A stretch of 64,000 bases of DNA from the NCBI RefSeq assembly GCF_900155385.1, contig NZ_LT699745.1, forward strand, positions 1,068,946 through 1,132,945, in the 5' to 3' direction. Numbering within the stretch: position 1 is the stretch's first letter; each line of letters begins with the position of its first letter. The notes beneath the pieces are model-generated. The model searched no databases and was not told the origin of the DNA. It saw only the letters and a list, made by a program, of their open reading frames with translations. Of this stretch, positions 1-64,000 are shown one piece after another. This stretch comes from Vreelandella massiliensis (lineage in GTDB: Bacteria > Pseudomonadota > Gammaproteobacteria > Pseudomonadales > Halomonadaceae). Made by a program: the position numbers and the translations under genes.

Positions 1-87
1 CAGCCCCGCCAGGGCGAGGCGTAGACGATAAGGCTTTAGCAGTGTCGATAACCTGAATAGGACGCGGTGGTTAGGGCGTGGGCTCAT
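1..87 (-). CDS. ABC exporter, N-terminal fragment (partial)
   Basis: This is the first 29 codons of a minus-strand gene that leaves the window at its left edge. The start ATG is at 87-85, with an AGGAGA ribosome site about 10 bases upstream. The visible peptide is basic and then hydrophobic, with an LLKPYRLRLALAGL segment. That is the usual opening of half-size ABC exporters of the MsbA/lipid type, where it leads into the first membrane helix. The ATPase domain is outside the window, so the family call rests on the N-terminus alone. Confidence 0.5.
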   Translation of the reverse strand, partial: MSPRPNHRVLFRLSTLLKPYRLRLALAGL

Positions 88-312
88 GGCGTATCCGCTC
101 TCCTGGCTGGTGCATCGCCTTAATGGGTAATAGCACGTTCGACGCGGTAAAAGCGTAAAAGGTATAAAACCAGCGTCAGTTAGTGCAGAGTCGGATGGTG
201 TAACATAGGGTGCAACAATAGATAGTCCAGCGTCTCAAGGATGGCGTTACGCGCAACGCTCCAATGGCGGCGTCATCTTCTTGATACTCAAGTTTTCTAA
301 TTATGATGCGAG

Positions 313-426
313 ATGACCATGCCCACCAAGCCCACACCCCCTTCACAATCAACGCGTTTACCCTGCCGTGGCTGCACGGCCGACTGTAAAAACTACCCGA
401 CATGCGAGGGTAAACCTTGGAGATAG
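313..426 (+). CDS. Small Cys-rich peptide, 37 aa, hypothetical
   Basis: An open frame from ATG 313 (or ATG 319) to TAG 424-426 encodes 37 residues. The C-terminal half, PCRGCTADCKNYPTCEGKPW, carries four cysteines in a C-x2-C-x3-C-x5-C array, which could bind metal or form disulfides. The N-terminal half is rich in Pro, Thr and Ser. The ribosome site is weak. I do not know a function; the spacing of the cysteines makes a chance frame less likely. It is convergent with the AhpD-like gene, and a GC hairpin lies between them. Confidence 0.45.
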   Translation: MTMPTKPTPPSQSTRLPCRGCTADCKNYPTCEGKPWR

Positions 427-445
427 TGCGATAGTCGCGGATGGA

Positions 446-467
446 GGGGGAGGGTAGGCACTCCCCC
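446..467. terminator. GC hairpin between convergent genes
   Basis: GGGGGAG (446-452) pairs with CTCCCCC (461-467) across an 8-base loop. It lies between the stop of the small Cys-rich frame and the stop of the AhpD-like gene. There is no clear T-run, so termination is only a guess from position. Confidence 0.3.
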
Positions 468-503
468 GACGATGCGATAGGAACAGCTTTTGAGTATTAG
501 CTC

Positions 504-845
504 TTATTTTTGGAAGCTATCAAATGCTTCAAGTGCTTGGGCAGCGTAGGTAAAAGAGGGGCCGCCTCCCATATAGACACACACGCCTAGCATTTCCATC
601 ACCTCTTCACGGGTGGCGCCAAGTTCAGCAACCGCCTTGGCATGAAAGGCGATACAGCCATCGCAGCGGATGCTGATGCCGATAGCCAGTGCCATCAGCT
701 CCTTGTGCTTATGGGATAGCGCGCCTTCCTGGTTGGCCCCCTTTGCCATCTGAGAAAACCCTTTAGTGACATCGGGAATGTTCTTGCCGATCTCCTGCAT
801 GAGCGCAGAGAGGTCTTGCGTGGTTTTTTGCCAATCTTTATGCAT
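504..845 (-). CDS. Carboxymuconolactone decarboxylase/AhpD-like protein
   Basis: A 113-residue, all-helical protein of the carboxymuconolactone decarboxylase (CMD)/AhpD family. It has the redox motif C61-x2-C64-x3-H68 (CDGCIAFH), with Glu49 upstream. In AhpD-like members this motif gives thiol peroxidase or disulfide reductase activity; here the substrate is unknown. The length fits single-domain CMD proteins. It is the last gene of a minus-strand run after the SQR-like gene, a membrane protein and an ankyrin protein, about 90 bases away from the last of these, so it may have its own promoter. A thiol-redox role next to a sulfide oxidoreductase would make sense but is inferred. Confidence 0.85.
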   Translation of the reverse strand: MHKDWQKTTQDLSALMQEIGKNIPDVTKGFSQMAKGANQEGALSHKHKELMALAIGISIRCDGCIAFHAKAVAELGATREEVMEMLGVCVYMGGGPSFTYAAQALEAFDSFQK

Positions 846-938
846 GAAAAAGGTCCTCAGTTACTTGAGAGTGAGTGCGGGGCTAATTGTAAATTATTAT
901 ATGCTAAGAGTTAATCGGTATGTTCGGGGTGGTAGGCG

Positions 939-1535
939 TCAGGTGTACGCCTGGAGCAAAGCGAGGAGTTGCTGATGCCCCTCCAGGGCGGCCCACTGAA
1001 CGGCAGTTCTTCCTTCGCTATCGCTTAGGTAGGGATCTGCGCCATGTACCAAGAGCTTTTGGGCACTGACAATATCATTCTGCTTGGCAGCCCAAATCAG
1101 CGCTGTCCAACCAAGAGCATCTTGATGGTTAACGTCTGCGCCTTGAGACAACAAGTAGTCGAGAGAGTCTGGCTCTTTGCTGACCACGGCGATCATCAGC
1201 GCCGAATAACCGCTTTCATCCTGGTGCTCCAGGTTTGCGCCCGCCTCATGAAGGCGGCGTAAAATCGCTACTTCGCCGAGTGACGCTGCTTTGATGAGAG
1301 GTGACCAGCCACAGCTGTCGTCAAGGTCAAGTTTGGCACCTTGCTGGATAAGCGTATTAACACTTGCCGCATTTCGCTCTTCGACAGCGCGAAATAGTGC
1401 TGTTCTGCCCAATGGGTCGCGTTCATCAATATCGTAGCTGAGCCACTGGTAGGCGCTGAAAAATGCAGTCAAGACGATCAGCATGGATACTACCCCACTG
1501 GCCAGTGGGTAACGCGAGACAACAGCGAGCGACAT
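939..1535 (-). CDS. Membrane-anchored ankyrin-repeat protein
   Basis: 198 residues. A single hydrophobic segment at about residues 12-32 acts as signal anchor, followed by about five ankyrin repeats from residue 41 to the end (recognisable cores such as GRTALFRAVE, GYSALMIAV, GWTALIWAA and GRTAVQWAA). Ankyrin repeats bind proteins; the topology puts them in the periplasm. The ATG overlaps the TAA of the preceding membrane protein by one base (TAATG), so translation is probably coupled. Small periplasmic ankyrin proteins often accompany redox enzymes such as catalases. Here the neighbour is an SQR-like flavoprotein, but the partner is not shown by the sequence. Confidence 0.8.
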   Translation of the reverse strand: MSLAVVSRYPLASGVVSMLIVLTAFFSAYQWLSYDIDERDPLGRTALFRAVEERNAASVNTLIQQGAKLDLDDSCGWSPLIKAASLGEVAILRRLHEAGANLEHQDESGYSALMIAVVSKEPDSLDYLLSQGADVNHQDALGWTALIWAAKQNDIVSAQKLLVHGADPYLSDSEGRTAVQWAALEGHQQLLALLQAYT

Positions 1536-1870
1536 TACGTCCTCTCACGGACGAAAAAGCTCAAAGGATGCACCACAAGATAGGCAATAACGGCAGTACC
1601 TATGATGGCGCTCACCAGCACGGACCAGTCAACCCAAGTGGCAATATAGCTTAACTGGGAGTGCGTCATGGGGGGTATCCACAGCAGTGCAGACAACCCC
1701 ACCAGTGCGGCGATAGCCACCGCTGGATAGCAGCGGTACCGGGTGATTTGATAGCCCCGTAAATATGCCACGAAATGTAGCGTAATCAGTACGATGGTGC
1801 CGATGGTTAACCACCAGGCGAACGGGGCTAGGGCATACATTAAGATAGTGAGCGTGCTGTAGATGGACAT
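1535..1870 (-). CDS. Small integral membrane protein, unknown function
   Basis: 111 residues with about three hydrophobic helices (roughly residues 8-36, 48-66 and 80-103) and little else. No family recognised. A good ribosome site, GAGGAGA, precedes the ATG, and the gene starts 18 bases after the SQR-like gene stops, so it is cotranscribed with it. It then overlaps the ankyrin gene by one base. A role as a membrane partner or quinone-side anchor for the exported flavoprotein is possible but speculative. Confidence 0.75.
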   Translation of the reverse strand: MSIYSTLTILMYALAPFAWWLTIGTIVLITLHFVAYLRGYQITRYRCYPAVAIAALVGLSALLWIPPMTHSQLSYIATWVDWSVLVSAIIGTAVIAYLVVHPLSFFVRERT

Positions 1871-1888
1871 CAGGCTGTTTCTCCTCGG

Positions 1889-3220
1889 TTAAGCTTGCCC
1901 TTCAAGTACGGCGTAATACGCGGGCTGAAGCATGCGGTCTTTCATTACCCAAACGGCCCAGGATTCGTCTTTTGGATCGATAAACGGAAAAGAGGGCATG
2001 AAAGCGAAGTTATCCTCATAGCCAAACTCCACTAACATCGCTTTACCAATGCCGGTAATCATGGGGCAGGAGGTGTAGCCACGGTGCCGGGCGGGCGGTT
2101 CCTTGCCTTGCATGACAGCGATCAGGTTCTCTTCCACCACCGGTGCTTGCGCCTTGACGCTTGCCGCCGTCTTGTTGATCGGCGCGCCAATCACATCACC
2201 GATACCGAAGACTTCGGGATAGTGATTATGCTGTAGCGTGTGAATATCGACATTCAGCCACTCACCGGCATGCGGGCCATCTAGCGCAATCAAGTCACTC
2301 TCTTTGACGAAGTCATGCGCACTCATAGGAGGGACGACATGGATGAAGTCGTAATCTCGCGTTACCCGCTCGCCGCTATCGCTATCTTCCAGCAGGAATT
2401 CAGCCTGTCTGGCCCGAGGGTCAATGGCCACCAAGCGGTGAAAGTGGCGGCGGTTGACGCCCTGCTGATCAAAGCGTTGTTTAACAAAATCGTTGATCCA
2501 GGGCTGGGTGAATAGCACCGAACCTGGCGCCATAAAGTCGACGTCGAAAGCACTTCGGCGGCCACTATTTTCCAAATGAGAAAGCGTGGTGAAGGTCATT
2601 TTTAGCGGTGCCCCGGCGCACTTCACCGCCGTTGGCGACATGGTGAATAGCCCCTGCCCGCCGCCGCTATCGATCCAGGACTTTATGGTTTGACGCGTTT
2701 TTGCCGCCGCATCAATGCTGGCATAGACGCTGCCAATGCCGTGCTGGCCGACTAACTCAGGCGACATTCCCTCAATTAAGTGGTAGTTCAACTGAAGCCC
2801 CGTCGCGACAACCAGGTAGTCATAGTTCAGCCTTTCGCCGTTGGCGAGTTCGACGCGGCGATTCTGCGCATCAATGCCGGCGGCGCGTTCGCGTACCCAG
2901 TTGATGCCTTGCGGAACAAATTCTGCGTTGGAGCGCATGGTTTTAGCGGCAGGCCAAACGCCAGAGGCCACCATTGTCCAGCCCGGCTGATAATGGTGGG
3001 TTTCACTCGGCTCAATGAGGGTGATGGTGCCGCCACGTAGACGCCGCGCGAGGCGGTTGGCCATCGCCATGCCTGATGCGCCACCACCAATGATGACGAT
3101 ATGTGCTTGAGTATCGACGGTGTTGGCGTATAGCGGGGGCGTCAGTAGGGTGCTGGCACCTACGCCCGCGCTCATTTTAAGCAACTGGCGGCGACTCAGT
3201 TTGAAAGTGCGATATGACAT
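1889..3220 (-). CDS. Tat-exported sulfide:quinone oxidoreductase-like flavoprotein
   Basis: A two-dinucleotide-binding-domain flavoprotein of the SQR/FccB type, 443 residues from the preferred start at 3220. That ATG has GAGAGG seven bases upstream; an upstream ATG at 3235 would add five residues. The N-terminus has a twin-arginine signal (SRRQLLK), so the folded FAD protein should be exported. The FAD-binding GGGASGMAMANRLARR segment follows. Cysteines in KCAGAPLKM (about residue 201) and YTSCPMITG (about 385) match the two SQR cysteines that handle sulfide sulfur; the C-terminal aromatic stretch resembles the quinone/membrane end. Most SQRs lack a Tat signal, so FccB-like electron transfer to a cytochrome is the alternative. 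First gene of a four-gene minus-strand run. Confidence 0.8.
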   Translation of the reverse strand: MSYRTFKLSRRQLLKMSAGVGASTLLTPPLYANTVDTQAHIVIIGGGASGMAMANRLARRLRGGTITLIEPSETHHYQPGWTMVASGVWPAAKTMRSNAEFVPQGINWVRERAAGIDAQNRRVELANGERLNYDYLVVATGLQLNYHLIEGMSPELVGQHGIGSVYASIDAAAKTRQTIKSWIDSGGGQGLFTMSPTAVKCAGAPLKMTFTTLSHLENSGRRSAFDVDFMAPGSVLFTQPWINDFVKQRFDQQGVNRRHFHRLVAIDPRARQAEFLLEDSDSGERVTRDYDFIHVVPPMSAHDFVKESDLIALDGPHAGEWLNVDIHTLQHNHYPEVFGIGDVIGAPINKTAASVKAQAPVVEENLIAVMQGKEPPARHRGYTSCPMITGIGKAMLVEFGYEDNFAFMPSFPFIDPKDESWAVWVMKDRMLQPAYYAVLEGQA

Positions 3221-3250
3221 GGCGGGACCTCTCATGGCAGCATAATTCTT

Positions 3251-3280
3251 AAATTATATATTGTTATATGGTTATAATTT
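3251..3280. promoter_or_regulatory. Inverted repeat upstream of the SQR-like operon
   Basis: AAATTATA (3251-3258) and TATAATTT (3273-3280) are perfect 8-base inverted arms, 14 bases apart, about 30 bases upstream of the SQR-like start in a very AT-rich stretch. The inside also reads nearly symmetric (ATATTGTTATAT). The place and form fit an operator overlapping the promoter. ArsR-type sulfur-responsive repressors use AT-rich dyads, but no regulator gene lies beside it. Confidence 0.4.
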
Positions 3281-3531
3281 TATTCTTATTGCGCGATGAC
3301 GCCATACACATTTTGTCGCAGTCTGAGGGCGGAAAACTTGCACCCGCCCGTAGATCTTCTCGTAAACGATAAGCGCCCGAACTCAATACCCAGGCGCTTG
3401 ATTGTTAAACGTGAATACTGGCCCGAGTTCGACCCGAGGTAAGAACCCCGAGCTTGCGTATGCCGCCTGTGTGGATGCTGATTAAGCGAAGGTTTCGGCC
3501 GTTTGCGTAGCGAGGTCAATCACGCATTAGT
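3281..3531. other. Intergenic stretch, no gene recognised
   Basis: A 77-codon open frame exists on the minus strand (3519-3286). It has no ribosome site and a low-complexity, Arg/Ser-rich product, and I could not relate it to any family. The stretch contains a hairpin-like repeat, AAGCGCC...GGCGCTT, around 3370-3400. It may be decayed coding or repeat sequence. Confidence 0.35.
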
Positions 3532-3603
3532 GTGAACATGGGGTCCACTTTTGCCGTTATTACGTTACTATCGTTAAAAAACGTAAAGGAGGCGGCAAGG
3601 GAC

Positions 3604-4095
3604 ATGGCGACAAGAGGGCAGAGGATATCAGCGAGCCTCGTAGGGGCATGCCTCGGGGTGTTGCTGGCCATGAGTCAGGCGCAAGGCCAAAGCTGGCCTG
3701 AGAGCATTGAGATTGAGCAGGGCGGGAAGCGTACGACAGTGGCGATGGATACGCTGCGCGCGCAAGCCGACGTCAGTTTTCGTTTTTATGACCCCTACCT
3801 CGGCCGCGAGGTGGATCTTCGTGGCTTGGAACTAGGCGACTGGGCGCGAAATACCTTCGGCCAGGAGGTCGAAACGTTGACGCTCACCGCCATGGACGGA
3901 TTTCAGGTCGCATTTGACGAGCTTCCTGGGGCGAACTGGATCTTGGTCACTCACCTTGATGGCAACGCCCTCGGGCTGCGCGATAAAGGCCCGCTGCGGT
4001 TGGTGGAGCGCGACTATGGCGATCGCGATGTCGATAACCTGCGTCTGTTTAACGACTGGATCTGGATGATCGAGCGCATCGAGGGGGCGCCGTGA
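3604..4095 (+). CDS. Periplasmic molybdopterin-fold-like protein, Cys-free
   Basis: 163 residues from ATG 3604, preceded by AAAGGAGG; an in-frame upstream start at 3532 lacks a site. A signal peptide ends near residue 27 (AQGQ). The mature protein resembles the small sulfite-oxidase/molybdopterin-binding fold (oxidoreductase molybdopterin-binding type) but has no cysteine at all, so it cannot ligate molybdenum in the usual way and is more likely a ligand-sensing or scaffold protein. It is a paralogue of the protein at 44618-45148: both end in a GPL/GPI, acidic, aromatic, W...RI/RLI pattern. Its TGA overlaps the GTG of the downstream diguanylate cyclase, so the two are cotranslated and probably work as one sensor. 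Confidence 0.75.
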   Translation: MATRGQRISASLVGACLGVLLAMSQAQGQSWPESIEIEQGGKRTTVAMDTLRAQADVSFRFYDPYLGREVDLRGLELGDWARNTFGQEVETLTLTAMDGFQVAFDELPGANWILVTHLDGNALGLRDKGPLRLVERDYGDRDVDNLRLFNDWIWMIERIEGAP

Positions 4096-5210
4096 TTCGT
4101 CGTCTTTGCCAGATGCGAAGCGGCTGGCTGTGGCTCAGCCTTGCTAGCTTCTCGACGCTAGTGCTGCTGGTTATCTACGATATGCGCCTGGTGACACCCG
4201 AGATCGACCGCTACTTCAGCCAGCAAGACAACGTGACCGGGCATCAACTGGCGACGCGTTCGCGTATGTTCTTGCACGATACGCTGGAGGCGTTGCTCAC
4301 GGAGACGCCCTCGCTGGAGTCGGCGTCAATGTCGCTGGATATCGCCTACGGCTTTCTGGATATCGACGTCTATCGTGAGCGCTATGCGTGCACCGAGCGC
4401 TCCCTATCCGATATTGACGCCCTGCAGCGCCAGCTCATGAAGGCCTCTACTCCCGAAATCGCGCGGATCATTGAGGCGCTGCTTCCGGTCCTTGAGTGCT
4501 TGACGGATATCGAGATCGCGCAACGGGTGCAGCGTAGCGCGACGGTCAACGCCTTCGTGGACGAGGCGCGCCAACACCAGACGCTTTTATTGATTGGCAC
4601 TCTGATCGTTTATCTGCTGGGACTAATCTTTTGGTGGTTCCACGAAAAACAGCGTCGCGCCACCGAGAAGGCCTCACGCGAGAGTCTGCGCTGGATGACC
4701 AAGGCGCTTCGGGATCCGCTCACGGGGGTGGGCAATCGCGATGCCCTTTACCAAGATATCGCCGAACAGCCCGACGAGCGGATGGGCCTGCTGTTGATCG
4801 ATATCGATTACTTTAAGCCCTATAACGACTGCTTGGGCCATCCCGAAGGCGATCGCCTGCTTCGACGGTTAACGCACTTAATTGAGCAGGCCATGGGGGA
4901 AGAGGCCACGCTTTATCGGATGGGAGGCGACGAGTTTGCCGTATTGATGAACTGCAACACGCGCGAAACGTTGCAGCAGCGGTGCGCCGCCCTGGTCGAT
5001 GCCGTTACCCGCGAAGCGATTACGCATCCAGACTCACCGATAAGCACGATGGTCACGCTCAGCGGCGGAGGGGTATGGTTCTGTCCAGCCGATACGGGAT
5101 TTGAGCACGCTTACGCCGCCGCAGACGCGGCACTGTACCGTATCAAACAGGCCGGCCGCGATGGCTGGGAGGTGAGTCATACAGGGACGTCTTCCCAATG
5201 CCCCGCATAG
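4092..5210 (+). CDS. Membrane diguanylate cyclase (GGDEF)
   Basis: 372 residues. Membrane helices at about 12-30 and 163-183 flank a roughly 130-residue periplasmic helical sensor, and a cytoplasmic GGDEF domain follows (about 205-365) with intact GGDEF at 278-282, so it should make c-di-GMP from two GTP. No RxxD inhibitory site is present just before the motif. The start is GTG 4092, overlapping the stop of the periplasmic protein gene upstream. The periplasmic domain shares a recognisable patch (SLDIAYGFLDIDVY) with that of the hybrid kinase at 45184 (SLKMAYDILYSRL), which is likewise preceded by the paralogous periplasmic gene. Confidence 0.9.
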   Translation: MIRRLCQMRSGWLWLSLASFSTLVLLVIYDMRLVTPEIDRYFSQQDNVTGHQLATRSRMFLHDTLEALLTETPSLESASMSLDIAYGFLDIDVYRERYACTERSLSDIDALQRQLMKASTPEIARIIEALLPVLECLTDIEIAQRVQRSATVNAFVDEARQHQTLLLIGTLIVYLLGLIFWWFHEKQRRATEKASRESLRWMTKALRDPLTGVGNRDALYQDIAEQPDERMGLLLIDIDYFKPYNDCLGHPEGDRLLRRLTHLIEQAMGEEATLYRMGGDEFAVLMNCNTRETLQQRCAALVDAVTREAITHPDSPISTMVTLSGGGVWFCPADTGFEHAYAAADAALYRIKQAGRDGWEVSHTGTSSQCPA

Positions 5211-5267
5211 ACCTTGACCGGTGCGCTTCTGGAGCTGCAAAAATCGCCATAACGGCATGGGGGTTAG

Positions 5268-5963
5268 ATGAAAACGATAGGCCTGATTGGCGGAATGAGT
5301 TGGGAATCTACCCAGATCTACTACCGGCTGATGAACCAAAAGGTAAGAGACGAGCTTGGCGGGCTGCATTCAGCAAAGCTGATTCTCTACAGCGTCGACT
5401 TTGCCGAGATTGAGGCGCTGCAGCAGCGAGGAGCGTGGCAGGCCGCAGGAGAAATACTCGCCACGGCAGCGTGCGCGGTCGAATCGGCCGGCGCCGACGT
5501 GGTGGTTCTCTGTACCAACACGATGCACAAAGTGGCGCCTCAGATTGAACAAGCCATCAGCACTCCCTTTCTGCATATTGCCGATGCCACCGCTAACGTG
5601 CTCAAAAAGGGAGGCGTTACCCGGGTGGGACTGTTGGGAACAGCGTTCACGATGGAGCAAGCGTTTTACCGCAGTCGCCTTGAGGAGCAGGGTATCGAGG
5701 TGGTGATCCCCGATGATCGACAAAGAGCGCGTATCCACACCGTGATTTTTAACGAACTCTGTCGCGGTGAGATAAAAGCAGCGTCAAAAGCCGCCTATCT
5801 GGAGGTGGTCGCGTCACTGGCGGCGCGCGGTGCTCAGGGGGTCATTTTAGGGTGCACCGAAATCGGCCTTCTGATTCAAAGCACCGATACAGATGTCCGT
5901 CTGTTCGACACGACAGCAATCCATGCGGAGCAAGCCGTTCAGTATGCGCTAGGCCGGTTTTAG
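5268..5963 (+). CDS. Aspartate/glutamate racemase family protein
   Basis: 231 residues, the usual size for this PLP-independent family. The N-terminal GLIGGMSWEST motif and the two catalytic cysteines, Cys82 in LCTNTMHK and Cys196 in GCTEIGLL, are all present, so it should racemise aspartate or a related acidic amino acid through two-base chemistry in the cytoplasm. A G-rich ribosome site lies close to ATG 5268. It stands alone between the diguanylate cyclase (58 bases upstream, same strand) and a convergent membrane gene, and is followed by a strong hairpin. Confidence 0.9.
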   Translation: MKTIGLIGGMSWESTQIYYRLMNQKVRDELGGLHSAKLILYSVDFAEIEALQQRGAWQAAGEILATAACAVESAGADVVVLCTNTMHKVAPQIEQAISTPFLHIADATANVLKKGGVTRVGLLGTAFTMEQAFYRSRLEEQGIEVVIPDDRQRARIHTVIFNELCRGEIKAASKAAYLEVVASLAARGAQGVILGCTEIGLLIQSTDTDVRLFDTTAIHAEQAVQYALGRF

Positions 5964-5996
5964 CCGCACACTCCATGCACGACAGTGAGTGTGCGG
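5964..5996. terminator. Bidirectional hairpin between convergent genes
   Basis: CCGCACACTC (5964-5973) and GAGTGTGCGG (5987-5996) form a perfect 10-bp stem with a 13-base loop. It fills the gap between the racemase stop (5963) and the stop of the minus-strand membrane gene (5998). No clear T-run, so efficiency is uncertain. Confidence 0.55.
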
Positions 5997-5997
5997 G

Positions 5998-6693
5998 TTA
6001 TTGCCCCTCTCGCTGTTCTCCCGAGCGCTTTCGTTCCGGCCATGCCAGGGCGACCATAAAGAGCACCACCGCGAGCAGCGGTACCGAGGCGCCGGGAGCC
6101 TCCAATAGATAGAGCGTCAGGCCGCTTGCCAGGCACCAGAGCGCAGGGATAATGGCAAGTGCCCAGCGCCACCGCGACGGTGTGAGCATGGCGATGGTAC
6201 CCAGAGTGGCGATGGCCAGCGGGTCTGGTGTGAGCGCGAACACTTCAGCGCCCATAAGGCCACGCCCGAAGGGGAGCGCCAGAAGGGGATGCAGCACCAG
6301 GGCATACAGAAAGAGCCCGACCCCGATGACGCGCGACACGCTCCAGCGGTTTTGAAGTTCAAACGCACCCTTAATTGCCCACAGCGCCAGCAGCAGCCCG
6401 TGAAGCACAAAAAACGGCACCACGTAAGGAATGCCCAGATTGATAGGCGCATAGCGCTGCCAGAGAAAGGCCCAGGCAACGAATACCCAGCTCAAGGCCA
6501 GGGCCGCGAACGCTAAACGAACACGCCAAGCCGTGGGTCGCAGCAGCGCATAAAGGATGGCCACCCCCAGTGCCAGGGCGAAAAACTGCGCCGGCCACAG
6601 CGCTTGGTTGTGCATCACGAACAGACGCTCGTAGACCCGCAACGAAAACATCAACAAATCCCCGGGCCGATAGCTCGTCCACTCGCTCATCAT
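5998..6693 (-). CDS. DUF6064-type multi-pass membrane protein
   Basis: 231 residues with about six to seven hydrophobic helices. The N-terminus (SEWTSYRPGDLLMFS) and the pattern of aromatic residues match proteins I know as DUF6064; their function is unknown. GGAG lies seven bases before ATG 6693. It begins 12 bases after the stop of the aldo/keto reductase gene, so the two form a minus-strand operon. Confidence 0.75.
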   Translation of the reverse strand: MMSEWTSYRPGDLLMFSLRVYERLFVMHNQALWPAQFFALALGVAILYALLRPTAWRVRLAFAALALSWVFVAWAFLWQRYAPINLGIPYVVPFFVLHGLLLALWAIKGAFELQNRWSVSRVIGVGLFLYALVLHPLLALPFGRGLMGAEVFALTPDPLAIATLGTIAMLTPSRWRWALAIIPALWCLASGLTLYLLEAPGASVPLLAVVLFMVALAWPERKRSGEQREGQ

Positions 6694-6705
6694 CGATATA
6701 CTCCG

Positions 6706-7635
6706 TCAAAGACGCTGAACATAGTCGGCCATGGCCCGGCGCCTGGCGGCATCCGGCAGCGGGTTTGCGGCCGCTGCCATGTTCTCGCGCACGTGATCGG
6801 GGCGGGTGGTCGCGGGAATGGCGCAGCTAATGTCGGGATGCGAGATGATGAATTTGAGGATGAACTGCGCCCAGTTACCGGCACCGATATCCGACGCCCA
6901 AGACGGCAGCGGTTTGCCCTCCAGACGCCGGATCAAGCGCTTTCGCTGAAAAGGACGGTTGGCGATCACGCCGATACCGCGCTCTCGCGCCAGCGGCAGC
7001 AGCCGCGATTCGGCCTCGCGATCGACGATGTTGTAGGTCAGCTGCACAAAATCCAACGGATAATCGCGCATGATGCGCTCCATGGTGTCGTGGCGACGCC
7101 CATGCGAGGTGGTAATGCCCACATGGCGTATCTCACCGGCCTCTTTCATGGCGAAAAGCGTCTCAAGGTGCTCCTCCCAGGCCACCAAGTTGTGGACTTG
7201 CAACAGATCAAAACGGGGAATGCCCCATGCCTGGCGTGACGCCTCGATCTGCGCGGACCCCTCATCCGGGCGGGATGTCCAGACTTTATCGGTGGCGTAG
7301 ACCTGCTGAGCGGCACCGAGCTTCTCAAGGCCGTGGCCAATGGTGGCTTGGGAGCTGCCGTACATCGGCGACGAGTCGATCATGCGCCCGCTCATGGCAA
7401 AGAAAGCCGCCATGACCGCCGTGCACTGCTCAAGAAGCACAGGGTCATTGCCCACGTTGAAGGTGATCCAGCTACCCAGCCCCACCAGCGGCAGAGGGAA
7501 GTCGGTGCCGGGCAGCGGACGCTTCAGTGGCGACTTTTCTTGCGCCTCGGCATGAATTGCCGGCATGGCCGCCGCCGCAGCAAGCGAGGCCATGCCCTGT
7601 AGTAACCGGCGACGTGTCAGAGTGCGGTGCGTCAT
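6706..7635 (-). CDS. Aldo/keto reductase with Tat-like signal
   Basis: 309 residues. The N-terminus has a twin-arginine-like signal (TRRRLLQG followed by an Ala-rich stretch to about residue 28), unusual for this normally cytoplasmic NADPH-dependent family. The tetrad is visible: Asp87 and Tyr92 in MIDSSPMYG, Lys117 in ATDKV and His148 in LLQVHN, so carbonyl reduction is chemically possible. How cofactor would be supplied outside the cytoplasm is unclear; it may be exported with bound cofactor or stay inside. First gene of the operon with the DUF6064 protein. Confidence 0.85.
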   Translation of the reverse strand: MTHRTLTRRRLLQGMASLAAAAAMPAIHAEAQEKSPLKRPLPGTDFPLPLVGLGSWITFNVGNDPVLLEQCTAVMAAFFAMSGRMIDSSPMYGSSQATIGHGLEKLGAAQQVYATDKVWTSRPDEGSAQIEASRQAWGIPRFDLLQVHNLVAWEEHLETLFAMKEAGEIRHVGITTSHGRRHDTMERIMRDYPLDFVQLTYNIVDREAESRLLPLARERGIGVIANRPFQRKRLIRRLEGKPLPSWASDIGAGNWAQFILKFIISHPDISCAIPATTRPDHVRENMAAAANPLPDAARRRAMADYVQRL

Positions 7636-7779
7636 GAAGGCCTCCCGAGCCGAGATAACAGTCAGAGTGTAGTTAACTCGGCTGCATTCGAAACCTGAAA
7701 GGTCATCCTTCGTTTAGGAGAAGTGACGCAGCTCAGCGGGATTCAGCCCTTGTAGGGTCCCGGGTGATGGCTGATTCGC

Positions 7780-8046
7780 TCAATCACCACCGTCGCCATC
7801 GCCACCACCACCATCGCCACCACCCTCCTGGGAGGAGTGATCAGCGAACGCATGGTGCGGTGACGAGCGACGCCCGCGCTTGCCTGGCCAAAGACAGATA
7901 AACGCTAATACCGCACCAAACCAGGCGCCTTCCTCGGGGGAGCTCGCCGTTGTTTCCACCACGGCCAAGTAGCCGCCGATCGCCATCGGCACGGCAAACG
8001 CAAGCCGCCAAGGCAAGCTGCGGATATAGTTTCGCCAACGCGACAT
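7780..8046 (-). CDS. Small membrane protein with Gly/Asp tail
   Basis: 88 residues. A basic N-terminus (MSRWRNYIRSLPWR) precedes one or two hydrophobic helices (about 14-30 and 42-54). The tail is almost only Gly, Asp and Ser (repeated GGG/GDG). A strong AGGAGG site supports ATG 8046. No function recognised; Gly/Asp tails could bind Ca or lie disordered at the membrane. The 144 bases upstream of the aldo/keto reductase gene separate the two, so it is a unit of its own. Confidence 0.7.
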   Translation of the reverse strand: MSRWRNYIRSLPWRLAFAVPMAIGGYLAVVETTASSPEEGAWFGAVLAFICLWPGKRGRRSSPHHAFADHSSQEGGGDGGGGDGDGGD

Positions 8047-8266
8047 GAGGGGGCCTCCTCTCTTTGTTGCTCAGCGCTGCTTGGTGAGTACAAGGTAAGA
8101 AGTGCTTACATCGATCGCAACCCGCCACTTTTCGATAACGCCGGCAGCAATGCCGATATAGGTGATAAGATCCCTTTCCACATACTGACGATTCTTGCCA
8201 CAGTGTCTTCAGATAGCTGAAGAACTGGGTCCGATGGAAACACGAAACACGCCTTGAGACTCTCCG

Positions 8267-9226
8267 ATGCGTTTGCAGTACAGCGGGCCTTGGCCTGAAA
8301 ACATTGGCTTTTTATTGCTGCCACGCTTTTCCATGATGGCGTTTTTTTCGGCCGTTGAGCCGCTGCGCATTGCGAATCGTATTAGCGGGAAAGCGCTGTT
8401 CACCTGGACCCTTTTTAGCCCAGATGGTGAGCCGGTCACGGCCAGCAACGGTATGACGCTGATGGCGGACAAGCCGATGGGGAGTACGCTGGCGTTGTCG
8501 TCACTGGCAATATGCAGCGGCTTTGAGCCTGAGATGCACTTAAACCGTTCCCTGATCGCTTGGTTACACCGACTGGATCAAGCGGACTGTGCGCTGGGAG
8601 GCTTGGATACCGGCTGCTTTCTGCTCGCCGCCGCCGAATTGCTTAAAGGCGAGCGGGTAACACTGCACTGGGAGAGTCTGCCGGCGTTTCGTGAGCGGTT
8701 TCCGACGTTAGAAACGTCTGATGAGTTGTTTGAACTTGGCGAACGACGCTTTTCTTGTGCAGGCGGAGCCGCCGCCATGGACATGGCGTTAGAAGTGATC
8801 GCGCGCCGGCATGGCGCCAAGCTGGCGGTGGATGTTTCCGAGCAACTGATTCATGAACGATTGCGGAGTCGTAGCGATCAGCAACGCATGACGCTGGCGC
8901 GACGGTTAGGCACGCATAACCATCGCTTGGTTGAGGTGGTGCGTTTAATGGAGCGCCATCTTGAGGCACCGCTCTCCCTTGCTGAGGTCGCTAAGCGTAG
9001 CGGTGTTTCCTCGCGTCAGCTGCAGCGCCTTTTCGAGCATGAACTGGGGTCAAGCCCCCGGCACTGGTATCTTCAACTACGGCTTATGCGTGCCAAACGT
9101 TTGCTAATGGAAACCGATATGGACGTGCTGGCGGTGGGTATCGCGTGCGGCTTCACCTCAAGCTCCAGCTTTGCCCGTGCTTTTCGCGCCCATTTCGGCT
9201 ACTCACCACGAGAAGCCCGCGGGTAA
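8267..9226 (+). CDS. cdhR: GlxA/AraC-family regulator of carnitine catabolism
   Basis: 319 residues. The N-terminal half (about 10-165) is a DJ-1/PfpI-like sensing domain without an obvious catalytic cysteine nucleophile. The C-terminal AraC-type DNA-binding domain (about 215-319) has both helix-turn-helix units (LSLAEVAKRSGVSSRQLQRL and VLAVGIACGFTSSSSFARAF). This is the GlxA-family architecture of CdhR, the carnitine-responsive activator of Pseudomonas. The symbol is given because the gene is followed directly by a caiX-like gene and the cdh catabolic genes. The ribosome site at ATG 8267 is poor. It probably binds the tandem motifs at 9245-9275 and 13516-13545. Confidence 0.85.
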   Translation: MRLQYSGPWPENIGFLLLPRFSMMAFFSAVEPLRIANRISGKALFTWTLFSPDGEPVTASNGMTLMADKPMGSTLALSSLAICSGFEPEMHLNRSLIAWLHRLDQADCALGGLDTGCFLLAAAELLKGERVTLHWESLPAFRERFPTLETSDELFELGERRFSCAGGAAAMDMALEVIARRHGAKLAVDVSEQLIHERLRSRSDQQRMTLARRLGTHNHRLVEVVRLMERHLEAPLSLAEVAKRSGVSSRQLQRLFEHELGSSPRHWYLQLRLMRAKRLLMETDMDVLAVGIACGFTSSSSFARAFRAHFGYSPREARG

Positions 9227-9244
9227 GCGGGGTTGTGATTCATT

Positions 9245-9275
9245 ATGTCGCTTTTTGATGCTTGAATGTCGCTTT
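9245..9275 (+). promoter_or_regulatory. Tandem 21-bp-spaced sites upstream of caiX
   Basis: The ten bases ATGTCGCTTT occur twice (9245-9254 and 9266-9275), exactly 21 bases (two helical turns) apart, upstream of caiX. The same motif in form TGTCGTTTT / AGTCGTTTC, with the same 21-base spacing and the same orientation to transcription, lies upstream of the oppositely oriented cdhC operon. Direct repeats two turns apart are typical of AraC-family binding sites, so CdhR is the likely ligand. Confidence 0.65.
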
Positions 9276-9342
9276 GTGTCATGACTTGCTGGCCCATACC
9301 GGCACACTAACAGAGTGTTTTCGCCATAAAAGGACGCTCTGC

Positions 9343-10308
9343 ATGAAAAAGCTATCAAAACGTCATTTCTTATCTTTCTTTCCCCAATCGACCCTATTCA
9401 AAACGGCCGGGTTATCGGCGGTATTGATGCTTGGGGCCAGCCCAGCCGTTGCCTCGCTGAAAGACGTACGCTTTGGCGTACCGCCGTGGCCTGGGGTGAC
9501 CGTCAAATCAGAAGTGGCAGCCCAACTGATGGAGGCCATGGGCTATGACACACGCCAGAATGACTTGGCGGTGAGTGTGATTTTGGAAGGCCTGACGCGT
9601 AATGATCTTGATGTTTATCTCGGTGGCTGGTACCCGGTACAGACCGACATGGTCGAGCCATTAATCGCCAAAGGGAAGGTCGAAAAGCTGGTCTCCAACA
9701 TTCAGGGCGCCACGTCTGGTTTGGTAGTGCCGCAGTATGTCTACGACGCCGGCATTACCTCGGTGGCTGACCTGGATGCGCATCGCGAACGCTTCGATGG
9801 CGAGATCCAGGGTATTGAAGCCGGTACCGGGATCAACACCGCTATTCTTGGGGCGATAGAGGGAGATATCGCAGGGTTAGGGGACTGGAATCTTCGCGAA
9901 AGCTCAACGGCGGCGATGCTGGCGCAGGCCGAACAGAAGATGGCCAACGAAGAGTGGGTCACGTTCGTCGGTTGGGAACCGCACTGGATGAACGTGAGTT
10001 TCGACCTGGCCTACCTGGAAGACGCGGATGAAGCGGGCATTGCGGATATTGAAAGTACGGTGTGGACGGTTGTTCCGGCAAGCCTCGCGCAAGAAGATCC
10101 TCACTTGCACCGCTTCCTATCGCAGTTTGTGGTGGATATTGAAGACCAGAACGCCTGGGTACATGGCTACAGCTATGAAGATCGCCCCGCCGATGAGGTG
10201 GCGACAGAGTGGATCGAAAACAATCTCGACACAGTGGCCGAGTGGCTCGACAGCGTCGAAGCCCGCGACGGCACGCCTGCGATTGAGGCAGTGCGCGCCG
10301 CTTACTAA
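9343..10308 (+). CDS. caiX: Carnitine/betaine substrate-binding protein
   Basis: 321 residues from ATG 9343, with AAAGGA nine bases upstream; an in-frame upstream start at 9262 would fall inside the regulatory sites. A Sec signal peptide (ending near PAVA) precedes an OpuAC-type quaternary-ammonium-binding fold with Trp-rich segments (VPPWPGV, GGWYP, GWEPHWM) that can form the cation-pi cage. In Pseudomonas, CaiX feeds carnitine to the core ABC transporter encoded elsewhere; here too no permease or ATPase gene adjoins. It follows cdhR and is convergent with the hydrolase, their stops only four bases apart. Confidence 0.85.
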   Translation: MKKLSKRHFLSFFPQSTLFKTAGLSAVLMLGASPAVASLKDVRFGVPPWPGVTVKSEVAAQLMEAMGYDTRQNDLAVSVILEGLTRNDLDVYLGGWYPVQTDMVEPLIAKGKVEKLVSNIQGATSGLVVPQYVYDAGITSVADLDAHRERFDGEIQGIEAGTGINTAILGAIEGDIAGLGDWNLRESSTAAMLAQAEQKMANEEWVTFVGWEPHWMNVSFDLAYLEDADEAGIADIESTVWTVVPASLAQEDPHLHRFLSQFVVDIEDQNAWVHGYSYEDRPADEVATEWIENNLDTVAEWLDSVEARDGTPAIEAVRAAY

Positions 10309-10311
10309 GGC

Positions 10312-11130
10312 TTAGCGTGTTAAGCGCACTGCAAGCGCCTGGCAAAAATCCTGCCAGGCGTTTTGCATGTCGGGCAGCAGTGCATGGGCATGCAACGCAC
10401 CGTGAACCATACTTGAGGCACAGCGGTAGCCCACCTCAGCACCTGCTTTGTGCCACTCTGCCACGGCCGCTTCCAGTGGAGCGGTGAGGGGGTCGTGTTC
10501 GACGGCTAGCACCTCCTGCGCTAACGAGGGCGGTCGTCTAGTGGGCTGTGCTTCAGGATAGAGATAGAAGGGGCACAGCGATAGGACATCGGCGCGACTG
10601 AGAAGAGGCGCATCTGGGCCCAGCGTGTCTTCGCTGAGCCCCTCAACCGGCGGATAAATCAGACCAAGCGGTACCTTGGCGTTAAGACGTTTGGCGAGAT
10701 CCATGACCAGCCGGCCCCCGGCGCTATCGCCCGTGAAAGCAATAGGGCTGATCGCATTCGCCACTGCCTGGCAGTCCGATAGCATCTCAGCGTAAGTGGC
10801 CTCCGGTGCCAGGCGATAATCCACGCTGATCACTTCATGGCGTAATTGGTCGGCTAGGCTGGCTGCAATACCGTGATGGCTGCGCACCGAGCCAAGCGTA
10901 AACCCACCGCCATGCACATAGAGCACAGCCTCGGAGGTCGCTTCTTGGGGTGAGAAGCGGCGTACTGCGACGTTCGCCACCCTCTCATCGCTAACGCTAA
11001 GCCCCACCGGGTCCGGTGGCGCGAACTGCTGGCACAAGGTGTCGTAGCGACGACGGGCTTCAGGCCAGCTAACGCCCTTCAGCGCTGCTAGCCCGGCGGC
11101 AAAACGTTGAGTAAACGCCAAGCTATTCAT
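10312..11130 (-). CDS. Alpha/beta hydrolase, probable short-chain acylcarnitine hydrolase
   Basis: 272 residues of the hormone-sensitive-lipase-like family. The oxyanion motif HGGG is at 73-76, the nucleophile Ser136 in GDSAGG, with Asp213 and His243 completing a likely triad. In Pseudomonas a related hydrolase beside the cdh genes releases carnitine from short-chain acylcarnitines, and the position here supports the same role. No signal peptide, so it is cytoplasmic. Last gene of the minus-strand operon; it overlaps the thioesterase gene by eight bases. The caiX terminator hairpin is embedded in its last codons. Confidence 0.8.
   Translation of the reverse strand: MNSLAFTQRFAAGLAALKGVSWPEARRRYDTLCQQFAPPDPVGLSVSDERVANVAVRRFSPQEATSEAVLYVHGGGFTLGSVRSHHGIAASLADQLRHEVISVDYRLAPEATYAEMLSDCQAVANAISPIAFTGDSAGGRLVMDLAKRLNAKVPLGLIYPPVEGLSEDTLGPDAPLLSRADVLSLCPFYLYPEAQPTRRPPSLAQEVLAVEHDPLTAPLEAAVAEWHKAGAEVGYRCASSMVHGALHAHALLPDMQNAWQDFCQALAVRLTR
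10336..10364 (+). terminator. caiX terminator inside the hydrolase 3' end
   Basis: CGCCTGGCA (10336-10344) and TGCCAGGCG (10352-10360) form a perfect 9-bp stem with a 7-base loop, followed on the + strand by TTTT. This is a classical intrinsic terminator for caiX, which ends at 10308. It lies wholly within coding sequence of the convergent hydrolase. Confidence 0.75.
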
Positions 11131-11584
11131 GGCGGCGAATCCCTATTTTGCGTCCCGCAAGGTTTGGCCAAGCGTGAGTATTAGCCTTTGGTAAAGCGTC
11201 GATGGCGGCTTCGATGGAGGCAGGAAAGGGCGCAGGACGTTCGGCCTGGCTGTCGATACCCATGAGCATCTGCTCGCTAGTGGCCAGTATGTTCCTTGTT
11301 TCATCGCGCAACTCAAAGAAGACATGCAATCGCTTGGCGTCGCGATCCAATAGGGTCAGCGCGACGTTGAGCGGTTGGCCTTCGTGGGCCTCGCGGCGGT
11401 AGCAGAGGTGTGTCTCCAAGGTGTAGACCGTGAAGGCATGCTCCTCGCGCCCGTTGGCGTCCAGGCCGATATCATCCATCAGCGCTTCTACGGCTAAAGA
11501 AAATACCTTGGCGTACTCAGCATCGTTCATATGGCCGTTATAGTCGACCCACGCCGAGGCGACCTGGGTCTCCAGAATGAGCAT
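11123..11584 (-). CDS. cdhB: Hot-dog thioesterase of carnitine catabolism
   Basis: 153 residues with the hot-dog fold signature (WVDYNGHMNDAEYAKVF, where the Asp/His region lines the active site). In carnitine degraders CdhB is the thioesterase that releases betaine from betainyl-CoA made by the cleavage enzyme. The operon order cleavage enzyme, dehydrogenase, thioesterase supports the name. It overlaps the dehydrogenase gene by one base and the hydrolase gene by eight, so translation is coupled. Confidence 0.85.
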   Translation of the reverse strand: MLILETQVASAWVDYNGHMNDAEYAKVFSLAVEALMDDIGLDANGREEHAFTVYTLETHLCYRREAHEGQPLNVALTLLDRDAKRLHVFFELRDETRNILATSEQMLMGIDSQAERPAPFPASIEAAIDALPKANTHAWPNLAGRKIGIRRHE

Positions 11585-12540
11585 CAGATGCGTCCCTCCA
11601 AGCCTTCGGCTTCGGGCCAGTACTTCTGGACAAGGCCGAGTAATTCGACCAGAAAATCATCGCGGCGCTGGTCAAGCTCGCCAACCGAGCGGCCGGCGGC
11701 TTGATACTTACAGCCCTGTACCACGCGGTCGATCAATTCGTCGGTGAGTTCGGGAGCCTCAAGCTTGGTCCAAGGGAGTTTCAGTGCTGGGCCAAACTGC
11801 TCAAGCATGTGGCGCATGCCTTGTTCGCCACCGGCCAGGTGAAAGGTCAAAAAGGTACCCATGAGCGACCAGCGTAAGCCACAGCCGTAGACGACCGCCG
11901 CATCGATTTCCTCGGTGGTGGCGACACCGTCATTCACCAGGTGCAACGCTTCACGCCAAAGCGCTTCCATCAAGCGGTCGGCGATATGCCCCTCGATTTC
12001 ACGGCGCACCACAAGCGGGCGCATGGCCAGTGACCGATAGAGCACCTGAGCGCGCTCCGTTTGCGCTGGCTCGGTGGCCTCGCCCCCGACCAGTTCCACG
12101 AGTGGCAACAGATAAACCGGGTTGAAGGGATGGGCGACGATGACCCGCCCCGGTGCCTTGATGCAGTCGCGTTGCAGGTCGCTGGGTTTGAAGCCCGAGG
12201 TGGCAGAGCCAATAACCACGTTTGAATCCGCCGCCGTGTCGATGGCAGCAAGTACCTCTCGCTTGAGGGCCAACCGCTCCGGCACGTTTTCTTGGATCAA
12301 GTCGGCATTGGCGACGGCGGCGTCCAGGTTATCCACGAAGGTAAGGCGCTTAGGGCTTGCTCCCTCGACTAAGCCGCGTTTTATCAGCGAAGGCCAAGCA
12401 TTCTCGATAAAAGCGTGAGTTCGCTTAGGGGCTTTGGGGTCAGGGTCGAAAGCGACAACATCCCACCCTTGTGCCAAAGCGCGGGCAATCCATCCGTTAC
12501 CAATGACGCCGGTACCGATCACTGAAAGTTGACGGTTCAT
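11584..12540 (-). CDS. cdhA: L-carnitine 3-dehydrogenase
   Basis: 318 residues of the 3-hydroxyacyl-CoA dehydrogenase family, with the NAD-binding VIGTGVIGNGWIARALAQG motif at the N-terminus. It oxidises L-carnitine to 3-dehydrocarnitine with NAD. In many actinobacteria and rhizobia the dehydrogenase is fused to the thioesterase; here the two are separate but overlap by one base. The C-terminal helical domain has an expected substrate-pocket segment (YGCGLRWSLMG). Assignment rests on the fold plus the neighbouring cleavage enzyme and thioesterase. Confidence 0.88.
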   Translation of the reverse strand: MNRQLSVIGTGVIGNGWIARALAQGWDVVAFDPDPKAPKRTHAFIENAWPSLIKRGLVEGASPKRLTFVDNLDAAVANADLIQENVPERLALKREVLAAIDTAADSNVVIGSATSGFKPSDLQRDCIKAPGRVIVAHPFNPVYLLPLVELVGGEATEPAQTERAQVLYRSLAMRPLVVRREIEGHIADRLMEALWREALHLVNDGVATTEEIDAAVVYGCGLRWSLMGTFLTFHLAGGEQGMRHMLEQFGPALKLPWTKLEAPELTDELIDRVVQGCKYQAAGRSVGELDQRRDDFLVELLGLVQKYWPEAEGLEGRI

Positions 12541-13445
12541 GCCCCACCCCCTTCGATGTTGCCATTAGTCGGATTGCGTAGCTTCAAATGAGCCCGTGTC
12601 TCGGCCGGCGTCATCACGCTGGCACCGAGGTTTTCGAACAAGGTCGTCGCTTTTTCCACGAGTTGCGCGTTCGTTGCCAACACGCCTTTCTCGAGATAAA
12701 GGTTATCTTCGAGACCGACTCGGGCGTGCCCCCCTAGCAAAACGGCTTGGACCGCCATGGGCATCTGATGGCGGCCAATACCAAACGCCGCCCAGTTAGC
12801 GTTTGCCGGTAGCTTGTTACGCATGGTAAGCATTGTCTCGGTATCGGCTTCGGCGCCCCAGGGAATGCCCAAGCAGAGCTGATAAAGCGGGTCGCCATCG
12901 ATCAGTCCCTCTTTTTGCAGTTGGCGCGCAAACCCAACATGGCCCAGATCAAAACACTCTAGCTCCGGCTTGACCCCAGCGGCTTGCACTAACCGGGCAT
13001 GCTCGCGTAGCCACTCTGCGGTATTCACATAGACCATGTCGCCAAAATTGAGGCTGCCACAGTCCAGCGTGCAGAGCTCGGGGAGTAGCTCGCCCACCGG
13101 CGCATGACGCTCAGCTGGGGTCTGGATATCGGTGCCCGGGCCGCCGCGAGTGGGGTCCATGGCATCGGGGATCCAGTCGCCGCCGCCGCCAGCGGTAATG
13201 TTCATCACGATGTCGGTATCAGCTTCGCGCACGCGCTCCATCACTTCCCGGAAGTGATCCGTTGAGTGGCTAACGCCACCGGTTTGCGGGTCTCGCACGT
13301 GAATGTGCGCCACGCTGGCACCGGCTTTGGCAGCCGCGATGCAGTCGTCGGCAATTTGCTTGGGGGTCACTGGGACATTAGGGTTTTTACGTGTAGTGTC
13401 GCCAGCACCCGTGACAGCACAGGTGAGAATGACGTTGCGGTTCAT
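12537..13445 (-). CDS. cdhC: Dehydrocarnitine cleavage enzyme (BKACE family)
   Basis: 302 residues of the beta-keto acid cleavage enzyme family (TIM barrel, Zn). The metal-binding HIHVRDPQTG stretch (His47 and His49) is intact. It condenses 3-dehydrocarnitine with acetyl-CoA to give betainyl-CoA and acetoacetate, the second step after CdhA. First gene of the minus-strand operon; its stop overlaps the cdhA start by four bases (ATGA). The presumed activator sites lie 71-100 bases upstream of the start. Confidence 0.9.
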   Translation of the reverse strand: MNRNVILTCAVTGAGDTTRKNPNVPVTPKQIADDCIAAAKAGASVAHIHVRDPQTGGVSHSTDHFREVMERVREADTDIVMNITAGGGGDWIPDAMDPTRGGPGTDIQTPAERHAPVGELLPELCTLDCGSLNFGDMVYVNTAEWLREHARLVQAAGVKPELECFDLGHVGFARQLQKEGLIDGDPLYQLCLGIPWGAEADTETMLTMRNKLPANANWAAFGIGRHQMPMAVQAVLLGGHARVGLEDNLYLEKGVLATNAQLVEKATTLFENLGASVMTPAETRAHLKLRNPTNGNIEGGGA

Positions 13446-13729
13446 GCTTCGCTCCTTACGCGACTGAATGATATACGGGGCATTTTGACGGCTTGCCGGG
13501 GCGGGATATTGTGATAAAACGACACTCGGTATACGTGAAACGACTTTTGGTCATGGTCTAACGGTCAGCGTTGCCTGAGGGGATTGCCTTACGCTTGGCA
13601 CCGGGGCGGTATTTTGATGACACTGGCCAACAACATGCGCGCCGCTGCAAGGGCGGAGGTGATGGGATGAACTTGACGCCTGATCAAGTCATGTTTTCGA
13701 TAGATACGTGAAAAGAGCGCCACGAGCTA
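13446..13729. other. Intergenic region with the cdhC promoter
   Basis: Divergent gap between cdhC (minus) and the DUF202 gene (plus). Apart from the tandem TGTCGTTTT-type sites at 13516-13545 I see no gene or repeat in it. Confidence 0.5.
13516..13545 (-). promoter_or_regulatory. Tandem 21-bp-spaced sites upstream of cdhC
   Basis: AAAACGACA (13516-13524) and GAAACGACT (13537-13545) start exactly 21 bases apart. Read in the direction of the cdhC operon they are AGTCGTTTC and TGTCGTTTT, matching the TGTCGCTTT pair upstream of caiX in sequence, spacing and direction. Probable CdhR binding site. Confidence 0.6.
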
Positions 13730-14137
13730 ATGGGCAACAACGACGACAATGGTGACAAGCATATCGGTGACAAGGGGTCGAAGACCGAGCTGGCGGAGAA
13801 CCGCACTGAATTCGCCGAGGACCGGACGGTGCTCGCCAATGAGCGGACCCTAGCCGGGTGGTTCCGCACGGGGTTGACCGCGGTGGGTGTTGCGCTTGGC
13901 TTTCATGCGCTATTTGGTACCGTCTCGCCGCGCTGGGGGGTAAAGCTGATCGCGACCGCGTTCTTATTAGTGGCCGTCGTGATCTTCGTCGCGGCAACGT
14001 GGCACGCGGTAGCCGTGATGGGCCGACTGAACACGCACGTGCTGCGCTCTCAACGTCAATCACGGCCCCTTGTCATTGGTGCCACTCTCGCGACGGCGAC
14101 CTTGGCGCTGACCTTGGTGCTTTGGATCTTGGATTGA
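13730..14137 (+). CDS. DUF202 (YidH-type) inner-membrane protein
   Basis: 135 residues. A hydrophilic, charged N-terminal 35 residues contains a small internal repeat (TELAENRTEFAEDRTVLANERT), and three membrane helices follow (about 45-65, 75-95 and 110-132). The ERTLAGWFRTGL segment before the first helix is the hallmark of DUF202 proteins; their function is unknown, although they are fused to or partnered with vacuolar-transporter-like domains in eukaryotes. Monocistronic as far as visible. Confidence 0.85.
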   Translation: MGNNDDNGDKHIGDKGSKTELAENRTEFAEDRTVLANERTLAGWFRTGLTAVGVALGFHALFGTVSPRWGVKLIATAFLLVAVVIFVAATWHAVAVMGRLNTHVLRSQRQSRPLVIGATLATATLALTLVLWILD

Positions 14138-14234
14138 AGCACCTCGGCATTCATCAGCAAGATTAAACGGTTGGTGCCAGTCGCCTGAAGGTCACAAGAC
14201 AAAAATGTCGCAGGAGGGCGGAGAGCCAATGTGG

Positions 14235-14255
14235 CACCTATACGTCGCATAGGTG
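14235..14255. promoter_or_regulatory. CACCTAT palindrome upstream of phoX
   Basis: CACCTAT (14235-14241) and ATAGGTG (14249-14255) are perfect 7-base inverted arms with a 7-base centre. It lies about 100 bases after the DUF202 stop and 100 bases before phoX. It may be an operator or a weak terminator; there is no T-run. Confidence 0.35.
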
Positions 14256-14284
14256 TCACAAAACGCCTTGATATCGCCATCAAT

Positions 14285-14302
14285 TCATCATCTTTTTGTC
14301 AT
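14285..14302 (+). promoter_or_regulatory. Possible Pho box
   Basis: TTGTCAT (14296-14302) matches the PhoB half-site CTGTCAT in six of seven bases. A poorer copy, TCATCAT (four of seven), lies 11 bases upstream, the normal PhoB half-site spacing. The position, about 55 bases before a PhoX-type phosphatase, fits PhoB activation, but the first half-site is weak. Confidence 0.35.
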
Positions 14303-14354
14303 CCAGGTTGGCTAGTGTCTCTTGAACCAAAACTTGTCGACGAGAGAGACACTG

Positions 14355-16493
14355 ATGAGTCATGAGATCGAAGATCATCGCCTGTTGAACCATAGCGATA
14401 ACGAACCCTTTGCCAATGTGCTCGCCAAGCGCGTATCACGCCGCGATGTGATGCGGGGCGGGCTTGGGATGGCCGCAGCCTCCATGTTGAGCATGGGCGG
14501 CGCCGGCGCGGCGCTGGCGGCCACGGCATCGGATAAAAAACCGCTAACGCTGGCGTTTGAAGCGGTGATGGGAGCCCATCAAGATGCCGTGATAGTGCCC
14601 GAAGGTTATATCGCCCAGGTGCTGGTGCCTTGGGGAACACCGCTGAACGAAAGCACGCAATGGAACCCGGCGCACGCGATGAGTGCCGAGCAGCAAGCCG
14701 TGAGCGTGGGAATGCACCATGACGGCATGGCGGGCTTTGCGCTGGAAGAGAGCAGTGCCTCGCAACGCTTTGTGCTGGCGTTGAACAATGAGTATATCGA
14801 TCAAAGCGCGCTGTGGGCGCCGCAAGGCGGCCCGACTCATGCAAAAGAAGGGAAACGTCCCGCAGAGGAGTCACGCACCGAGATCAACGCCCATGGTGTG
14901 ACGCTAGTGGAAGTCCGCAAGGAAGGCGATGGCCGCTGGTCGCACGTCCCCGGCTCAAGCTACAACCGCCGCCTGACAAGCGCCACGGTAATGGCAATGG
15001 CGGGCCCGGTGGCCGGTAGCGATTACGTTAAAACGCGCTTCTCTCCAGAGGGAACCCAAACCCGCGGCACCAATAATAACTGCGGCAACGGCGTGACCCC
15101 TTGGGGCACCTATATTGCCTGCGAAGAGAACTGGCCGAATATCTTTGTGAACACAGGCGAGCGGTTTGCCGATGACGCGCGCATTGGCATTCCCACCGAG
15201 CGCAGCCGTTACGGCTGGGAAACCTCGGCAGGGGATAGCAGCGAAGTGGATGGCGAGTTTGCCCGGTTTGATATCACCCCGCGTGGTGCTAGCGCCCTTG
15301 AAGACTATCGCAATGAGGCGCGCACCTTTGGCTATCAAGTCGAGGTTGACCCCTACACGCATCAGCCGGCGGTAAAACGCACCGCGCTAGGCCGCTTTCG
15401 CCACGAAGGGTGTTGGCTAGGTAAGCTGGAACCGGGCAAGCCGGTGACGTACTACTCGGGGCATGACGCGCGCAATGAGTATGTGTACAAATTTGTCTCT
15501 GATGCTGCGTGGGACCCTGCCGATGCCAATCGACCCGGTGAGCAATACGACCGTCTAGCGATCGGTGCTAAATACTTGGATCACGGCACGCTTTATGCCG
15601 CGCGTTTTGACGCTGACGGTAGCGGCGAATGGCTGCCGTTAACCCCTGACGCCACTACCCTTGACGGGCGTAAGTTACATGCCGCCCTGGGCCTCCCCGC
15701 GGACGACTTAGCAGGTATTATCGTGAACACTTGCGATGCCGCCGACCTCATGGGCGCCACGCCGATGGACCGTCCAGAATGGGCCACCGTTGATCCCGCC
15801 TCGGGTGAGGTCTACCTGACACTGACCAACAACAGTCAGCGTACCGAGGCCGAAAGCGACGCCACCTATACCAATGACGGTGACGGTATTACCCAGAGCG
15901 GTGTGGGCTATGCCACTGCGCCAACCAATGCAGCCAACCCAAGGCCGGACAATGGCGCTGGCCACATCGTGCGCTGGAAAGAGGCGGGTAACGGCACTGC
16001 CTTCCAGTGGGAAGTGTTCATTTTTGGCGGCAGTGCCAGCGACGGTAATAATCCGTCGGGGCTAACGGAAATTAACCAGTTCGCCAGCCCCGATGGGTTA
16101 TGGTTTGATGAGCGTGACAATGGCGAAGGTATTTTGTGGATTCAGACCGACAATGGTTACGACAGCATCGCCGAGTACACCAACGATCAGTTGCTGGCCG
16201 TTGTGCCCAGCGCACTCAAAGCCGGTAATGGCGGCAGTGATGCCGTCGTAAAGCGTCACAACCAACACCACATCAAGCGTTTTGCCGTCGGTCCCAATGG
16301 CTGCGAAGTGACAGGTATTTTTGCCACGCCGGATAAAACCGCGTTATTTATCAATATTCAGCACCCAGGTAATTGGCCTGCTGATGGCCAGGCACTAACG
16401 CAAGACGCCACCCTGGAAGCCTCGGGTAGCGTGCGTCCGCGCGCGGCGACGGTGGTTATCCAGAAAAAAGACGGAGGGCCAGTGGCTGTCTGA
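14355..16493 (+). CDS. phoX: PhoX-type alkaline phosphatase, Tat-exported
   Basis: 712 residues from ATG 14355 (GAGAGAGAC site upstream; an in-frame ATG at 14322 has none). A twin-arginine signal, SRRDVMRGG near residue 28, lies about 25 residues into the protein and is followed by a hydrophobic stretch. The long C-terminal region matches the DUF839/PhoX beta-propeller family (CEENWPNIF, GRFRHEGC, LTNNSQR, DGLWFDERDNG and IQHPG motifs), Ca/Fe enzymes that release phosphate from organic esters in the periplasm. Family proteins of this length are typical. A possible Pho box precedes it. Confidence 0.88.
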   Translation: MSHEIEDHRLLNHSDNEPFANVLAKRVSRRDVMRGGLGMAAASMLSMGGAGAALAATASDKKPLTLAFEAVMGAHQDAVIVPEGYIAQVLVPWGTPLNESTQWNPAHAMSAEQQAVSVGMHHDGMAGFALEESSASQRFVLALNNEYIDQSALWAPQGGPTHAKEGKRPAEESRTEINAHGVTLVEVRKEGDGRWSHVPGSSYNRRLTSATVMAMAGPVAGSDYVKTRFSPEGTQTRGTNNNCGNGVTPWGTYIACEENWPNIFVNTGERFADDARIGIPTERSRYGWETSAGDSSEVDGEFARFDITPRGASALEDYRNEARTFGYQVEVDPYTHQPAVKRTALGRFRHEGCWLGKLEPGKPVTYYSGHDARNEYVYKFVSDAAWDPADANRPGEQYDRLAIGAKYLDHGTLYAARFDADGSGEWLPLTPDATTLDGRKLHAALGLPADDLAGIIVNTCDAADLMGATPMDRPEWATVDPASGEVYLTLTNNSQRTEAESDATYTNDGDGITQSGVGYATAPTNAANPRPDNGAGHIVRWKEAGNGTAFQWEVFIFGGSASDGNNPSGLTEINQFASPDGLWFDERDNGEGILWIQTDNGYDSIAEYTNDQLLAVVPSALKAGNGGSDAVVKRHNQHHIKRFAVGPNGCEVTGIFATPDKTALFINIQHPGNWPADGQALTQDATLEASGSVRPRAATVVIQKKDGGPVAV

Positions 16494-16514
16494 TAGTGAC
16501 GCCTCATCATCCTA

Positions 16515-16546
16515 AAATGCCAGCCAGCTTTAACTGACTGGCATTT
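16515..16546. terminator. Hairpin downstream of phoX
   Basis: AAATGCCAG (16515-16523) pairs with CTGGCATTT (16538-16546), and the inner bases CCAG/CTGA extend it partly. It begins about 20 bases after the phoX stop. The 3' side has only TTT then G's, so it is not a strong intrinsic terminator. Confidence 0.5.
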
Positions 16547-16641
16547 GGGGTTACCGCGGCATTTTGCCCCGCGAAATCTTCTCGTCCTCCTCTTATGATC
16601 TTTTCGTTTTTTTTATTAACTAAAGATTATAAGAGACTTCC

Positions 16642-18678
16642 ATGCGCCACCTTCCTTTCGCTCCGCTACCACTGACTATACTGGTTTCGCTTGTCGCCAT
16701 GCCGACTTATGCCCAGCAGAACACGCTCATAGTTGAAGCTCATCGTGGACTACCGGGGGAAACCCTCTTAACACCGCAGGCCTCACCAGCACCTGCAGCA
16801 GATGCCGCCGAGTGGCTGCGCCGCGTGAATGGCGTCGAGGCTATCCGTATGGGCGGCCATGGGCTTGACCCCGTGATTCGGGGGCAGCAGGGCAACGCGC
16901 TCAATATTCTGGTAGATGGGGGTTACGTGTTCGGCGGTTGCCCTAACCGCATGGACCCACCTACGGCTTACGCGCCGCTGCATAGCTTCGATCGCGTCAC
17001 CGTGAGTAAAGGCGTGACGACGTTGCAATACGGTGCCGGCGGTAGCGGCGGCACCGTGTTGTTTGAGCGTAATGCGCCTGACTTCACCCGCAATCGCTCC
17101 CCTCAAGGCAATGTAGGTGCCACCTATGATGATAACGGTGAGCGTGCTGGAATGTATGCCCATTTAGTGGCCGGCAACCCGCAAGGGTACGTGCGGGTTT
17201 TTGGTGAGCGACAAGAGGCGAGTGACTATGAAGACGGTAGTGGGCAGCGTATTCATAGTGGGTTTGAAACCACTAGTGGTGGGCTGACCCTAGGCATGAC
17301 GCCACAAGAGGGTACCGAGATCGCCTTAGGTATTGAGAGCGTGCGTGAGCGCGATGTGAAATTCGCCGGTGCAGGTATGGATTCGCCTAAAAGTGACAAC
17401 GAGACAGTGCGGCTGCGTCTTGATCACGCTTTCTCCGATACGCTGCGCATGGAACATCGTCTCCAATACACGACCATCGACCATGAGATGGATAACTACT
17501 CGCTGCGCACGCCCCCCACCATGCCTAACGGCATGCCGATGCAAAGGCGTTCACCCACGGAGTCCGACACTTTCACGCTTAAAAGCATGCTGGAGCAGCA
17601 ACAGGGCGACAGCGATCTTCGCGTGGGCATTAACGTACTGCAGAACGAGCGTGACGCCGACATCATCAACGATGCCAACGATATATTGTTGTTCAACTCT
17701 TGGCCGGAAGTGATGACACGCCAGAGCGGTGTTTTTGCCGAGCTTGACCATTACTTGAACGATAGCATCACTGTTAGCGGTGGGGTGCGCGTGGACTATG
17801 CCCAAGCCAGTACGAATGCGGCCTATAAAACCAGTGATGCGGGTAATATCGCCGCCAACTTTTACCGCAGTGCCTATGGTGTTGAGGGTGACCTTGACCA
17901 CGATAGTGTATTGGTCGGCGGGTTTTTGCGTGGCGAGTTACAGCTAAACCCAAGCAAGACACTTTACGCGAGCCTCAGCCGCGCCGAACGCGACGCCGAT
18001 GCCACCGAGCGCTACTTTGCGAAGGGTGACTGGGTCGGTAACCCTACGCTTGACGCCGAAGCGCATCATCAAGTCGATATCGGCGTGATTCATCAGCAAG
18101 AGAACGCGCGCTGGGAGGCGTCTGCTTATGCGGACCGTGTTAATGACTATATTTACCGTGATAGCGCGATAGTTGCTGGCATGAACAGGGGGAACCCAGT
18201 CACTCTTTATCGCCACATCGATGCCACGCTTTATGGTGTGGAACTCTCCGGTGAGTGGCGTTGGGCGAAGGTGTGGGAAACCCGCGGCCAGTTAAGCTGG
18301 GTTCGCGGCGATAACCTAGACGACGGCGGCGCTCTGGCTGATATCGCCCCGCTACGCGGTCAGCTAGCGCAGTTTTATCAGCGTGATGACTGGGAGGTAG
18401 GGCTCACCGCTCGTTTCTCAGACAATCAAGACCGCCTTGGGCAAGGGGAAGTCGCCACGTCGGGCTACGTAGTAGTGGATGCCGAGGCTTCTTGGCAATG
18501 GAATGATGTCACGCTGCGGGCCGGCGCAAAAAACCTGCTCGACAAAACCTACCGTGACTTTCTCAATCGTAACCGCAGTGCCGGCGACCCTTTCTTAGCC
18601 GGCGAGATGTCGGGCCAAGCGCTACCGCTGAATGAACCTGGCCGGAGTCTTTGGTTAGGGGTGGATTACGCATTTTAG
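16642..18678 (+). CDS. oprC: TonB-dependent copper receptor (OprC-like)
   Basis: 678 residues. The signal peptide ends near TYAQ, the plug domain spans about 40-165, and the 22-strand barrel ends in the terminal aromatic WLGVDYAF. The plug has GGCPNRMDPPT, with Cys100-x3-Met104, the copper-binding CxxxM pair of OprC/NosA receptors. It should bring copper across the outer membrane, drawing on TonB, ExbB and ExbD encoded elsewhere. No copper chaperone or regulator adjoins; the upstream phoX is separated by a hairpin and the downstream RND gene is convergent. Confidence 0.87.
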   Translation: MRHLPFAPLPLTILVSLVAMPTYAQQNTLIVEAHRGLPGETLLTPQASPAPAADAAEWLRRVNGVEAIRMGGHGLDPVIRGQQGNALNILVDGGYVFGGCPNRMDPPTAYAPLHSFDRVTVSKGVTTLQYGAGGSGGTVLFERNAPDFTRNRSPQGNVGATYDDNGERAGMYAHLVAGNPQGYVRVFGERQEASDYEDGSGQRIHSGFETTSGGLTLGMTPQEGTEIALGIESVRERDVKFAGAGMDSPKSDNETVRLRLDHAFSDTLRMEHRLQYTTIDHEMDNYSLRTPPTMPNGMPMQRRSPTESDTFTLKSMLEQQQGDSDLRVGINVLQNERDADIINDANDILLFNSWPEVMTRQSGVFAELDHYLNDSITVSGGVRVDYAQASTNAAYKTSDAGNIAANFYRSAYGVEGDLDHDSVLVGGFLRGELQLNPSKTLYASLSRAERDADATERYFAKGDWVGNPTLDAEAHHQVDIGVIHQQENARWEASAYADRVNDYIYRDSAIVAGMNRGNPVTLYRHIDATLYGVELSGEWRWAKVWETRGQLSWVRGDNLDDGGALADIAPLRGQLAQFYQRDDWEVGLTARFSDNQDRLGQGEVATSGYVVVDAEASWQWNDVTLRAGAKNLLDKTYRDFLNRNRSAGDPFLAGEMSGQALPLNEPGRSLWLGVDYAF

Positions 18679-18720
18679 CGCCGCGAGCCACGTTAATGCT
18701 GCCACCATCAGCAAGCTATA

Positions 18721-21700
18721 TTATGACGCCTTGCCTTCTTGACCATACTCTTTGGCGTAGTAAAGAAGCGGCACCACTAGAAGCGTCAGCAGGGTGGAAA
18801 CCGCCAGGCCAAAGATTAGCGAGATGGCAAGGCCATTGAAAATAGGATCGGACAATATAAAAAAAGCGCCGAGCATGGCGGAAACGGCAGTCAAAGCGAT
18901 AGGTTTGAGACGCACGGCGCCAGCTAGCACGACGGCTTCCTCAAGAGCGACGCCATCATCGCGTAGTTGGCGAATGAAGACGACAAGCAATATGGAGTTG
19001 CGCACGATGATGCCGGCAAGGGCAATCATGCCGATCATGCTGGTAGCGGTAAACTCTCGATCGAGCAGCGCATGGCCTGGCAGAATGCCGATGAGTGTTA
19101 AGGGAATAGGGGCCATGATCAACAAGGGCAGACGGTAGGAACGGAATTGAGCCACCAATAGCACGAAAATCAGGAAGACGCCCACACTATAAGCCAGGCC
19201 CATGTCCCGGAAGGTTTCGTAGGTAATCTGCCATTCGCCGTCCCACTTTATGCTCGCACGTTCAGGCAATACCGGCTGATGGATGAAAAACTGCTGTGGC
19301 GCATCGTTATGGGCGGAAAGCTTTTCCACCGTCGCAAACATGCCGTAAAGAGGCGAGTCAATTGCACCAGCCATGTCCGCAGTGACATACGTTACCGGTT
19401 GGAGGTCTTTGTGGTAGCGCACTCCCTCCCAATCAACCTCTTTTATCTCAGCGATACTGGATAGCGGTACTTGAGTGCCATCCCGGCTTCGCAGAGTCAG
19501 CGAAAGTAGCCGAGCGGGCTGAGCCTTGTCGCCTTCCTCAAGAATCAGACGAATGGGCACGGGGTACTTGGCCTGTTCATCGTGTAGGTAGCTGACCGCA
19601 CTTCCGTCGATACTGCTCTGAAGTGCCATGGCGACTTGAGCCTGAGAAACGCCCAAACGCACGGCCCGATCACGATCAACGACCACTTGCCACTTGTGAG
19701 TAGGCGCATGCAGCGTGGAGTCGATGTCGACCAAGCCTTTGACCTCGTGCATCTGTTCGGCGACTCGGCTTGCCAGGGCAGCACGCTGCTCAAGCGTGAC
19801 GCCATAGACTTCCGCGACCACCGGCGAGAGCACAGGCGGACCTGGTGGTACTTCAACCATCTTCACGCGGGCTTCATGGCGCTCGCCGATGGCTTGTAAC
19901 GGATCGCGCAGGGCAAGGGCTATGGCATGTGAGCTGCGTTGACGTTCATCTTTATCTACAAGGGTTATCTGGATGTCGCCTTGATAAGGTGCCTCGCGTA
20001 AATAGTATTGACGAACGAGGCCATTAAAATTGATCGGAGAGGCGGTGCCGGCATAACTTTGCCAGTGGGCGATCTCAGGCACTTCCTCTAGGTGGCGACC
20101 CATATCCAACAGCACCCGTTGGGTTTGCTCCATAGGGGTGTACTCAGGCATATCCACCACAATCTGCAGCTCAGACTTGTTGTCGAAGGGCAGCATTTTG
20201 AGGATCACTATTTGAAAGAGCGGTAGTGAGATGGCACCGAGCAATAGTCCCAGCAGAGCCATTCCCAGTAATCGCCTTCGCCAAGTATGCTTGCCAAGAA
20301 AGGGGCCGAGCAGCGCCACAAAAAGCTGTTTAATGCGTGGGTTTACTCCTTCGCCCGCGTGGCTTTTTTCAGTTTCGGGTACCTCCTGGCTCTTCGTATC
20401 CTCAATGTCTTTGTTTTGATGCTTTTTAGACAGTAAGCGCATGGCAAGCCAAGGGGCAACGACGAAGGCTACCAGTTGAGAGATGACCATTCCGGCGGAG
20501 GCGTTGATAGGAATGGGGCGCATGTAGGGCCCCATCAAGCCAGAGACAAACGCCATGGGAATCAGGGCCGCCATGATGGTGAGACTTGCCATGATCGTAG
20601 GAGTGCCGACTTCATCGACGGCCAAGGGGATGAGGCGTCGAGCGGCGCCGTTACTGTTGGCGAGCCGCCGGTTGATGTTCTCGGTGATGACGATACCGTC
20701 ATCCACCAAAATGCCGATGGAAAATATCAGCGCGAATAGCGAGACCCGGTTGAGTGTGAATCCCCATGCCCAAGAGAATACCAGGGTCAGCAGCAGAGTG
20801 ATCAGAACAGCCGTGCCGACGATCAGCGCTTGTCGCCAGCCCATGGCGGCAAGCACCAGCAGCATGACCGCCAAGGTAGCTGAAATGAGATCACTGATGA
20901 GTGTCTCAAACTTGTCGGTGGCCGTTTTGCCATAGTCGCGGCTAACGATGACCGCTATGTCGGGGGGAAGGATGCGGTTGGTAAGGGCTTCTAGGCGCTC
21001 CTCAATGGTGGTCGTGATGTCGATGGCATTTTCGCCGCTCTTCTTGGCGATGGCGAGGGTCACGGCGGGATAGAGGTGACCGGGCACAGCGTCGGGCTGG
21101 TCGGACTCGCCTGCCGGGCCAAATCCCATCATCACGCTCTGGTCGGGTACGGTGCCACCGCGACGGATATCAGCAACATCGGAAAGGTGAATAGCAGCGC
21201 CCTCGTGCATGCCCACTACCAAGCGGCGTACATCGTCTACTTCCTCGAGCAGGGTGCCGGCCTGAAGCGGCAATGAAAGGCTATCTCGGGTTATCCGCGT
21301 TTCGCGGCTGCTGGTGTTAGCGGCAGACAGCGCACTCTTCAGGTCATCCAAGGTCAAGCCAACACCACTTAGTCGCGCCGGGTCAAGGCGCACATCTACG
21401 CGGTCAGGGATGCCGCCGATGGTATACACATCCCGGGTACCTGGAATACGTTTCAGAGCCACTTCCAGGGTATGTGCCAGGCGGGTCAGTTCTTCACCGC
21501 CATGGCGTTCGCTTGGATCATAGAGGGTCAGCGTCATAACGGGCACATCATTGATGCCGCGTGGCTTGATTAACGGCTGACGCGCACCCAGAGCCGGCGG
21601 TAACCAGTCCTGGTTCGAATAGACTTGATTGTAGGTCCTCACAAGGGCTTCCTGCCGTGGAAGACCCACCTCATATTCGAGGGTGATCACAGCTTGGCCC

Positions 21701-21987
21701 GGTCGCGATACCGAGTAAACATGCTCGATACCCGTAATCTCGCTTAAAACCTGCTCGCCGGGGGTGGCGATTAGGTTTTCTACCTCCGACACGCCAGCGC
21801 CAGGAAAGGCCACGATAATATCGACCATGGTGACTTCAATCTGAGGCTCTTCTTCTTTGGGCGTGATGAGAATCGCGAACAAGCCCATCAAGATGGCCAT
21901 CCCGGCCAAAAGCGGCGTTAGCTTCGCGTCTTGGAATACCCGAGCAATAGCACCGGAAGGGCCGACAGGGTTTGCGGAGTCCTTCAT
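18721..21987 (-). CDS. RND efflux transporter, inner-membrane pump
   Basis: 1088 residues with the 12-helix RND layout: a first helix near residue 30, a large periplasmic loop, helices around 335-520 with the FSIGILVDDGIVITENI proton-relay segment (its two adjacent Asp), a second loop, and the last helices from about 960. A charged cytoplasmic linker (about 530-555) separates the halves. The start ATG 21987 overlaps the adaptor stop by one base. It is of the HAE-type drug/metabolite clade by the paired aspartates, not the heavy-metal clade. Substrate unknown; no outer-membrane factor gene is present, so it probably shares TolC. Confidence 0.88.
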   Translation of the reverse strand: MKDSANPVGPSGAIARVFQDAKLTPLLAGMAILMGLFAILITPKEEEPQIEVTMVDIIVAFPGAGVSEVENLIATPGEQVLSEITGIEHVYSVSRPGQAVITLEYEVGLPRQEALVRTYNQVYSNQDWLPPALGARQPLIKPRGINDVPVMTLTLYDPSERHGGEELTRLAHTLEVALKRIPGTRDVYTIGGIPDRVDVRLDPARLSGVGLTLDDLKSALSAANTSSRETRITRDSLSLPLQAGTLLEEVDDVRRLVVGMHEGAAIHLSDVADIRRGGTVPDQSVMMGFGPAGESDQPDAVPGHLYPAVTLAIAKKSGENAIDITTTIEERLEALTNRILPPDIAVIVSRDYGKTATDKFETLISDLISATLAVMLLVLAAMGWRQALIVGTAVLITLLLTLVFSWAWGFTLNRVSLFALIFSIGILVDDGIVITENINRRLANSNGAARRLIPLAVDEVGTPTIMASLTIMAALIPMAFVSGLMGPYMRPIPINASAGMVISQLVAFVVAPWLAMRLLSKKHQNKDIEDTKSQEVPETEKSHAGEGVNPRIKQLFVALLGPFLGKHTWRRRLLGMALLGLLLGAISLPLFQIVILKMLPFDNKSELQIVVDMPEYTPMEQTQRVLLDMGRHLEEVPEIAHWQSYAGTASPINFNGLVRQYYLREAPYQGDIQITLVDKDERQRSSHAIALALRDPLQAIGERHEARVKMVEVPPGPPVLSPVVAEVYGVTLEQRAALASRVAEQMHEVKGLVDIDSTLHAPTHKWQVVVDRDRAVRLGVSQAQVAMALQSSIDGSAVSYLHDEQAKYPVPIRLILEEGDKAQPARLLSLTLRSRDGTQVPLSSIAEIKEVDWEGVRYHKDLQPVTYVTADMAGAIDSPLYGMFATVEKLSAHNDAPQQFFIHQPVLPERASIKWDGEWQITYETFRDMGLAYSVGVFLIFVLLVAQFRSYRLPLLIMAPIPLTLIGILPGHALLDREFTATSMIGMIALAGIIVRNSILLVVFIRQLRDDGVALEEAVVLAGAVRLKPIALTAVSAMLGAFFILSDPIFNGLAISLIFGLAVSTLLTLLVVPLLYYAKEYGQEGKAS

Positions 21988-22997
21988 CAAGGGTGGATCC
22001 TCGGCTCAATAAGGACACGCTCGCCAGCGTCAAGTCCGGAAAGCACTTCAAGGCGTTCATCCTTTTCAATACCGATCCGTACCTGGCGTAGCCTTGGTTG
22101 ATCATTCTCGTCGAGCACGTAAACGGCGCGAAGCTCACTACGTTGAATCAAGCTATCGACAGGTATCCATAAAGCATCGCGGCTTGCCACCCCCACCGCG
22201 ACCTTAGCCAGCATGCCCGGCAAGATGCCGGTACCGGGTGCTAGTAGGCGCAGACGTAAACGGACCGTGTCGCTGCGGGGGTCTGCTTGAGGGTAGATCG
22301 TCAATGCACCGGTATTAAGCATTTGCCCCTCGTCCACGCTGACATGGATGCGCGGGTTGTCACGCACTTGAGATAGATATCGACGGGGCAGGGCCGCTTC
22401 CACCCGAAGTGGTGACAAGGCCAGCACGTCGAAGAGGGGTTGGCCTGGGCGCACGGCCTCACCCGGCTCCACATGGCGTCGGGTGAAAATGCCATCACTT
22501 TTTGCGCGCACTTGTGTATAGGCAAGCTGCTGTTCGGCTTCGGACACCCTTGCAATGCTTCGTTCGCGGCGAGCTTTTGCGGCCTCCAGGCGGTTAGTGG
22601 CCTGGTCAAAGGCTTGCTCTGACGCAAGATCACGATTTCGGACGGCTCGGATGCGCTCAAATCGCTGACGTGCATCGACGAGGTTGGCTGCGGCCTCATC
22701 AAGACTGGCCTGGGCCTGATTCCATCCGGCGCGTTGCTCGCTATCTTCTAATTGCAGGATGAGTGTGCCAGCAGTAAAGGTGTCGCCGACATCAAAGGAA
22801 ATTTCGAGTATTCGGCCACTGGTTTGAGCTGAAATGGTGCTTCGGTCGACAGCTTCGACGATGCCATCCAGTACCAAGGTTTCAGTAAGCGGCCCACGAG
22901 TCACAACGACCGTGTTGGGTGCGTCGCCAGCCAGACATGTCATGGCGGGTATTGAGATAAAAAAGCCAATGAGAAGCCGCCGTAAGAAAAGCGCCAT
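21987..22997 (-). CDS. RND efflux periplasmic adaptor (MFP)
   Basis: 336 residues. A signal peptide (to about residue 23) is followed by the first half of a lipoyl-like domain, a helical hairpin of about 100 residues rich in Ala/Glu/Arg (about 75-150), the second lipoyl half, and beta-barrel and membrane-proximal domains. It connects the RND pump to an outer-membrane channel. AGGA lies about 10 bases before ATG 22997. It is transcribed away from the GbsR-type gene; the 166-base gap contains the GbsR-side palindrome. Confidence 0.87.
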   Translation of the reverse strand: MALFLRRLLIGFFISIPAMTCLAGDAPNTVVVTRGPLTETLVLDGIVEAVDRSTISAQTSGRILEISFDVGDTFTAGTLILQLEDSEQRAGWNQAQASLDEAAANLVDARQRFERIRAVRNRDLASEQAFDQATNRLEAAKARRERSIARVSEAEQQLAYTQVRAKSDGIFTRRHVEPGEAVRPGQPLFDVLALSPLRVEAALPRRYLSQVRDNPRIHVSVDEGQMLNTGALTIYPQADPRSDTVRLRLRLLAPGTGILPGMLAKVAVGVASRDALWIPVDSLIQRSELRAVYVLDENDQPRLRQVRIGIEKDERLEVLSGLDAGERVLIEPRIHP

Positions 22998-23133
22998 GTG
23001 ATGCGATCCTAAACTATTTAAGAATAACCATATACATTTTCGGTTTTCACGTAAAACATTAGCTCAGGACAAAGCGCTCATGTAGCAACATGAAGTTGAC
23101 GTACTCAATAGATTGTTTTAATTTATTCAAAAT

Positions 23134-23151
23134 ATTCAATATAAATTGAAT
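23134..23151. promoter_or_regulatory. Palindromic operator at the gbsR-type gene start
   Basis: ATTCAAT (23134-23140) and ATTGAAT (23145-23151) are perfect inverted arms round ATAA. A wider, overlapping pair, TTATTCAA (23123-23130) and TTGAATAA (23146-23153), is also perfect. The dyad ends 12 bases before ATG 23164, against the ribosome site, which fits autorepression by roadblock. Confidence 0.6.
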
Positions 23152-23163
23152 AATGAGGGTGCC

Positions 23164-23763
23164 ATGCAAAAAAACGACGCACAAAGGCTGGAAGAGGCGC
23201 GTGATGTGATGATCAGCGCCATTGCCCAGAGCATGGTGGCGTATGGCGTCACCCCTTCCGTAGGGCGGATTTATGCCGTGCTGTACTTCGCCGAATCGCC
23301 GTTGACGCTGGACGACATCAAGGATGAAGTCGCTATGAGCAAAGCGAGCGTGAGTACCGGTATTCGCGAATTAATGGATACCGGCATGGTGGTAAAGGTG
23401 TGGAAGAAAGGCGATCGCAAGGATCATTACATCGCTGAAAAAGACTTCTTCAAAAACTTTTTGAGCTTCATGGTGAAGATGTTGCGCCTGGAGCGCAGTG
23501 TTATCCATAAAGCGATTGAACAGACCGAGCCGGTGATGGATGACCTGGCTGATAACGCCAAAGATCCCGACGTCAGAGCGCTGGCTGAAAAGGACCGGGC
23601 GCGGGTGAATGGCTCAAGAGCCTACCTGGATTGGATCATGCAGCTGGCCAATGCCATGGAGTCGGGTGAAATTTTTACGCACTTTCCCCGGCCTGACTAT
23701 AACGACCCCGCATCGGGCCATGAACCCCAACTGAGAGAGCGTATTGACGATGAAAAAAAGTGA
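23164..23763 (+). CDS. GbsR/MarR-type transcriptional regulator
   Basis: 199 residues from ATG 23164, which follows GAGGGT; an upstream in-frame TTG would lie within the operator. The winged-helix domain (about 20-100) has the LTLDDIKDEVAMSKASVSTG recognition segment, and the C-terminal helices form the dimer and ligand region. GbsR proteins of Bacillus repress betaine synthesis and uptake genes and sense choline. The downstream betaine-type binding protein supports a role in quaternary-ammonium sensing. Its 3' end overlaps the next gene by 14 bases. Confidence 0.8.
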   Translation: MQKNDAQRLEEARDVMISAIAQSMVAYGVTPSVGRIYAVLYFAESPLTLDDIKDEVAMSKASVSTGIRELMDTGMVVKVWKKGDRKDHYIAEKDFFKNFLSFMVKMLRLERSVIHKAIEQTEPVMDDLADNAKDPDVRALAEKDRARVNGSRAYLDWIMQLANAMESGEIFTHFPRPDYNDPASGHEPQLRERIDDEKK

Positions 23764-24430
23764 AACCGCCCTGGTGGTCATCGACCTGCAGAAAGAGAGC
23801 GGCTTTGGCTTGTTTGGACTGGATGAAGTAGTGAACAACACCCAGCGTATGATCAAGGCGTGCCGCGCGGCCGGCATCCCGGTGATCTATACCCGCCAAA
23901 TTAATCGACATGATGGCGTGGGCCTCTCGCTTGATGAACCGCGCCACGCCAACGGCGAGCCGCATTTCTACCCGGATAATCGCGACAGCATCGAGATCAT
24001 GGAGGCGGTTAAGCCGCTGGACACCGATATCGTGATCGATAAATACCGTTGGAGTGCCTTTTTCGATACCAGCCTTGATTTGATGCTGAAAAGCCTTGGG
24101 GTGAAGCATCTGATTATTGGCGGGGTCGTGACCGATGGGTGTCTTATGACGTCGGTGTTTGATGCCTATTTCCGTGATTACCGCATTCAGCTCGTACACG
24201 ACATGTGCACCGCTTCCAATGAAGGGGCCCATATGGCCGCGATGACCATCATGGCCAACTGGGTCTACGCCCTCGAGGTGTTGGATACCGACAACATGAT
24301 CCAGTGCCTGGAAGGTCAAGACTACACCGCCTGGAACGCTGACGAAGCCGACGCGCTTCAATTTACTCCCGAAACCCTGCGCGACACCTTCGGCAAGCTA
24401 ACCGCACCGTCCTCGTCCTCGCAAAAGTGA
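23750..24430 (+). CDS. Isochorismatase-family cysteine hydrolase
   Basis: 226 residues with the family's catalytic triad: Asp12 in VVIDLQ, Lys98 in IVIDKYRW and Cys131 in GGVVTDGCLMT. The cis-peptide-forming Val-Val before TDGC is also present. The family hydrolyses amides or vinyl ethers (nicotinamide, N-carbamoyl amino acids, isochorismate); the context of a GbsR regulator and a betaine-type binding protein suggests an amide or carbamoyl derivative of a betaine or its breakdown product, which is inference. The start ATG 23750 lies within the end of the regulator gene, so the two are translationally coupled. Confidence 0.82.
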   Translation: MKKSETALVVIDLQKESGFGLFGLDEVVNNTQRMIKACRAAGIPVIYTRQINRHDGVGLSLDEPRHANGEPHFYPDNRDSIEIMEAVKPLDTDIVIDKYRWSAFFDTSLDLMLKSLGVKHLIIGGVVTDGCLMTSVFDAYFRDYRIQLVHDMCTASNEGAHMAAMTIMANWVYALEVLDTDNMIQCLEGQDYTAWNADEADALQFTPETLRDTFGKLTAPSSSSQK

Positions 24431-24460
24431 ACTCAACTTCAAAACAGGAAAGGAGAGCGT

Positions 24461-25342
24461 ATGAAATTTTCAAGCATATCCAACACGGTATGGGTATCTG
24501 CCCTGCTCGCTGCGGGCGCTCATGCCGCCGAGCAGCGGCCATTGACCGGTGAGGGAGTCGATGACACGACTATCACGTTTGGCATGCCAGCCTGGACCAG
24601 CACGGAAGCGCCCACCGCGATTGCCGAGCAAATTCTGGAAGAGGCAGGCTATACGGTAGAGAAGAAACTGCTGGCGCAGCCGGCGATTTTTCAAGGCATG
24701 CAGGTCGAGCAGATCGACTTCTTCATGGATGCCTGGCTTCCCTACACCGAGCAGGCCCTGTGGCAAGAGTACAAGAGCGACCTGCAGAAAGTGGCCACCA
24801 GCTATGAAAATGTGCCACTCGGTTGGGTCGTTCCGTCCTATGTCGAAGAAGAGACGATTGGCGATTTAGCGGGTAAGGCGGAGAAATATGATGGTCAAGT
24901 GGTCACCATCGGAGCTGGCGCCGGCATTGTGGATATTTCCGAGCAAGTCATGGCCGATGAAGACTACGACCTTGAGGGCTATGAGCTTGCCTATACCAGT
25001 GAAGCGGCCATGATGGGCGTGCTCAGGGATAAAATGCCCAATAATGAGCCGTTCATTATCACTGGCTGGCGGCCGCACTCCATGTTTTCCCAGTACGACT
25101 TAAAGTTTTTGGAAGATACGGAAGGTCACTTCAATTACGACAGTGTCTTTGTACTCTCTTATCAAGGTATCGAAGAAAAGTACCCGCGTGCTTACGACAT
25201 CATGTCTCAGTGGAGCATTAGCGTTGCTGAACTGGAAGCGATGATGGCCGCCTATGAAGATGAGGGCACGTCCTTTAAAGCATCCGCTGCGGCATGGATT
25301 GAAGATAACCGCGAGCGCGTGGACCAAATGCTCAAACAGTAA
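24461..25342 (+). CDS. Glycine-betaine-type substrate-binding protein
   Basis: 293 residues. A signal peptide (ending at AHAA) precedes an OpuAC-fold binding protein. Trp-containing segments (MPAWTST, MDAWLPY, VPLGWVVP, TGWRPHSM) are placed as in the quaternary-amine cage. AGGAAAGGAG precedes ATG 24461. No permease or ATPase gene is next to it, so like CaiX it may deliver ligand to a shared ABC core. It ends the three-gene operon and is followed by a hairpin. Confidence 0.85.
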   Translation: MKFSSISNTVWVSALLAAGAHAAEQRPLTGEGVDDTTITFGMPAWTSTEAPTAIAEQILEEAGYTVEKKLLAQPAIFQGMQVEQIDFFMDAWLPYTEQALWQEYKSDLQKVATSYENVPLGWVVPSYVEEETIGDLAGKAEKYDGQVVTIGAGAGIVDISEQVMADEDYDLEGYELAYTSEAAMMGVLRDKMPNNEPFIITGWRPHSMFSQYDLKFLEDTEGHFNYDSVFVLSYQGIEEKYPRAYDIMSQWSISVAELEAMMAAYEDEGTSFKASAAAWIEDNRERVDQMLKQ

Positions 25343-25356
25343 GGCATGCATGCGCC

Positions 25357-25381
25357 AAGGGCTCTTGAACAGTAGAGCCTT
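25357..25381 (+). terminator. Hairpin after the betaine-binding protein gene
   Basis: AAGGGCTCT (25357-25365) pairs with AGAGCCTT (25374-25381), with one bulged G and an 8-base loop. It sits 15 bases after the stop. T-richness is low downstream, so it is a moderate candidate. Confidence 0.45.
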
Positions 25382-25511
25382 GAGCCGTGTAATTTCAGGT
25401 GGCAAGTTAACGCACGCTCCCTTTTTGACATTGCCAAGGCCACCTAGAACGCAGAGCTGCTGTGGCGTCAAAAAGGGGGTGCGCCACGAAACTACCTAAA
25501 TGTCCGCGATA

Positions 25512-26402
25512 TCAAACTAAACGTCGTTGACTGATCGCAATCCCAAGCAGAATCATGGCCAGGGCAACATAGCGGTCGGCCGTTACGGCTTCGCCCAGAA
25601 AAGTCACGCCGGCTGCAAACGCAATCACCGGTATAATGTAGTTGATAATGGACAGGAAGCTCGGCCCCTGACGCTGCACGATAGTAAAGTAGACCCAATT
25701 GGCCAGCCCTGATGAGAAAACCCCGAGTATCACCATGGCGACTAGTGGCAGCCAGTTGATCTCCAGTGTCCAAGGGCGATCCACCATCAAGGCCACCGGC
25801 CACAGCATCATGCTTCCGGCAACGAGCGTACCAGTGCCTGCCACCAGCACCGACAGCTTCGGTAGTCTTTTGGTGTAGATACTATTGACCGAATAGCAGA
25901 TCGTGGCTGTGACGATCGCCAACTGAGCCCAGAAGGCATCACCCCCGAGATTGGACAGCGCCTCGCTACCGATCAGTAGCAGTACACCGAGAAAGCCGAG
26001 TATAAATCCCGTCGCCTTGCGCACCGACATCGGTTCGTTGGCAATAAAGAAATGCGCCAGGATCATCACGTTGATTGGCATCAAGGCCATCAGAATGCCG
26101 GCCAGGCTACTGGAAACGTACAGCTCGCCCCAGGAAATCAGCGAGAACGGTACCACATTGCCGAGCAGTGCCAAGCTGGCGAAACGTTGCCACCAGCCTT
26201 TATTACTCGGTAGCCGCAAGCCTGCCGCGCGCATGATGATATACAGCGTCAATGCGCCGAGACTTAGCCGCACTGCCACCAGTGTCAGTGGCGGAAACGA
26301 AGGCAACGCCAGCGCGATCAGCATGAACGCCAGTCCCCAGGCCAGCGACAGATACAGTAACAGTGCCCAATCCAGTGGTGTACGTGTTGGCAGGTTTGGC
26401 AA
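25512..26402 (-). CDS. DMT-superfamily (EamA) transporter
   Basis: 296 residues with ten hydrophobic helices in two EamA repeats (each opening with a WGLAF or VNSIYTKRL-type segment), the usual size for drug/metabolite exporters. The first available start is TTG 26402, since a stop lies just upstream in frame. The substrate cannot be told from the sequence. Convergent with the GbsR operon. Confidence 0.85.
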   Translation of the reverse strand: MPNLPTRTPLDWALLLYLSLAWGLAFMLIALALPSFPPLTLVAVRLSLGALTLYIIMRAAGLRLPSNKGWWQRFASLALLGNVVPFSLISWGELYVSSSLAGILMALMPINVMILAHFFIANEPMSVRKATGFILGFLGVLLLIGSEALSNLGGDAFWAQLAIVTATICYSVNSIYTKRLPKLSVLVAGTGTLVAGSMMLWPVALMVDRPWTLEINWLPLVAMVILGVFSSGLANWVYFTIVQRQGPSFLSIINYIIPVIAFAAGVTFLGEAVTADRYVALAMILLGIAISQRRLV

Positions 26403-26650
26403 TAGCGTTTCCGTCAGTCGTTACGAAGAAAGCACCGATTTTAGTGCATCCGCTTATTGCCAACCAGCGATCCCGCTCACCTTGACTGGGGCGGTTTTAG
26501 AGAATGTTACGTTTGGTGTTAATAGCGGGGTGGGTTAAATAATAAAAAAGCTTCACTCGCCAACCGGACAGCTAGGCTGACAGAGGGGGAAACTCCTATA
26601 GCTCATGTGATCATCAGGGACCCTACAAATATAAATATTGGGAAGAGCCA
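26403..26650. other. Transition into the AT-rich island
   Basis: No supported gene. Composition falls from GC-rich to AT-rich at about 26540. The + strand has a short open tail ending at 26538 (translation ends in TFGVNSGVG) that might be the relic of a gene end, but nothing identifies it. Confidence 0.35.
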
Positions 26651-27046
26651 TTAGATTTCTTCCCAAATAGCGCGATGAAAAGCATGATTCATTTCCAACG
26701 CCTTTTGTATTCTCATTAAATTGAGTTGCTGTGTGTCTTGCATTGCCTGTTGGAAGTTTCTCTGGGTCTCACCTGATATTTCTGGCATTGGATACGTTAT
26801 TATAATTCGAATATTTTTTTCATGAATATCAATTATAGCTTGGCAGAGCTGCATTTCAATTTGAAACATTTTTTGAGCATTTTTGTACCAATCTAGTTGT
26901 ATGTTGATAAGTGGTTGTGTTCTTCGCCAGCTGCTTTTTAACCATTCATTAAAAATAAACTGGCTAATCGAGACCCAAGGAGGCGGAAGCTCTGAGTCTA
27001 GTGGGTTAGGCGAAAAATAGGTTTCATTAATTTTATTTTTCATCAT
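26651..27046 (-). CDS. Helical hypothetical protein, AT-rich
   Basis: 131 residues, mainly amphipathic helix (rich in Gln, Met, Ile and Asn), with no signal or membrane segment. It loosely resembles phasin-like or coiled helical proteins (a W-x-K-N-A-Q-K-M-F pattern and long Gln-rich helices), but I do not recognise a family. Base composition is clearly more AT-rich than the flanking chromosome, like the Hsp20 gene and the 29134 gene, suggesting acquisition. It stands about 500 bases downstream of hsp20 on the same strand. Confidence 0.55.
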   Translation of the reverse strand: MMKNKINETYFSPNPLDSELPPPWVSISQFIFNEWLKSSWRRTQPLINIQLDWYKNAQKMFQIEMQLCQAIIDIHEKNIRIIITYPMPEISGETQRNFQQAMQDTQQLNLMRIQKALEMNHAFHRAIWEEI

Positions 27047-27546
27047 ATCACCTGTTTTAAAAAATCATGAATATCAATATTTTGTTTGCCCAGAAACGTA
27101 AAACGCTCCAGGCTTTCATTTAAGCAAAACATCCATAAAAATTTAAAAAGTGTCCAGCGATAATATCTCATTTGCAAATAAATCACTCATTATCGCCTCG
27201 TCAAAAGTTTGTAAAAATAAGATAGATTATTTTGTGTTAAGTGTTGTCATTGCTGGGTTTATTGCTAAAAGAAATAATCTAATTGAGAAAGGTGTTTTTA
27301 TAAATTTGTTCTAGCCTAGGTCAATAAAAAAAGGCAGGTAAACTAAAGATAGCGTTATTTAGATTCAGCTGTAAACTCTAACGCCACTCGCTGTAAAGCC
27401 TGCCTGATATTGGGATAAAGCTCATGTATCAGTTTCGGTAGTTTTTAAATACCATGTCGTATGGATGCCTCTCTCAAATCACTACTGAACCCTAAGTGTT
27501 GAAGTTTTTATACATCAATATAGGCTGTCTAAGGCCTTAAATATAA
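27047..27546. other. 500-base AT-rich gap with a structured element
   Basis: No convincing gene. On the minus strand a short open tail ends with LQRVALEFTAESK and a TAA near 27360, then the sequence runs into a hairpin-forming segment with a T-run (27332-27405). It could be the decayed end of a gene or a small RNA with its terminator. Confidence 0.4.
27332..27405 (-). other. Long inverted repeat with T-run (minus strand)
   Basis: AGGCAGG (27332-27338) and CCTGCCT (27399-27405) are inverted arms 60 bases apart. Read on the minus strand the second arm is CCTGCCT followed by seven T's, like an intrinsic terminator with a long loop. It may be the terminator of the hsp20 transcript or the 3' end of a small RNA. 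Confidence 0.35.
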
Positions 27547-28059
27547 TCAGTGTTTGATAGGTATTTCCTGTCGATTCGGTAAAGCCTCCATATCACGAGG
27601 AATTCTCACGGTAAGTACACCGTTGAGAAAAGAAGCTTGAATATCTTCTTTACGGACATCTTTGGGTAGGCTTAAAATCCGGCTAAAACTACCATAAGAG
27701 CGCTCAACGCGATGATATTGATTTTTCTCAGATGTGTGTTGATGACGTTTTTCACCTTCAATAATCAATTTATCATCTTCAAGGTTAATCTTAATGTCCT
27801 TTTCTTCAACACCAGGCACTTCAACGCTTACAACGTATTCATTTTCACTCTCTGCGATATCTACACTAGGACTCAATTGGCTCAAAGGAGTTTCACCAAC
27901 AGGCGTCATAATACGGTTTATCCAGCGATCAAGTTCTTTATGAATTCCAAGCAATGGAGAGATTTCGTCATCGCTATATTTCGCAGGACTGTAACCAATC
28001 TTGTTATCGCCTTCTTCATGCCTAAGCCAGTTCCAAGGGTAAAAATTGTGCGCTTTCAC
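27547..28059 (-). CDS. Hsp20/alpha-crystallin small heat-shock protein
   Basis: 170 residues. A variable N-terminus (MKAHNFYPWNWLR) is followed by the alpha-crystallin domain (about 60-155) with VSVEVPGVEEKDIKI and the conserved NGVLTVRIPR near the end, then a short tail with an I-x-I motif (EIPIKH) that docks neighbouring subunits. It holds unfolded proteins under stress. AT-rich; the upstream region has CCCAATAT on the minus strand near 28152-28145, somewhat like a sigma-32 -10 element, without a clear -35 partner. Confidence 0.9.
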   Translation of the reverse strand: MKAHNFYPWNWLRHEEGDNKIGYSPAKYSDDEISPLLGIHKELDRWINRIMTPVGETPLSQLSPSVDIAESENEYVVSVEVPGVEEKDIKINLEDDKLIIEGEKRHQHTSEKNQYHRVERSYGSFSRILSLPKDVRKEDIQASFLNGVLTVRIPRDMEALPNRQEIPIKH

Positions 28060-28353
28060 CTTTCGTTGCCTCTGTTCTCTATGTGATAAATCTGCCCTTA
28101 TGCATTATCGAATAAACTATCAGTTTCCACCAATAAAAAAATCAATATTGGGAAAAAACACTATTTTTTATAGGTTGGATAAGTAGAGGTATAGACAAAA
28201 ATGATGTGATTGACATATGAAATGTCGTCCCGGAATATGCATGAGGATGACTTAAAAACTGGGTGATCTCCACAAATATTAACAATTTAACCAAAGGATA
28301 ATATTGAAAGGGTCTGCATGGTTCGGCATATTGTTAATTGAATAGCCCCGGGT
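28060..28353. other. AT-rich hsp20 upstream region
   Basis: No gene seen. Contains the presumed hsp20 promoter on the minus strand. It ends at the left border of a decayed IS3 element. Confidence 0.4.
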
Positions 28354-28945
28354 TTTGTAGACCCCTCTGGGCCTTATACTGAAGGCGCCCTGGAGGTTCC
28401 ATGAGCCGTCAACGATACACCGAAGAATTCAAGATTGAAGCCGTCAAGCAAGTGACCGAGCGCGGCCACCCCGTCGCCGAGGTTGCCGCCTGGTTGGGCG
28501 TATCCGGCCATAGTCTGTATCAGTGGATCAAGCGTTATGCCAAGCCTACTGAGCAACGCTAGCAGGGTGATGATCTTCAGGCTGAGAACCGGCGCTTAAA
28601 GGCTGAGCTGAAGCGTGTATCAGAAGAGCAAGAGATACTAAAAACGGCCACCACGTACTTCGCCAAAGGGTCCGGCTGAGGTACGGGTTCATTCAAGGCC
28701 ATGCGGACCAATATTCGGTGCGGCGGCTGTGCCGCATGATGGCGGTGCACTCCAGCGGCTACTATGACTGGTGCCGTAGTGCCCTGTCTGACCAGGGTCG
28801 AGACAATCAACGCTTACTGGGGGCTCACCAAGCATGCCTGGTTTGAAAGTGGTGGTATTTAAAGTCATAGCAAGATCCATCAGGGCTTGCGAGAAATCGG
28901 AGAAGCCTGTGGGAAGCATCGCGTTGCCCGCAGGGCGATTCAGTA
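28354..28945 (+). pseudogene. Decayed IS3-family transposase (orfA/orfB remnant)
   Basis: The orfA frame begins at ATG 28401 (GGAGG upstream), encodes the helix-turn-helix part (YTEEFKIEAVKQV ... VAAWLGVSGHSLYQWIKRY), and is broken by TAG at 28560-28562. It then stays open to TGA 28677-28679 with the leucine-zipper-like region. orfB follows in another frame (YGFIQGHADQYSVRRLCRMM) to a TGA at 28844, then in further frames (KHAWFESGG, stop, KIHQGLREIGEACGKHRVAR). The DDE catalytic region is missing. The left end near TGTAGACCCCTCTGGGC looks like an IS3 terminal repeat. Non-functional. Confidence 0.85.
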
Positions 28946-29133
28946 AGACAATAATATGAGAAAAAATACCCACCCCACCTAGCAAAAAAGTTTTTTTATA
29001 AAAGCGTATTTTATTAATTTTATAAACCTTTTTTTAAAAATTGATTTCTGTCATTTTTTTTTAAAAAGTCGCCTCTACCATGTCGCCTGTACTGCTAAAC
29101 CACATACGTATAAATAGTAAAATAGAGGGCGTC
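28946..29133. other. Very AT-rich linker
   Basis: Mostly A/T runs (several stretches of six to eight T or A). No gene. It probably holds the promoter of the 29134 gene. Confidence 0.4.
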
Positions 29134-29652
29134 ATGCATAAAACAATAGAGCTAAGTTTTTTACCTCAAGAACAGTTCGAAATTGCTTATTCACACGAAG
29201 TGCTCGAGTTAAATCGTTATCGATGGCTAGCGCTTAGATTTCTCCCTATTGATCCGCAAGTCAGTCGGCTTATAGGCGAAATCAGCATGGAGTGCGTAGG
29301 CCGTCTTTGTAAAATAGAAGATCTTGCCAGGAAGATGGAGCTGGCGGCTTGTGTTAATGGCCTTAAGCTATGCGTGCCTCCAGCTGCTTTTAATCATAGC
29401 AAGCAGCACTTTTTTATTGTCGATGAGGTCATGGGTCGCAAGGCTCTTGAAACAGCCGAAGAATCCGCGAGAGAGACGCACGAATTCTTTGTCTGGATGA
29501 TAAAAACCAATGCTACGCCAGAATTGCATCCACTCTTACTCAGCTTCTCACACCAGAAAAAAAATGAATACTACGTTCTTCAAGAGTGTCGAAAATCATG
29601 GAGAAAACACTTTCTTCACGACGGAAAATACTCGAGTAATTATAAAAAATGA
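29134..29652 (+). CDS. Helical hypothetical protein in the AT-rich island
   Basis: 172 residues from ATG 29134, preceded by GAGGGC; an upstream in-frame start at 29080 has no ribosome site. It is predicted to be largely helical with paired Glu/His-containing helices (GEISMECVGRL and ETAEESARETHEFFVWM), which loosely recalls ferritin-like bundles, but the metal-ligand pattern is not convincing. The C-terminus is Lys-rich. No family recognised. AT-rich like its neighbours; probably acquired with hsp20. Confidence 0.55.
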   Translation: MHKTIELSFLPQEQFEIAYSHEVLELNRYRWLALRFLPIDPQVSRLIGEISMECVGRLCKIEDLARKMELAACVNGLKLCVPPAAFNHSKQHFFIVDEVMGRKALETAEESARETHEFFVWMIKTNATPELHPLLLSFSHQKKNEYYVLQECRKSWRKHFLHDGKYSSNYKK

Positions 29653-29674
29653 GTTCTAATAAAGCCGGTACGGT

Positions 29675-30487
29675 TTAGATAGAGAGGTGCTGGCATAAAA
29701 AACGCCAACTTTGGGTCACGAACATGGCAATAACAAACAACACAGCGGCCAGACTGACCATGGTGGGGCCAGTGGGCGTATCAAAGGTGTAGGCGGCGCA
29801 TAGTCCACCGGTCGTGGCGGCCATGGCGATCACGGCGGAAAGTAAGGCCATCTGTTCTGGTGTGCGGCTGAAGGGGCGGGCCGTTGCCGCCGGAATAATC
29901 AGTAGCGCCGCAATCAAAAGCGCGCCGATCACTTTCAAGGCCACGGCGACCACAATGGCGAGCGCCACTGTCAGCACCAGCTGCTCTTGGCGCGGGTTGA
30001 TACCACTGGCATGGGCGAGTTCTTCATTCAGCGTGGCGGTCAGCAAAGCCTGCCAGCGCCAAAGCATCAGGGCGATGACCAGAATGGCGCCGGACCCGAT
30101 AATCGCAAGATCGGTTTTGCCCACCGCGAGAATGTCGCCAAACAAATAGGCGTGTAGGTCAATGCGTACGCCTGAGACAAAGGATACCGCAACCAGCCCA
30201 ATGGCCAGCGCAGAGTGCGCCATCACGCCGAGCAAGGTATCCATGGCATAGCCCCTACCACTTAACGTGGATACGCAAAACGCCATGAGCAGGGCAACGC
30301 CAATGACGCCGGCAAAAATGGAGATATTCCACAGCAAGGCCAGGGCGACACCCAGAATGGCGGCATGAGCGGTGGCATCGCCGAAATAGGCCATCCGCCG
30401 CCAGATAACAAAACATCCCAACGGCGCCGCGGCTAACCCTACGCCGAGCCCCGCCAATGCAGAACGCCACATGAAATCATCCAGCAT
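29675..30487 (-). CDS. znuB: Zinc ABC transporter permease
   Basis: 270 residues from ATG 30487 (an in-frame upstream extension to 30616 lies inside znuC). About eight to nine membrane helices of the ABC-3 metal-permease family, starting with LAAAPLGCFVIWRRMAYFGD, the conserved opening of ZnuB, and containing the HAAILGVAL segment. It carries zinc across the inner membrane with ZnuA and ZnuC. It overlaps znuC by 11 bases. Confidence 0.93.
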   Translation of the reverse strand: MLDDFMWRSALAGLGVGLAAAPLGCFVIWRRMAYFGDATAHAAILGVALALLWNISIFAGVIGVALLMAFCVSTLSGRGYAMDTLLGVMAHSALAIGLVAVSFVSGVRIDLHAYLFGDILAVGKTDLAIIGSGAILVIALMLWRWQALLTATLNEELAHASGINPRQEQLVLTVALAIVVAVALKVIGALLIAALLIIPAATARPFSRTPEQMALLSAVIAMAATTGGLCAAYTFDTPTGPTMVSLAAVLFVIAMFVTQSWRFLCQHLSI

Positions 30488-31238
30488 GGCGCAACGTCTC
30501 CTTATCGTGAGAGTCCGTGTGTTGATGACGATAAAGGGCCAGAGTGCTGGCCGTCTGATCGCCGAAAAGCGCACGGTACTGAGGTGATGAGGCCACCCGT
30601 TCCGGTTGCCCTTCACAACAGATGTGCCCGTTCAGGCAGATCACGTGGTCTGCCGTGCGCATGACCACATGCAGGTCATGGCTGACCATCAACACCGCAC
30701 ATTGGGAGCGTTGGCGGATCTGTTCGATGCGTTGATAGAACTCGGCAATGCCGCGGTGATCCAGCCCCTGTGTGGCTTCATCCAGCAATAAAAGCGAGGG
30801 GCGTGACAGCAGGGCGCGAGCCAGTAACACCCTTTGCAGCTGGCCGCCGGAAAGGTGATTCATGGCGGCATTCAGCAGATGTTCGGCCCCCGCCTGTTCC
30901 AGCGCTTCGGCAATCTCATGGCTGGTATGCCGCTTGGGTAGGTTGATGAAGCGGCGTACCGTCATCGGGAAGGTGGGGTCCAGATGCAGGCGTTGGGGCA
31001 CATAGCCAACCCTCAGGTTGGGTGAGCGGATAATGCGGCCAGCAGACGGTTTGATAGCACCTATCAGCGTCTTGACCAGGGTGGACTTGCCGGAGCCGTT
31101 GGGGCCAATCAGGGTCATAATCCGCCCAGGCCACAGCACCAGGTTGATATTGTCCAGAACAGGCTGTTGGCCAAACCGAACGGCCAGCTGCTCGGTTGCC
31201 AGCAAGGCAGGACCTGTTGCGGATAGACGCGAAAACAT
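30477..31238 (-). CDS. znuC: Zinc ABC transporter ATPase
   Basis: 253 residues. Walker A GPNGSGKST, the Q-loop near YVPQRL, signature LSGGQLQR, Walker B LLLLDEA and the switch His in VSHDLH are all intact. The C-terminus is His-rich (YRHQHTDSHDKETLRH), common in ZnuC. Transcribed divergently from znuA, with a Zur-box palindrome 26 bases upstream of the start. Confidence 0.94.
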   Translation of the reverse strand: MFSRLSATGPALLATEQLAVRFGQQPVLDNINLVLWPGRIMTLIGPNGSGKSTLVKTLIGAIKPSAGRIIRSPNLRVGYVPQRLHLDPTFPMTVRRFINLPKRHTSHEIAEALEQAGAEHLLNAAMNHLSGGQLQRVLLARALLSRPSLLLLDEATQGLDHRGIAEFYQRIEQIRQRSQCAVLMVSHDLHVVMRTADHVICLNGHICCEGQPERVASSPQYRALFGDQTASTLALYRHQHTDSHDKETLRHAG

Positions 31239-31263
31239 AACAGACTCCGAGTTGATTTATTGT

Positions 31264-31277
31264 TATGTTATAACATA
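31264..31277. promoter_or_regulatory. Zur box between znuC and znuA
   Basis: TATGTTATAACATA is a perfect 14-base palindrome matching the core of the gammaproteobacterial Zur site (GTTATAATATAAC type). It lies in the 116-base divergent gap and can repress both znuCB and znuA when zinc is plentiful. Confidence 0.8.
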
Positions 31278-31354
31278 TTTTTTGTGGGTGCCAAGCGTTA
31301 ACCGACACAGCCAAACGAAACAGTCAAACGAAACAGCTTTAAAGGATACATTTA

Positions 31355-32320
31355 ATGAATAAACCGCTTACCCGTATGGCATTGCCGTTCATTTTGGGGT
31401 TTCCATTGGCTGCTTTGGCCGATGTGCCGAATGTTGCCGTGGATATTCCGCCGGTGCATTCGCTGGTCAGCAAGGTGATGGGGGAGTTGGGAGAGCCTGA
31501 GCTGTTCATGCAGCAGGGGGCGTCGCCCCATGGGTACTCGCTGCGCCCTTCGGAAGCAAAAACGCTGGATGACGCTGAGCTTGTTATCTGGGTCAGCAAT
31601 GATCTGACGCCATGGCTTTCAGGCCCGTTGGCATCCCTGGCGTCAGATGCCGAGCATCTGGAGCTGATGACCCTGGACGAGACCCAGGTGCTGAACTACC
31701 GCGACCGGTCGGTAGCGCTTATGGAAGCGCACGACGACCACGATCATCATAATCATCACGACCACGGTGATCACGACCACCACGACCATCATCATGAGGA
31801 GGCAGATCCCCACGGCTGGTTGGACCCGGGAAATGCGCGCCTCTGGCTGGACGCCATTGCCCGTCGTTTAAGCGTAATGGATCCGGAAAATGCCGAGGCC
31901 TACCAGAGTAACGCCACCCAGGCTAAAGCCGAGTTGCTGGAATTGCAGATGACGCTGGAAGAGCAGTTTGCTGAGCAGCCAGCGCCGCGTTTTGTGGTCT
32001 TTCACGATGCCTACCAGTACTTTGAACAGCGTTTTGATGTGCCGTCGGAAGGCGCGATTTCGCTGGGCGATGCCTCTGACCCCAGCCCGGCGCGTATTGA
32101 AGCCCTTCAGCAGCATGTGCGCGAAAATGCTATCCAGTGCGTGTTCAGTGAGCCGCAGTTCAACTCCGCGATGGTGGACAATGTTTTCGGTGATACGCCT
32201 GCCGTGATGGGGGTGATTGACCCTCTGGGCGTTGAGTTGCCGCTTGGCCCAACCTTGTACGATCAGTTACTGCGCCAACTGGCTGACGCGCTTGAGCAAT
32301 GCAGCGCTCAGCAAGAGTAA
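31355..32320 (+). CDS. znuA: Zinc ABC transporter binding protein
   Basis: 321 residues. A signal peptide (to about residue 22) precedes a cluster A-I metal-binding fold with ligands His59 (SPHGYSL), His153 (DPHGWLD) and a His in FHDAYQYF. Between them is a loop at 126-147 with 13 histidines plus Asp, typical of ZnuA and thought to gather zinc. Divergent from znuCB under the shared Zur box. A strong bidirectional hairpin follows. Confidence 0.94.
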   Translation: MNKPLTRMALPFILGFPLAALADVPNVAVDIPPVHSLVSKVMGELGEPELFMQQGASPHGYSLRPSEAKTLDDAELVIWVSNDLTPWLSGPLASLASDAEHLELMTLDETQVLNYRDRSVALMEAHDDHDHHNHHDHGDHDHHDHHHEEADPHGWLDPGNARLWLDAIARRLSVMDPENAEAYQSNATQAKAELLELQMTLEEQFAEQPAPRFVVFHDAYQYFEQRFDVPSEGAISLGDASDPSPARIEALQQHVRENAIQCVFSEPQFNSAMVDNVFGDTPAVMGVIDPLGVELPLGPTLYDQLLRQLADALEQCSAQQE

Positions 32321-32352
32321 AATCATCGTTGCCACCAAGCAGTAAGAACGAA

Positions 32353-32382
32353 ACAGAGCGGCACTTAACGGTGCCGCTCTGT
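32353..32382. terminator. Bidirectional terminator between znuA and the barrel gene
   Basis: ACAGAGCGGCAC (32353-32364) and GTGCCGCTCTGT (32371-32382) form a perfect 12-bp stem with a 6-base loop, between two convergent stops. The 3' side reads GGCTTTGTT. Confidence 0.75.
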
Positions 32383-32418
32383 GGCTTTGTTGCATCCAGG
32401 CATCAAGCGCAGGAGTGA

Positions 32419-33735
32419 TCAGTGATCATGCCCGGCGTGGCCGCCAAAGGTGGCGTTGAACTGCAGCATGCCTACCCAGCTTTCCTCTTCACTGGCGTAG
32501 TCTTCCTGGGTGACCTGGGCGCGCAGGAACATAGTGTCGCGCAGGCGCCAGGTGACCTGGCCGCTGTGGCGCCAGCTAACGTCCTCCGAGACGATGGCGG
32601 TGGGGTGGGTGCCCATCACGCGATTGCTCATCCCCAGCGCTTCTGTGCGCAGACCCATTTCCCAGCGTGGCGCGATGCCATAGGTGGTTTCCAGGTAAGC
32701 GCCGTCCTGCTGCTCGGTATAGGCGTCCCGTGAATGAAAGTGGTGGTCATGCTCAACGTGTTCGCGCAGGTTCCGCTGGGTATAAAAATACTCACCGCCC
32801 AGCTGCCAATCGCCCTGTATGCCCGGCTGGCCGCCATCGCGCTGATAGCGTGCATCCAGCCCGGCGAACCAATTGTCGCCTTCGGCGCTGTGAGCATGGT
32901 GGCCGTGATCATCCACGCGCACAAACTGGCGGTTATAACCTGCCGATGCGCCCAAGTTCAGCGTCTTTCCTGAGCCGATATCAGGTTGGAACTTGGCAAA
33001 TAGCGTGCTGACGCGCGGGCCGCTTTCGCGCGCTTCGTAACCGCCTTCACTGAACTGGCTAAACCCTTCACCTTCGCCCTGGAATAGCTCGGTACCGACC
33101 TGAAGGTTAGCGACTGGCGCCCAGGTAAGTTGCATACCGGTATCCAGCAGGCCATGTTCGCCGAGAATATGCTGGTTGACCAACGGGCGTTCGACAAAGT
33201 CCCAGGTATGTGGGTGGCGGCTGTTGATATCACCCACGTCGGACAGGAATTTACCGGCTTTAAGCATCAGGTTGGCAGGTAGCTGCTGGGTGCTCAAGTA
33301 GGCTTCTTCCAGGGTGACGTCGTCTTCGCTTAGAGAAATCACGGCGGTACCGTTCAAGTAGGGGGTACTCCCTTGCACAACCACTTCCGAGTGGCCCAGG
33401 TTAAAGCCATCATCCAGCGCGTGGGCGTGGCCTTCATGGCCATGATCATCGTGTCCGTGATCAGCGTGCCCACCGTGACCAAAACCGGCAGGGGCGTGCT
33501 GTTCACCGGAAAAGCGGTTGTGGTAAATCCCTTCCAGCGTCAGTGAAATATCCAAGTTGAACGCCTGTGCTTTGGGGCCGTTTTCAGCATGCTCAGGTGC
33601 AGGGTCGTGGCTGCTGTGATCATGTTGGCCATGATCATGACCTGTGTGGTCATGTTGGTGCTCAGCGGCCCAGGCAGGGGTAGCCATCAGTACGGCAGCA
33701 GCGATGGGAGCGAGCGTTAACAAACGGCGAGACAT
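32419..33735 (-). CDS. His-rich outer-membrane beta-barrel, Zur-linked
   Basis: 438 residues from ATG 33735 (AGGAG about 10 bases upstream); the open frame extends into transposase debris and should not be used. A signal peptide (ending PAWA) is followed by a His/Asp-rich segment (about 25-45), a second His-rich loop (about 80-105), and beta-strand alternation to the end; the last residues are again His-rich. There is no TonB plug, so it is porin-like rather than a TonB receptor. The palindrome GTTATGTGATAACATAAC lies 58 bases before the start, so it should be induced with znuABC on zinc shortage and may pass zinc through the outer membrane. Confidence 0.8.
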   Translation of the reverse strand: MSRRLLTLAPIAAAVLMATPAWAAEHQHDHTGHDHGQHDHSSHDPAPEHAENGPKAQAFNLDISLTLEGIYHNRFSGEQHAPAGFGHGGHADHGHDDHGHEGHAHALDDGFNLGHSEVVVQGSTPYLNGTAVISLSEDDVTLEEAYLSTQQLPANLMLKAGKFLSDVGDINSRHPHTWDFVERPLVNQHILGEHGLLDTGMQLTWAPVANLQVGTELFQGEGEGFSQFSEGGYEARESGPRVSTLFAKFQPDIGSGKTLNLGASAGYNRQFVRVDDHGHHAHSAEGDNWFAGLDARYQRDGGQPGIQGDWQLGGEYFYTQRNLREHVEHDHHFHSRDAYTEQQDGAYLETTYGIAPRWEMGLRTEALGMSNRVMGTHPTAIVSEDVSWRHSGQVTWRLRDTMFLRAQVTQEDYASEEESWVGMLQFNATFGGHAGHDH

Positions 33736-33792
33736 GTAAGAACTCCTGAAGGTGCGTTTTAAAGAAATAGCTAATGAATGAGAGCGCAATAA

Positions 33793-33810
33793 GTTATGTG
33801 ATAACATAAC
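33793..33810. promoter_or_regulatory. Zur box upstream of the His-rich barrel
   Basis: GTTATGTGATAACATAAC is an 18-base dyad with one mismatched pair. It shares the TATGTTATAACATA-like core of the znuA/znuC box and lies 58 bases upstream of the barrel start. Confidence 0.7.
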
Positions 33811-33859
33811 AATTATCAAGAGGATCGCTGTACGTGAGTAAACCCCGGTAAGTAAGCCG

Positions 33860-34046
33860 ATAGTTATACCAGGTGCATGCGGTGCAACATCCACTCCACT
33901 ATTCTTCCGTCTGAAAGACTGGGAGCGATGCATACTGGCATTATCGAGCACCACGACGGCGAAGGTATTGGGGCTTTTGGGCCCACAAACTGGTCAAATG
34001 CTTCGATGACCGTCCCGGACGTTACCGGTTCTGTGGTGTGGTAGGC
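33860..34046 (-). pseudogene. IS630-family transposase fragment
   Basis: The minus-strand frame reads AYHTTEPVTSGTVIEAFDQ, then FAVVVLDNASMHRSQSFRR. This is the middle of an IS630-type DDE domain (the LDNAxxH motif). No start, and the third catalytic residue with its surroundings is gone. It is fused out of frame to the IS30 fragment. Confidence 0.7.
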
Positions 34047-34311
34047 CTGCCCCCACTACCTCGAAAAGCTCCCCATAGGGGTGCAGCTTGGGGCGATGAC
34101 GAGGCCAGTGACGCGCCAAGCGGGCACGGTAGCCCGCCAAGCTGGCATCGTAGCCCTTGATGGGGGCAGCCGTGTGGCGAGCGAGCTCCTGCGACACGGT
34201 ACTTGGTACTTGGCCCAGATGAGTGGCAATGGCGCGGATCGAGTGTGTGGCTCGCATCATCATGATGGCGGCTCGGTCTTCAGCGGAGAGGTGGCGATAG
34301 CTGTGAGTCAT
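34047..34311 (-). pseudogene. IS30-family transposase N-terminal fragment
   Basis: The frame from ATG 34311 starts with YRHLSAEDRAAIMMMRA and IATHLGQVPSTVSQELARH, the paired helix-turn-helix region of IS30 transposases. It continues to about HPYGELFEVVGAGL before running into IS630 debris and stopping near 33994. No catalytic domain. The bases just beyond its start (GGTGTTGCACTTGG) may be the IS30 end. Confidence 0.75.
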
Positions 34312-34589
34312 GGCAACACCGTACCTGATGGGTCAGGTGTTGCACTTGGTCATTGCGACCGCCAGGTTAAAAGCTCTCGTTTTATTGTAACAATTGTTGA
34401 CATTGGTCGGCATTCGAGTGTCTTCGCTTGCGCTATCATAAAGTTCAAATGTTCATTAACGAAGGCGGTGTTAGGCCTCACGTTGCAGGAAAATGTTTAC
34501 TGATACAGGTGATTGAGCACGATTAATAACACAGCAATAGCGTTCGGCTGATTTTTTCAACATGCACGGGCTTTACACTAAGCTCGAGA
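34312..34589. other. Gap between IS remnants, no gene
   Basis: No open frame of note in either direction. It holds a small AT palindrome, AACAATTGTT (34389-34398), and ends at the left end of the IS3-family element. It does not contain the missing 5' part of the kinase beyond the element. Confidence 0.4.
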
Positions 34590-34628
34590 TGAACCGTACC
34601 GGCTTTCTCGGAGACCCGTTTGTTTGAG

Positions 34629-35854
<1,226 letters not shown>

Positions 35855-35946
35855 AGCTCCATCCTCTCAAGGTTTGGAGCCTCCGGGAATCCCGGAACGG
35901 TTCACCGCTTACCGCTGAAGCATTTCAGCACTGGTACGCTCAACGT

Positions 35947-36789
35947 ATGCAAAAGACCCACAAGCATTCAAGCCATACAGTGCCACATGTGGTATCAGTA
36001 TTACGTCGAGGCTTTCATCATCGAGAGCACAGCGTACGCATGCTGATGACACTGATGGCGGGTATGGCGCATGAGTCCAACAACTTACTTAGTACCATTA
36101 TTGGGCTATCGGAGCTAAATCAGGCGCTGCTCACACCACCCCATCCAGTGCTGGATAACTGCCAACAGATTTATCAAGCCGGCACTCGTTTTGCGAATTT
36201 AATCGACGACATGACGCAAAGCGTGGGATATTTTTCTGTCACATTGGAGCCCACCGACCCAGCCCGTCTCGCACAACTGGTGTTAGACATGAAGCGTCCT
36301 CATTGGCCAGAGGGTATCGTACCAAAGTTGGATATTGAGCAAGCGCCGATAAAGGCGTTGCTTGACCCGGTATTTGTTCAACGTGCACTGGTTCACATGA
36401 TTGATAATGCCTTATATGCCATGGCTAATGTTTTACAACCAGAGCTAATCGTCCGCGTAACAAAAGGGTTTAACAAAAAGGGGCTTTCCTGTGTATTGCT
36501 AAGCGTTCAAGACAACGGGAGCGGTATTGATGCCAATAGTTTACCGCATGTTTTTGACGCGTTCTTTACTACTAAACCGCCTGGGAGTGGCCGTGGGATT
36601 GGTATGACGGCCATCGATGTATGTGCCTTTCAGCATGGCGGGGATGTGTTGTTATCCAGCGAGCCTGGCCATGGTACTTATATCGCGTTACGCCTACCGC
36701 TTGTCAGTAGTTCGGTTAACTTAGCAAATGAGGTTGCATTGCCTATAGTGGCACCAGATTACTTTTCTACTGCTGATACTAGCCGATAG
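35947..36789 (+). CDS. Sensor histidine kinase, probably 5'-truncated by IS
   Basis: 280 residues from ATG 35947. The H-box GMAHESNNLLSTIIGLSELN has His42, and a HATPase domain follows (N-box MIDNALYAM, DNGSGID, GRGIGM). There is no ribosome site at the ATG, and the frame stays open upstream right into the end of the IS3 element, reading LTAEAFQHWYAQR just before the ATG. The related kinase at 63111 has a PAS domain in this position. I infer that the native N-terminus, perhaps with a sensor domain, was removed by the IS event; the remaining kinase core is complete. Convergent with the regulator gene downstream, with a 31-base overlap of their ends. Confidence 0.75.
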   Translation: MQKTHKHSSHTVPHVVSVLRRGFHHREHSVRMLMTLMAGMAHESNNLLSTIIGLSELNQALLTPPHPVLDNCQQIYQAGTRFANLIDDMTQSVGYFSVTLEPTDPARLAQLVLDMKRPHWPEGIVPKLDIEQAPIKALLDPVFVQRALVHMIDNALYAMANVLQPELIVRVTKGFNKKGLSCVLLSVQDNGSGIDANSLPHVFDAFFTTKPPGSGRGIGMTAIDVCAFQHGGDVLLSSEPGHGTYIALRLPLVSSSVNLANEVALPIVAPDYFSTADTSR

Positions 36790-37463
36790 CCGTATTGATA
36801 TACGCTTTTCAATCGTAGCTCAAAGGTGCCGTCTAAGGTTAACTTCTTGCGTAGGCGGCTAACATGCGTATCCACAGTGCGCGTGGTGAGGCTAGCATTA
36901 ACCCCCCAGACTGTCTCAAGCAAATGTTCGCGGGAAAATAGCCGGCCGATATGGGTAAAAAATAGCGCAGCAAGTTGGTACTCGCGTGGTGTCAAAGTGA
37001 TGGCCTTACCATTTAGCGTAATGCTTTGTATTGTTTGGTCGATAGCATAAGCCCCCAAAGTGACTGTGTCTGGCTGTGCTGCACGGGTAATACCGGCACG
37101 CCGAGCGAGTGCTGTTAGTCGGGCGCGCAGTTCAGCGGGGTAGATGGGTTTGGTAAGAAAGTCATCGGCACCACTCTCCAATGCCATGACGACGTCATTC
37201 TCACCTTGACTTGCGGTAATAAATAAAATGGGCCCTGACCATCCGTAATCGTAGCGTAACTGCTGCACTAACTGCATGCCGTCCGCGTCGGGTAGGTACC
37301 AGTCAATGATCAACAGGTCGAAGCTGTGTTTTTGCAAGGCTTTGAGTAGTCCGCTAGCACGCTCAAACGTATCAAGTGTCACCGAGCGCGCGAGACTCTC
37401 GTTAAGCGAGTGGGCAAGAAAACGCTGCTGAATTGGGTCATCTTCGAGTACGCCGATGTGCAT
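36759..37463 (-). CDS. OmpR-family response regulator
   Basis: 234 residues from ATG 37463 (an upstream ATG at 37478 is possible but has worse spacing). Receiver domain at about 1-120 with acidic GVLEDD, phospho-acceptor Asp in LLIIDWYLPDADG, Thr/Ser in FITAS and Lys in FLTKP; winged-helix DNA-binding domain at about 130-230 (TPREYQLAALFF, RTVDTHVSRLRKKL). It probably accepts phosphate from a kinase in this cluster and controls transcription. Adjacent to, and convergent with, the truncated kinase. Confidence 0.9.
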   Translation of the reverse strand: MHIGVLEDDPIQQRFLAHSLNESLARSVTLDTFERASGLLKALQKHSFDLLIIDWYLPDADGMQLVQQLRYDYGWSGPILFITASQGENDVVMALESGADDFLTKPIYPAELRARLTALARRAGITRAAQPDTVTLGAYAIDQTIQSITLNGKAITLTPREYQLAALFFTHIGRLFSREHLLETVWGVNASLTTRTVDTHVSRLRKKLTLDGTFELRLKSVYQYGYRLVSAVEK

Positions 37464-37622
37464 AAGCTGAACCACCATCCTTGAGATGCAGGCATGTTAG
37501 CGAAACTTTCCAGCCTCGACAAAGCTTCGCTCAAGGATAATGTTCACAATCTATGACATTTGCCCACTGCGGGGTGCGCTAGCATGGAGCGAAACATCTC
37601 TCAGGTTGCAGGAGGGTAGCTT

Positions 37623-38069
37623 GTGATGCCTATATCGCTCAGCAATGTTCGTCACAGCCACGCTTGGATTAATGCCATCGTGCTAAAGAAACTAACACAG
37701 CGATACGGCCGCGATGGTCTAGAGCTTTGTTGGGGGAGTTACTTGGCGCGTCTCAGCGCTCGACAGCTCAAGTTGTCGAACTATGCCATCATTGAAAACC
37801 GAGCTCTGCTGCTGCGAGAGGCGCAAGCGCTTCAGGAGGAATCAATACACCTCGGTTGTTATGGGTTGGCGCACTACGCCGAGCAATTGATTGAGGAGGC
37901 CGCGTATGCCTCTTTTGTGATACTTGAGCGGCGCATCGCACAGATGCCAGCGCTTATTGCGCGTACTCGCTGTGAGTTCCGGCAATCTAATGCGAGGCTT
38001 TATTCAGCGGTTGCGACGACAGGCGCTAGCTGTGCTGCTCCAGCCTTAATGGCATCATCAAGCGCTTGA
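37623..38069 (+). CDS. Hpt-like protein lacking the phospho-histidine
   Basis: 148 residues from GTG 37623 or ATG 37626, after a strong AGGAGGG. The segment LLREAQALQEESIHLGCYGLA can be laid over the Hpt core (A-H-x-L-K-G-x-x-x-x-L-G): the small residues and Leu-Gly agree but the acceptor His is Gln and the LKG is lost. If so it cannot carry phosphate and may act as a decoy or adaptor in the relay. The alignment is by eye. Its 3' end overlaps the convergent true Hpt gene by 70 bases. Confidence 0.55.
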   Translation: MMPISLSNVRHSHAWINAIVLKKLTQRYGRDGLELCWGSYLARLSARQLKLSNYAIIENRALLLREAQALQEESIHLGCYGLAHYAEQLIEEAAYASFVILERRIAQMPALIARTRCEFRQSNARLYSAVATTGASCAAPALMASSSA

Positions 38070-38359
38070 GCTTGCTCTGAAGTGACGGAATTGCCTTTTT
38101 TTAACGTATTGTCCACTTCTGCAGCGGTTTGTTCGATTCGATGGGCGCCAACAGAGCTGGCTGAACCCTTCAGGGTATGCACTTGGCGCGCAACCTTGTC
38201 GTCAGGTGCTGCCAGTAAAGCGGCAAGCTCAGAGAACTCGCCGGATAACTGTTCGTGAAACATAGCTAACACTTCGATGTAGAGTTCTTTATCGTTGTCG
38301 GCGTAAGCAAGGCCGGTGGAGATATCGAAGTCAGTCAGGTTGTTCAGTAGTGATTCCAT
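38000..38359 (-). CDS. Histidine phosphotransfer (Hpt) protein
   Basis: 119 residues from ATG 38359 (AGGA eight bases upstream); the longer open frame to 38530 has no site. A single Hpt four-helix bundle with the acceptor His in ARQVHTLKGSASSVGAHRIE. It shuttles phosphate between the hybrid kinases' receivers and terminal regulators. Convergent with the Hpt-like gene at 37623; the two transcripts would be antisense over 70 bases. Confidence 0.88.
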   Translation of the reverse strand: MESLLNNLTDFDISTGLAYADNDKELYIEVLAMFHEQLSGEFSELAALLAAPDDKVARQVHTLKGSASSVGAHRIEQTAAEVDNTLKKGNSVTSEQAQALDDAIKAGAAQLAPVVATAE

Positions 38360-38570
38360 TAGTGTATTCCTGCCGAGCGTTTTGGCTGTCATAACATTCA
38401 ATAATGACGGACGAATAGGAAGCGTGTCTAGAGCCCGTTGATGATTCCAGCTGTGCGCATAGTGCTGTGTATGTCGACAGTTACTTGTTTTGAGTCGTTG
38501 ACCTTTTATTTCCAGCCACGAATTTTTCATAGCTTTGAAAGCTGCCGCTTTTTTTCGCCAAGAGGTACCA

Positions 38571-40646
38571 ATGACGTTTATGTGTCGACTGCTGATTGTT
38601 GATGATGATCCGACGATTCGCTTACTCGTTTCTTCCGGCCTTAAGCGTAAAGGTTATGAAGTATTTCAAGCTGCTGATGCCGAACAGGCGCTGGTAGTTT
38701 TTCGGGATCATTCCCCGGACCTCGCGTTGATCGATGTCACCATGCCGGGGCGCAACGGCTTTGAGTTGGTGCAGTCAATCCGTCGAGGCGAGGCAGGCCT
38801 TGCATGTCAACAGGTTCCGCTTTTGATGCTAACAGGCTCGGATGACGTAACCTCGATTAATCAGGCGTTTGAGTCAGGCGCAACGGATTTTATTACCAAA
38901 CCCATCAACCTGCCGCTGCTGGCTGAGCGCATCAAGTATGCGCTGCGTGGGGCACAGCGCGAAAAGGCGCTGCGCGACACACAGCTAGAACAAGCGAGTG
39001 CCTGTAAATTAGCCCGTTTGGGCTTTTGGCAGCTCAACTTTACCGATGACCACCTTAGCTGGTCAGCCGGTGCTCACGATGTCCTGCAGTGGCCGGCTTT
39101 ACCTGAAAGCGGTGAGCAACTGCTTACGCTACTGTCTCCCAAAGACCGGCTACGGTTACAAGCCTCACTTAGTGATGCCGAAGCTTCTGGTGAGGGGATC
39201 AATTTAGAGGTGACAGTCGGTAGTGGAGTGCTGGCGCGTAAACTGCGGCTGCAAAGCGGCGGAAAAAGTGAAGATAATCATTTGATCGGCGCTTTTCAGG
39301 ATGTAACAGCACTGCGTGCCTTTGAAGATAAAGCCATTTATCTTGCCGAATATGATGAGCTTACCAATCTGCCCAAGCGACGCCTGTTTTTAAACTTACT
39401 TGATGAACAGATAAATAGTGCCCCCGAATCGCCGTGGATGATGCTGACACTTGATGTCAGTCGGCTACACCGCATTAACGATGTGCTTGGCATCCAGGCG
39501 GGCGACCAGGTGTTAACGCTATTTGCTCAGCGACTGAAGCAGAGTACTCCTGAGAGTGCGCTAGTGTGCCGTTTGGAAGCGGATACGTTCGGTGTTGCCG
39601 TACCACAGACGAGTGCAAAAGAGATTGGAGTGCACTACGAGGACTGGATAAGGCCTTTAGCACGCCATTATGTTGTCAGCAACTCAGAGGTTTTTGTTGA
39701 CTTCACTGCAGGGGGAAGCCTCTATCCGCAGGATGGGCACAATGGTGAAGAGCTTTTGCGTACGGCATTGTTAGCGCAGCGTTTTTCACGTTACCAAGCA
39801 GTCGCACAGCGGTTAGTGTTGTTTGATGAGGTGGATGTTTATGCCGACGAAGAGGTGCTAAGTCTTGAAACTGATCTGCGCAAAGCGTTAGCACGCGATG
39901 AATTCTTTTTGGTCTATCAGCCGCAGCAACGGCTTAGCAGTGGTGGGTTTGATGGCGTAGAAGCGTTGCTTCGCTGGCGTCATCCAGAGCGAGGTGTCGT
40001 ATCACCAGCTCAATTCATCCCTTTGCTCGAAGAGAGCGGCATGATCGTTGAAGTCGGTGACTGGGTGATTAAAGAAGCGTGCCGCCAGCTTGCCGAGTGG
40101 CAACATGAAGGGCTTGATTTGTGCATGGGGGTAAATCTTTCGGCCCTGCAGTTTGAGCAGCCAGGATTAGCCAAGCAAATTGCTGAGCATGTCGCTGATC
40201 ACAAACTAAAACCGTACCACCTAGAGCTGGAAATTACAGAAAGCACAGCGATGAGCAATCCTTCAGCAACACTTGCCATTCTGCACGAACTAAAAGGATT
40301 GGGTTTCCGCTTAGCTATTGACGACTTTGGCACAGGACACTCTTCCTATGAGTACTTGTTGCGCTTTCCGTTGAATACACTGAAGATTGATCGAAGCTTT
40401 ATTACTGGTGTTGCTGATTCTCGCCCCAGCCGCGCGATCGTTCGTTCACTCACCGCGCTTAGTCAAGGCTTAGGTTTAAAGACCATCGCTGAAGGTGTGG
40501 AAACTCAGCGGCAGCGTGATTACCTTGATGCGCTGGATGTCGATGAAATACAAGGCTTCTTGCTAGCCAGGCCAATGGAGCCATCCGCATGTTTGGCATT
40601 TTTATGTACAACGGCCAATGCAGCGCTCCATGAGGGCATGTGTTAG
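38571..40646 (+). CDS. Receiver-GGDEF-EAL c-di-GMP phosphodiesterase
   Basis: 691 residues from ATG 38571 (AGAGGT upstream). The receiver domain (about 1-125) has LIVDDDPTIR, acceptor Asp in LALIDVTMPG and FITKP. Next come a linker with a PAS-like stretch (about 140-250), a GGDEF domain (about 260-415) whose signature has become LEADTF and so cannot make c-di-GMP, and an EAL domain (about 430-685) with intact EALLRW near 464, ELEITES, IDDFGTGHSS, LKIDRSFI and TIAEGVET. It should degrade c-di-GMP under receiver control, perhaps with GTP sensing by the dead GGDEF. Leads the operon-like + run of the cluster. Confidence 0.92.
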   Translation: MTFMCRLLIVDDDPTIRLLVSSGLKRKGYEVFQAADAEQALVVFRDHSPDLALIDVTMPGRNGFELVQSIRRGEAGLACQQVPLLMLTGSDDVTSINQAFESGATDFITKPINLPLLAERIKYALRGAQREKALRDTQLEQASACKLARLGFWQLNFTDDHLSWSAGAHDVLQWPALPESGEQLLTLLSPKDRLRLQASLSDAEASGEGINLEVTVGSGVLARKLRLQSGGKSEDNHLIGAFQDVTALRAFEDKAIYLAEYDELTNLPKRRLFLNLLDEQINSAPESPWMMLTLDVSRLHRINDVLGIQAGDQVLTLFAQRLKQSTPESALVCRLEADTFGVAVPQTSAKEIGVHYEDWIRPLARHYVVSNSEVFVDFTAGGSLYPQDGHNGEELLRTALLAQRFSRYQAVAQRLVLFDEVDVYADEEVLSLETDLRKALARDEFFLVYQPQQRLSSGGFDGVEALLRWRHPERGVVSPAQFIPLLEESGMIVEVGDWVIKEACRQLAEWQHEGLDLCMGVNLSALQFEQPGLAKQIAEHVADHKLKPYHLELEITESTAMSNPSATLAILHELKGLGFRLAIDDFGTGHSSYEYLLRFPLNTLKIDRSFITGVADSRPSRAIVRSLTALSQGLGLKTIAEGVETQRQRDYLDALDVDEIQGFLLARPMEPSACLAFLCTTANAALHEGMC

Positions 40647-40691
40647 TCAGAGGGCGCTATATATCAAAGCTACCATGGCAGCGGGGGCATC

Positions 40692-41819
40692 ATGCAGTTT
40701 GAATTTGAGCCAACTGGGACTCCTGAAGCGTTCGGCACCGCCTTACATTCGCTTGCCGCGCAGGAAACAATAAAAACAGTGCTGGTCTTTGCGTGCGACG
40801 AGAATGGTTGGAAGTCAGGGGATATTGATGTTTGGATAACAGACGCTAAGGTGCCCGTTGTGGGTGGGCTTTTCCCTCAGATTGCTTTCCAGGGTAAAAA
40901 CTATGCGCATGGTACATTGCTGATCGGTTTGTACTGTTCCGCTGATGTAGGCGTCGTGAGGGAATTGAGCGATGCAGACACTGATTTTGAGTCAATACTG
41001 GAAACATGGGCAGATCATTGGCCGCTGGAGGACCATCAGCGCACACACTGTGTACTGGTTGATGGGTTAGCTTCGCGCATCAGCGCGCTGGTGGAGAGCT
41101 TATTTTTCACCTTTGGCCTTGAGCATAACTTTATTGGCGGTGGCGCTGGATCGCTTAGCTTTGAGCAGCGTCCTTGCCTCATCACGCCGCAAGGGCTTTT
41201 GCAGGATGCTGCACTGGTGATTTCGTTACCTATTGCCAGCTATATCGGTGTGACTCATGGCTGGTCGCCGATAAGTGATAGCGCCATCATTACCCAAAGC
41301 GAACGCAACGTTATCAAGAGCATCGATTGGCAGCCGGCAGCGCAGGTATATCGTGAGTGGATTCACGCCTATAGTGGCGACATCATTACTCCTGATAATT
41401 TTTTTTCCATTGCCAAGTCTTATCCGCTGGGTATTGTCAAACTCGGTACCGAGGTGGTTGTGCGCGACCCGTTAGCCATCACTCCAGAAGGAGAACTCGT
41501 GTGTGTTGGAGAAGTGCCCGAGGGGTGTGCAATGAGGCTTTTACACGGCAATCCGCAAGCGCTGATTGAAGCGGCAATCAGTGCTCGAGAGCAAGCGCTG
41601 GAAGCGGCGCCTTCGGCAAAAGCCGGCTGTCAACGGCTGCTGATTGACTGTATATCCCGTGTCTTATTTTTAGGTGATGACTTGTCTCACGAGCTTGAGG
41701 CTGTCAGCGATGGCATGCCGGTTTTCGGCGCTTTCACGCTAGGCGAAATCGCCAACAGCGGCAGTGATTACCTGGAGTTTTATAACAAAACAACGGTGCT
41801 CGGCATTCTGGATAGCTGA
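40692..41819 (+). CDS. FIST-domain sensor protein
   Basis: 375 residues. N-terminal FIST domain ([23 protein letters not shown] region) and FIST-C domain toward the end ([22 protein letters not shown] is the typical closing motif). FIST proteins are predicted to bind small ligands such as amino acids and often sit beside kinases and receptors. No membrane segments, so it is cytoplasmic. It lies 45 bases before the hybrid kinase gene, so it may feed that kinase. Confidence 0.85.
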
Positions 41820-41863
41820 TTCAAACCGCATTTCACTCAAGACTTCAAAGAAGCGATACGTAC

Positions 41864-44473
<2,610 letters not shown>

Positions 44474-44568
44474 TACGGATAGCTTAATCCCAGCTTTTGC
44501 AATTGTTTGCATTTCATGTTTCTGGTCTGCGTTATCTTTGCAGAGCTTATAAAAGACCTCTTCTAATC

Positions 44569-44596
44569 TTTAGACACCCATAAATGAGTGTCTAAA
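44569..44596. promoter_or_regulatory. 13-bp inverted repeat before the periplasmic protein gene
   Basis: TTTAGACACCCAT (44569-44581) and ATGAGTGTCTAAA (44584-44596) are inverted with one mismatch and a two-base centre, 21 bases upstream of ATG 44618. Almost no loop and no T-run argue for an operator rather than a terminator. Confidence 0.5.
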
Positions 44597-44617
44597 CCCA
44601 ATGTAGGACAATATTTC

Positions 44618-45148
44618 ATGTCGATGATGGCGACCCCTTTTCGCTCTTGGTTATCCTTTAGCCAGTCGGTGTTATTTATAGTCAGCCTTACTGGCGCTTC
44701 CGCGAGTTTTGCCCTAGAGCCCCCCAAAGACCGCGTTATACTGACGGTTAGTGGTGATATTGGCGAAACCAATGCGGAAGATAAAGCCGCTTTTGACTAT
44801 CCCATGTTAGAGGCTCTCGGTAGCCATACCATTGTGACGAGTACTCCATGGCATGATCAGCAGATGACCTTTGAAGGTCCCCTGGCACGTGACCTTTTGG
44901 AAGCACTGGATGCTGAAGGCGAGAGTGTGCGAGCTGTTGCCTTAAATGATTATGAGGTAACAATCCCAACGGAAGACTTTTACACCTATGACGTGATACT
45001 GGCGACACATGCCAATGGAAGCCGAATGAGCGTGCGAGAGCACGGGCCTATCTTTGTCATCTATCCCTACGATCAGCACACCGAACTGAATCAGGAAACG
45101 ATTTATGCCCGCTCGGCCTGGCAAGTCAATCGTCTGATTGTCGACTGA
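44618..45148 (+). CDS. Periplasmic molybdopterin-fold-like protein, Cys-free (paralogue)
   Basis: 176 residues from ATG 44618; an in-frame start at 44588 falls inside the inverted repeat. A signal peptide ends near SFAL. The mature part matches the small molybdopterin-oxidoreductase-like fold (FEGPLARDLLEALDAEG, LNDYEVTIPTEDF, SVREHGPIFVIYPYD), but like the protein at 3604 it has no cysteine to hold Mo. It is followed after 35 bases by a membrane hybrid kinase, as the 3604 protein is followed by a membrane diguanylate cyclase. Best read as a periplasmic input subunit for that kinase. Confidence 0.78.
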   Translation: MSMMATPFRSWLSFSQSVLFIVSLTGASASFALEPPKDRVILTVSGDIGETNAEDKAAFDYPMLEALGSHTIVTSTPWHDQQMTFEGPLARDLLEALDAEGESVRAVALNDYEVTIPTEDFYTYDVILATHANGSRMSVREHGPIFVIYPYDQHTELNQETIYARSAWQVNRLIVD

Positions 45149-45183
45149 ACGAGGCGAGTTACCTGTAGGAAGTGGTGTTGCCC

Positions 45184-46983
45184 ATGGCGCTTCATTTTAC
45201 GTTACCGGCTTTTGTCCGCAGAAACCCACTGTCGGTAATTGGTATCAGCGTACTTTTTTGTGCGTCGCTTGCGTTGGGTAGCATCGCCCTTTTTAAGCAT
45301 CAGTCCGTAGATAAACGGCTTTTTGAGGATGCTGTTTGGGCTACCTATCAACTCGACCGTGAAGTGCGCGATGTACGTATTGCGTTGCTAGAAGCGTCTC
45401 CCGAAGCGCTTGAATCACTGAAAATGGCCTATGACATTCTCTACAGTCGCCTGAGAGTGGTTGAGCGCGGTCAAGTCGCGCAACTAATACACCGCGTTCA
45501 AGTGCGTGAGTACGATGTTGATCAAGTGTTGGCAGACATTCGCGCACTGGATGAGCCGCTTATGTCACTTGATGCAGCATCGCTACCGGAGCAGCGCCCC
45601 AGCTTGAACAGCAAGCTAAAAGAGATCCAGCACGCGACCGGGCAGATTGCCACTGAGGTAAACCACTTCTTCTCGCGGCAGCGTCAAGCGGATAGAGAAA
45701 GCCTGGATACGTTGATCCGGGCGACGCTATTTTTGGTCACTCTCACCATGTTGGCAGGTGTGTTGCTGTTACTTCAGCTCAGGCGTCAGCGTAAGGCGCT
45801 AGAACACCGGCAGGAGAAGCTAAGAGACACAAACGAAAAGTTGGACGCTGCTCGACGTGAAGCAGAAAGTGCAAGCCAGGCGAAATCTGACTTTATGGCG
45901 GTTATGAGTCATGAAATTCGCACACCCCTTAACGGCATCGTAGGGATTACGGATTTACTAGAAAATGAAGTGATATCCAGTGTTACGGGTCGTGAGTACT
46001 TAAGTGCTCTGCGCGATAGCACTCATGCCCTGTCAACCGTGATTAACGATATTCTCGATTACTCGCGCATTGCAGCAGGCAAACTTTCGCTTGCTCCTCA
46101 GCCATTTGACCTGGGGTTGTTACTTGATTCGCTATGCCGTAATTATTCTCTGCGCGCCAAGGGAACCGCCATTGCGTTTGCCTGTCATCGCCCCCCATTA
46201 GGCGTTGTGTTTGCCGACCCGAACCGCTTGCGCCAAGTGCTGATGAATTTGCTCAATAATGCATTCAAATTTACCGATAGTGGAAGCATAACGCTTGAAG
46301 TCACGCAAAACCACGCGGATGAAACGTCAATCAGCCTGCTCTTTAGCGTTGAAGATACTGGCTGCGGCATGAGTCAATCGCAACAGAAAAAATTATTTCA
46401 GCCATTTTCACAAGTGGATACATCGCTGTCGCGTCAACGAGAAGGTACTGGTCTGGGCCTTGTGATTTGTCAGCAATTGATCGAGGCAATGGGGGGAACT
46501 ATCCAGCTAGAAAGTACGCTTGATTGCGGCAGTCGTTTCTATTTTTCCCTTTCGCTACTACGCTCCCAACTGCCTGAAGGTGAGCAAGATTTACCGGAAG
46601 TGTCAGTGGTGAGTGCCCGCGTGTTAGTAGTGGAAGATAACGCCATTAACCAAATGCTGATACGCAAGCAGCTTAGTAAGCTCGGGCACCAAGTCGATAT
46701 TGTTGAAAATGGCCAGCAAGCGTTAGACAAAGTGGATCAGTCATCTTTTGATGTGATCTTAATGGATATGCAAATGCCCGTCATGGATGGCTTGGCGGCT
46801 ACTAAAGCGTTGCGTAGACGAGGGGATTCCACTCCTATCCTCGCCTTAACGGCTAATGCAATGCCAGAGGATCGCCAACGCTGTCTAGATGCCGGTATGC
46901 AAGAGGTGATTACAAAGCCTGTGCATGCTTCCACATTGGAGCGCCAGCTTAATCATTATGTTGTCTTGGGAGCCAATGGATGA
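45184..46983 (+). CDS. Membrane hybrid histidine kinase (HK-REC)
   Basis: 599 residues from ATG 45184 (AGGAAG upstream; an in-frame GTG at 45172 overlaps that site). Membrane helices at about 15-35 and 178-198 enclose a periplasmic helical domain related to that of the diguanylate cyclase at 4092. A coiled linker leads to HisKA (His243 in [12 protein letters not shown]), HATPase (LNNAFKFTD, DTGCGM, GTGLGLVI) and a C-terminal receiver (about 480-598, VILMDMQMPVMDG). The stop overlaps the start of the next kinase (ATGA). Confidence 0.92.
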   Translation: MALHFTLPAFVRRNPLSVIGISVLFCASLALGSIALFKHQSVDKRLFEDAVWATYQLDREVRDVRIALLEASPEALESLKMAYDILYSRLRVVERGQVAQLIHRVQVREYDVDQVLADIRALDEPLMSLDAASLPEQRPSLNSKLKEIQHATGQIATEVNHFFSRQRQADRESLDTLIRATLFLVTLTMLAGVLLLLQLRRQRKALEHRQEKLRDTNEKLDAARREAESASQAKSDFMAVMSHEIRTPLNGIVGITDLLENEVISSVTGREYLSALRDSTHALSTVINDILDYSRIAAGKLSLAPQPFDLGLLLDSLCRNYSLRAKGTAIAFACHRPPLGVVFADPNRLRQVLMNLLNNAFKFTDSGSITLEVTQNHADETSISLLFSVEDTGCGMSQSQQKKLFQPFSQVDTSLSRQREGTGLGLVICQQLIEAMGGTIQLESTLDCGSRFYFSLSLLRSQLPEGEQDLPEVSVVSARVLVVEDNAINQMLIRKQLSKLGHQVDIVENGQQALDKVDQSSFDVILMDMQMPVMDGLAATKALRRRGDSTPILALTANAMPEDRQRCLDAGMQEVITKPVHASTLERQLNHYVVLGANG

Positions 46984-49076
46984 GCTGTAAAAATTCCATG
47001 AAAGCTGAGCACTTCATGGAGGCAGTGCCGCATGCGTTGGTGGGTCTGACGCGACAAGGAGAGTGCTGTTTTATTAATGCTAAGGCGCGTTCGCTTTTAG
47101 GTGAAGCCGCATCGCCGCAATGCCTCTCAGGTTTGTTAGAAGTGCTCCCTGGTGCATTATCTTCGGCATTAGGCTCGTTGTGGCAAACTTATTTGATGGA
47201 CCTCACATCCGAGCAGTCGAGCAATTGTTCCATAGTGGCGGCAGTACAAGGCAAGCATTATCAGCTGCACCTGATACCGGTCGACGATAATGCCCTCGTT
47301 GGCGGTGTGCTTTTAACCATCGAAGACATTACTCAAGAAGTTCATAAAGAGATACAGCTAGATGTGTTTCGCCAGGGAGTAGGGAACTATCGTGAGTTAC
47401 ACCAAAATGATGCGCGCTGGGACTTTATGTTGGAGGCGTTAAAACGCCTAACCAATAGCCAGTATGCGCTTATCGGCGAGACGGTGACCCAAAAAAACAG
47501 CGCGCTATACAGCTTGCGCGTCCACGCGGTTTCTGATTTGTCTTGGAATGAATCCTCACGCCAGCTGATGCAACGTTTGCGTTCCGGTGAAATGACATTG
47601 TCGAATCCAGATAGCATTCTTGGACGGGTGTTTGCGTATGGCGAAACGGTTTTGACTGATGACCTTGCGGGACATCCTCATAAAACGGGATTTCCACCGG
47701 GACATCCCGAGATATTTAATTTTCTCGGGGTGCCTATCTATGATGGGGAGCGTCTAGTGGGAATGTTTGGCGTCGCTAATGCGCCACAGGGTTATCATAT
47801 AGGAATGGCACGCGAACTTGCCCCTTTTACCACGACGTGCGCGCTATTGATCAACCTTTACCGCGATAGCAAAACTCGTGAAAAAGTGCTGAAACGTTAT
47901 GCCGTTGCTAAGGATAAGGCGCAAGCGGCTAATCGCGCCAAAAATGATTTTCTTTCCTCTATGAGCCATGAGTTGCGTACGCCATTAAACGCGATTTTAG
48001 GCTATGTTCAGCTGTTGAATGATGTTTCTGATTTACCATTGGAAACCCAATTATATATTAAACATATCGATGATAGCGGTAACCATCTTTTAGCGTTAAT
48101 CGGTGATCTGCTCGACTTTGCCAATATTGAAGCGGAGTTGTTACCCGCGGATCTCAAGCCTGTGGCTTTGCAGCCCATACTGGATAGGTTGTGTCATCAG
48201 GTTCAAGGCTTGGCGTCCAAACACGCTATTACGTTAAAGCCCTGGGATAGTCGGGGGTATTATGTAATGGCCGATGCTGAGCGTGTTCAGAGAGTGCTCT
48301 TTCAGTTGGTAAGCAATGCCATTAAGTATCAGCCTCAGGGGGGGAGCGTCGACATCATTATTGAAAAAGTGGCGCAACAAGTTGCTATTCATGTGATGGA
48401 TGAAGGTATTGGCATAGATCCCGCCTACCATGCGGACGTATTTACGCCGTTTAATCGGCTGGAGGCGAGCAAGGGTACAATAGAGGGTACAGGAGTAGGG
48501 CTGAGCCTAGCGCTGAAACTGGCGAAAAGCCTCGGTGGCACCGTGACACTTAAGAGTGAACCCAGTCAAAGCAGTACAAGACATCATGCTGGAAAGCACG
48601 TTGGCGCCGATTTCACGCTTTGGCTGCAATACGCAAAAAGGCCTATTAAAAGTCACGCAGACCATTCTGGTACACAAGAAATACCGCTTAAAAAAGAAGC
48701 TGAGTACAACGGTGCTAGAGTGCTTTATATCGAAGATAACAGGATCAACCAGCGTTTAATGGAGCGCGCCTTTTCTAAATGGCATTTGCTCTCATTGGAT
48801 ATTGCCGAAAGCGCCGAACAAGGGCTCGAGAAGCTTAGTCAGTCTTCCTACGATTTGGTGTTAATGGACATTAGCCTCCCCGGTATGGACGGCTATGCCG
48901 CACTGAAGAAAATACGTGCTACTCCAACGTTAGCCTCTTTGCCTGTTATTGCCGTGACGGCACACGCTAGCGATACGGAGATACACCGTGGCAGAGAAGC
49001 TGGGTTCGACGACTATGTAACAAAGCCGGTGAAACTGAATCTGCTCAAGCAGATGATACATACCTATTTAAATTAG
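46980..49076 (+). CDS. GAF hybrid histidine kinase (PAS?-GAF-HK-REC)
   Basis: 698 residues, start ATG 46980 overlapping the preceding stop by four bases. N-terminal PAS-like region (about 10-115), GAF domain (about 140-290, with LGVPIYDGERLVGMFGVAN), HisKA (His near 330 in SSMSHELRTPLNA), HATPase (VSNAIKYQPQ, DEGIGIDP, GTGVGLSLALK) and a receiver (about 580-695: LYIEDNRINQ, LVLMDISLPGMDG, YVTKPV). No membrane helices. Cotranslated with the membrane kinase, so the two may phosphorylate a shared Hpt. Confidence 0.91.
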   Translation: MSCKNSMKAEHFMEAVPHALVGLTRQGECCFINAKARSLLGEAASPQCLSGLLEVLPGALSSALGSLWQTYLMDLTSEQSSNCSIVAAVQGKHYQLHLIPVDDNALVGGVLLTIEDITQEVHKEIQLDVFRQGVGNYRELHQNDARWDFMLEALKRLTNSQYALIGETVTQKNSALYSLRVHAVSDLSWNESSRQLMQRLRSGEMTLSNPDSILGRVFAYGETVLTDDLAGHPHKTGFPPGHPEIFNFLGVPIYDGERLVGMFGVANAPQGYHIGMARELAPFTTTCALLINLYRDSKTREKVLKRYAVAKDKAQAANRAKNDFLSSMSHELRTPLNAILGYVQLLNDVSDLPLETQLYIKHIDDSGNHLLALIGDLLDFANIEAELLPADLKPVALQPILDRLCHQVQGLASKHAITLKPWDSRGYYVMADAERVQRVLFQLVSNAIKYQPQGGSVDIIIEKVAQQVAIHVMDEGIGIDPAYHADVFTPFNRLEASKGTIEGTGVGLSLALKLAKSLGGTVTLKSEPSQSSTRHHAGKHVGADFTLWLQYAKRPIKSHADHSGTQEIPLKKEAEYNGARVLYIEDNRINQRLMERAFSKWHLLSLDIAESAEQGLEKLSQSSYDLVLMDISLPGMDGYAALKKIRATPTLASLPVIAVTAHASDTEIHRGREAGFDDYVTKPVKLNLLKQMIHTYLN

Positions 49077-49134
49077 TCGAATTGGAGTTGGCTGTACGCT
49101 TTGTGTGGCTAACCGTGTGTAATAAGAGGTAAGT

Positions 49135-50391
49135 GTGCCCGAAAAAATGGCTTTATCCACTAGTTACGGCATTGCGTTGCAACCGATTTGCAATGCTCAG
49201 TTTGTGCATGTTGCTGATGAACTCCTATATCGCGCGCGTTCTGGGGCTGACTCTGTTCAAATTGATGACCCTCTTTTAGCCACAGCGCGGGCATGCACTA
49301 CCGCTTTTTATGAAGTGGGGCTTAGGTCGCTGGTAGGGGAGCGGCGGCTTTTTTTTAATGCCACCGCTGAGTGGGTAAAAAACCCCAATATTATGCCGTT
49401 GCCTAATGCTCAGCTGGTCGCTGAAGTGCCAGCAACGCTTTTAGCCGAGCCAGATATTCGCCAACAGCTCGCCGAGCTGCGCGAGCAGGGGTATCGAATC
49501 TGTGTGGACGATGCCACGCTAGATGCACATGCCGACGACATACTTGAAATGGCCGATTTTTTAAAGGTGGATGTCCGGCGTCGCGACGCGTGGTCTTGGC
49601 CTATGCGGTATCAGCATCAGGCGCTAACCCTCATTGCCACCTTTGTTGAAAATCGCGACCAGTTAGCGCATGCGAAAGAGTCTGGGTACGCGTTATTTCA
49701 AGGGTTTGTCTTTGCACCACCCAACCATATTCAGTCGCCAAATAAACACCGTTCAAGTAATTCGGCAGTAGAGATGCAACTGCTTGCCGAGTTAGCCCTT
49801 AATGACCTGTCTCCCGAGCGACTGGAAAGTTTGCTAGTCCAGCACCCTCATTTGTGCCAGCTCATATTTAAACAACTTAACTCAGCCGCTCACGCCAACC
49901 TGGTACGCACGGTTAGTAGTTTACGCGAGGCCGTTCAACTGCTTGGCACGCGCCGGTTAACAGCCCTTGCAGCAGCGCTTTCGCTATCGCGCAACGATCC
50001 AGTACAAGCAGTTCAGTTACGTGCGGTAGTGATCAGGGCGGCGCTGTGTCGCAACATCGCAAGCCATCTCAAAGATGTGAATGAAAGTACGGCCTTCACG
50101 TTGGGGTTGCTTTCCTTGATTGGCCAGATTGAGGGTGAGCCCATGGAGTCGCTGCTCGCCTCGGTGCCCCTTGAAGATGGTGTAAAAAAGGCACTGCTTC
50201 ATCGAGAAGGCGGTTTAGGGCGATTACTTAACCTAGTGGAGCGGTTTGAGAACGGGGTGCTTACCCAGGTCAGTGCAGGTGTGCTCGGTTTTCTCAATGA
50301 TGATTATTTAAAAGCCGTCGCCTGGGCGGATGCGTTAATCAATGCGGCACCTACCACGAATAAACCCCATGGCAACAATGCCAATAGATAG
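49135..50391 (+). CDS. Degenerate EAL plus HDOD protein
   Basis: 418 residues, start GTG 49135. The first about 205 residues are a YuxH-like EAL fold that keeps DELLYRAR but lacks the catalytic EAL, Asp-Asp and metal ligands (VDDATLDAH in place of DDFG), so it is probably not a phosphodiesterase. Residues about 215-400 are an HDOD domain (LLVQHPHLCQLIFKQLNSAA, LGTRRLTALAAALSLS). Such EAL-HDOD proteins are regulatory scaffolds in motility and biofilm control. Stands between the kinases and the chemosensory genes. Confidence 0.88.
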   Translation: MPEKMALSTSYGIALQPICNAQFVHVADELLYRARSGADSVQIDDPLLATARACTTAFYEVGLRSLVGERRLFFNATAEWVKNPNIMPLPNAQLVAEVPATLLAEPDIRQQLAELREQGYRICVDDATLDAHADDILEMADFLKVDVRRRDAWSWPMRYQHQALTLIATFVENRDQLAHAKESGYALFQGFVFAPPNHIQSPNKHRSSNSAVEMQLLAELALNDLSPERLESLLVQHPHLCQLIFKQLNSAAHANLVRTVSSLREAVQLLGTRRLTALAAALSLSRNDPVQAVQLRAVVIRAALCRNIASHLKDVNESTAFTLGLLSLIGQIEGEPMESLLASVPLEDGVKKALLHREGGLGRLLNLVERFENGVLTQVSAGVLGFLNDDYLKAVAWADALINAAPTTNKPHGNNANR

Positions 50392-50406
50392 AAACTCTCA
50401 TCGCCC

Positions 50407-50450
50407 TGCAAGCCTCTTGTGACGTTGCTGGAAATCGTCACAAAGGTTTG
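50407..50450 (+). terminator. Long hairpin between kinase block and chemosensory block
   Basis: GCAAGCCTCTTGTGACG (50407-50423) pairs with CGTCACAAAGGTTTGC (50435-50450) with one bulged C and one G-T pair, round an 11-base loop. It is 15 bases after the EAL-HDOD stop, with TTTT a few bases on. It probably separates two transcripts. Confidence 0.6.
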
Positions 50451-50563
50451 CAATCTCATTTTAATTGCCACGCTACACTGCCTTGTAAATACCAAATGTC
50501 ACCCATTGGACGGTGGCGTATCCACTGATTCAAGGTCAGCTTTAAGCAAGAGGTAGCACGTTA

Positions 50564-52471
50564 ATGGCATTAAAAAAGAGCACTTCTCGTACTTCTTATA
50601 CACAGCCTGCCAGCGAAGAGGGCGCATCACGCTCAGTGGAGCAGCAGCGTCGTCGTGCGCGCACGTTGGCAAAACAGCAGCAAGCATCCGAGCGTGTGGC
50701 CAGTGCGGCGCAACAGCTCGCTGCAGGTATCACTGAGTCGGGGCGTGCGCGTGATCAGCTCAACGATGCTGTGCAGGAAATTGCTTCAGGTGCCGAGGAG
50801 GCTTCATCGGCAAGTCAGGAGAGTTTGTTTGCTGTTAAAAGCATTGCTGAGCAGGTGAATGCACAAGCCGCAGCGGCTACCGAAGTGCGGAAACTTGCTG
50901 AGCAAGCCAACGATCGCGCCGATGGCGCTAGTGACAAAATTCGTGCCCTTGTTGAGAGTCTGCGTGCAACGGCTACCCGCCAGGATAACTCCCTGAAGTT
51001 AATGCAGCGCTTAGAAGAGCAGGCAGGAGAGATCAACGAAGCGGCACGGCAAGTGATGCGTATTGCTGACCAGACCAATTTGCTGGCCTTGAATGCCGCT
51101 ATCGAAGCGGGACGTGCCGGGCGTCACGGCAAGGGGTTTGCAGTGGTGGCGGACACAGTGCGCACGCTGGCGGAAGGCGCAGAACGCAGCGCCACTGAAA
51201 TAACTGAGCTGGTCGACAGTATTCGCCACAAGAGCGATGAGGCAGGTGGTGCTGTTAAACGCTCCGCTGAGGCAGCGCTTGAGCAGATCAAAAACGGTGA
51301 AGCCATTGAGCAGGGCTTCGACGCCATCCTCAATGAGGTGCGTAACGTAACGCGCGGTGCACGTGATGTCAGTAACAGCGTCGATGAGATTAAAAAAGCC
51401 GTAGACGATTTGCAGCAAGGGTCGGAAAACGTCGCTTCGGCGGCTGACCAGCAAGCCGCTGCCGCAGAAGAGGTCGTCAACTCACTTGGCGAGCAGGGGA
51501 GAGCCTTGCGTGGTGCTGAAGATGCGGCCAATGAGCTTGAAGAGGTCTCCGACGAACTTCGTAGTAGTACGGATATTGCCAAAAGTGCCGAAAGCGTGGC
51601 CTCTTCTGCCGAAGAACTCGCAGCGTCAGTTGAAGAGCTTAACCGCGGCGCACGCGAAGTAGATACCGCATTAAAAGAAATTTTGAGCGGCGCCGAACAG
51701 GGGGCATCAGCCGCAGAGCAAGGGTTGGCCGCTATCAGTCAAGTCGAAACCGCGGTGCATCAGAGTGATAAACGCGCAACGCAAGCCACCACTAGCATCA
51801 AAGAGATTGGCGAGAAGCTCAATGAGAACCATGCCAATGTCCATACCATGGTGGCCACGATTCGCGAGGATCTCCATGCCTCGCGAAATAACCTGAAAAA
51901 TGTGCGTGATGTGCAGCGGTTAAATCGTCAGATCGACAAAATTGCCAACGCCATTGCCAATATCGCTATTAAGACGGGCATGTTGGCCGTAAATGGCGCT
52001 GTCGAAGCCGCACGGGCTGGTGAGTATGGCAAGGGCTTTGCCGTTGTATCGGGTGACATTCAGAATCTTGCCGATGATGCCTCCACTAACGTTGAGCAAG
52101 TGCAAGATCTCGTTCGGCGTATTCAGGATCAGGCGGACGCCGTTGCCGGCGATTTGGACACTTCGTTGGTTACAGTAGAAGCGGATGTCGCGCGTACTGA
52201 GCAGGTGCTGACGGATATCGATGAATTGACAAAGCTGCGTAATCAGCTCAACGACGGTGCCGAGCGCGTGCAGGAGTCTGCCGGCGAAATCAGCGTAGCC
52301 GTGACGCAAAGCAAGAAAGGGATGGAGCAGATTGCGACCGCTGCCGAGCAGTCCGCTTCGAGTGTTCGGGAGGCTTCAACTGCTGCCGATCAGCAGGCGC
52401 AAGGGATAGAAGAGCTTGCTGCTGCCGTAGAAGAGATCGCCTCGATCGCCGATGAAATGCAAAGTAGCTGA
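50564..52471 (+). CDS. Soluble chemoreceptor with duplicated signalling domain
   Basis: 635 residues with no signal, membrane helix or ligand domain. Two complete methyl-accepting signalling modules lie in tandem. Tip 1 is near 169-205 ([20 protein letters not shown]), and tip 2 near 469-505 ([20 protein letters not shown]). The offset is exactly 300 residues without gaps and also holds in the flanking helices ([12 protein letters not shown] at 45 against [12 protein letters not shown] at 345). Tip 1 has lost the Glu of the usual AGEQG, while tip 2 keeps it but is less standard elsewhere. It must be cytoplasmic and could join two arrays or hold two CheA/CheW sites. First gene of the chemosensory block; its stop overlaps an in-frame upstream ATG of the CheW gene. 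Confidence 0.9.
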
Positions 52472-52494
52472 TGCATAACGAGCCAGGAGGCGAT

Positions 52495-54063
52495 ATGAAC
52501 GCAACGCTTCAAACGGATACCGACAGTGATGATGGCGGGTTGCTGCAAGTAGTGAGTTTTGCCCTCGGTCAGGAAACGTTTGCTCTGCCGATGACCCAAG
52601 TACTGGAAATCATGCGCTATCCAGAGCCGGTAAAAGTGCCCATGACGCCGCCCTCTCTGCTTGGTTTGGCGGGGCTGCGCGGCAGTGTGTCACCTATCGT
52701 GGATTTGCGAGCTCTAATAGGAATAGGTCAGAGCACGATTAATGATGCGAGCCGCGTACTGTTACTGGATATGGGACAAAGCGTGGGTATGGTGGTTGAC
52801 CATGTCGACCGTGTCATGACCCTGGACAGTGCATGCATTGAACCAGCAGTCGAGATCAGTAGCGTTGATACCGAACTGCTCAGAGGTGTTTATCGGCTAG
52901 AGGATAACCAGCAGCGCCTGCTTCAGCTCCTCGACCTTAATGCTTTGATGGCACGCGAATTTGCCGGCGACTCCGAAGATGGCAGTGCTGGGATGCTGGC
53001 TAGCATTGGTACGGCCGCTAATCAGTCCGTCGTGGAAGATCAAGAAAATGACGAACTAACGCAACTGGTGAGTCTTGAAGTAGATCATCAGGAGTACGCG
53101 TTTCGTCTTGGCGACGTGCAAGAAATTTTGCGCTATCCCGATCGCATTAGTCGCACGCCTAAGGCTCCGGCACACGTGATTGGGTTGATGACCCGGCGAG
53201 GAAAAACCTTTCCACTTTTCTCCATGCGTGCTTGGTTGGCGTTGCCTCCTTCGCCGGCGGATAGCGAACAAGTGGTCGTCGTATTACGCCGTGGTCAAGT
53301 GCGTTTAGCGTTAGCGGTAGATCAGGTCAAAGAAGTCGTGCGGCTCGACGAAAAACATCTTGAGCCGGTACCCGATGTACTGGCTCGAGACCCCAGCATG
53401 CAGGATGTGGCGGCTATTTGCCGTTTAGACGAGGGACGCCGTCTGCTCAGTTTGTTGGCTACTGATCCTCTTTTTGTCACCGCTAATACGTTAGCGCTTG
53501 TCGACCCCCAGGCTGAGAAAAGCCCGCAAGAGCAAGATGCTGCCATGACCGATGCAACCAATGAAGAGCAAAATGACGAATGCCAGCTAGTGGTCTTCAC
53601 GCTTGATGAGCAGCAATACGGCATTTCTATCGAGCAGGTGCAAGAGATCACCCGGCTGCCTGAGCGCTTTTATCATGTTCCCAAAAGTCCTGATTTCATC
53701 GAAGGCATGATGAATTTGCGCGGCACGGTGTTGCCGGTGGTGGATATGCGAACCCGCTTCGGTGTGGCCGGTATTGAGCACAATGAACGGCAACGTATCT
53801 TGGTGCTTAACCTAGCCGGTATCACAACCGGATTTGTCGTGGATACCGTCAGTGAGGTACGTCGTCTGCAACGTCACACGATTGAACCGGCGCCGCGCTT
53901 GTCGGCTGCGCAGCAAAAATTGCTCGGCGAAGTGGTTCGCACACCTGACAACCAGCTGATTCAGCTGCTTGATGTTAATGCGCTGATGAGCCACGACGAG
54001 CAGCAAGCGCTAGTCGAAAGCGCAGATGTAAATGAAAGCACGTTGTCAACGGCAAATCAGTGA
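52495..54063 (+). CDS. Triple-CheW coupling protein
   Basis: 522 residues from ATG 52495, which has AGGAGG six bases upstream; an in-frame ATG at 52471 overlaps the receptor stop. Three CheW domains in a row at about 16-160 (VVSFALGQETFALPM ... GLAGLRGSVSPIVDLR), 180-325 (VSLEVDHQEYAFRLG ... GLMTRRGKTFPLFSM) and 350-500 (VVFTLDEQQYGISIE ... GMMNLRGTVLPVVDMR). The middle domain has the least typical motif. A single-chain CheW trimer would couple receptors to CheA with fixed stoichiometry, which may suit the double-tip receptor upstream. Confidence 0.92.
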   Translation: MNATLQTDTDSDDGGLLQVVSFALGQETFALPMTQVLEIMRYPEPVKVPMTPPSLLGLAGLRGSVSPIVDLRALIGIGQSTINDASRVLLLDMGQSVGMVVDHVDRVMTLDSACIEPAVEISSVDTELLRGVYRLEDNQQRLLQLLDLNALMAREFAGDSEDGSAGMLASIGTAANQSVVEDQENDELTQLVSLEVDHQEYAFRLGDVQEILRYPDRISRTPKAPAHVIGLMTRRGKTFPLFSMRAWLALPPSPADSEQVVVVLRRGQVRLALAVDQVKEVVRLDEKHLEPVPDVLARDPSMQDVAAICRLDEGRRLLSLLATDPLFVTANTLALVDPQAEKSPQEQDAAMTDATNEEQNDECQLVVFTLDEQQYGISIEQVQEITRLPERFYHVPKSPDFIEGMMNLRGTVLPVVDMRTRFGVAGIEHNERQRILVLNLAGITTGFVVDTVSEVRRLQRHTIEPAPRLSAAQQKLLGEVVRTPDNQLIQLLDVNALMSHDEQQALVESADVNESTLSTANQ

Positions 54064-54081
54064 CCTTTTAGGAATAGCGCC

Positions 54082-55146
54082 ATGTCATTAAAGGTTTTGA
54101 TTGTCGATGACTCGGCACTGATGCGCCGTCAGCTTAAGCAGATGCTGGAAAGAGCAGGCGACATCGTGAGCGAAGTTGCGCGTGATGGGCAGGATGCCCT
54201 TGTGCGTTTGGAAGCTTTCGATCCAGACGTCATCACACTCGACATCAATATGCCGGTAATGGATGGCCTGGCTTGCTTAAGCCATATTATGGCCGAGTCT
54301 CCACGTCCGGTCATTATGGTTTCTTCGCTCACTGAAAAAGGCGCTTTGGCGACCTTTGAGGCGTTGGAGCTTGGCGCGTTCGATTATGTCAATAAACCTG
54401 GCGGCACCGTCTCGCTTAATTTGCGTGATGTCGAGCAGGAGTTGCAGCAAAAAGTGCGTGCTGCGGCTAATCAGCGTCAGTCAATGGCGACCAAGGTACA
54501 AAAGCGCCGTTTACACGACGCCAAGGTAACACGCCAGCCGCGTCAGTCGCTAAGAAGCCGAGTTGGAAGCCGCTATAAATTGGTTGTGGTGGGCGTCTCA
54601 ACCGGCGGCCCAAGCACGTTAGAAAGTATTCTGCGTGAGTTGCCGGCGGGCTTTCCCGTGCCGATTGTGGTCGCGCAGCACATGCCCGCCCACTTCACAA
54701 AACCTTTTGCTGAACGGCTTGACCGTCAGTGTGCGCTAAAAGTGACAGAAGTGCGTGGACCGGCACTGCTGGAACCTGGCCACGTTTATATTGCACGTGG
54801 CGACGCTGATGCCCGGATCGTAAAGCGCGCCGGCAATATACGCATGATCAGTATTCCTGCCTCAGATACCCACCTTTGGCACCCGAGTATTAGCCGATTG
54901 GTGACGTCAGCCCGTGAAGTCTATCAAGACCGCGAACTTATCTGTGTGCAACTCACTGGCATGGGGGATGACGGTGCCGCTGAGATGGCCAGTGCACACC
55001 AGCACGGTGCATTAACCATTGCCGAAAGCGAAGCGAGTGCCGTGGTCTTTGGTATGCCGCGAGCACTTATCGAACAGCAAGGAGCAGGCATGGTGCTTGA
55101 AAGCGAAAAAATTGCCGCGCAGCTGGTGGAGTGGGCAAGCCGCTAG
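54082..55146 (+). CDS. cheB: Chemotaxis methylesterase CheB
   Basis: 354 residues. Receiver (about 1-120) with Asp54 in ITLDINMPVMDG and NKPGG at the end; methylesterase domain (about 165-354) with Ser173 in GVSTGGPST, His200 in VAQHMPAHFT and Asp296 in TGMGDDGAAEM, the full triad. It removes receptor methyl groups when phosphorylated. AGGA precedes ATG 54082. The receptors it acts on are probably those at 50564 and 61389. Confidence 0.95.
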   Translation: MSLKVLIVDDSALMRRQLKQMLERAGDIVSEVARDGQDALVRLEAFDPDVITLDINMPVMDGLACLSHIMAESPRPVIMVSSLTEKGALATFEALELGAFDYVNKPGGTVSLNLRDVEQELQQKVRAAANQRQSMATKVQKRRLHDAKVTRQPRQSLRSRVGSRYKLVVVGVSTGGPSTLESILRELPAGFPVPIVVAQHMPAHFTKPFAERLDRQCALKVTEVRGPALLEPGHVYIARGDADARIVKRAGNIRMISIPASDTHLWHPSISRLVTSAREVYQDRELICVQLTGMGDDGAAEMASAHQHGALTIAESEASAVVFGMPRALIEQQGAGMVLESEKIAAQLVEWASR

Positions 55147-55234
55147 TCAGGTACCAAAAGTGGCGCGTTATGCTTATAAATTTACCCAAAATTGCTACTG
55201 ACATAAGCGATCGATTAATGCCGGGAGGCTAACC

Positions 55235-55909
55235 ATGGCACTTAAACGTCCTGATACCGATCATGCCTTGCCGGCACAAGAAAGGCGCCAGCAGGAGCGC
55301 GACAGTGCCACTCTTTTGGCAGAACTAAAGATAGAGCAGGCGCCCATTCGGCGCTGGGCAGCACGCGATCTAGGGCGCCATCCCGAAGCTGCAGAGGCTT
55401 TGCTGGTAGCGTTGAATGACGAGCCTGATGCAAGCGTACGTGAAGCGCTGTTCTGCAGCCTAGAGGAAATTGCTCATCACGATCCGAGCAGTGAAGTAAG
55501 CATGATGATCACGCGTGGACTGCTTACGTTTTTGCGCTCTGACAGTGCGTTATTGCGCAATGAGGCAATCGATGTGTTGCAGACGCTACCTGAGTCGGTA
55601 GCGCCACATTTAGATGCCTTATTAAACGACGAGGATGCGGATGTGCGTATCTTGGCGCTAGATATTCTTCGCGCGCTGCCTCATCCCAATTCGCCAGTGT
55701 GGGTGACTCAGGTCTTGGCCCGTGAAACGCACCCTAACGTGCTCGGGGCGGCGGTAGACCGAGCTACTGAACTGGGTACTAGCGACATGTTGCCAGCGCT
55801 CAAGGTGCTGCAAGCACAGCCAGATTTACCCAGCTATCTGCGTTTTGCGATCAAGATCGCGCTAGAGCGCATTGAGGACGATGAGCCACAAGGAAGCCAA
55901 GCATGGTAG
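55235..55909 (+). CDS. HEAT-repeat protein in the chemosensory operon
   Basis: 224 residues, soluble and all helical, with several HEAT-like repeats (IRRWAARDLGRHPEAAEALL, VREALFCSLEEIA, LRNEAIDVLQTLP, VRILALDILRALP). GGAGG precedes ATG 55235. Lying between cheB and cheR and overlapping cheR by seven bases, it probably binds one of them or the receptors, for instance to tune adaptation. No catalytic motif. Confidence 0.85.
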   Translation: MALKRPDTDHALPAQERRQQERDSATLLAELKIEQAPIRRWAARDLGRHPEAAEALLVALNDEPDASVREALFCSLEEIAHHDPSSEVSMMITRGLLTFLRSDSALLRNEAIDVLQTLPESVAPHLDALLNDEDADVRILALDILRALPHPNSPVWVTQVLARETHPNVLGAAVDRATELGTSDMLPALKVLQAQPDLPSYLRFAIKIALERIEDDEPQGSQAW

Positions 55910-56817
55910 GTGCTGAAAGCCAAGTCGGAGAGACGTTGATTACAAGTGCTGAGTTTGCCCGCTTTCGCGACTACTTCTATCGTCGCACGGGGCTCTACTT
56001 TGAGGACAGCAAGCGCTATTTCGTCGATAAACGCTTACTAGAACGCATGCGTGTCACCGGCCACGACAGCTTTCGTAGCTACTTTACCTTCGTTCGCTTT
56101 GAGGCCAAGGGAGAGGAGTTTCAGCACCTCGTCAACGCCATGACGGTGAACGAAACCTACTTTATGCGCGAGAAGTATCAATTCGACTGCTTGGTTAGCG
56201 AGGTGCTTAACGAGCGGCTTGCCGCACGGCGCTCAGGGGAAACGCTAAAGATTTGGTCAATCCCCTCAAGCACCGGTGAAGAGCCTTATTCTATTGCCCT
56301 TATGTTGCTTGAACACTGGCCGGCTATTGCCGATGTCGATGTCGAGATTGTGGCATCTGATATTGATACGCGTGTGCTGACCAAAGCCCAGGCAGGTATT
56401 TATAACCAACGCTCGCTCATGCATGTGAGCGAGCGTGTGCGCAGGCGTTATTTTACATCTTTGGAAGGGCAGCGTTGGCAGCTTAACGCCGACATTCGCG
56501 ATGCCATTGCCTTTAGTCAGGTTAATCTCTCGGACTTGGAACAGACCCGCAGCTATCGCGATTTTGATGTGATTTTTTGCCGTAATTTGTTGATTTACTT
56601 TAATGATGCGGCCCGTCGGCGTGCTGCTGAAGTGTTCTTCGATGCCTTAGCGCCGGGCGGCTTCATCTTTTTGGGGCATTCGGAGTCAATGAGCCGTATC
56701 TCATCGCTGTTTACCGTGCGCAAGTTTACGCAGGCGCTGGCCTATCAAAAGCCCGACAACAGCCATTCCCTGACCCCGCAGGGTGTTTCGACATCTCAAG
56801 GTCTGTTTAAACGTTAA
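55903..56817 (+). CDS. cheR: Chemotaxis methyltransferase CheR
   Basis: 304 residues. N-terminal helical domain (about 15-85) followed by the SAM-binding domain: NETYFMRE, IPSSTGEEPYSIAL in the SAM loop, and FDVIFCRNLLIYFN. It methylates receptor glutamates, opposing CheB. No C-terminal TPR or pentapeptide-binding extension beyond the standard length. The start overlaps the HEAT gene. Confidence 0.95.
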   Translation: MVGAESQVGETLITSAEFARFRDYFYRRTGLYFEDSKRYFVDKRLLERMRVTGHDSFRSYFTFVRFEAKGEEFQHLVNAMTVNETYFMREKYQFDCLVSEVLNERLAARRSGETLKIWSIPSSTGEEPYSIALMLLEHWPAIADVDVEIVASDIDTRVLTKAQAGIYNQRSLMHVSERVRRRYFTSLEGQRWQLNADIRDAIAFSQVNLSDLEQTRSYRDFDVIFCRNLLIYFNDAARRRAAEVFFDALAPGGFIFLGHSESMSRISSLFTVRKFTQALAYQKPDNSHSLTPQGVSTSQGLFKR

Positions 56818-56827
56818 GGAGAGCCGG

Positions 56828-57226
56828 GTGAAAACCGTATTGATTGTTGATGACGCCGTCACGGTACGCCTGTATCACCGTGAGTTAATGGAGGCGCTGG
56901 GGCATCGCGTGATAGAAGCCGAAAATGGCGTGGAAGGATTGGAGCGTATGGCGGATGCGGCGGTCGACCTCATGCTAGTGGATATCAACATGCCCAAAAT
57001 GGATGGTTACCGCTTTGTGCAAGCGGTGCGCAGTGATGCTCGTCTCGGTAGCGTGCCGATTATCATGATCAGCACCGAAGCGCAGTACCACGACCGTGCG
57101 CGAGCCTTTAGCGCGGGAGCTAATCTGTATGTCATCAAACCCACCGAGCCCGAATATCTACAGCAGTTGGTAACACTTTTGTTAGGTACGCCCGACGCTG
57201 TGGTGAGCGTAGGAGACCATGCATGA
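56828..57226 (+). CDS. Stand-alone response regulator (CheY-like)
   Basis: 132 residues from GTG 56828 after AAGGAGA; an in-frame frame start at 56783 lies inside cheR. Single receiver with LIVDDAVTVR, Asp in LMLVDINMPKMDG, Ser/Thr in MISTEA and Lys in VIKPT. It ends four bases into the cheA start. A likely phosphate sink or output of CheA. Confidence 0.9.
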   Translation: MKTVLIVDDAVTVRLYHRELMEALGHRVIEAENGVEGLERMADAAVDLMLVDINMPKMDGYRFVQAVRSDARLGSVPIIMISTEAQYHDRARAFSAGANLYVIKPTEPEYLQQLVTLLLGTPDAVVSVGDHA

Positions 57227-59961
57227 ACCCGCTGCTCCAATCATTTATCAACGAGGCGCGCGATAATCTCGAAGTCGCTAGCCGCTGCTTGCTGGCGCTG
57301 GAACAGTCGCCCAACGAGGATGCTCTGCTCGACGAGCTATTTCGCGCCATGCATACCATCAAAGGGGCGTCTGGGCTGTTCGATAACCTGACAGAATTTA
57401 GCCGTCTATTGCATGTGATTGAGGATGGCCTGGATCAAGTGCGCAGTCATACATTGCCGCTTACGCCCGAGCTCACCGATGTCATCTTTGATGCGCTTGA
57501 TGTGATCACCCAGTGGCTCGATAGCGTGGAAGCCACCGAATCCCTTCCGGAAAGTGCCCCCGCGCAGCTTAACGAGCAACTTGCGGCGTTAAACCAAGCC
57601 ATGCAGCAGACAACGGTGACAGCGGTTGAAGAGGCAATGCCCAGCGACGTGGTGTCTAACGACATGTCGATAGACGCCAATACCTCCGTCACCGAGGCAC
57701 CAGAATGGGTGCAAGCCCTACCCGATAACACACGTCGCTCGCTGGTTAAGGCAAGTCTTGAGGCCCCAGATGCTACCTTGATGGCTGTGGTGTTCACGCC
57801 ACCCGAGGAGTGTTTTTTCCAGGGCCACGATCCGCTACAAAATGTTAAAACACTGCCAGGTCTGCAGGTGATGCAAATTGCTCCCCGCCAGCAGTGGCCC
57901 ATGCTGGAAATACTTGACCCCTACCAGTGCGTGCTCAATTTCTCACTGGTGGCACTCGCGCAAGAAGATGAAGTTCATCACCACTTTCGTTACCTAACCG
58001 AGTCGGTGAGCGTGGAACCCTTAGCGGTTGAAGCATTGATTCGGCCCTCAGGGGAGTGGGAAGAGGATGCGCTCATCGCACCGTTTATCGATGAGGCGCT
58101 ACCGCTTGCCGAAGCAGGTGATTGGGCGTCGCTGCGAAAGCGATTGACACCGCTAGAGCAGCTCAGTGGTGAAACCCTTTATGCGCATAGTGTGGTGCAC
58201 TGGTTAGCGTTGGCGCTACGTTTCGATTCACCTCCCCAAACAGTTATTTTAGGATTAATCGATGCGTTACGAGAAGGCCACTATCAACCTCGTGCGCCCC
58301 TGCTTGCATCGGCTGACGCGCTATCGACTAACTCTCTACAGCCAGTGGAGGCCCCTCTTCCAAACGTGGCGAAGCCCGAGAATGGGCAAGGGCTGATTCA
58401 TGAGGTATTAGCGCAGCAAATAGAAGTACTGGACGCGCCCATCAGTGCCGAGCTTTTTGCGCCTCGTTTTGATGCGGTGGCCCATGTGGTGCGCCAGTTA
58501 GTGGCCCAGCTTGGCGATGCCAACGAAGGATTAGAAGAAGCGATTACGCGGTCGCGTGAACAACAAAATGGTGCGCTTTTACAGCAGTGGCTGACTGCAT
58601 ATCTCGCAAGGCAGGCGCCCGAAGCTGCTCCCTCTCCCACGCCGGCTTCGCTTGCGCCATCTGACGTGACCGATATAGCAACACCGGCGGAACATGCCAA
58701 GCGAGTGGAAAAAAACGACAAAGCGCCGGCAAGCGGCCAAACCATCCGTGTGGAACAGCAACGTATCGATGAACTGATGACGCTGGCAGGCGAACTCGTC
58801 GTGGCTAAAAATGCGTTGCCATTTTTAGCCAAAAGCGCCAACGAAGGCATGTCCAGTGCAAACATTGCCAAAGAGCTCACTAGCCACTACGCCAACATCG
58901 ATCGCATTGCTGATCGTATGCAGCAGGCGGTGATGGGGGCTCGCATGGTGCCACTTTCGGTGGTATTCCAGCGCTTTCCACGCCTTGTGCGAGACATGAC
59001 CCGCAAGCTTGATAAGCAAGCTGAATTGGTGCTAGAGGGTGAAGAAACGGAGGCTGACAAGCACGTAGTGGATCATCTCGCTGATCCGTTAGTGCATTTA
59101 GTGCGCAATAGCCTAGATCATGCCCTGGAAGGACCAGCCGAGCGACAGGCGGCCGGCAAGCCGGCAAATGGAATGATTAAACTGCGTGCGCAGGCGCTTG
59201 ATGATCAAGTGCTGATTGAAGTCATTGATGACGGTCGTGGTATTGATGCGGAAAAGCTCAAACAAAAAGCGTATCAGCGCGGCTTAATCGATGAGCAGAA
59301 GCTTGACACCATCACGCACCAAGAGGCACTTCAGCTAATTTTTGCCGCAGGTCTTTCCACCGCCGAGAAGGTCTCGGATATCTCTGGACGCGGCGTAGGG
59401 ATGGATGCTGTACGCACTGCGGTTGCTGCCTCTGGCGGGCAAATTAGCGTGGCGAGCGAAGCGGGAAAAGGAACTACGATTCGCATCTTACTGCCGCTAT
59501 CGATGGCCGTGGCGCGGGTGATGATGGTGCGTATCGGTGAGCAGGATTACGGTATCGCCATGGCCAATATTCGTGAAACGGTACGTGTGCCGGTGTCATC
59601 GATTCACCGTATCAAGCGCAGTGAAAACATTGTGTTGCGCGATAAGCTGATTCCACTTAAGCGGATGAGTACCTTGCTGAATCTAGCCCCCTCTCCTCCC
59701 CGCGACGAGGAGGCCATACTCATCGTCGAGGTTGAGGGGCAGTTGGTCGGGTTGGTGATTGATGATTTCCGTCAAGGCATTGATATTGTGCAAAAACCCA
59801 TGGAAGGCATCATGGCCAATTACGGTATTTACGCCGGAAGTGCGCTCATGGGCGATGGACGCGTGCTGCTCGTTCTCAATCTATCAGCGCTATTAGAGAG
59901 TGCTGCCCAGACAGAGGCTAACCAAGCCCAAAAAACGCTAGGAGAGAGCCATGCCGATTGA
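57223..59961 (+). CDS. cheA: Chemotaxis histidine kinase CheA, with long middle region
   Basis: 912 residues. Hpt domain with His44 in RAMHTIKGASG; a long middle part (about 110-500) containing an alternative P2-like domain (ATLMAVVFTPPEECFFQGHD near 184) and further helices; dimerisation from about 507 (EQQRIDELMTLAGELVV); HATPase with HLVRNSLDHAL near 625, DDGRGID and GRGVGMDAV near 723; CheW-like domain from about 762. It autophosphorylates at His44 and passes phosphate to the receivers and CheB. The non-standard middle region, about 400 residues, is longer than in flagellar CheA and marks an alternative chemosensory class. Confidence 0.94.
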   Translation: MNPLLQSFINEARDNLEVASRCLLALEQSPNEDALLDELFRAMHTIKGASGLFDNLTEFSRLLHVIEDGLDQVRSHTLPLTPELTDVIFDALDVITQWLDSVEATESLPESAPAQLNEQLAALNQAMQQTTVTAVEEAMPSDVVSNDMSIDANTSVTEAPEWVQALPDNTRRSLVKASLEAPDATLMAVVFTPPEECFFQGHDPLQNVKTLPGLQVMQIAPRQQWPMLEILDPYQCVLNFSLVALAQEDEVHHHFRYLTESVSVEPLAVEALIRPSGEWEEDALIAPFIDEALPLAEAGDWASLRKRLTPLEQLSGETLYAHSVVHWLALALRFDSPPQTVILGLIDALREGHYQPRAPLLASADALSTNSLQPVEAPLPNVAKPENGQGLIHEVLAQQIEVLDAPISAELFAPRFDAVAHVVRQLVAQLGDANEGLEEAITRSREQQNGALLQQWLTAYLARQAPEAAPSPTPASLAPSDVTDIATPAEHAKRVEKNDKAPASGQTIRVEQQRIDELMTLAGELVVAKNALPFLAKSANEGMSSANIAKELTSHYANIDRIADRMQQAVMGARMVPLSVVFQRFPRLVRDMTRKLDKQAELVLEGEETEADKHVVDHLADPLVHLVRNSLDHALEGPAERQAAGKPANGMIKLRAQALDDQVLIEVIDDGRGIDAEKLKQKAYQRGLIDEQKLDTITHQEALQLIFAAGLSTAEKVSDISGRGVGMDAVRTAVAASGGQISVASEAGKGTTIRILLPLSMAVARVMMVRIGEQDYGIAMANIRETVRVPVSSIHRIKRSENIVLRDKLIPLKRMSTLLNLAPSPPRDEEAILIVEVEGQLVGLVIDDFRQGIDIVQKPMEGIMANYGIYAGSALMGDGRVLLVLNLSALLESAAQTEANQAQKTLGESHAD

Positions 59962-60232
59962 GTTTAAGCGCCGCAGCGCCATTTTTACAGGCGCTTGCGA
60001 GGTCGAAGAGGCTGAAACCCTGCACAGCTGGTTACTAGAACAGCCTAAAGCGAGCCTCAATTTGCGCCATTGTGAACACCTGCACACGGCTATGTTACAA
60101 GTTATCCTCGCAGCCAAGTTGCACGCATCGGTTAAGATTGACCCTCCCCCCAATGATCCTTGGCTTGCGCAAGTATTGCGCCAAGCTAGTGCTTCGCAGC
60201 TTGACGCAAAAATGGGAGAAGCGTGGGCGTGA
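59951..60232 (+). CDS. Small STAS-like protein
   Basis: 93 residues overlapping the end of cheA by 11 bases. The alternation (AIFTGACEVEEAETLHSWLL, LNLRHCEHLHTAMLQVILAA) fits a small STAS fold, but the site usually holding the phosphorylatable Ser is Cys-Glu-His here. Could be a docking partner of CheA or of the ParA-like protein that overlaps it downstream. The family call is by fold pattern only. Confidence 0.6.
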   Translation: MPIEFKRRSAIFTGACEVEEAETLHSWLLEQPKASLNLRHCEHLHTAMLQVILAAKLHASVKIDPPPNDPWLAQVLRQASASQLDAKMGEAWA

Positions 60233-60987
60233 TTCTTACTCTGGCCAATCGTAAGGGCGGTACCGGTAAGACCACCACCGTCGTCAACCTAGCGGCGCTT
60301 TGGGGCAGCCAAGGTCAGCGCGTGCTGGTTATCGACCTCGATAGCCAAGGTCATGCGGCGATTGGCTTGGGGCTTACGTATGAACCCGCTGCCAATGCGA
60401 CCATCCACCACTTGTTGCGGCATCCCGATACGCCGGTTAACGCGTTATGGCAGGCGACTGCTTGCGAAGGTGTGAGTTTGATACCGGCAGATACTCGCTT
60501 CAGCGGTCACGGTGAGCAGTGGCCATTGACGGGGCTTCAACGGGCGCTTGCCAAAGGCGATATCCTTCACTATTTCGACGTTGTGATCATTGATACGCCA
60601 CCCACTCAAGATGGTTTGTTAATCAGCGCCATGTGTGCTGCCAGCGCCGTTCTGGTGCCGTTTGTCCCACATCATCTTGGGGAGGTGGGGGCAAAGCAGC
60701 TCGCGCGACTTTTCTACCGTGTTGCCACCGAGCAAAACCCCTCGCTTGGCATGCTAGGGCTGCTGCCGGTGATGTTTGATGCACGCTTGCAACTGCACCG
60801 CCAGACGGTTGACCGCTTAGCGCGTCAGTTTGGCCAGGCGCGGATGCTGGCGGGCGTGCGAAACAACATTAAGCTGGCTGAGGCTTTTGCTCACGGACTT
60901 CCTATCCATTGCTACGCGCCTAGAAGTGCGGGCGCTCAAGATTACCGCGCGCTGATCCAGTCGCTCGGTGCCAAAAATTCTCACTAA
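60223..60987 (+). CDS. ParA-family ATPase (ParC-like array positioner)
   Basis: 254 residues, start GTG 60223 (GGGAG upstream; a GTG at 60229 is also possible). Deviant Walker A RKGGTGKTT, switch Asp in VLVIDLDSQGH and Walker B VVIIDTPP. In many gammaproteobacteria a ParA homologue next to cheA/cheW (ParC) places chemosensory arrays at poles or midcell, and the context here supports that. It overlaps the STAS-like gene by 10 bases. Confidence 0.85.
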   Translation: MGVILTLANRKGGTGKTTTVVNLAALWGSQGQRVLVIDLDSQGHAAIGLGLTYEPAANATIHHLLRHPDTPVNALWQATACEGVSLIPADTRFSGHGEQWPLTGLQRALAKGDILHYFDVVIIDTPPTQDGLLISAMCAASAVLVPFVPHHLGEVGAKQLARLFYRVATEQNPSLGMLGLLPVMFDARLQLHRQTVDRLARQFGQARMLAGVRNNIKLAEAFAHGLPIHCYAPRSAGAQDYRALIQSLGAKNSH

Positions 60988-61008
60988 ACCGCGCTACAGG
61001 AGTTTCTC

Positions 61009-61386
61009 ATGGCGAAACGCATTTTTTTGGTTGATGACTCAAGCACTATCTTGATGAGTTTGAGCAATATTTTAAAGCAAGCGGGCTACGCGGTGGGAAC
61101 CGCCCCTGATGGCGAAGCAGCGCTAGAAAAGCTAAAGGGACTAAGCCAAAAGCCGGATCTGATTATTACCGATATCAATATGCCCAAAATGAACGGCTTG
61201 GAGCTGATTCAGGCAGCTAAAGCGTTACCGGGCTATCGTTTTGTCCCGATTTTGGTGCTGACCACCGAGTCACAGCAGGCGCGGCGAGAAGAAGCGAAAA
61301 AAGCGGGTGCGACAGGCTGGTTAGTCAAGCCGGTGCAAGGTACTGAACTTATCAATGTGGTCAAGCAAGTGGTGCCAGGAGCGTAG
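61009..61386 (+). CDS. CheY-like response regulator
   Basis: 125 residues. Full receiver: FLVDDSSTI, Asp in LIITDINMPKMNG, Thr in LVLTTES and Lys in GWLVKPV, ending in a helix. Stands between parA and the second receptor. The closest of the three stand-alone receivers to canonical CheY in form. Confidence 0.92.
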   Translation: MAKRIFLVDDSSTILMSLSNILKQAGYAVGTAPDGEAALEKLKGLSQKPDLIITDINMPKMNGLELIQAAKALPGYRFVPILVLTTESQQARREEAKKAGATGWLVKPVQGTELINVVKQVVPGA

Positions 61387-61388
61387 CC

Positions 61389-62621
61389 ATGAAAGGCTCG
61401 ATTATTCAGCGCTGTAGTGTCTATGGGCAGCGTCTTTTGATACCCACTGCGCTAGTGGTGTTGTCACTGGTGGCATCTTCGTCTGGATGGCTTGCACAGC
61501 ACACAGGCTTAGCCACGCTAGGGTGGGGCGTTTTGTGGGCTGCACTGGCGGTGGCTGCCTGGGCGCTTGTTGAGCGTCAGCGCCAAATGAAGCTTCAAGC
61601 GAGTGGTAGCCAGTACCGGGTGCCGGCTGATGGTGCATCAGGTGAAACGGCGAGTGTTATCCATGGGGTTCAAGCAATGGCTGAACACGATCAGCTCGCA
61701 ATGAACCGTCTTGAAGAAACTATTGACTTTACTGAAGATGCGGCCAATACCCTGATTAATAGCCTTGTGGGGGTTAACGGGCTAGCCGATGAGTTAATGG
61801 AATATTTAAAGGAAGCTGGCGAACAAAGCGAGCAGATGCAGCGTTCCTTTGAAGATAGCAGCCATGTGATCCAGGAGTTAGCGCAGTTTATCCACACGCT
61901 ACCTGAGCATATCGAAGAGCAGCGCCAAGATTTCCGCATGTTAGGAGAACGCATAGGAGAGCTGAATAAACGGGTGGAGGCGATCCAAGAAATCAGCCAG
62001 CGCACGACGCTGCTGTCATTGAATGCTGCGATTGAAGCTGCCCATGCGGGGGAGGCCGGGCGTGGTTTTGCCGTGGTGGCGAAAGAAGTTCGCGCGCTTG
62101 CCGCGAGTTCATCGGAAGCGGCGATGACAATTACCCAGAGTATTCATGGCGTACAAGCCTCGGTCGATAGCTATTTCGGACCCGAGATGGAGGCACGGAT
62201 CCAAAACGATATTAGTGAAGTGAAGCGGCTAATAAAACAAACCCAGGAGTTAGATGATGGTTATACCGATATGCGGCTTTTCTACCGCATGCTACTGAGC
62301 GCTATAACTCATCACCATCAGGGCCTAGCTAAGGAAGTCAACGATGCGCTGGGAAATATCCAGTTTCAGGATGTTACGCGTCAGATAACCGAACGGATTC
62401 GCGAAAGTATCTTAAGTCGCAATGACGCCTTAAATGATATTTCTCAAGCGCTTGAAACTCAGGCGTCGCCACCGTGGCATTTGCTGACTGAGCTCAGCGC
62501 TGAATATGCCGAGAAAGATGCTTATCACCATTCCCATGCGTCACTGAACGTTAATGAAGGTGCATCCAGTTTTTACAGTGATCATGAACAAAATCGCGGT
62601 GCCAAGATAGAGCTATTTTGA
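61389..62621 (+). CDS. Chemoreceptor with C-terminal CheZ-like motif
   Basis: 410 residues. Two close membrane helices (about 15-60) with hardly any periplasmic loop; a short signalling domain with tip RTTLLSLNAAIEAAHAGEAG near 205-225 and GFAVVAKEVRALA; and a C-terminal helical region with NIQFQDVTRQITERI. There Asp328-x3-Gln332 matches the catalytic Asp/Gln spacing of CheZ (QDLTGQ). No separate cheZ is seen in the window, so this receptor may carry its own CheY-P phosphatase. It starts two bases after the cheY stop. Confidence 0.82.
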   Translation: MKGSIIQRCSVYGQRLLIPTALVVLSLVASSSGWLAQHTGLATLGWGVLWAALAVAAWALVERQRQMKLQASGSQYRVPADGASGETASVIHGVQAMAEHDQLAMNRLEETIDFTEDAANTLINSLVGVNGLADELMEYLKEAGEQSEQMQRSFEDSSHVIQELAQFIHTLPEHIEEQRQDFRMLGERIGELNKRVEAIQEISQRTTLLSLNAAIEAAHAGEAGRGFAVVAKEVRALAASSSEAAMTITQSIHGVQASVDSYFGPEMEARIQNDISEVKRLIKQTQELDDGYTDMRLFYRMLLSAITHHHQGLAKEVNDALGNIQFQDVTRQITERIRESILSRNDALNDISQALETQASPPWHLLTELSAEYAEKDAYHHSHASLNVNEGASSFYSDHEQNRGAKIELF

Positions 62622-62687
62622 GCTTTGAAGTCAGTGTCGGTCACCGCGATAAGATAAACAGTTACAGTACGATGAGCAGGTAATGTT

Positions 62688-63074
62688 ATGGCCACTATAT
62701 TATTAATCGATGATGACGATCAGTTTCGCTATACCGCCAAGCAAATGCTGGAAATCGATAAGCATCGTGTTATTGAAGCCACTGAGGGGCATGAGGCATT
62801 AAACATGCTTGAGCAAAATGCACGCAATATCGACATGGTGGTGACCGATATTTGTATGCCGGGCATGGATGGTACCGAATTGATTTTGACACTGCGTAAG
62901 CGTTATCCGTCACTTCCCGTGCTGGCTATCTCTGGCGGGCAGCGCACGCTAAACAGTCGCTTTACGCTAGGGTCAGCGCGCATGGCCGGTGCTGAACAAA
63001 CACTGGCTAAACCGGTGAGTTTGGCCGACTTCCGTTCGGCAATACGCACCGGGCTTCAAGCCGGCGCTTCTTAG
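62688..63074 (+). CDS. Stand-alone response regulator
   Basis: 128 residues. LIDDDDQFRY, Asp in MVVTDICMPGMDG, Ser in LAISGGQ and Lys in TLAKPV. Precedes the PAS kinase gene by 36 bases, so it is probably that kinase's receiver. Confidence 0.9.
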   Translation: MATILLIDDDDQFRYTAKQMLEIDKHRVIEATEGHEALNMLEQNARNIDMVVTDICMPGMDGTELILTLRKRYPSLPVLAISGGQRTLNSRFTLGSARMAGAEQTLAKPVSLADFRSAIRTGLQAGAS

Positions 63075-63110
63075 CGCGCTTCCAACAGTATGTAAACGTG
63101 AGCAGTGAAA

Positions 63111-64000
63111 ATGAATTGCCCCGCCCCTAACGCCCTGAGTTTAGAAAAGCAGTTTTCTCTTCGGGATCTTTTTGACCTCTCTGATGCGCTTGTGGTTACT
63201 ACCGACACAAATTATAGAGTGGTGTACGTCAATCCTGCCTTTTGCGAAATGTCGGGCTATAGCGCATCGGAAGTGATACATAAAACGCCACGATACTGGA
63301 GTAGCGAGTACACCTCGCAAGCAACGCGTCAACGCTTGAACGTAGCGTTACAGCAAAATCGCGCATGGGCAGGTATCTTTGTCAATCAAAGTAAGGATGG
63401 CACGCTATGGCGGGAGCAGCGCACGGTTCAGCCACTTTTTGATAGAGAGCGTAGGGTAACGGGGTATCTTTCAGTGGGCTTTCCGGTTAATGAGTATGAG
63501 CGCCATGTCATGCGTCTCTCGACACTGGAAAGTCAATACACTCTGATCGCGGCGGCTGCGCATGAGCTTAACAACATGCTGGGTGTCGTAACGGGGTTGA
63601 CCGAAGTCAATCAGCTTTTGTTGGCAGAGAGTACCGAAGATTCAGCACTGGCGACTAACCTACAGGCCGTATTGCGTGCTGGTCAGCAGGCTAAAACCCT
63701 AGTCAAGCGTCTGCGTCGGGGAGGCGCAAAAACACAGCCGGTTTACCGAACGCTCGATTTGACGTCACTGTTGAGCGATATGCGCCCGCTTCTCAACAAA
63801 ACACTCCCGCAACGGGTTGATCTTCAGTTTCAGTTGCCCGGCCAAGCATTAAGCGTCACGTTGGACGAGTCGTATCTACTTCTGGCTCTTACTAACCTTT
63901 TAAAAAATGCGGGGGAAGCCACTAGTGAAGTCTCATGGCCGAAAGTGAGGGTGGCCCTTCGGTCAAGCGAGGATGGTAAAGAAGCTGTGTTAAGTGTCCA
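63111..64000 (+). CDS. PAS sensor histidine kinase (partial, runs off the window)
   Basis: 296 codons are visible from ATG 63111 to the right edge; the gene continues. PAS domain at about 20-125 (VVYVNPAFCEMSGYSASEV, the typical heme- or ligand-pocket opening), then an H-box AAHELNNMLGVVTGLTEV with His151, and the start of a HATPase domain (LTNLLKNAGEAT). The H-box is of the HxxNN type, like that of the truncated kinase at 35947, so the two bracket the cluster and may be related. Confidence 0.9.
   Translation, partial: MNCPAPNALSLEKQFSLRDLFDLSDALVVTTDTNYRVVYVNPAFCEMSGYSASEVIHKTPRYWSSEYTSQATRQRLNVALQQNRAWAGIFVNQSKDGTLWREQRTVQPLFDRERRVTGYLSVGFPVNEYERHVMRLSTLESQYTLIAAAAHELNNMLGVVTGLTEVNQLLLAESTEDSALATNLQAVLRAGQQAKTLVKRLRRGGAKTQPVYRTLDLTSLLSDMRPLLNKTLPQRVDLQFQLPGQALSVTLDESYLLLALTNLLKNAGEATSEVSWPKVRVALRSSEDGKEAVLSV

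Follow-up and report, generated by a model that had tools for sequence, protein, structure and literature searches.

Tandem signalling domains in one receptor, together with a triple CheW, are described as unique to the F9 class of chemosensory systems, complete clusters of which are reported from 64 of 2781 species, and 98% of DosM homologues are reported to consist of two signalling domains only (PMC9321776). The DosM of Vibrio cholerae (VC1403) is described as rod-shaped and extended, with tips at both ends; VC1403 adjoins the CheW3 VC1402, and the CheA VC1397 and the receptor VC1394 are placed in the same system (PMC7534058). In V. cholerae, the F9 baseplates lie 35 nm apart (PMC3964821, PMC7184735). 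The cytoplasmic sandwich arrays of Rhodobacter sphaeroides consist of two baseplates around soluble receptors, ∼30 nm apart, and are described as two opposed receptor layers in an account that, where it sets out this arrangement, makes no mention of double-ended receptors (PMC3964821).

The window analyzed here is a stretch of 64,000 nucleotides from Vreelandella massiliensis. Judged by its sequence, one gene of the window is dosM, a member of the known F9-class kind, an assignment that follows published features rather than a comparison with the V. cholerae sequence. Its product combines two MCP domains with the lack of a sensor domain or membrane helix and with a neighboring triple CheW, the features by which DosM is recognized in print, and the gene content of the F9 class (DosM and CheW3 with CheA, CheB, CheR, and CheY) is present in the cluster (Table 1). 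Tandem signalling domains, solubility, absence of a sensor, the triple CheW neighbor, and a CheA in the cluster are shared with the V. cholerae DosM of F9 (cluster I), to which the window protein is likened by these described features. CheA is encoded by the fifth gene after cheW3, and the V. cholerae locus numbers VC1402 and VC1397 likewise differ by five (PMC7534058). In contrast with the single-hairpin MCPs Tsr, Tar, and Thermotoga 2ch7, which have one hairpin per chain, the window protein has two. That such a chain is unprecedented is ruled out by the published descriptions of DosM and of the triple CheW of F9 systems, which make it an already described class (PMC7534058, PMC9321776).

Table 1. 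Positions, in the window, of dosM, the parts of its product, and the genes that follow it.
Feature	Position	Strand	Remarks
dosM, soluble receptor with two MCP signalling hairpins	50564..52471	+	635 aa, ATG start
N-terminal motif, residues 29-43, 15 letters	50648..50692	+	junction end of hairpin 1
Repeat unit 1 (about residues 36-335), hairpin 1	50669..51568	+	from self-alignment and AlphaFold2
Tip 1, residues 166-207	51059..51184	+	Arg-187 in place of the Glu of single-hairpin receptors
Junction, residues 335-337	51566..51574	+	predicted helix break, heptad phase jump, end of repeat 1
Repeat unit 2 (residues 336-635), hairpin 2	51569..52468	+	from self-alignment and AlphaFold2
Tip 2, residues 466-507	51959..52084	+	Met-473, Val-476, and Gly-478 constant in the family
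cheW3, three CheW domains (PF01584) in one chain	52471..54063	+	530 aa
cheB, receiver and methylesterase	54082..55146	+	
HEAT-repeat protein	55235..55909	+	conserved cluster member
cheR methyltransferase	55903..56817	+	
CheY-type response regulator	56783..57226	+	ORF from GTG, true start unsure; 56822-57223 scanned
cheA, Hpt, dimerization, ATPase, and CheW-like domains	57223..59961	+	
Cluster protein of 93 aa without Pfam match	59951..60232	+	overlaps the ends of cheA and of the ParA gene
ParA/MinD-type ATPase	60223..60987	+	follows the 93-aa gene and precedes the second cheY
Second CheY-type response regulator	61009..61386	+	
Single-hairpin MCP with N-terminal hydrophobic stretches	61389..62621	+	410 aa, possible partner receptor

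The internal repeat of the window protein is exact in register. When all ungapped self-diagonals from 20 to 499 are scored with BLOSUM62, the offset of 300 ranks top with a score of 397, compared with 144 for the second-best diagonal, and pairs residues 19-335 with those 300 positions further on. Between the copies, 88 of 335 positions (26%) are identical, most densely at the tips; the 20-residue tip motifs start at residues 171 and 471, and GKGFAVV lies at 189 and 489. As residues 336-635 repeat 36-335, the terminus of the protein coincides with the end of the second 300-residue unit. Each half matches the Pfam family MCPsignal (PF00015) independently, the N half at 1.2e-32 (113.6 bits) and the C half at 2.7e-29 (102.7 bits), against a curated cut-off of 34.6. 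Beyond MCPsignal, no Pfam family scores above its cut-off and no sensor domain is detected, and none of the listed NCBIfam matches attains its own. The usual threshold for a membrane helix is a mean hydrophobicity of ∼1.6 over 19 residues; the highest such mean in the window protein is 1.11, and no membrane-helix-like stretch is present. The gapless 300-residue tandem duplication, the two signalling tips, and the absence of a sensor domain and membrane helix, all proposed in the initial annotation, are therefore borne out, and the two observations that it had named as contrary evidence, the lack of a 300-residue diagonal and a half without an MCP match, were both looked for and not found. A promoter and terminator scan of positions 50300-52700 returned 0 sites of each kind.

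Similarity to the window protein is found at 22 places in its own genome. A hydrophobic stretch above 1.6 is present in all of the other 21 (lowest values 1.75 and 1.81), which leaves the window protein as the sole one of the 22 without such a stretch, more distant receptors possibly having been missed. Two additional loci of the genome carry CheW domains, in both cases on one frame the size of CheW and another the size of CheA, and the dosM system is therefore probably an extra one. The 93-aa protein of the cluster is possibly STAS-like; among the 14 clusters of relatives that extend to cheA, a frame similar to it was hit in 10. The ParA/MinD-type ATPase has no match in any relative's cluster listed and perhaps stands outside the shared system; proteins of this type position cytoplasmic arrays in R. 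sphaeroides. Just upstream of dosM and on the same strand, positions 45172-50391 of the window encode two hybrid histidine kinases and an EAL-HDOD protein, and an EAL-HDOD gene also lies upstream of dosM in the relative with 82% identity.

The initial annotation proposed a search for homologues with the same 300-residue period. Measured from the alignment and also from the motifs, the distance between the tips is 300 residues in all 45 distinct full-length relatives, whose identity goes as low as 31%. The set comprises the window protein, L009-L038 (30), L042-L045 and L047-L049 (7), L050-L054 (5), L099, and L100; it leaves out L046 (same place as L014), the fragments L039 and L040, the single-hairpin L041, and the plasmid matches H5 and H7, which are second records of species already included. 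Counts given over 44 alignment rows include the duplicate L046 and omit L099 and L100. Sequences entered the set through a match to the window protein or to one of its relatives at E ≤ 1e-60, or through shared peptides, a procedure by which distant DosM proteins with another spacing may have been missed, and counts over them are descriptive as related sequences are not independent. The first 31 sequences align with zero gaps over 606 positions. Divergent members bring a few gaps, which come from L048 (∼ten additional residues near the C-terminus) and L049 (gap placement shifted inside hairpin 1), and the spacing remains 300 in both. L048, with 34% identity, has a hydrophobic stretch with a 19-residue mean of 2.22, unlike the window protein.

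DosM is detected in 3 of 58 relatives. For the class and the phylum, the counts are 9 of 369 and 9 of 398 genomes, respectively, and for two other classes 3 of 289 and 1 of 78, each count including the matching center genome. The genome_contigs collection yields 23 loci, of which 20 are full-length, and plasmids yield 7 records. Of the 37 distinct loci obtained by searching, 36 have a cheW3 match next to dosM; the exception is L048, which comprises just 3354 bases of DNA. Consistent with this, an annotated CheW adjoins dosM in all five plasmid records compared, in which DosM is labeled merely as a ‘methyl-accepting chemotaxis protein’. The genes cheW3, cheB, HEAT, cheR, cheY, and cheA are all matched after dosM in 14 of the 20 genome_contigs loci, the DNA of the other six ending earlier. 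Gene order equals that of the window in 10 of these 14; the remaining four (L028, L029, L032, and L033) show cheY, cheR, or cheA in a different order, for which the use of stop-to-stop frames may be the cause. Two same-genus DosM proteins (L009 and L010) share 82% and 41% identity with the window protein, while the remaining 34 same-genus genomes searched gave no match at E 1e-60, a distribution of sequences that suggests separate acquisitions of dosM within the genus. One Aquabacterium MAG carries two different dosM-cheW3 pairs (L020 and L030). In two relatives, a single-hairpin MCP gene directly adjoins dosM on the same strand (L027, 7396-9564; L013, 2-883, reverse complement) and is a candidate partner receptor.

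The origin of the two halves was addressed with a tree of 24 thinned DosM proteins cut into halves and 33 single-hairpin domains. N halves, C halves, and single-hairpin domains each fall on one side of a branch, with support of 85/96, 100/100, and 100/98, respectively, in a tree that has no independent root, a narrow single-hairpin sample, and one long-branched member (L049). With at most 16 candidates scored per genome, a C-half profile finds its best match, apart from the C half itself, in the N half of that protein in all three DosM genomes among 143 (3.0e-51, 2.0e-40, and 9.5e-40), other receptors reaching at best 1.4e-34. The separate clades of the halves and the 26% identity between the copies indicate that the duplication is old and rule out a recent one. 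A single old duplication is the best explanation that these sequence comparisons offer for the DosM halves.

The divergence of the tips reported in the initial annotation is real and extends across the family. Leu-176 and Ala-178 of tip 1 correspond to Val-476 and Gly-478 of tip 2 in 45 of 45 relatives, Asp-169 of tip 1 corresponds to Ile, Val, or Leu at 469 in tip 2 (45/45), and Met-473 is present in all 44 alignment rows. Position 187 is occupied by Lys, Arg, or Gln in 39 relatives and by Asp or Glu in 6, whereas residue 487 is always Glu or Asp (45/45), including in these 6. At the position matching 187, single-hairpin receptors have Glu in 32 of 33 and Gln in one, in contrast to the Arg of the window protein. 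The four 15-residue blocks of lowest entropy all lie within the tips. Averaged over three 15-residue blocks per tip, entropy is 0.65 bits for tip 2 versus 0.32 bits for tip 1; stalk blocks reach 2.0-2.4 bits, so that tip 2 is far more conserved than the stalks. The tip 2 residues Glu-481, Arg-484, Gly-489, Gly-491, Phe-492, and Val-495 are retained in 44 of 44 rows. The surroundings of the joint, the C-terminus, and the N-terminal motif (13 of 15 positions invariant in alignment A1, 21 sequences) are also conserved, and the mid-stalks are variable. Both tips are conserved, tip 2 less so; the split roles suggested for them in the initial annotation are a possibility. Methylation-type motifs occur in both hairpins, in agreement with the CheR and CheB genes of the cluster; numbered by the first Glu or Gln, they are found at 78 (39 of 44 rows), 85 (31), 295 (21), 350 (40), 385 (16), and 610 (33), and in the window protein itself at 50, 78, 296, 350, 385, and 595.

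The C-terminus of the window protein corresponds to the same point of repeat 2 as the junction does in repeat 1. Within each helix, the hydrophobic heptad seam is constant in phase (≤39 degrees in 180 comparisons), and at the junction it shifts by -112 degrees (range -128 to -85) in 45 of 45 relatives. A jump of approximately one residue is expected, as 300 is one short of 301 (43 x 7). AlphaFold2 predicts the monomer of the window protein (pLDDT 90.4, pTM 0.64) to be almost entirely helical with a three-residue break at 335-337, and that of an Armatimonadetes relative (pLDDT 89.2, pTM 0.62) to break at the equivalent 345-347. The seam jump and the predicted break suggest that the hairpins are jointed rather than formed by one uninterrupted coiled-coil helix, and the two are probably jointed at the middle. 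The top structural matches of both models are compact bundles that cover the tip-near parts of both hairpins. These matches are mostly unrelated helical bundles, which score high by arrangement alone, and were used for the covered residue span only. Spanning both hairpins, they are read, indirectly, as a folded-back monomer, a reading that may be a single-chain artefact and comes from two runs with overlapping alignments. An alpha helix rises 0.148 nm per residue, which gives ∼44 nm for a straight helix of 300 residues, compared with the 35 nm between the V. cholerae baseplates; the difference could be due to a shorter DosM in V. cholerae, to rods that are tilted or bent, or to chains that fold back.

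Taken at a probability of roughly 0.7, the dosM product is a double-ended scaffold receptor of an F9-class cytoplasmic system that bridges two CheA/CheW3 baseplates. In a DosM dimer, the two MCP hairpins would line up as an extended, jointed rod whose ends each carry a CheA/CheW-binding tip; the rod would place one tip into each of two parallel baseplates, thereby fixing their distance and keeping the two-layered array together. The rod spanning two baseplates is a feature of V. cholerae DosM adopted from the literature, and the stacking of two arrays, one of the possibilities raised in the initial annotation, is the role published for that protein (PMC7534058). The constant spacing of 300 in 45 of 45 relatives agrees with a length set by two rigid layers. 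Methylation of both hairpins may be the task of the neighboring CheR and CheB. As DosM has no sensor, signal input would come from other receptors, the 410-aa single-hairpin MCP being the obvious candidate partner, and CheA and the CheY-type regulators would carry the output. If the rods all share one orientation, the array would have two chemically different faces. Several results count against the scaffold. According to the published account of the V. cholerae arrays, a second cytoplasmic receptor is needed, yet all 21 other receptor matches found in the genome have a hydrophobic stretch above 1.6. The seam shift and the 44 nm of a straight helix, set against the 35 nm between the baseplates, are also contrary results. 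The AlphaFold2 break and the bundle-like matches point to a folded-back bundle instead of a rod.

The main competitor, unlikely but by some way the strongest, is that DosM is not one continuous rod and that the break and one-residue seam shift at the repeat boundary (300, not 301) allow the chain to fold back at 335-337. The result would be a single-chain pseudo-dimer, a possibility raised in the initial annotation: a four-helix bundle, up-down-up-down and ∼22 nm long, that carries its two tips together at one end. One chain would replace the receptor homodimer, and the unlike tips would act within one baseplate as a built-in heterodimer; base-to-base contact of opposed bundles would give rise to two-layered arrays. 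The helix break in both monomer models, the bundle matches over both hairpins, and the seam jump in 45 of 45 relatives favor this fold. However, published tomography of V. cholerae describes an extended rod with a tip at either end (PMC7534058), single-chain AlphaFold2 can fold a tandem duplicate back in mimicry of a homodimer, with the two runs sharing most of their alignment, and the jump and break fit a jointed rod equally well, the same conserved parts meeting at its middle. A salt bridge between 187 and 487 was considered as support for side-by-side tips and is ruled out by the absence of covariation, 487 being acidic even where 187 is. It is improbable that tip 1 alone binds CheA/CheW and that tip 2, having drifted, now serves a structural or different purpose: Met-473, Val-476, Gly-478, and the hydrophobic residue 469 do depart from the usual tip or from tip 1, and tip 2 is the less conserved of the two, but its entropy lies far below that of the stalks, unlike drift, and the six residues from Glu-481 to Val-495 named above are kept throughout. 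That the gene is an assembly artefact or stems from a recent or accidental fusion is regarded as refuted, as 45 distinct full-length relatives from many organisms share the spacing and the N and C halves form separate clades; nothing was found in its support.

The architecture of DosM is known; what is usefully added to it here is the 300-residue ruler, the polarity of the tips, and the joint. The DosM literature searched, as far as its accessible parts extend, gave no description of the 300 spacing, the constant tip differences, or the seam break, and no claim is made that they are unpublished. For the double-ended scaffold, the constant spacing of 300 and the constant difference between the tips amount to a molecular ruler with built-in polarity. 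The heptad phase jump is directly relevant to whether the accepted rod model holds as drawn. If the folded-back chain were true instead, an obligate receptor homodimer would have been turned into one asymmetric molecule with unlike tips side by side.
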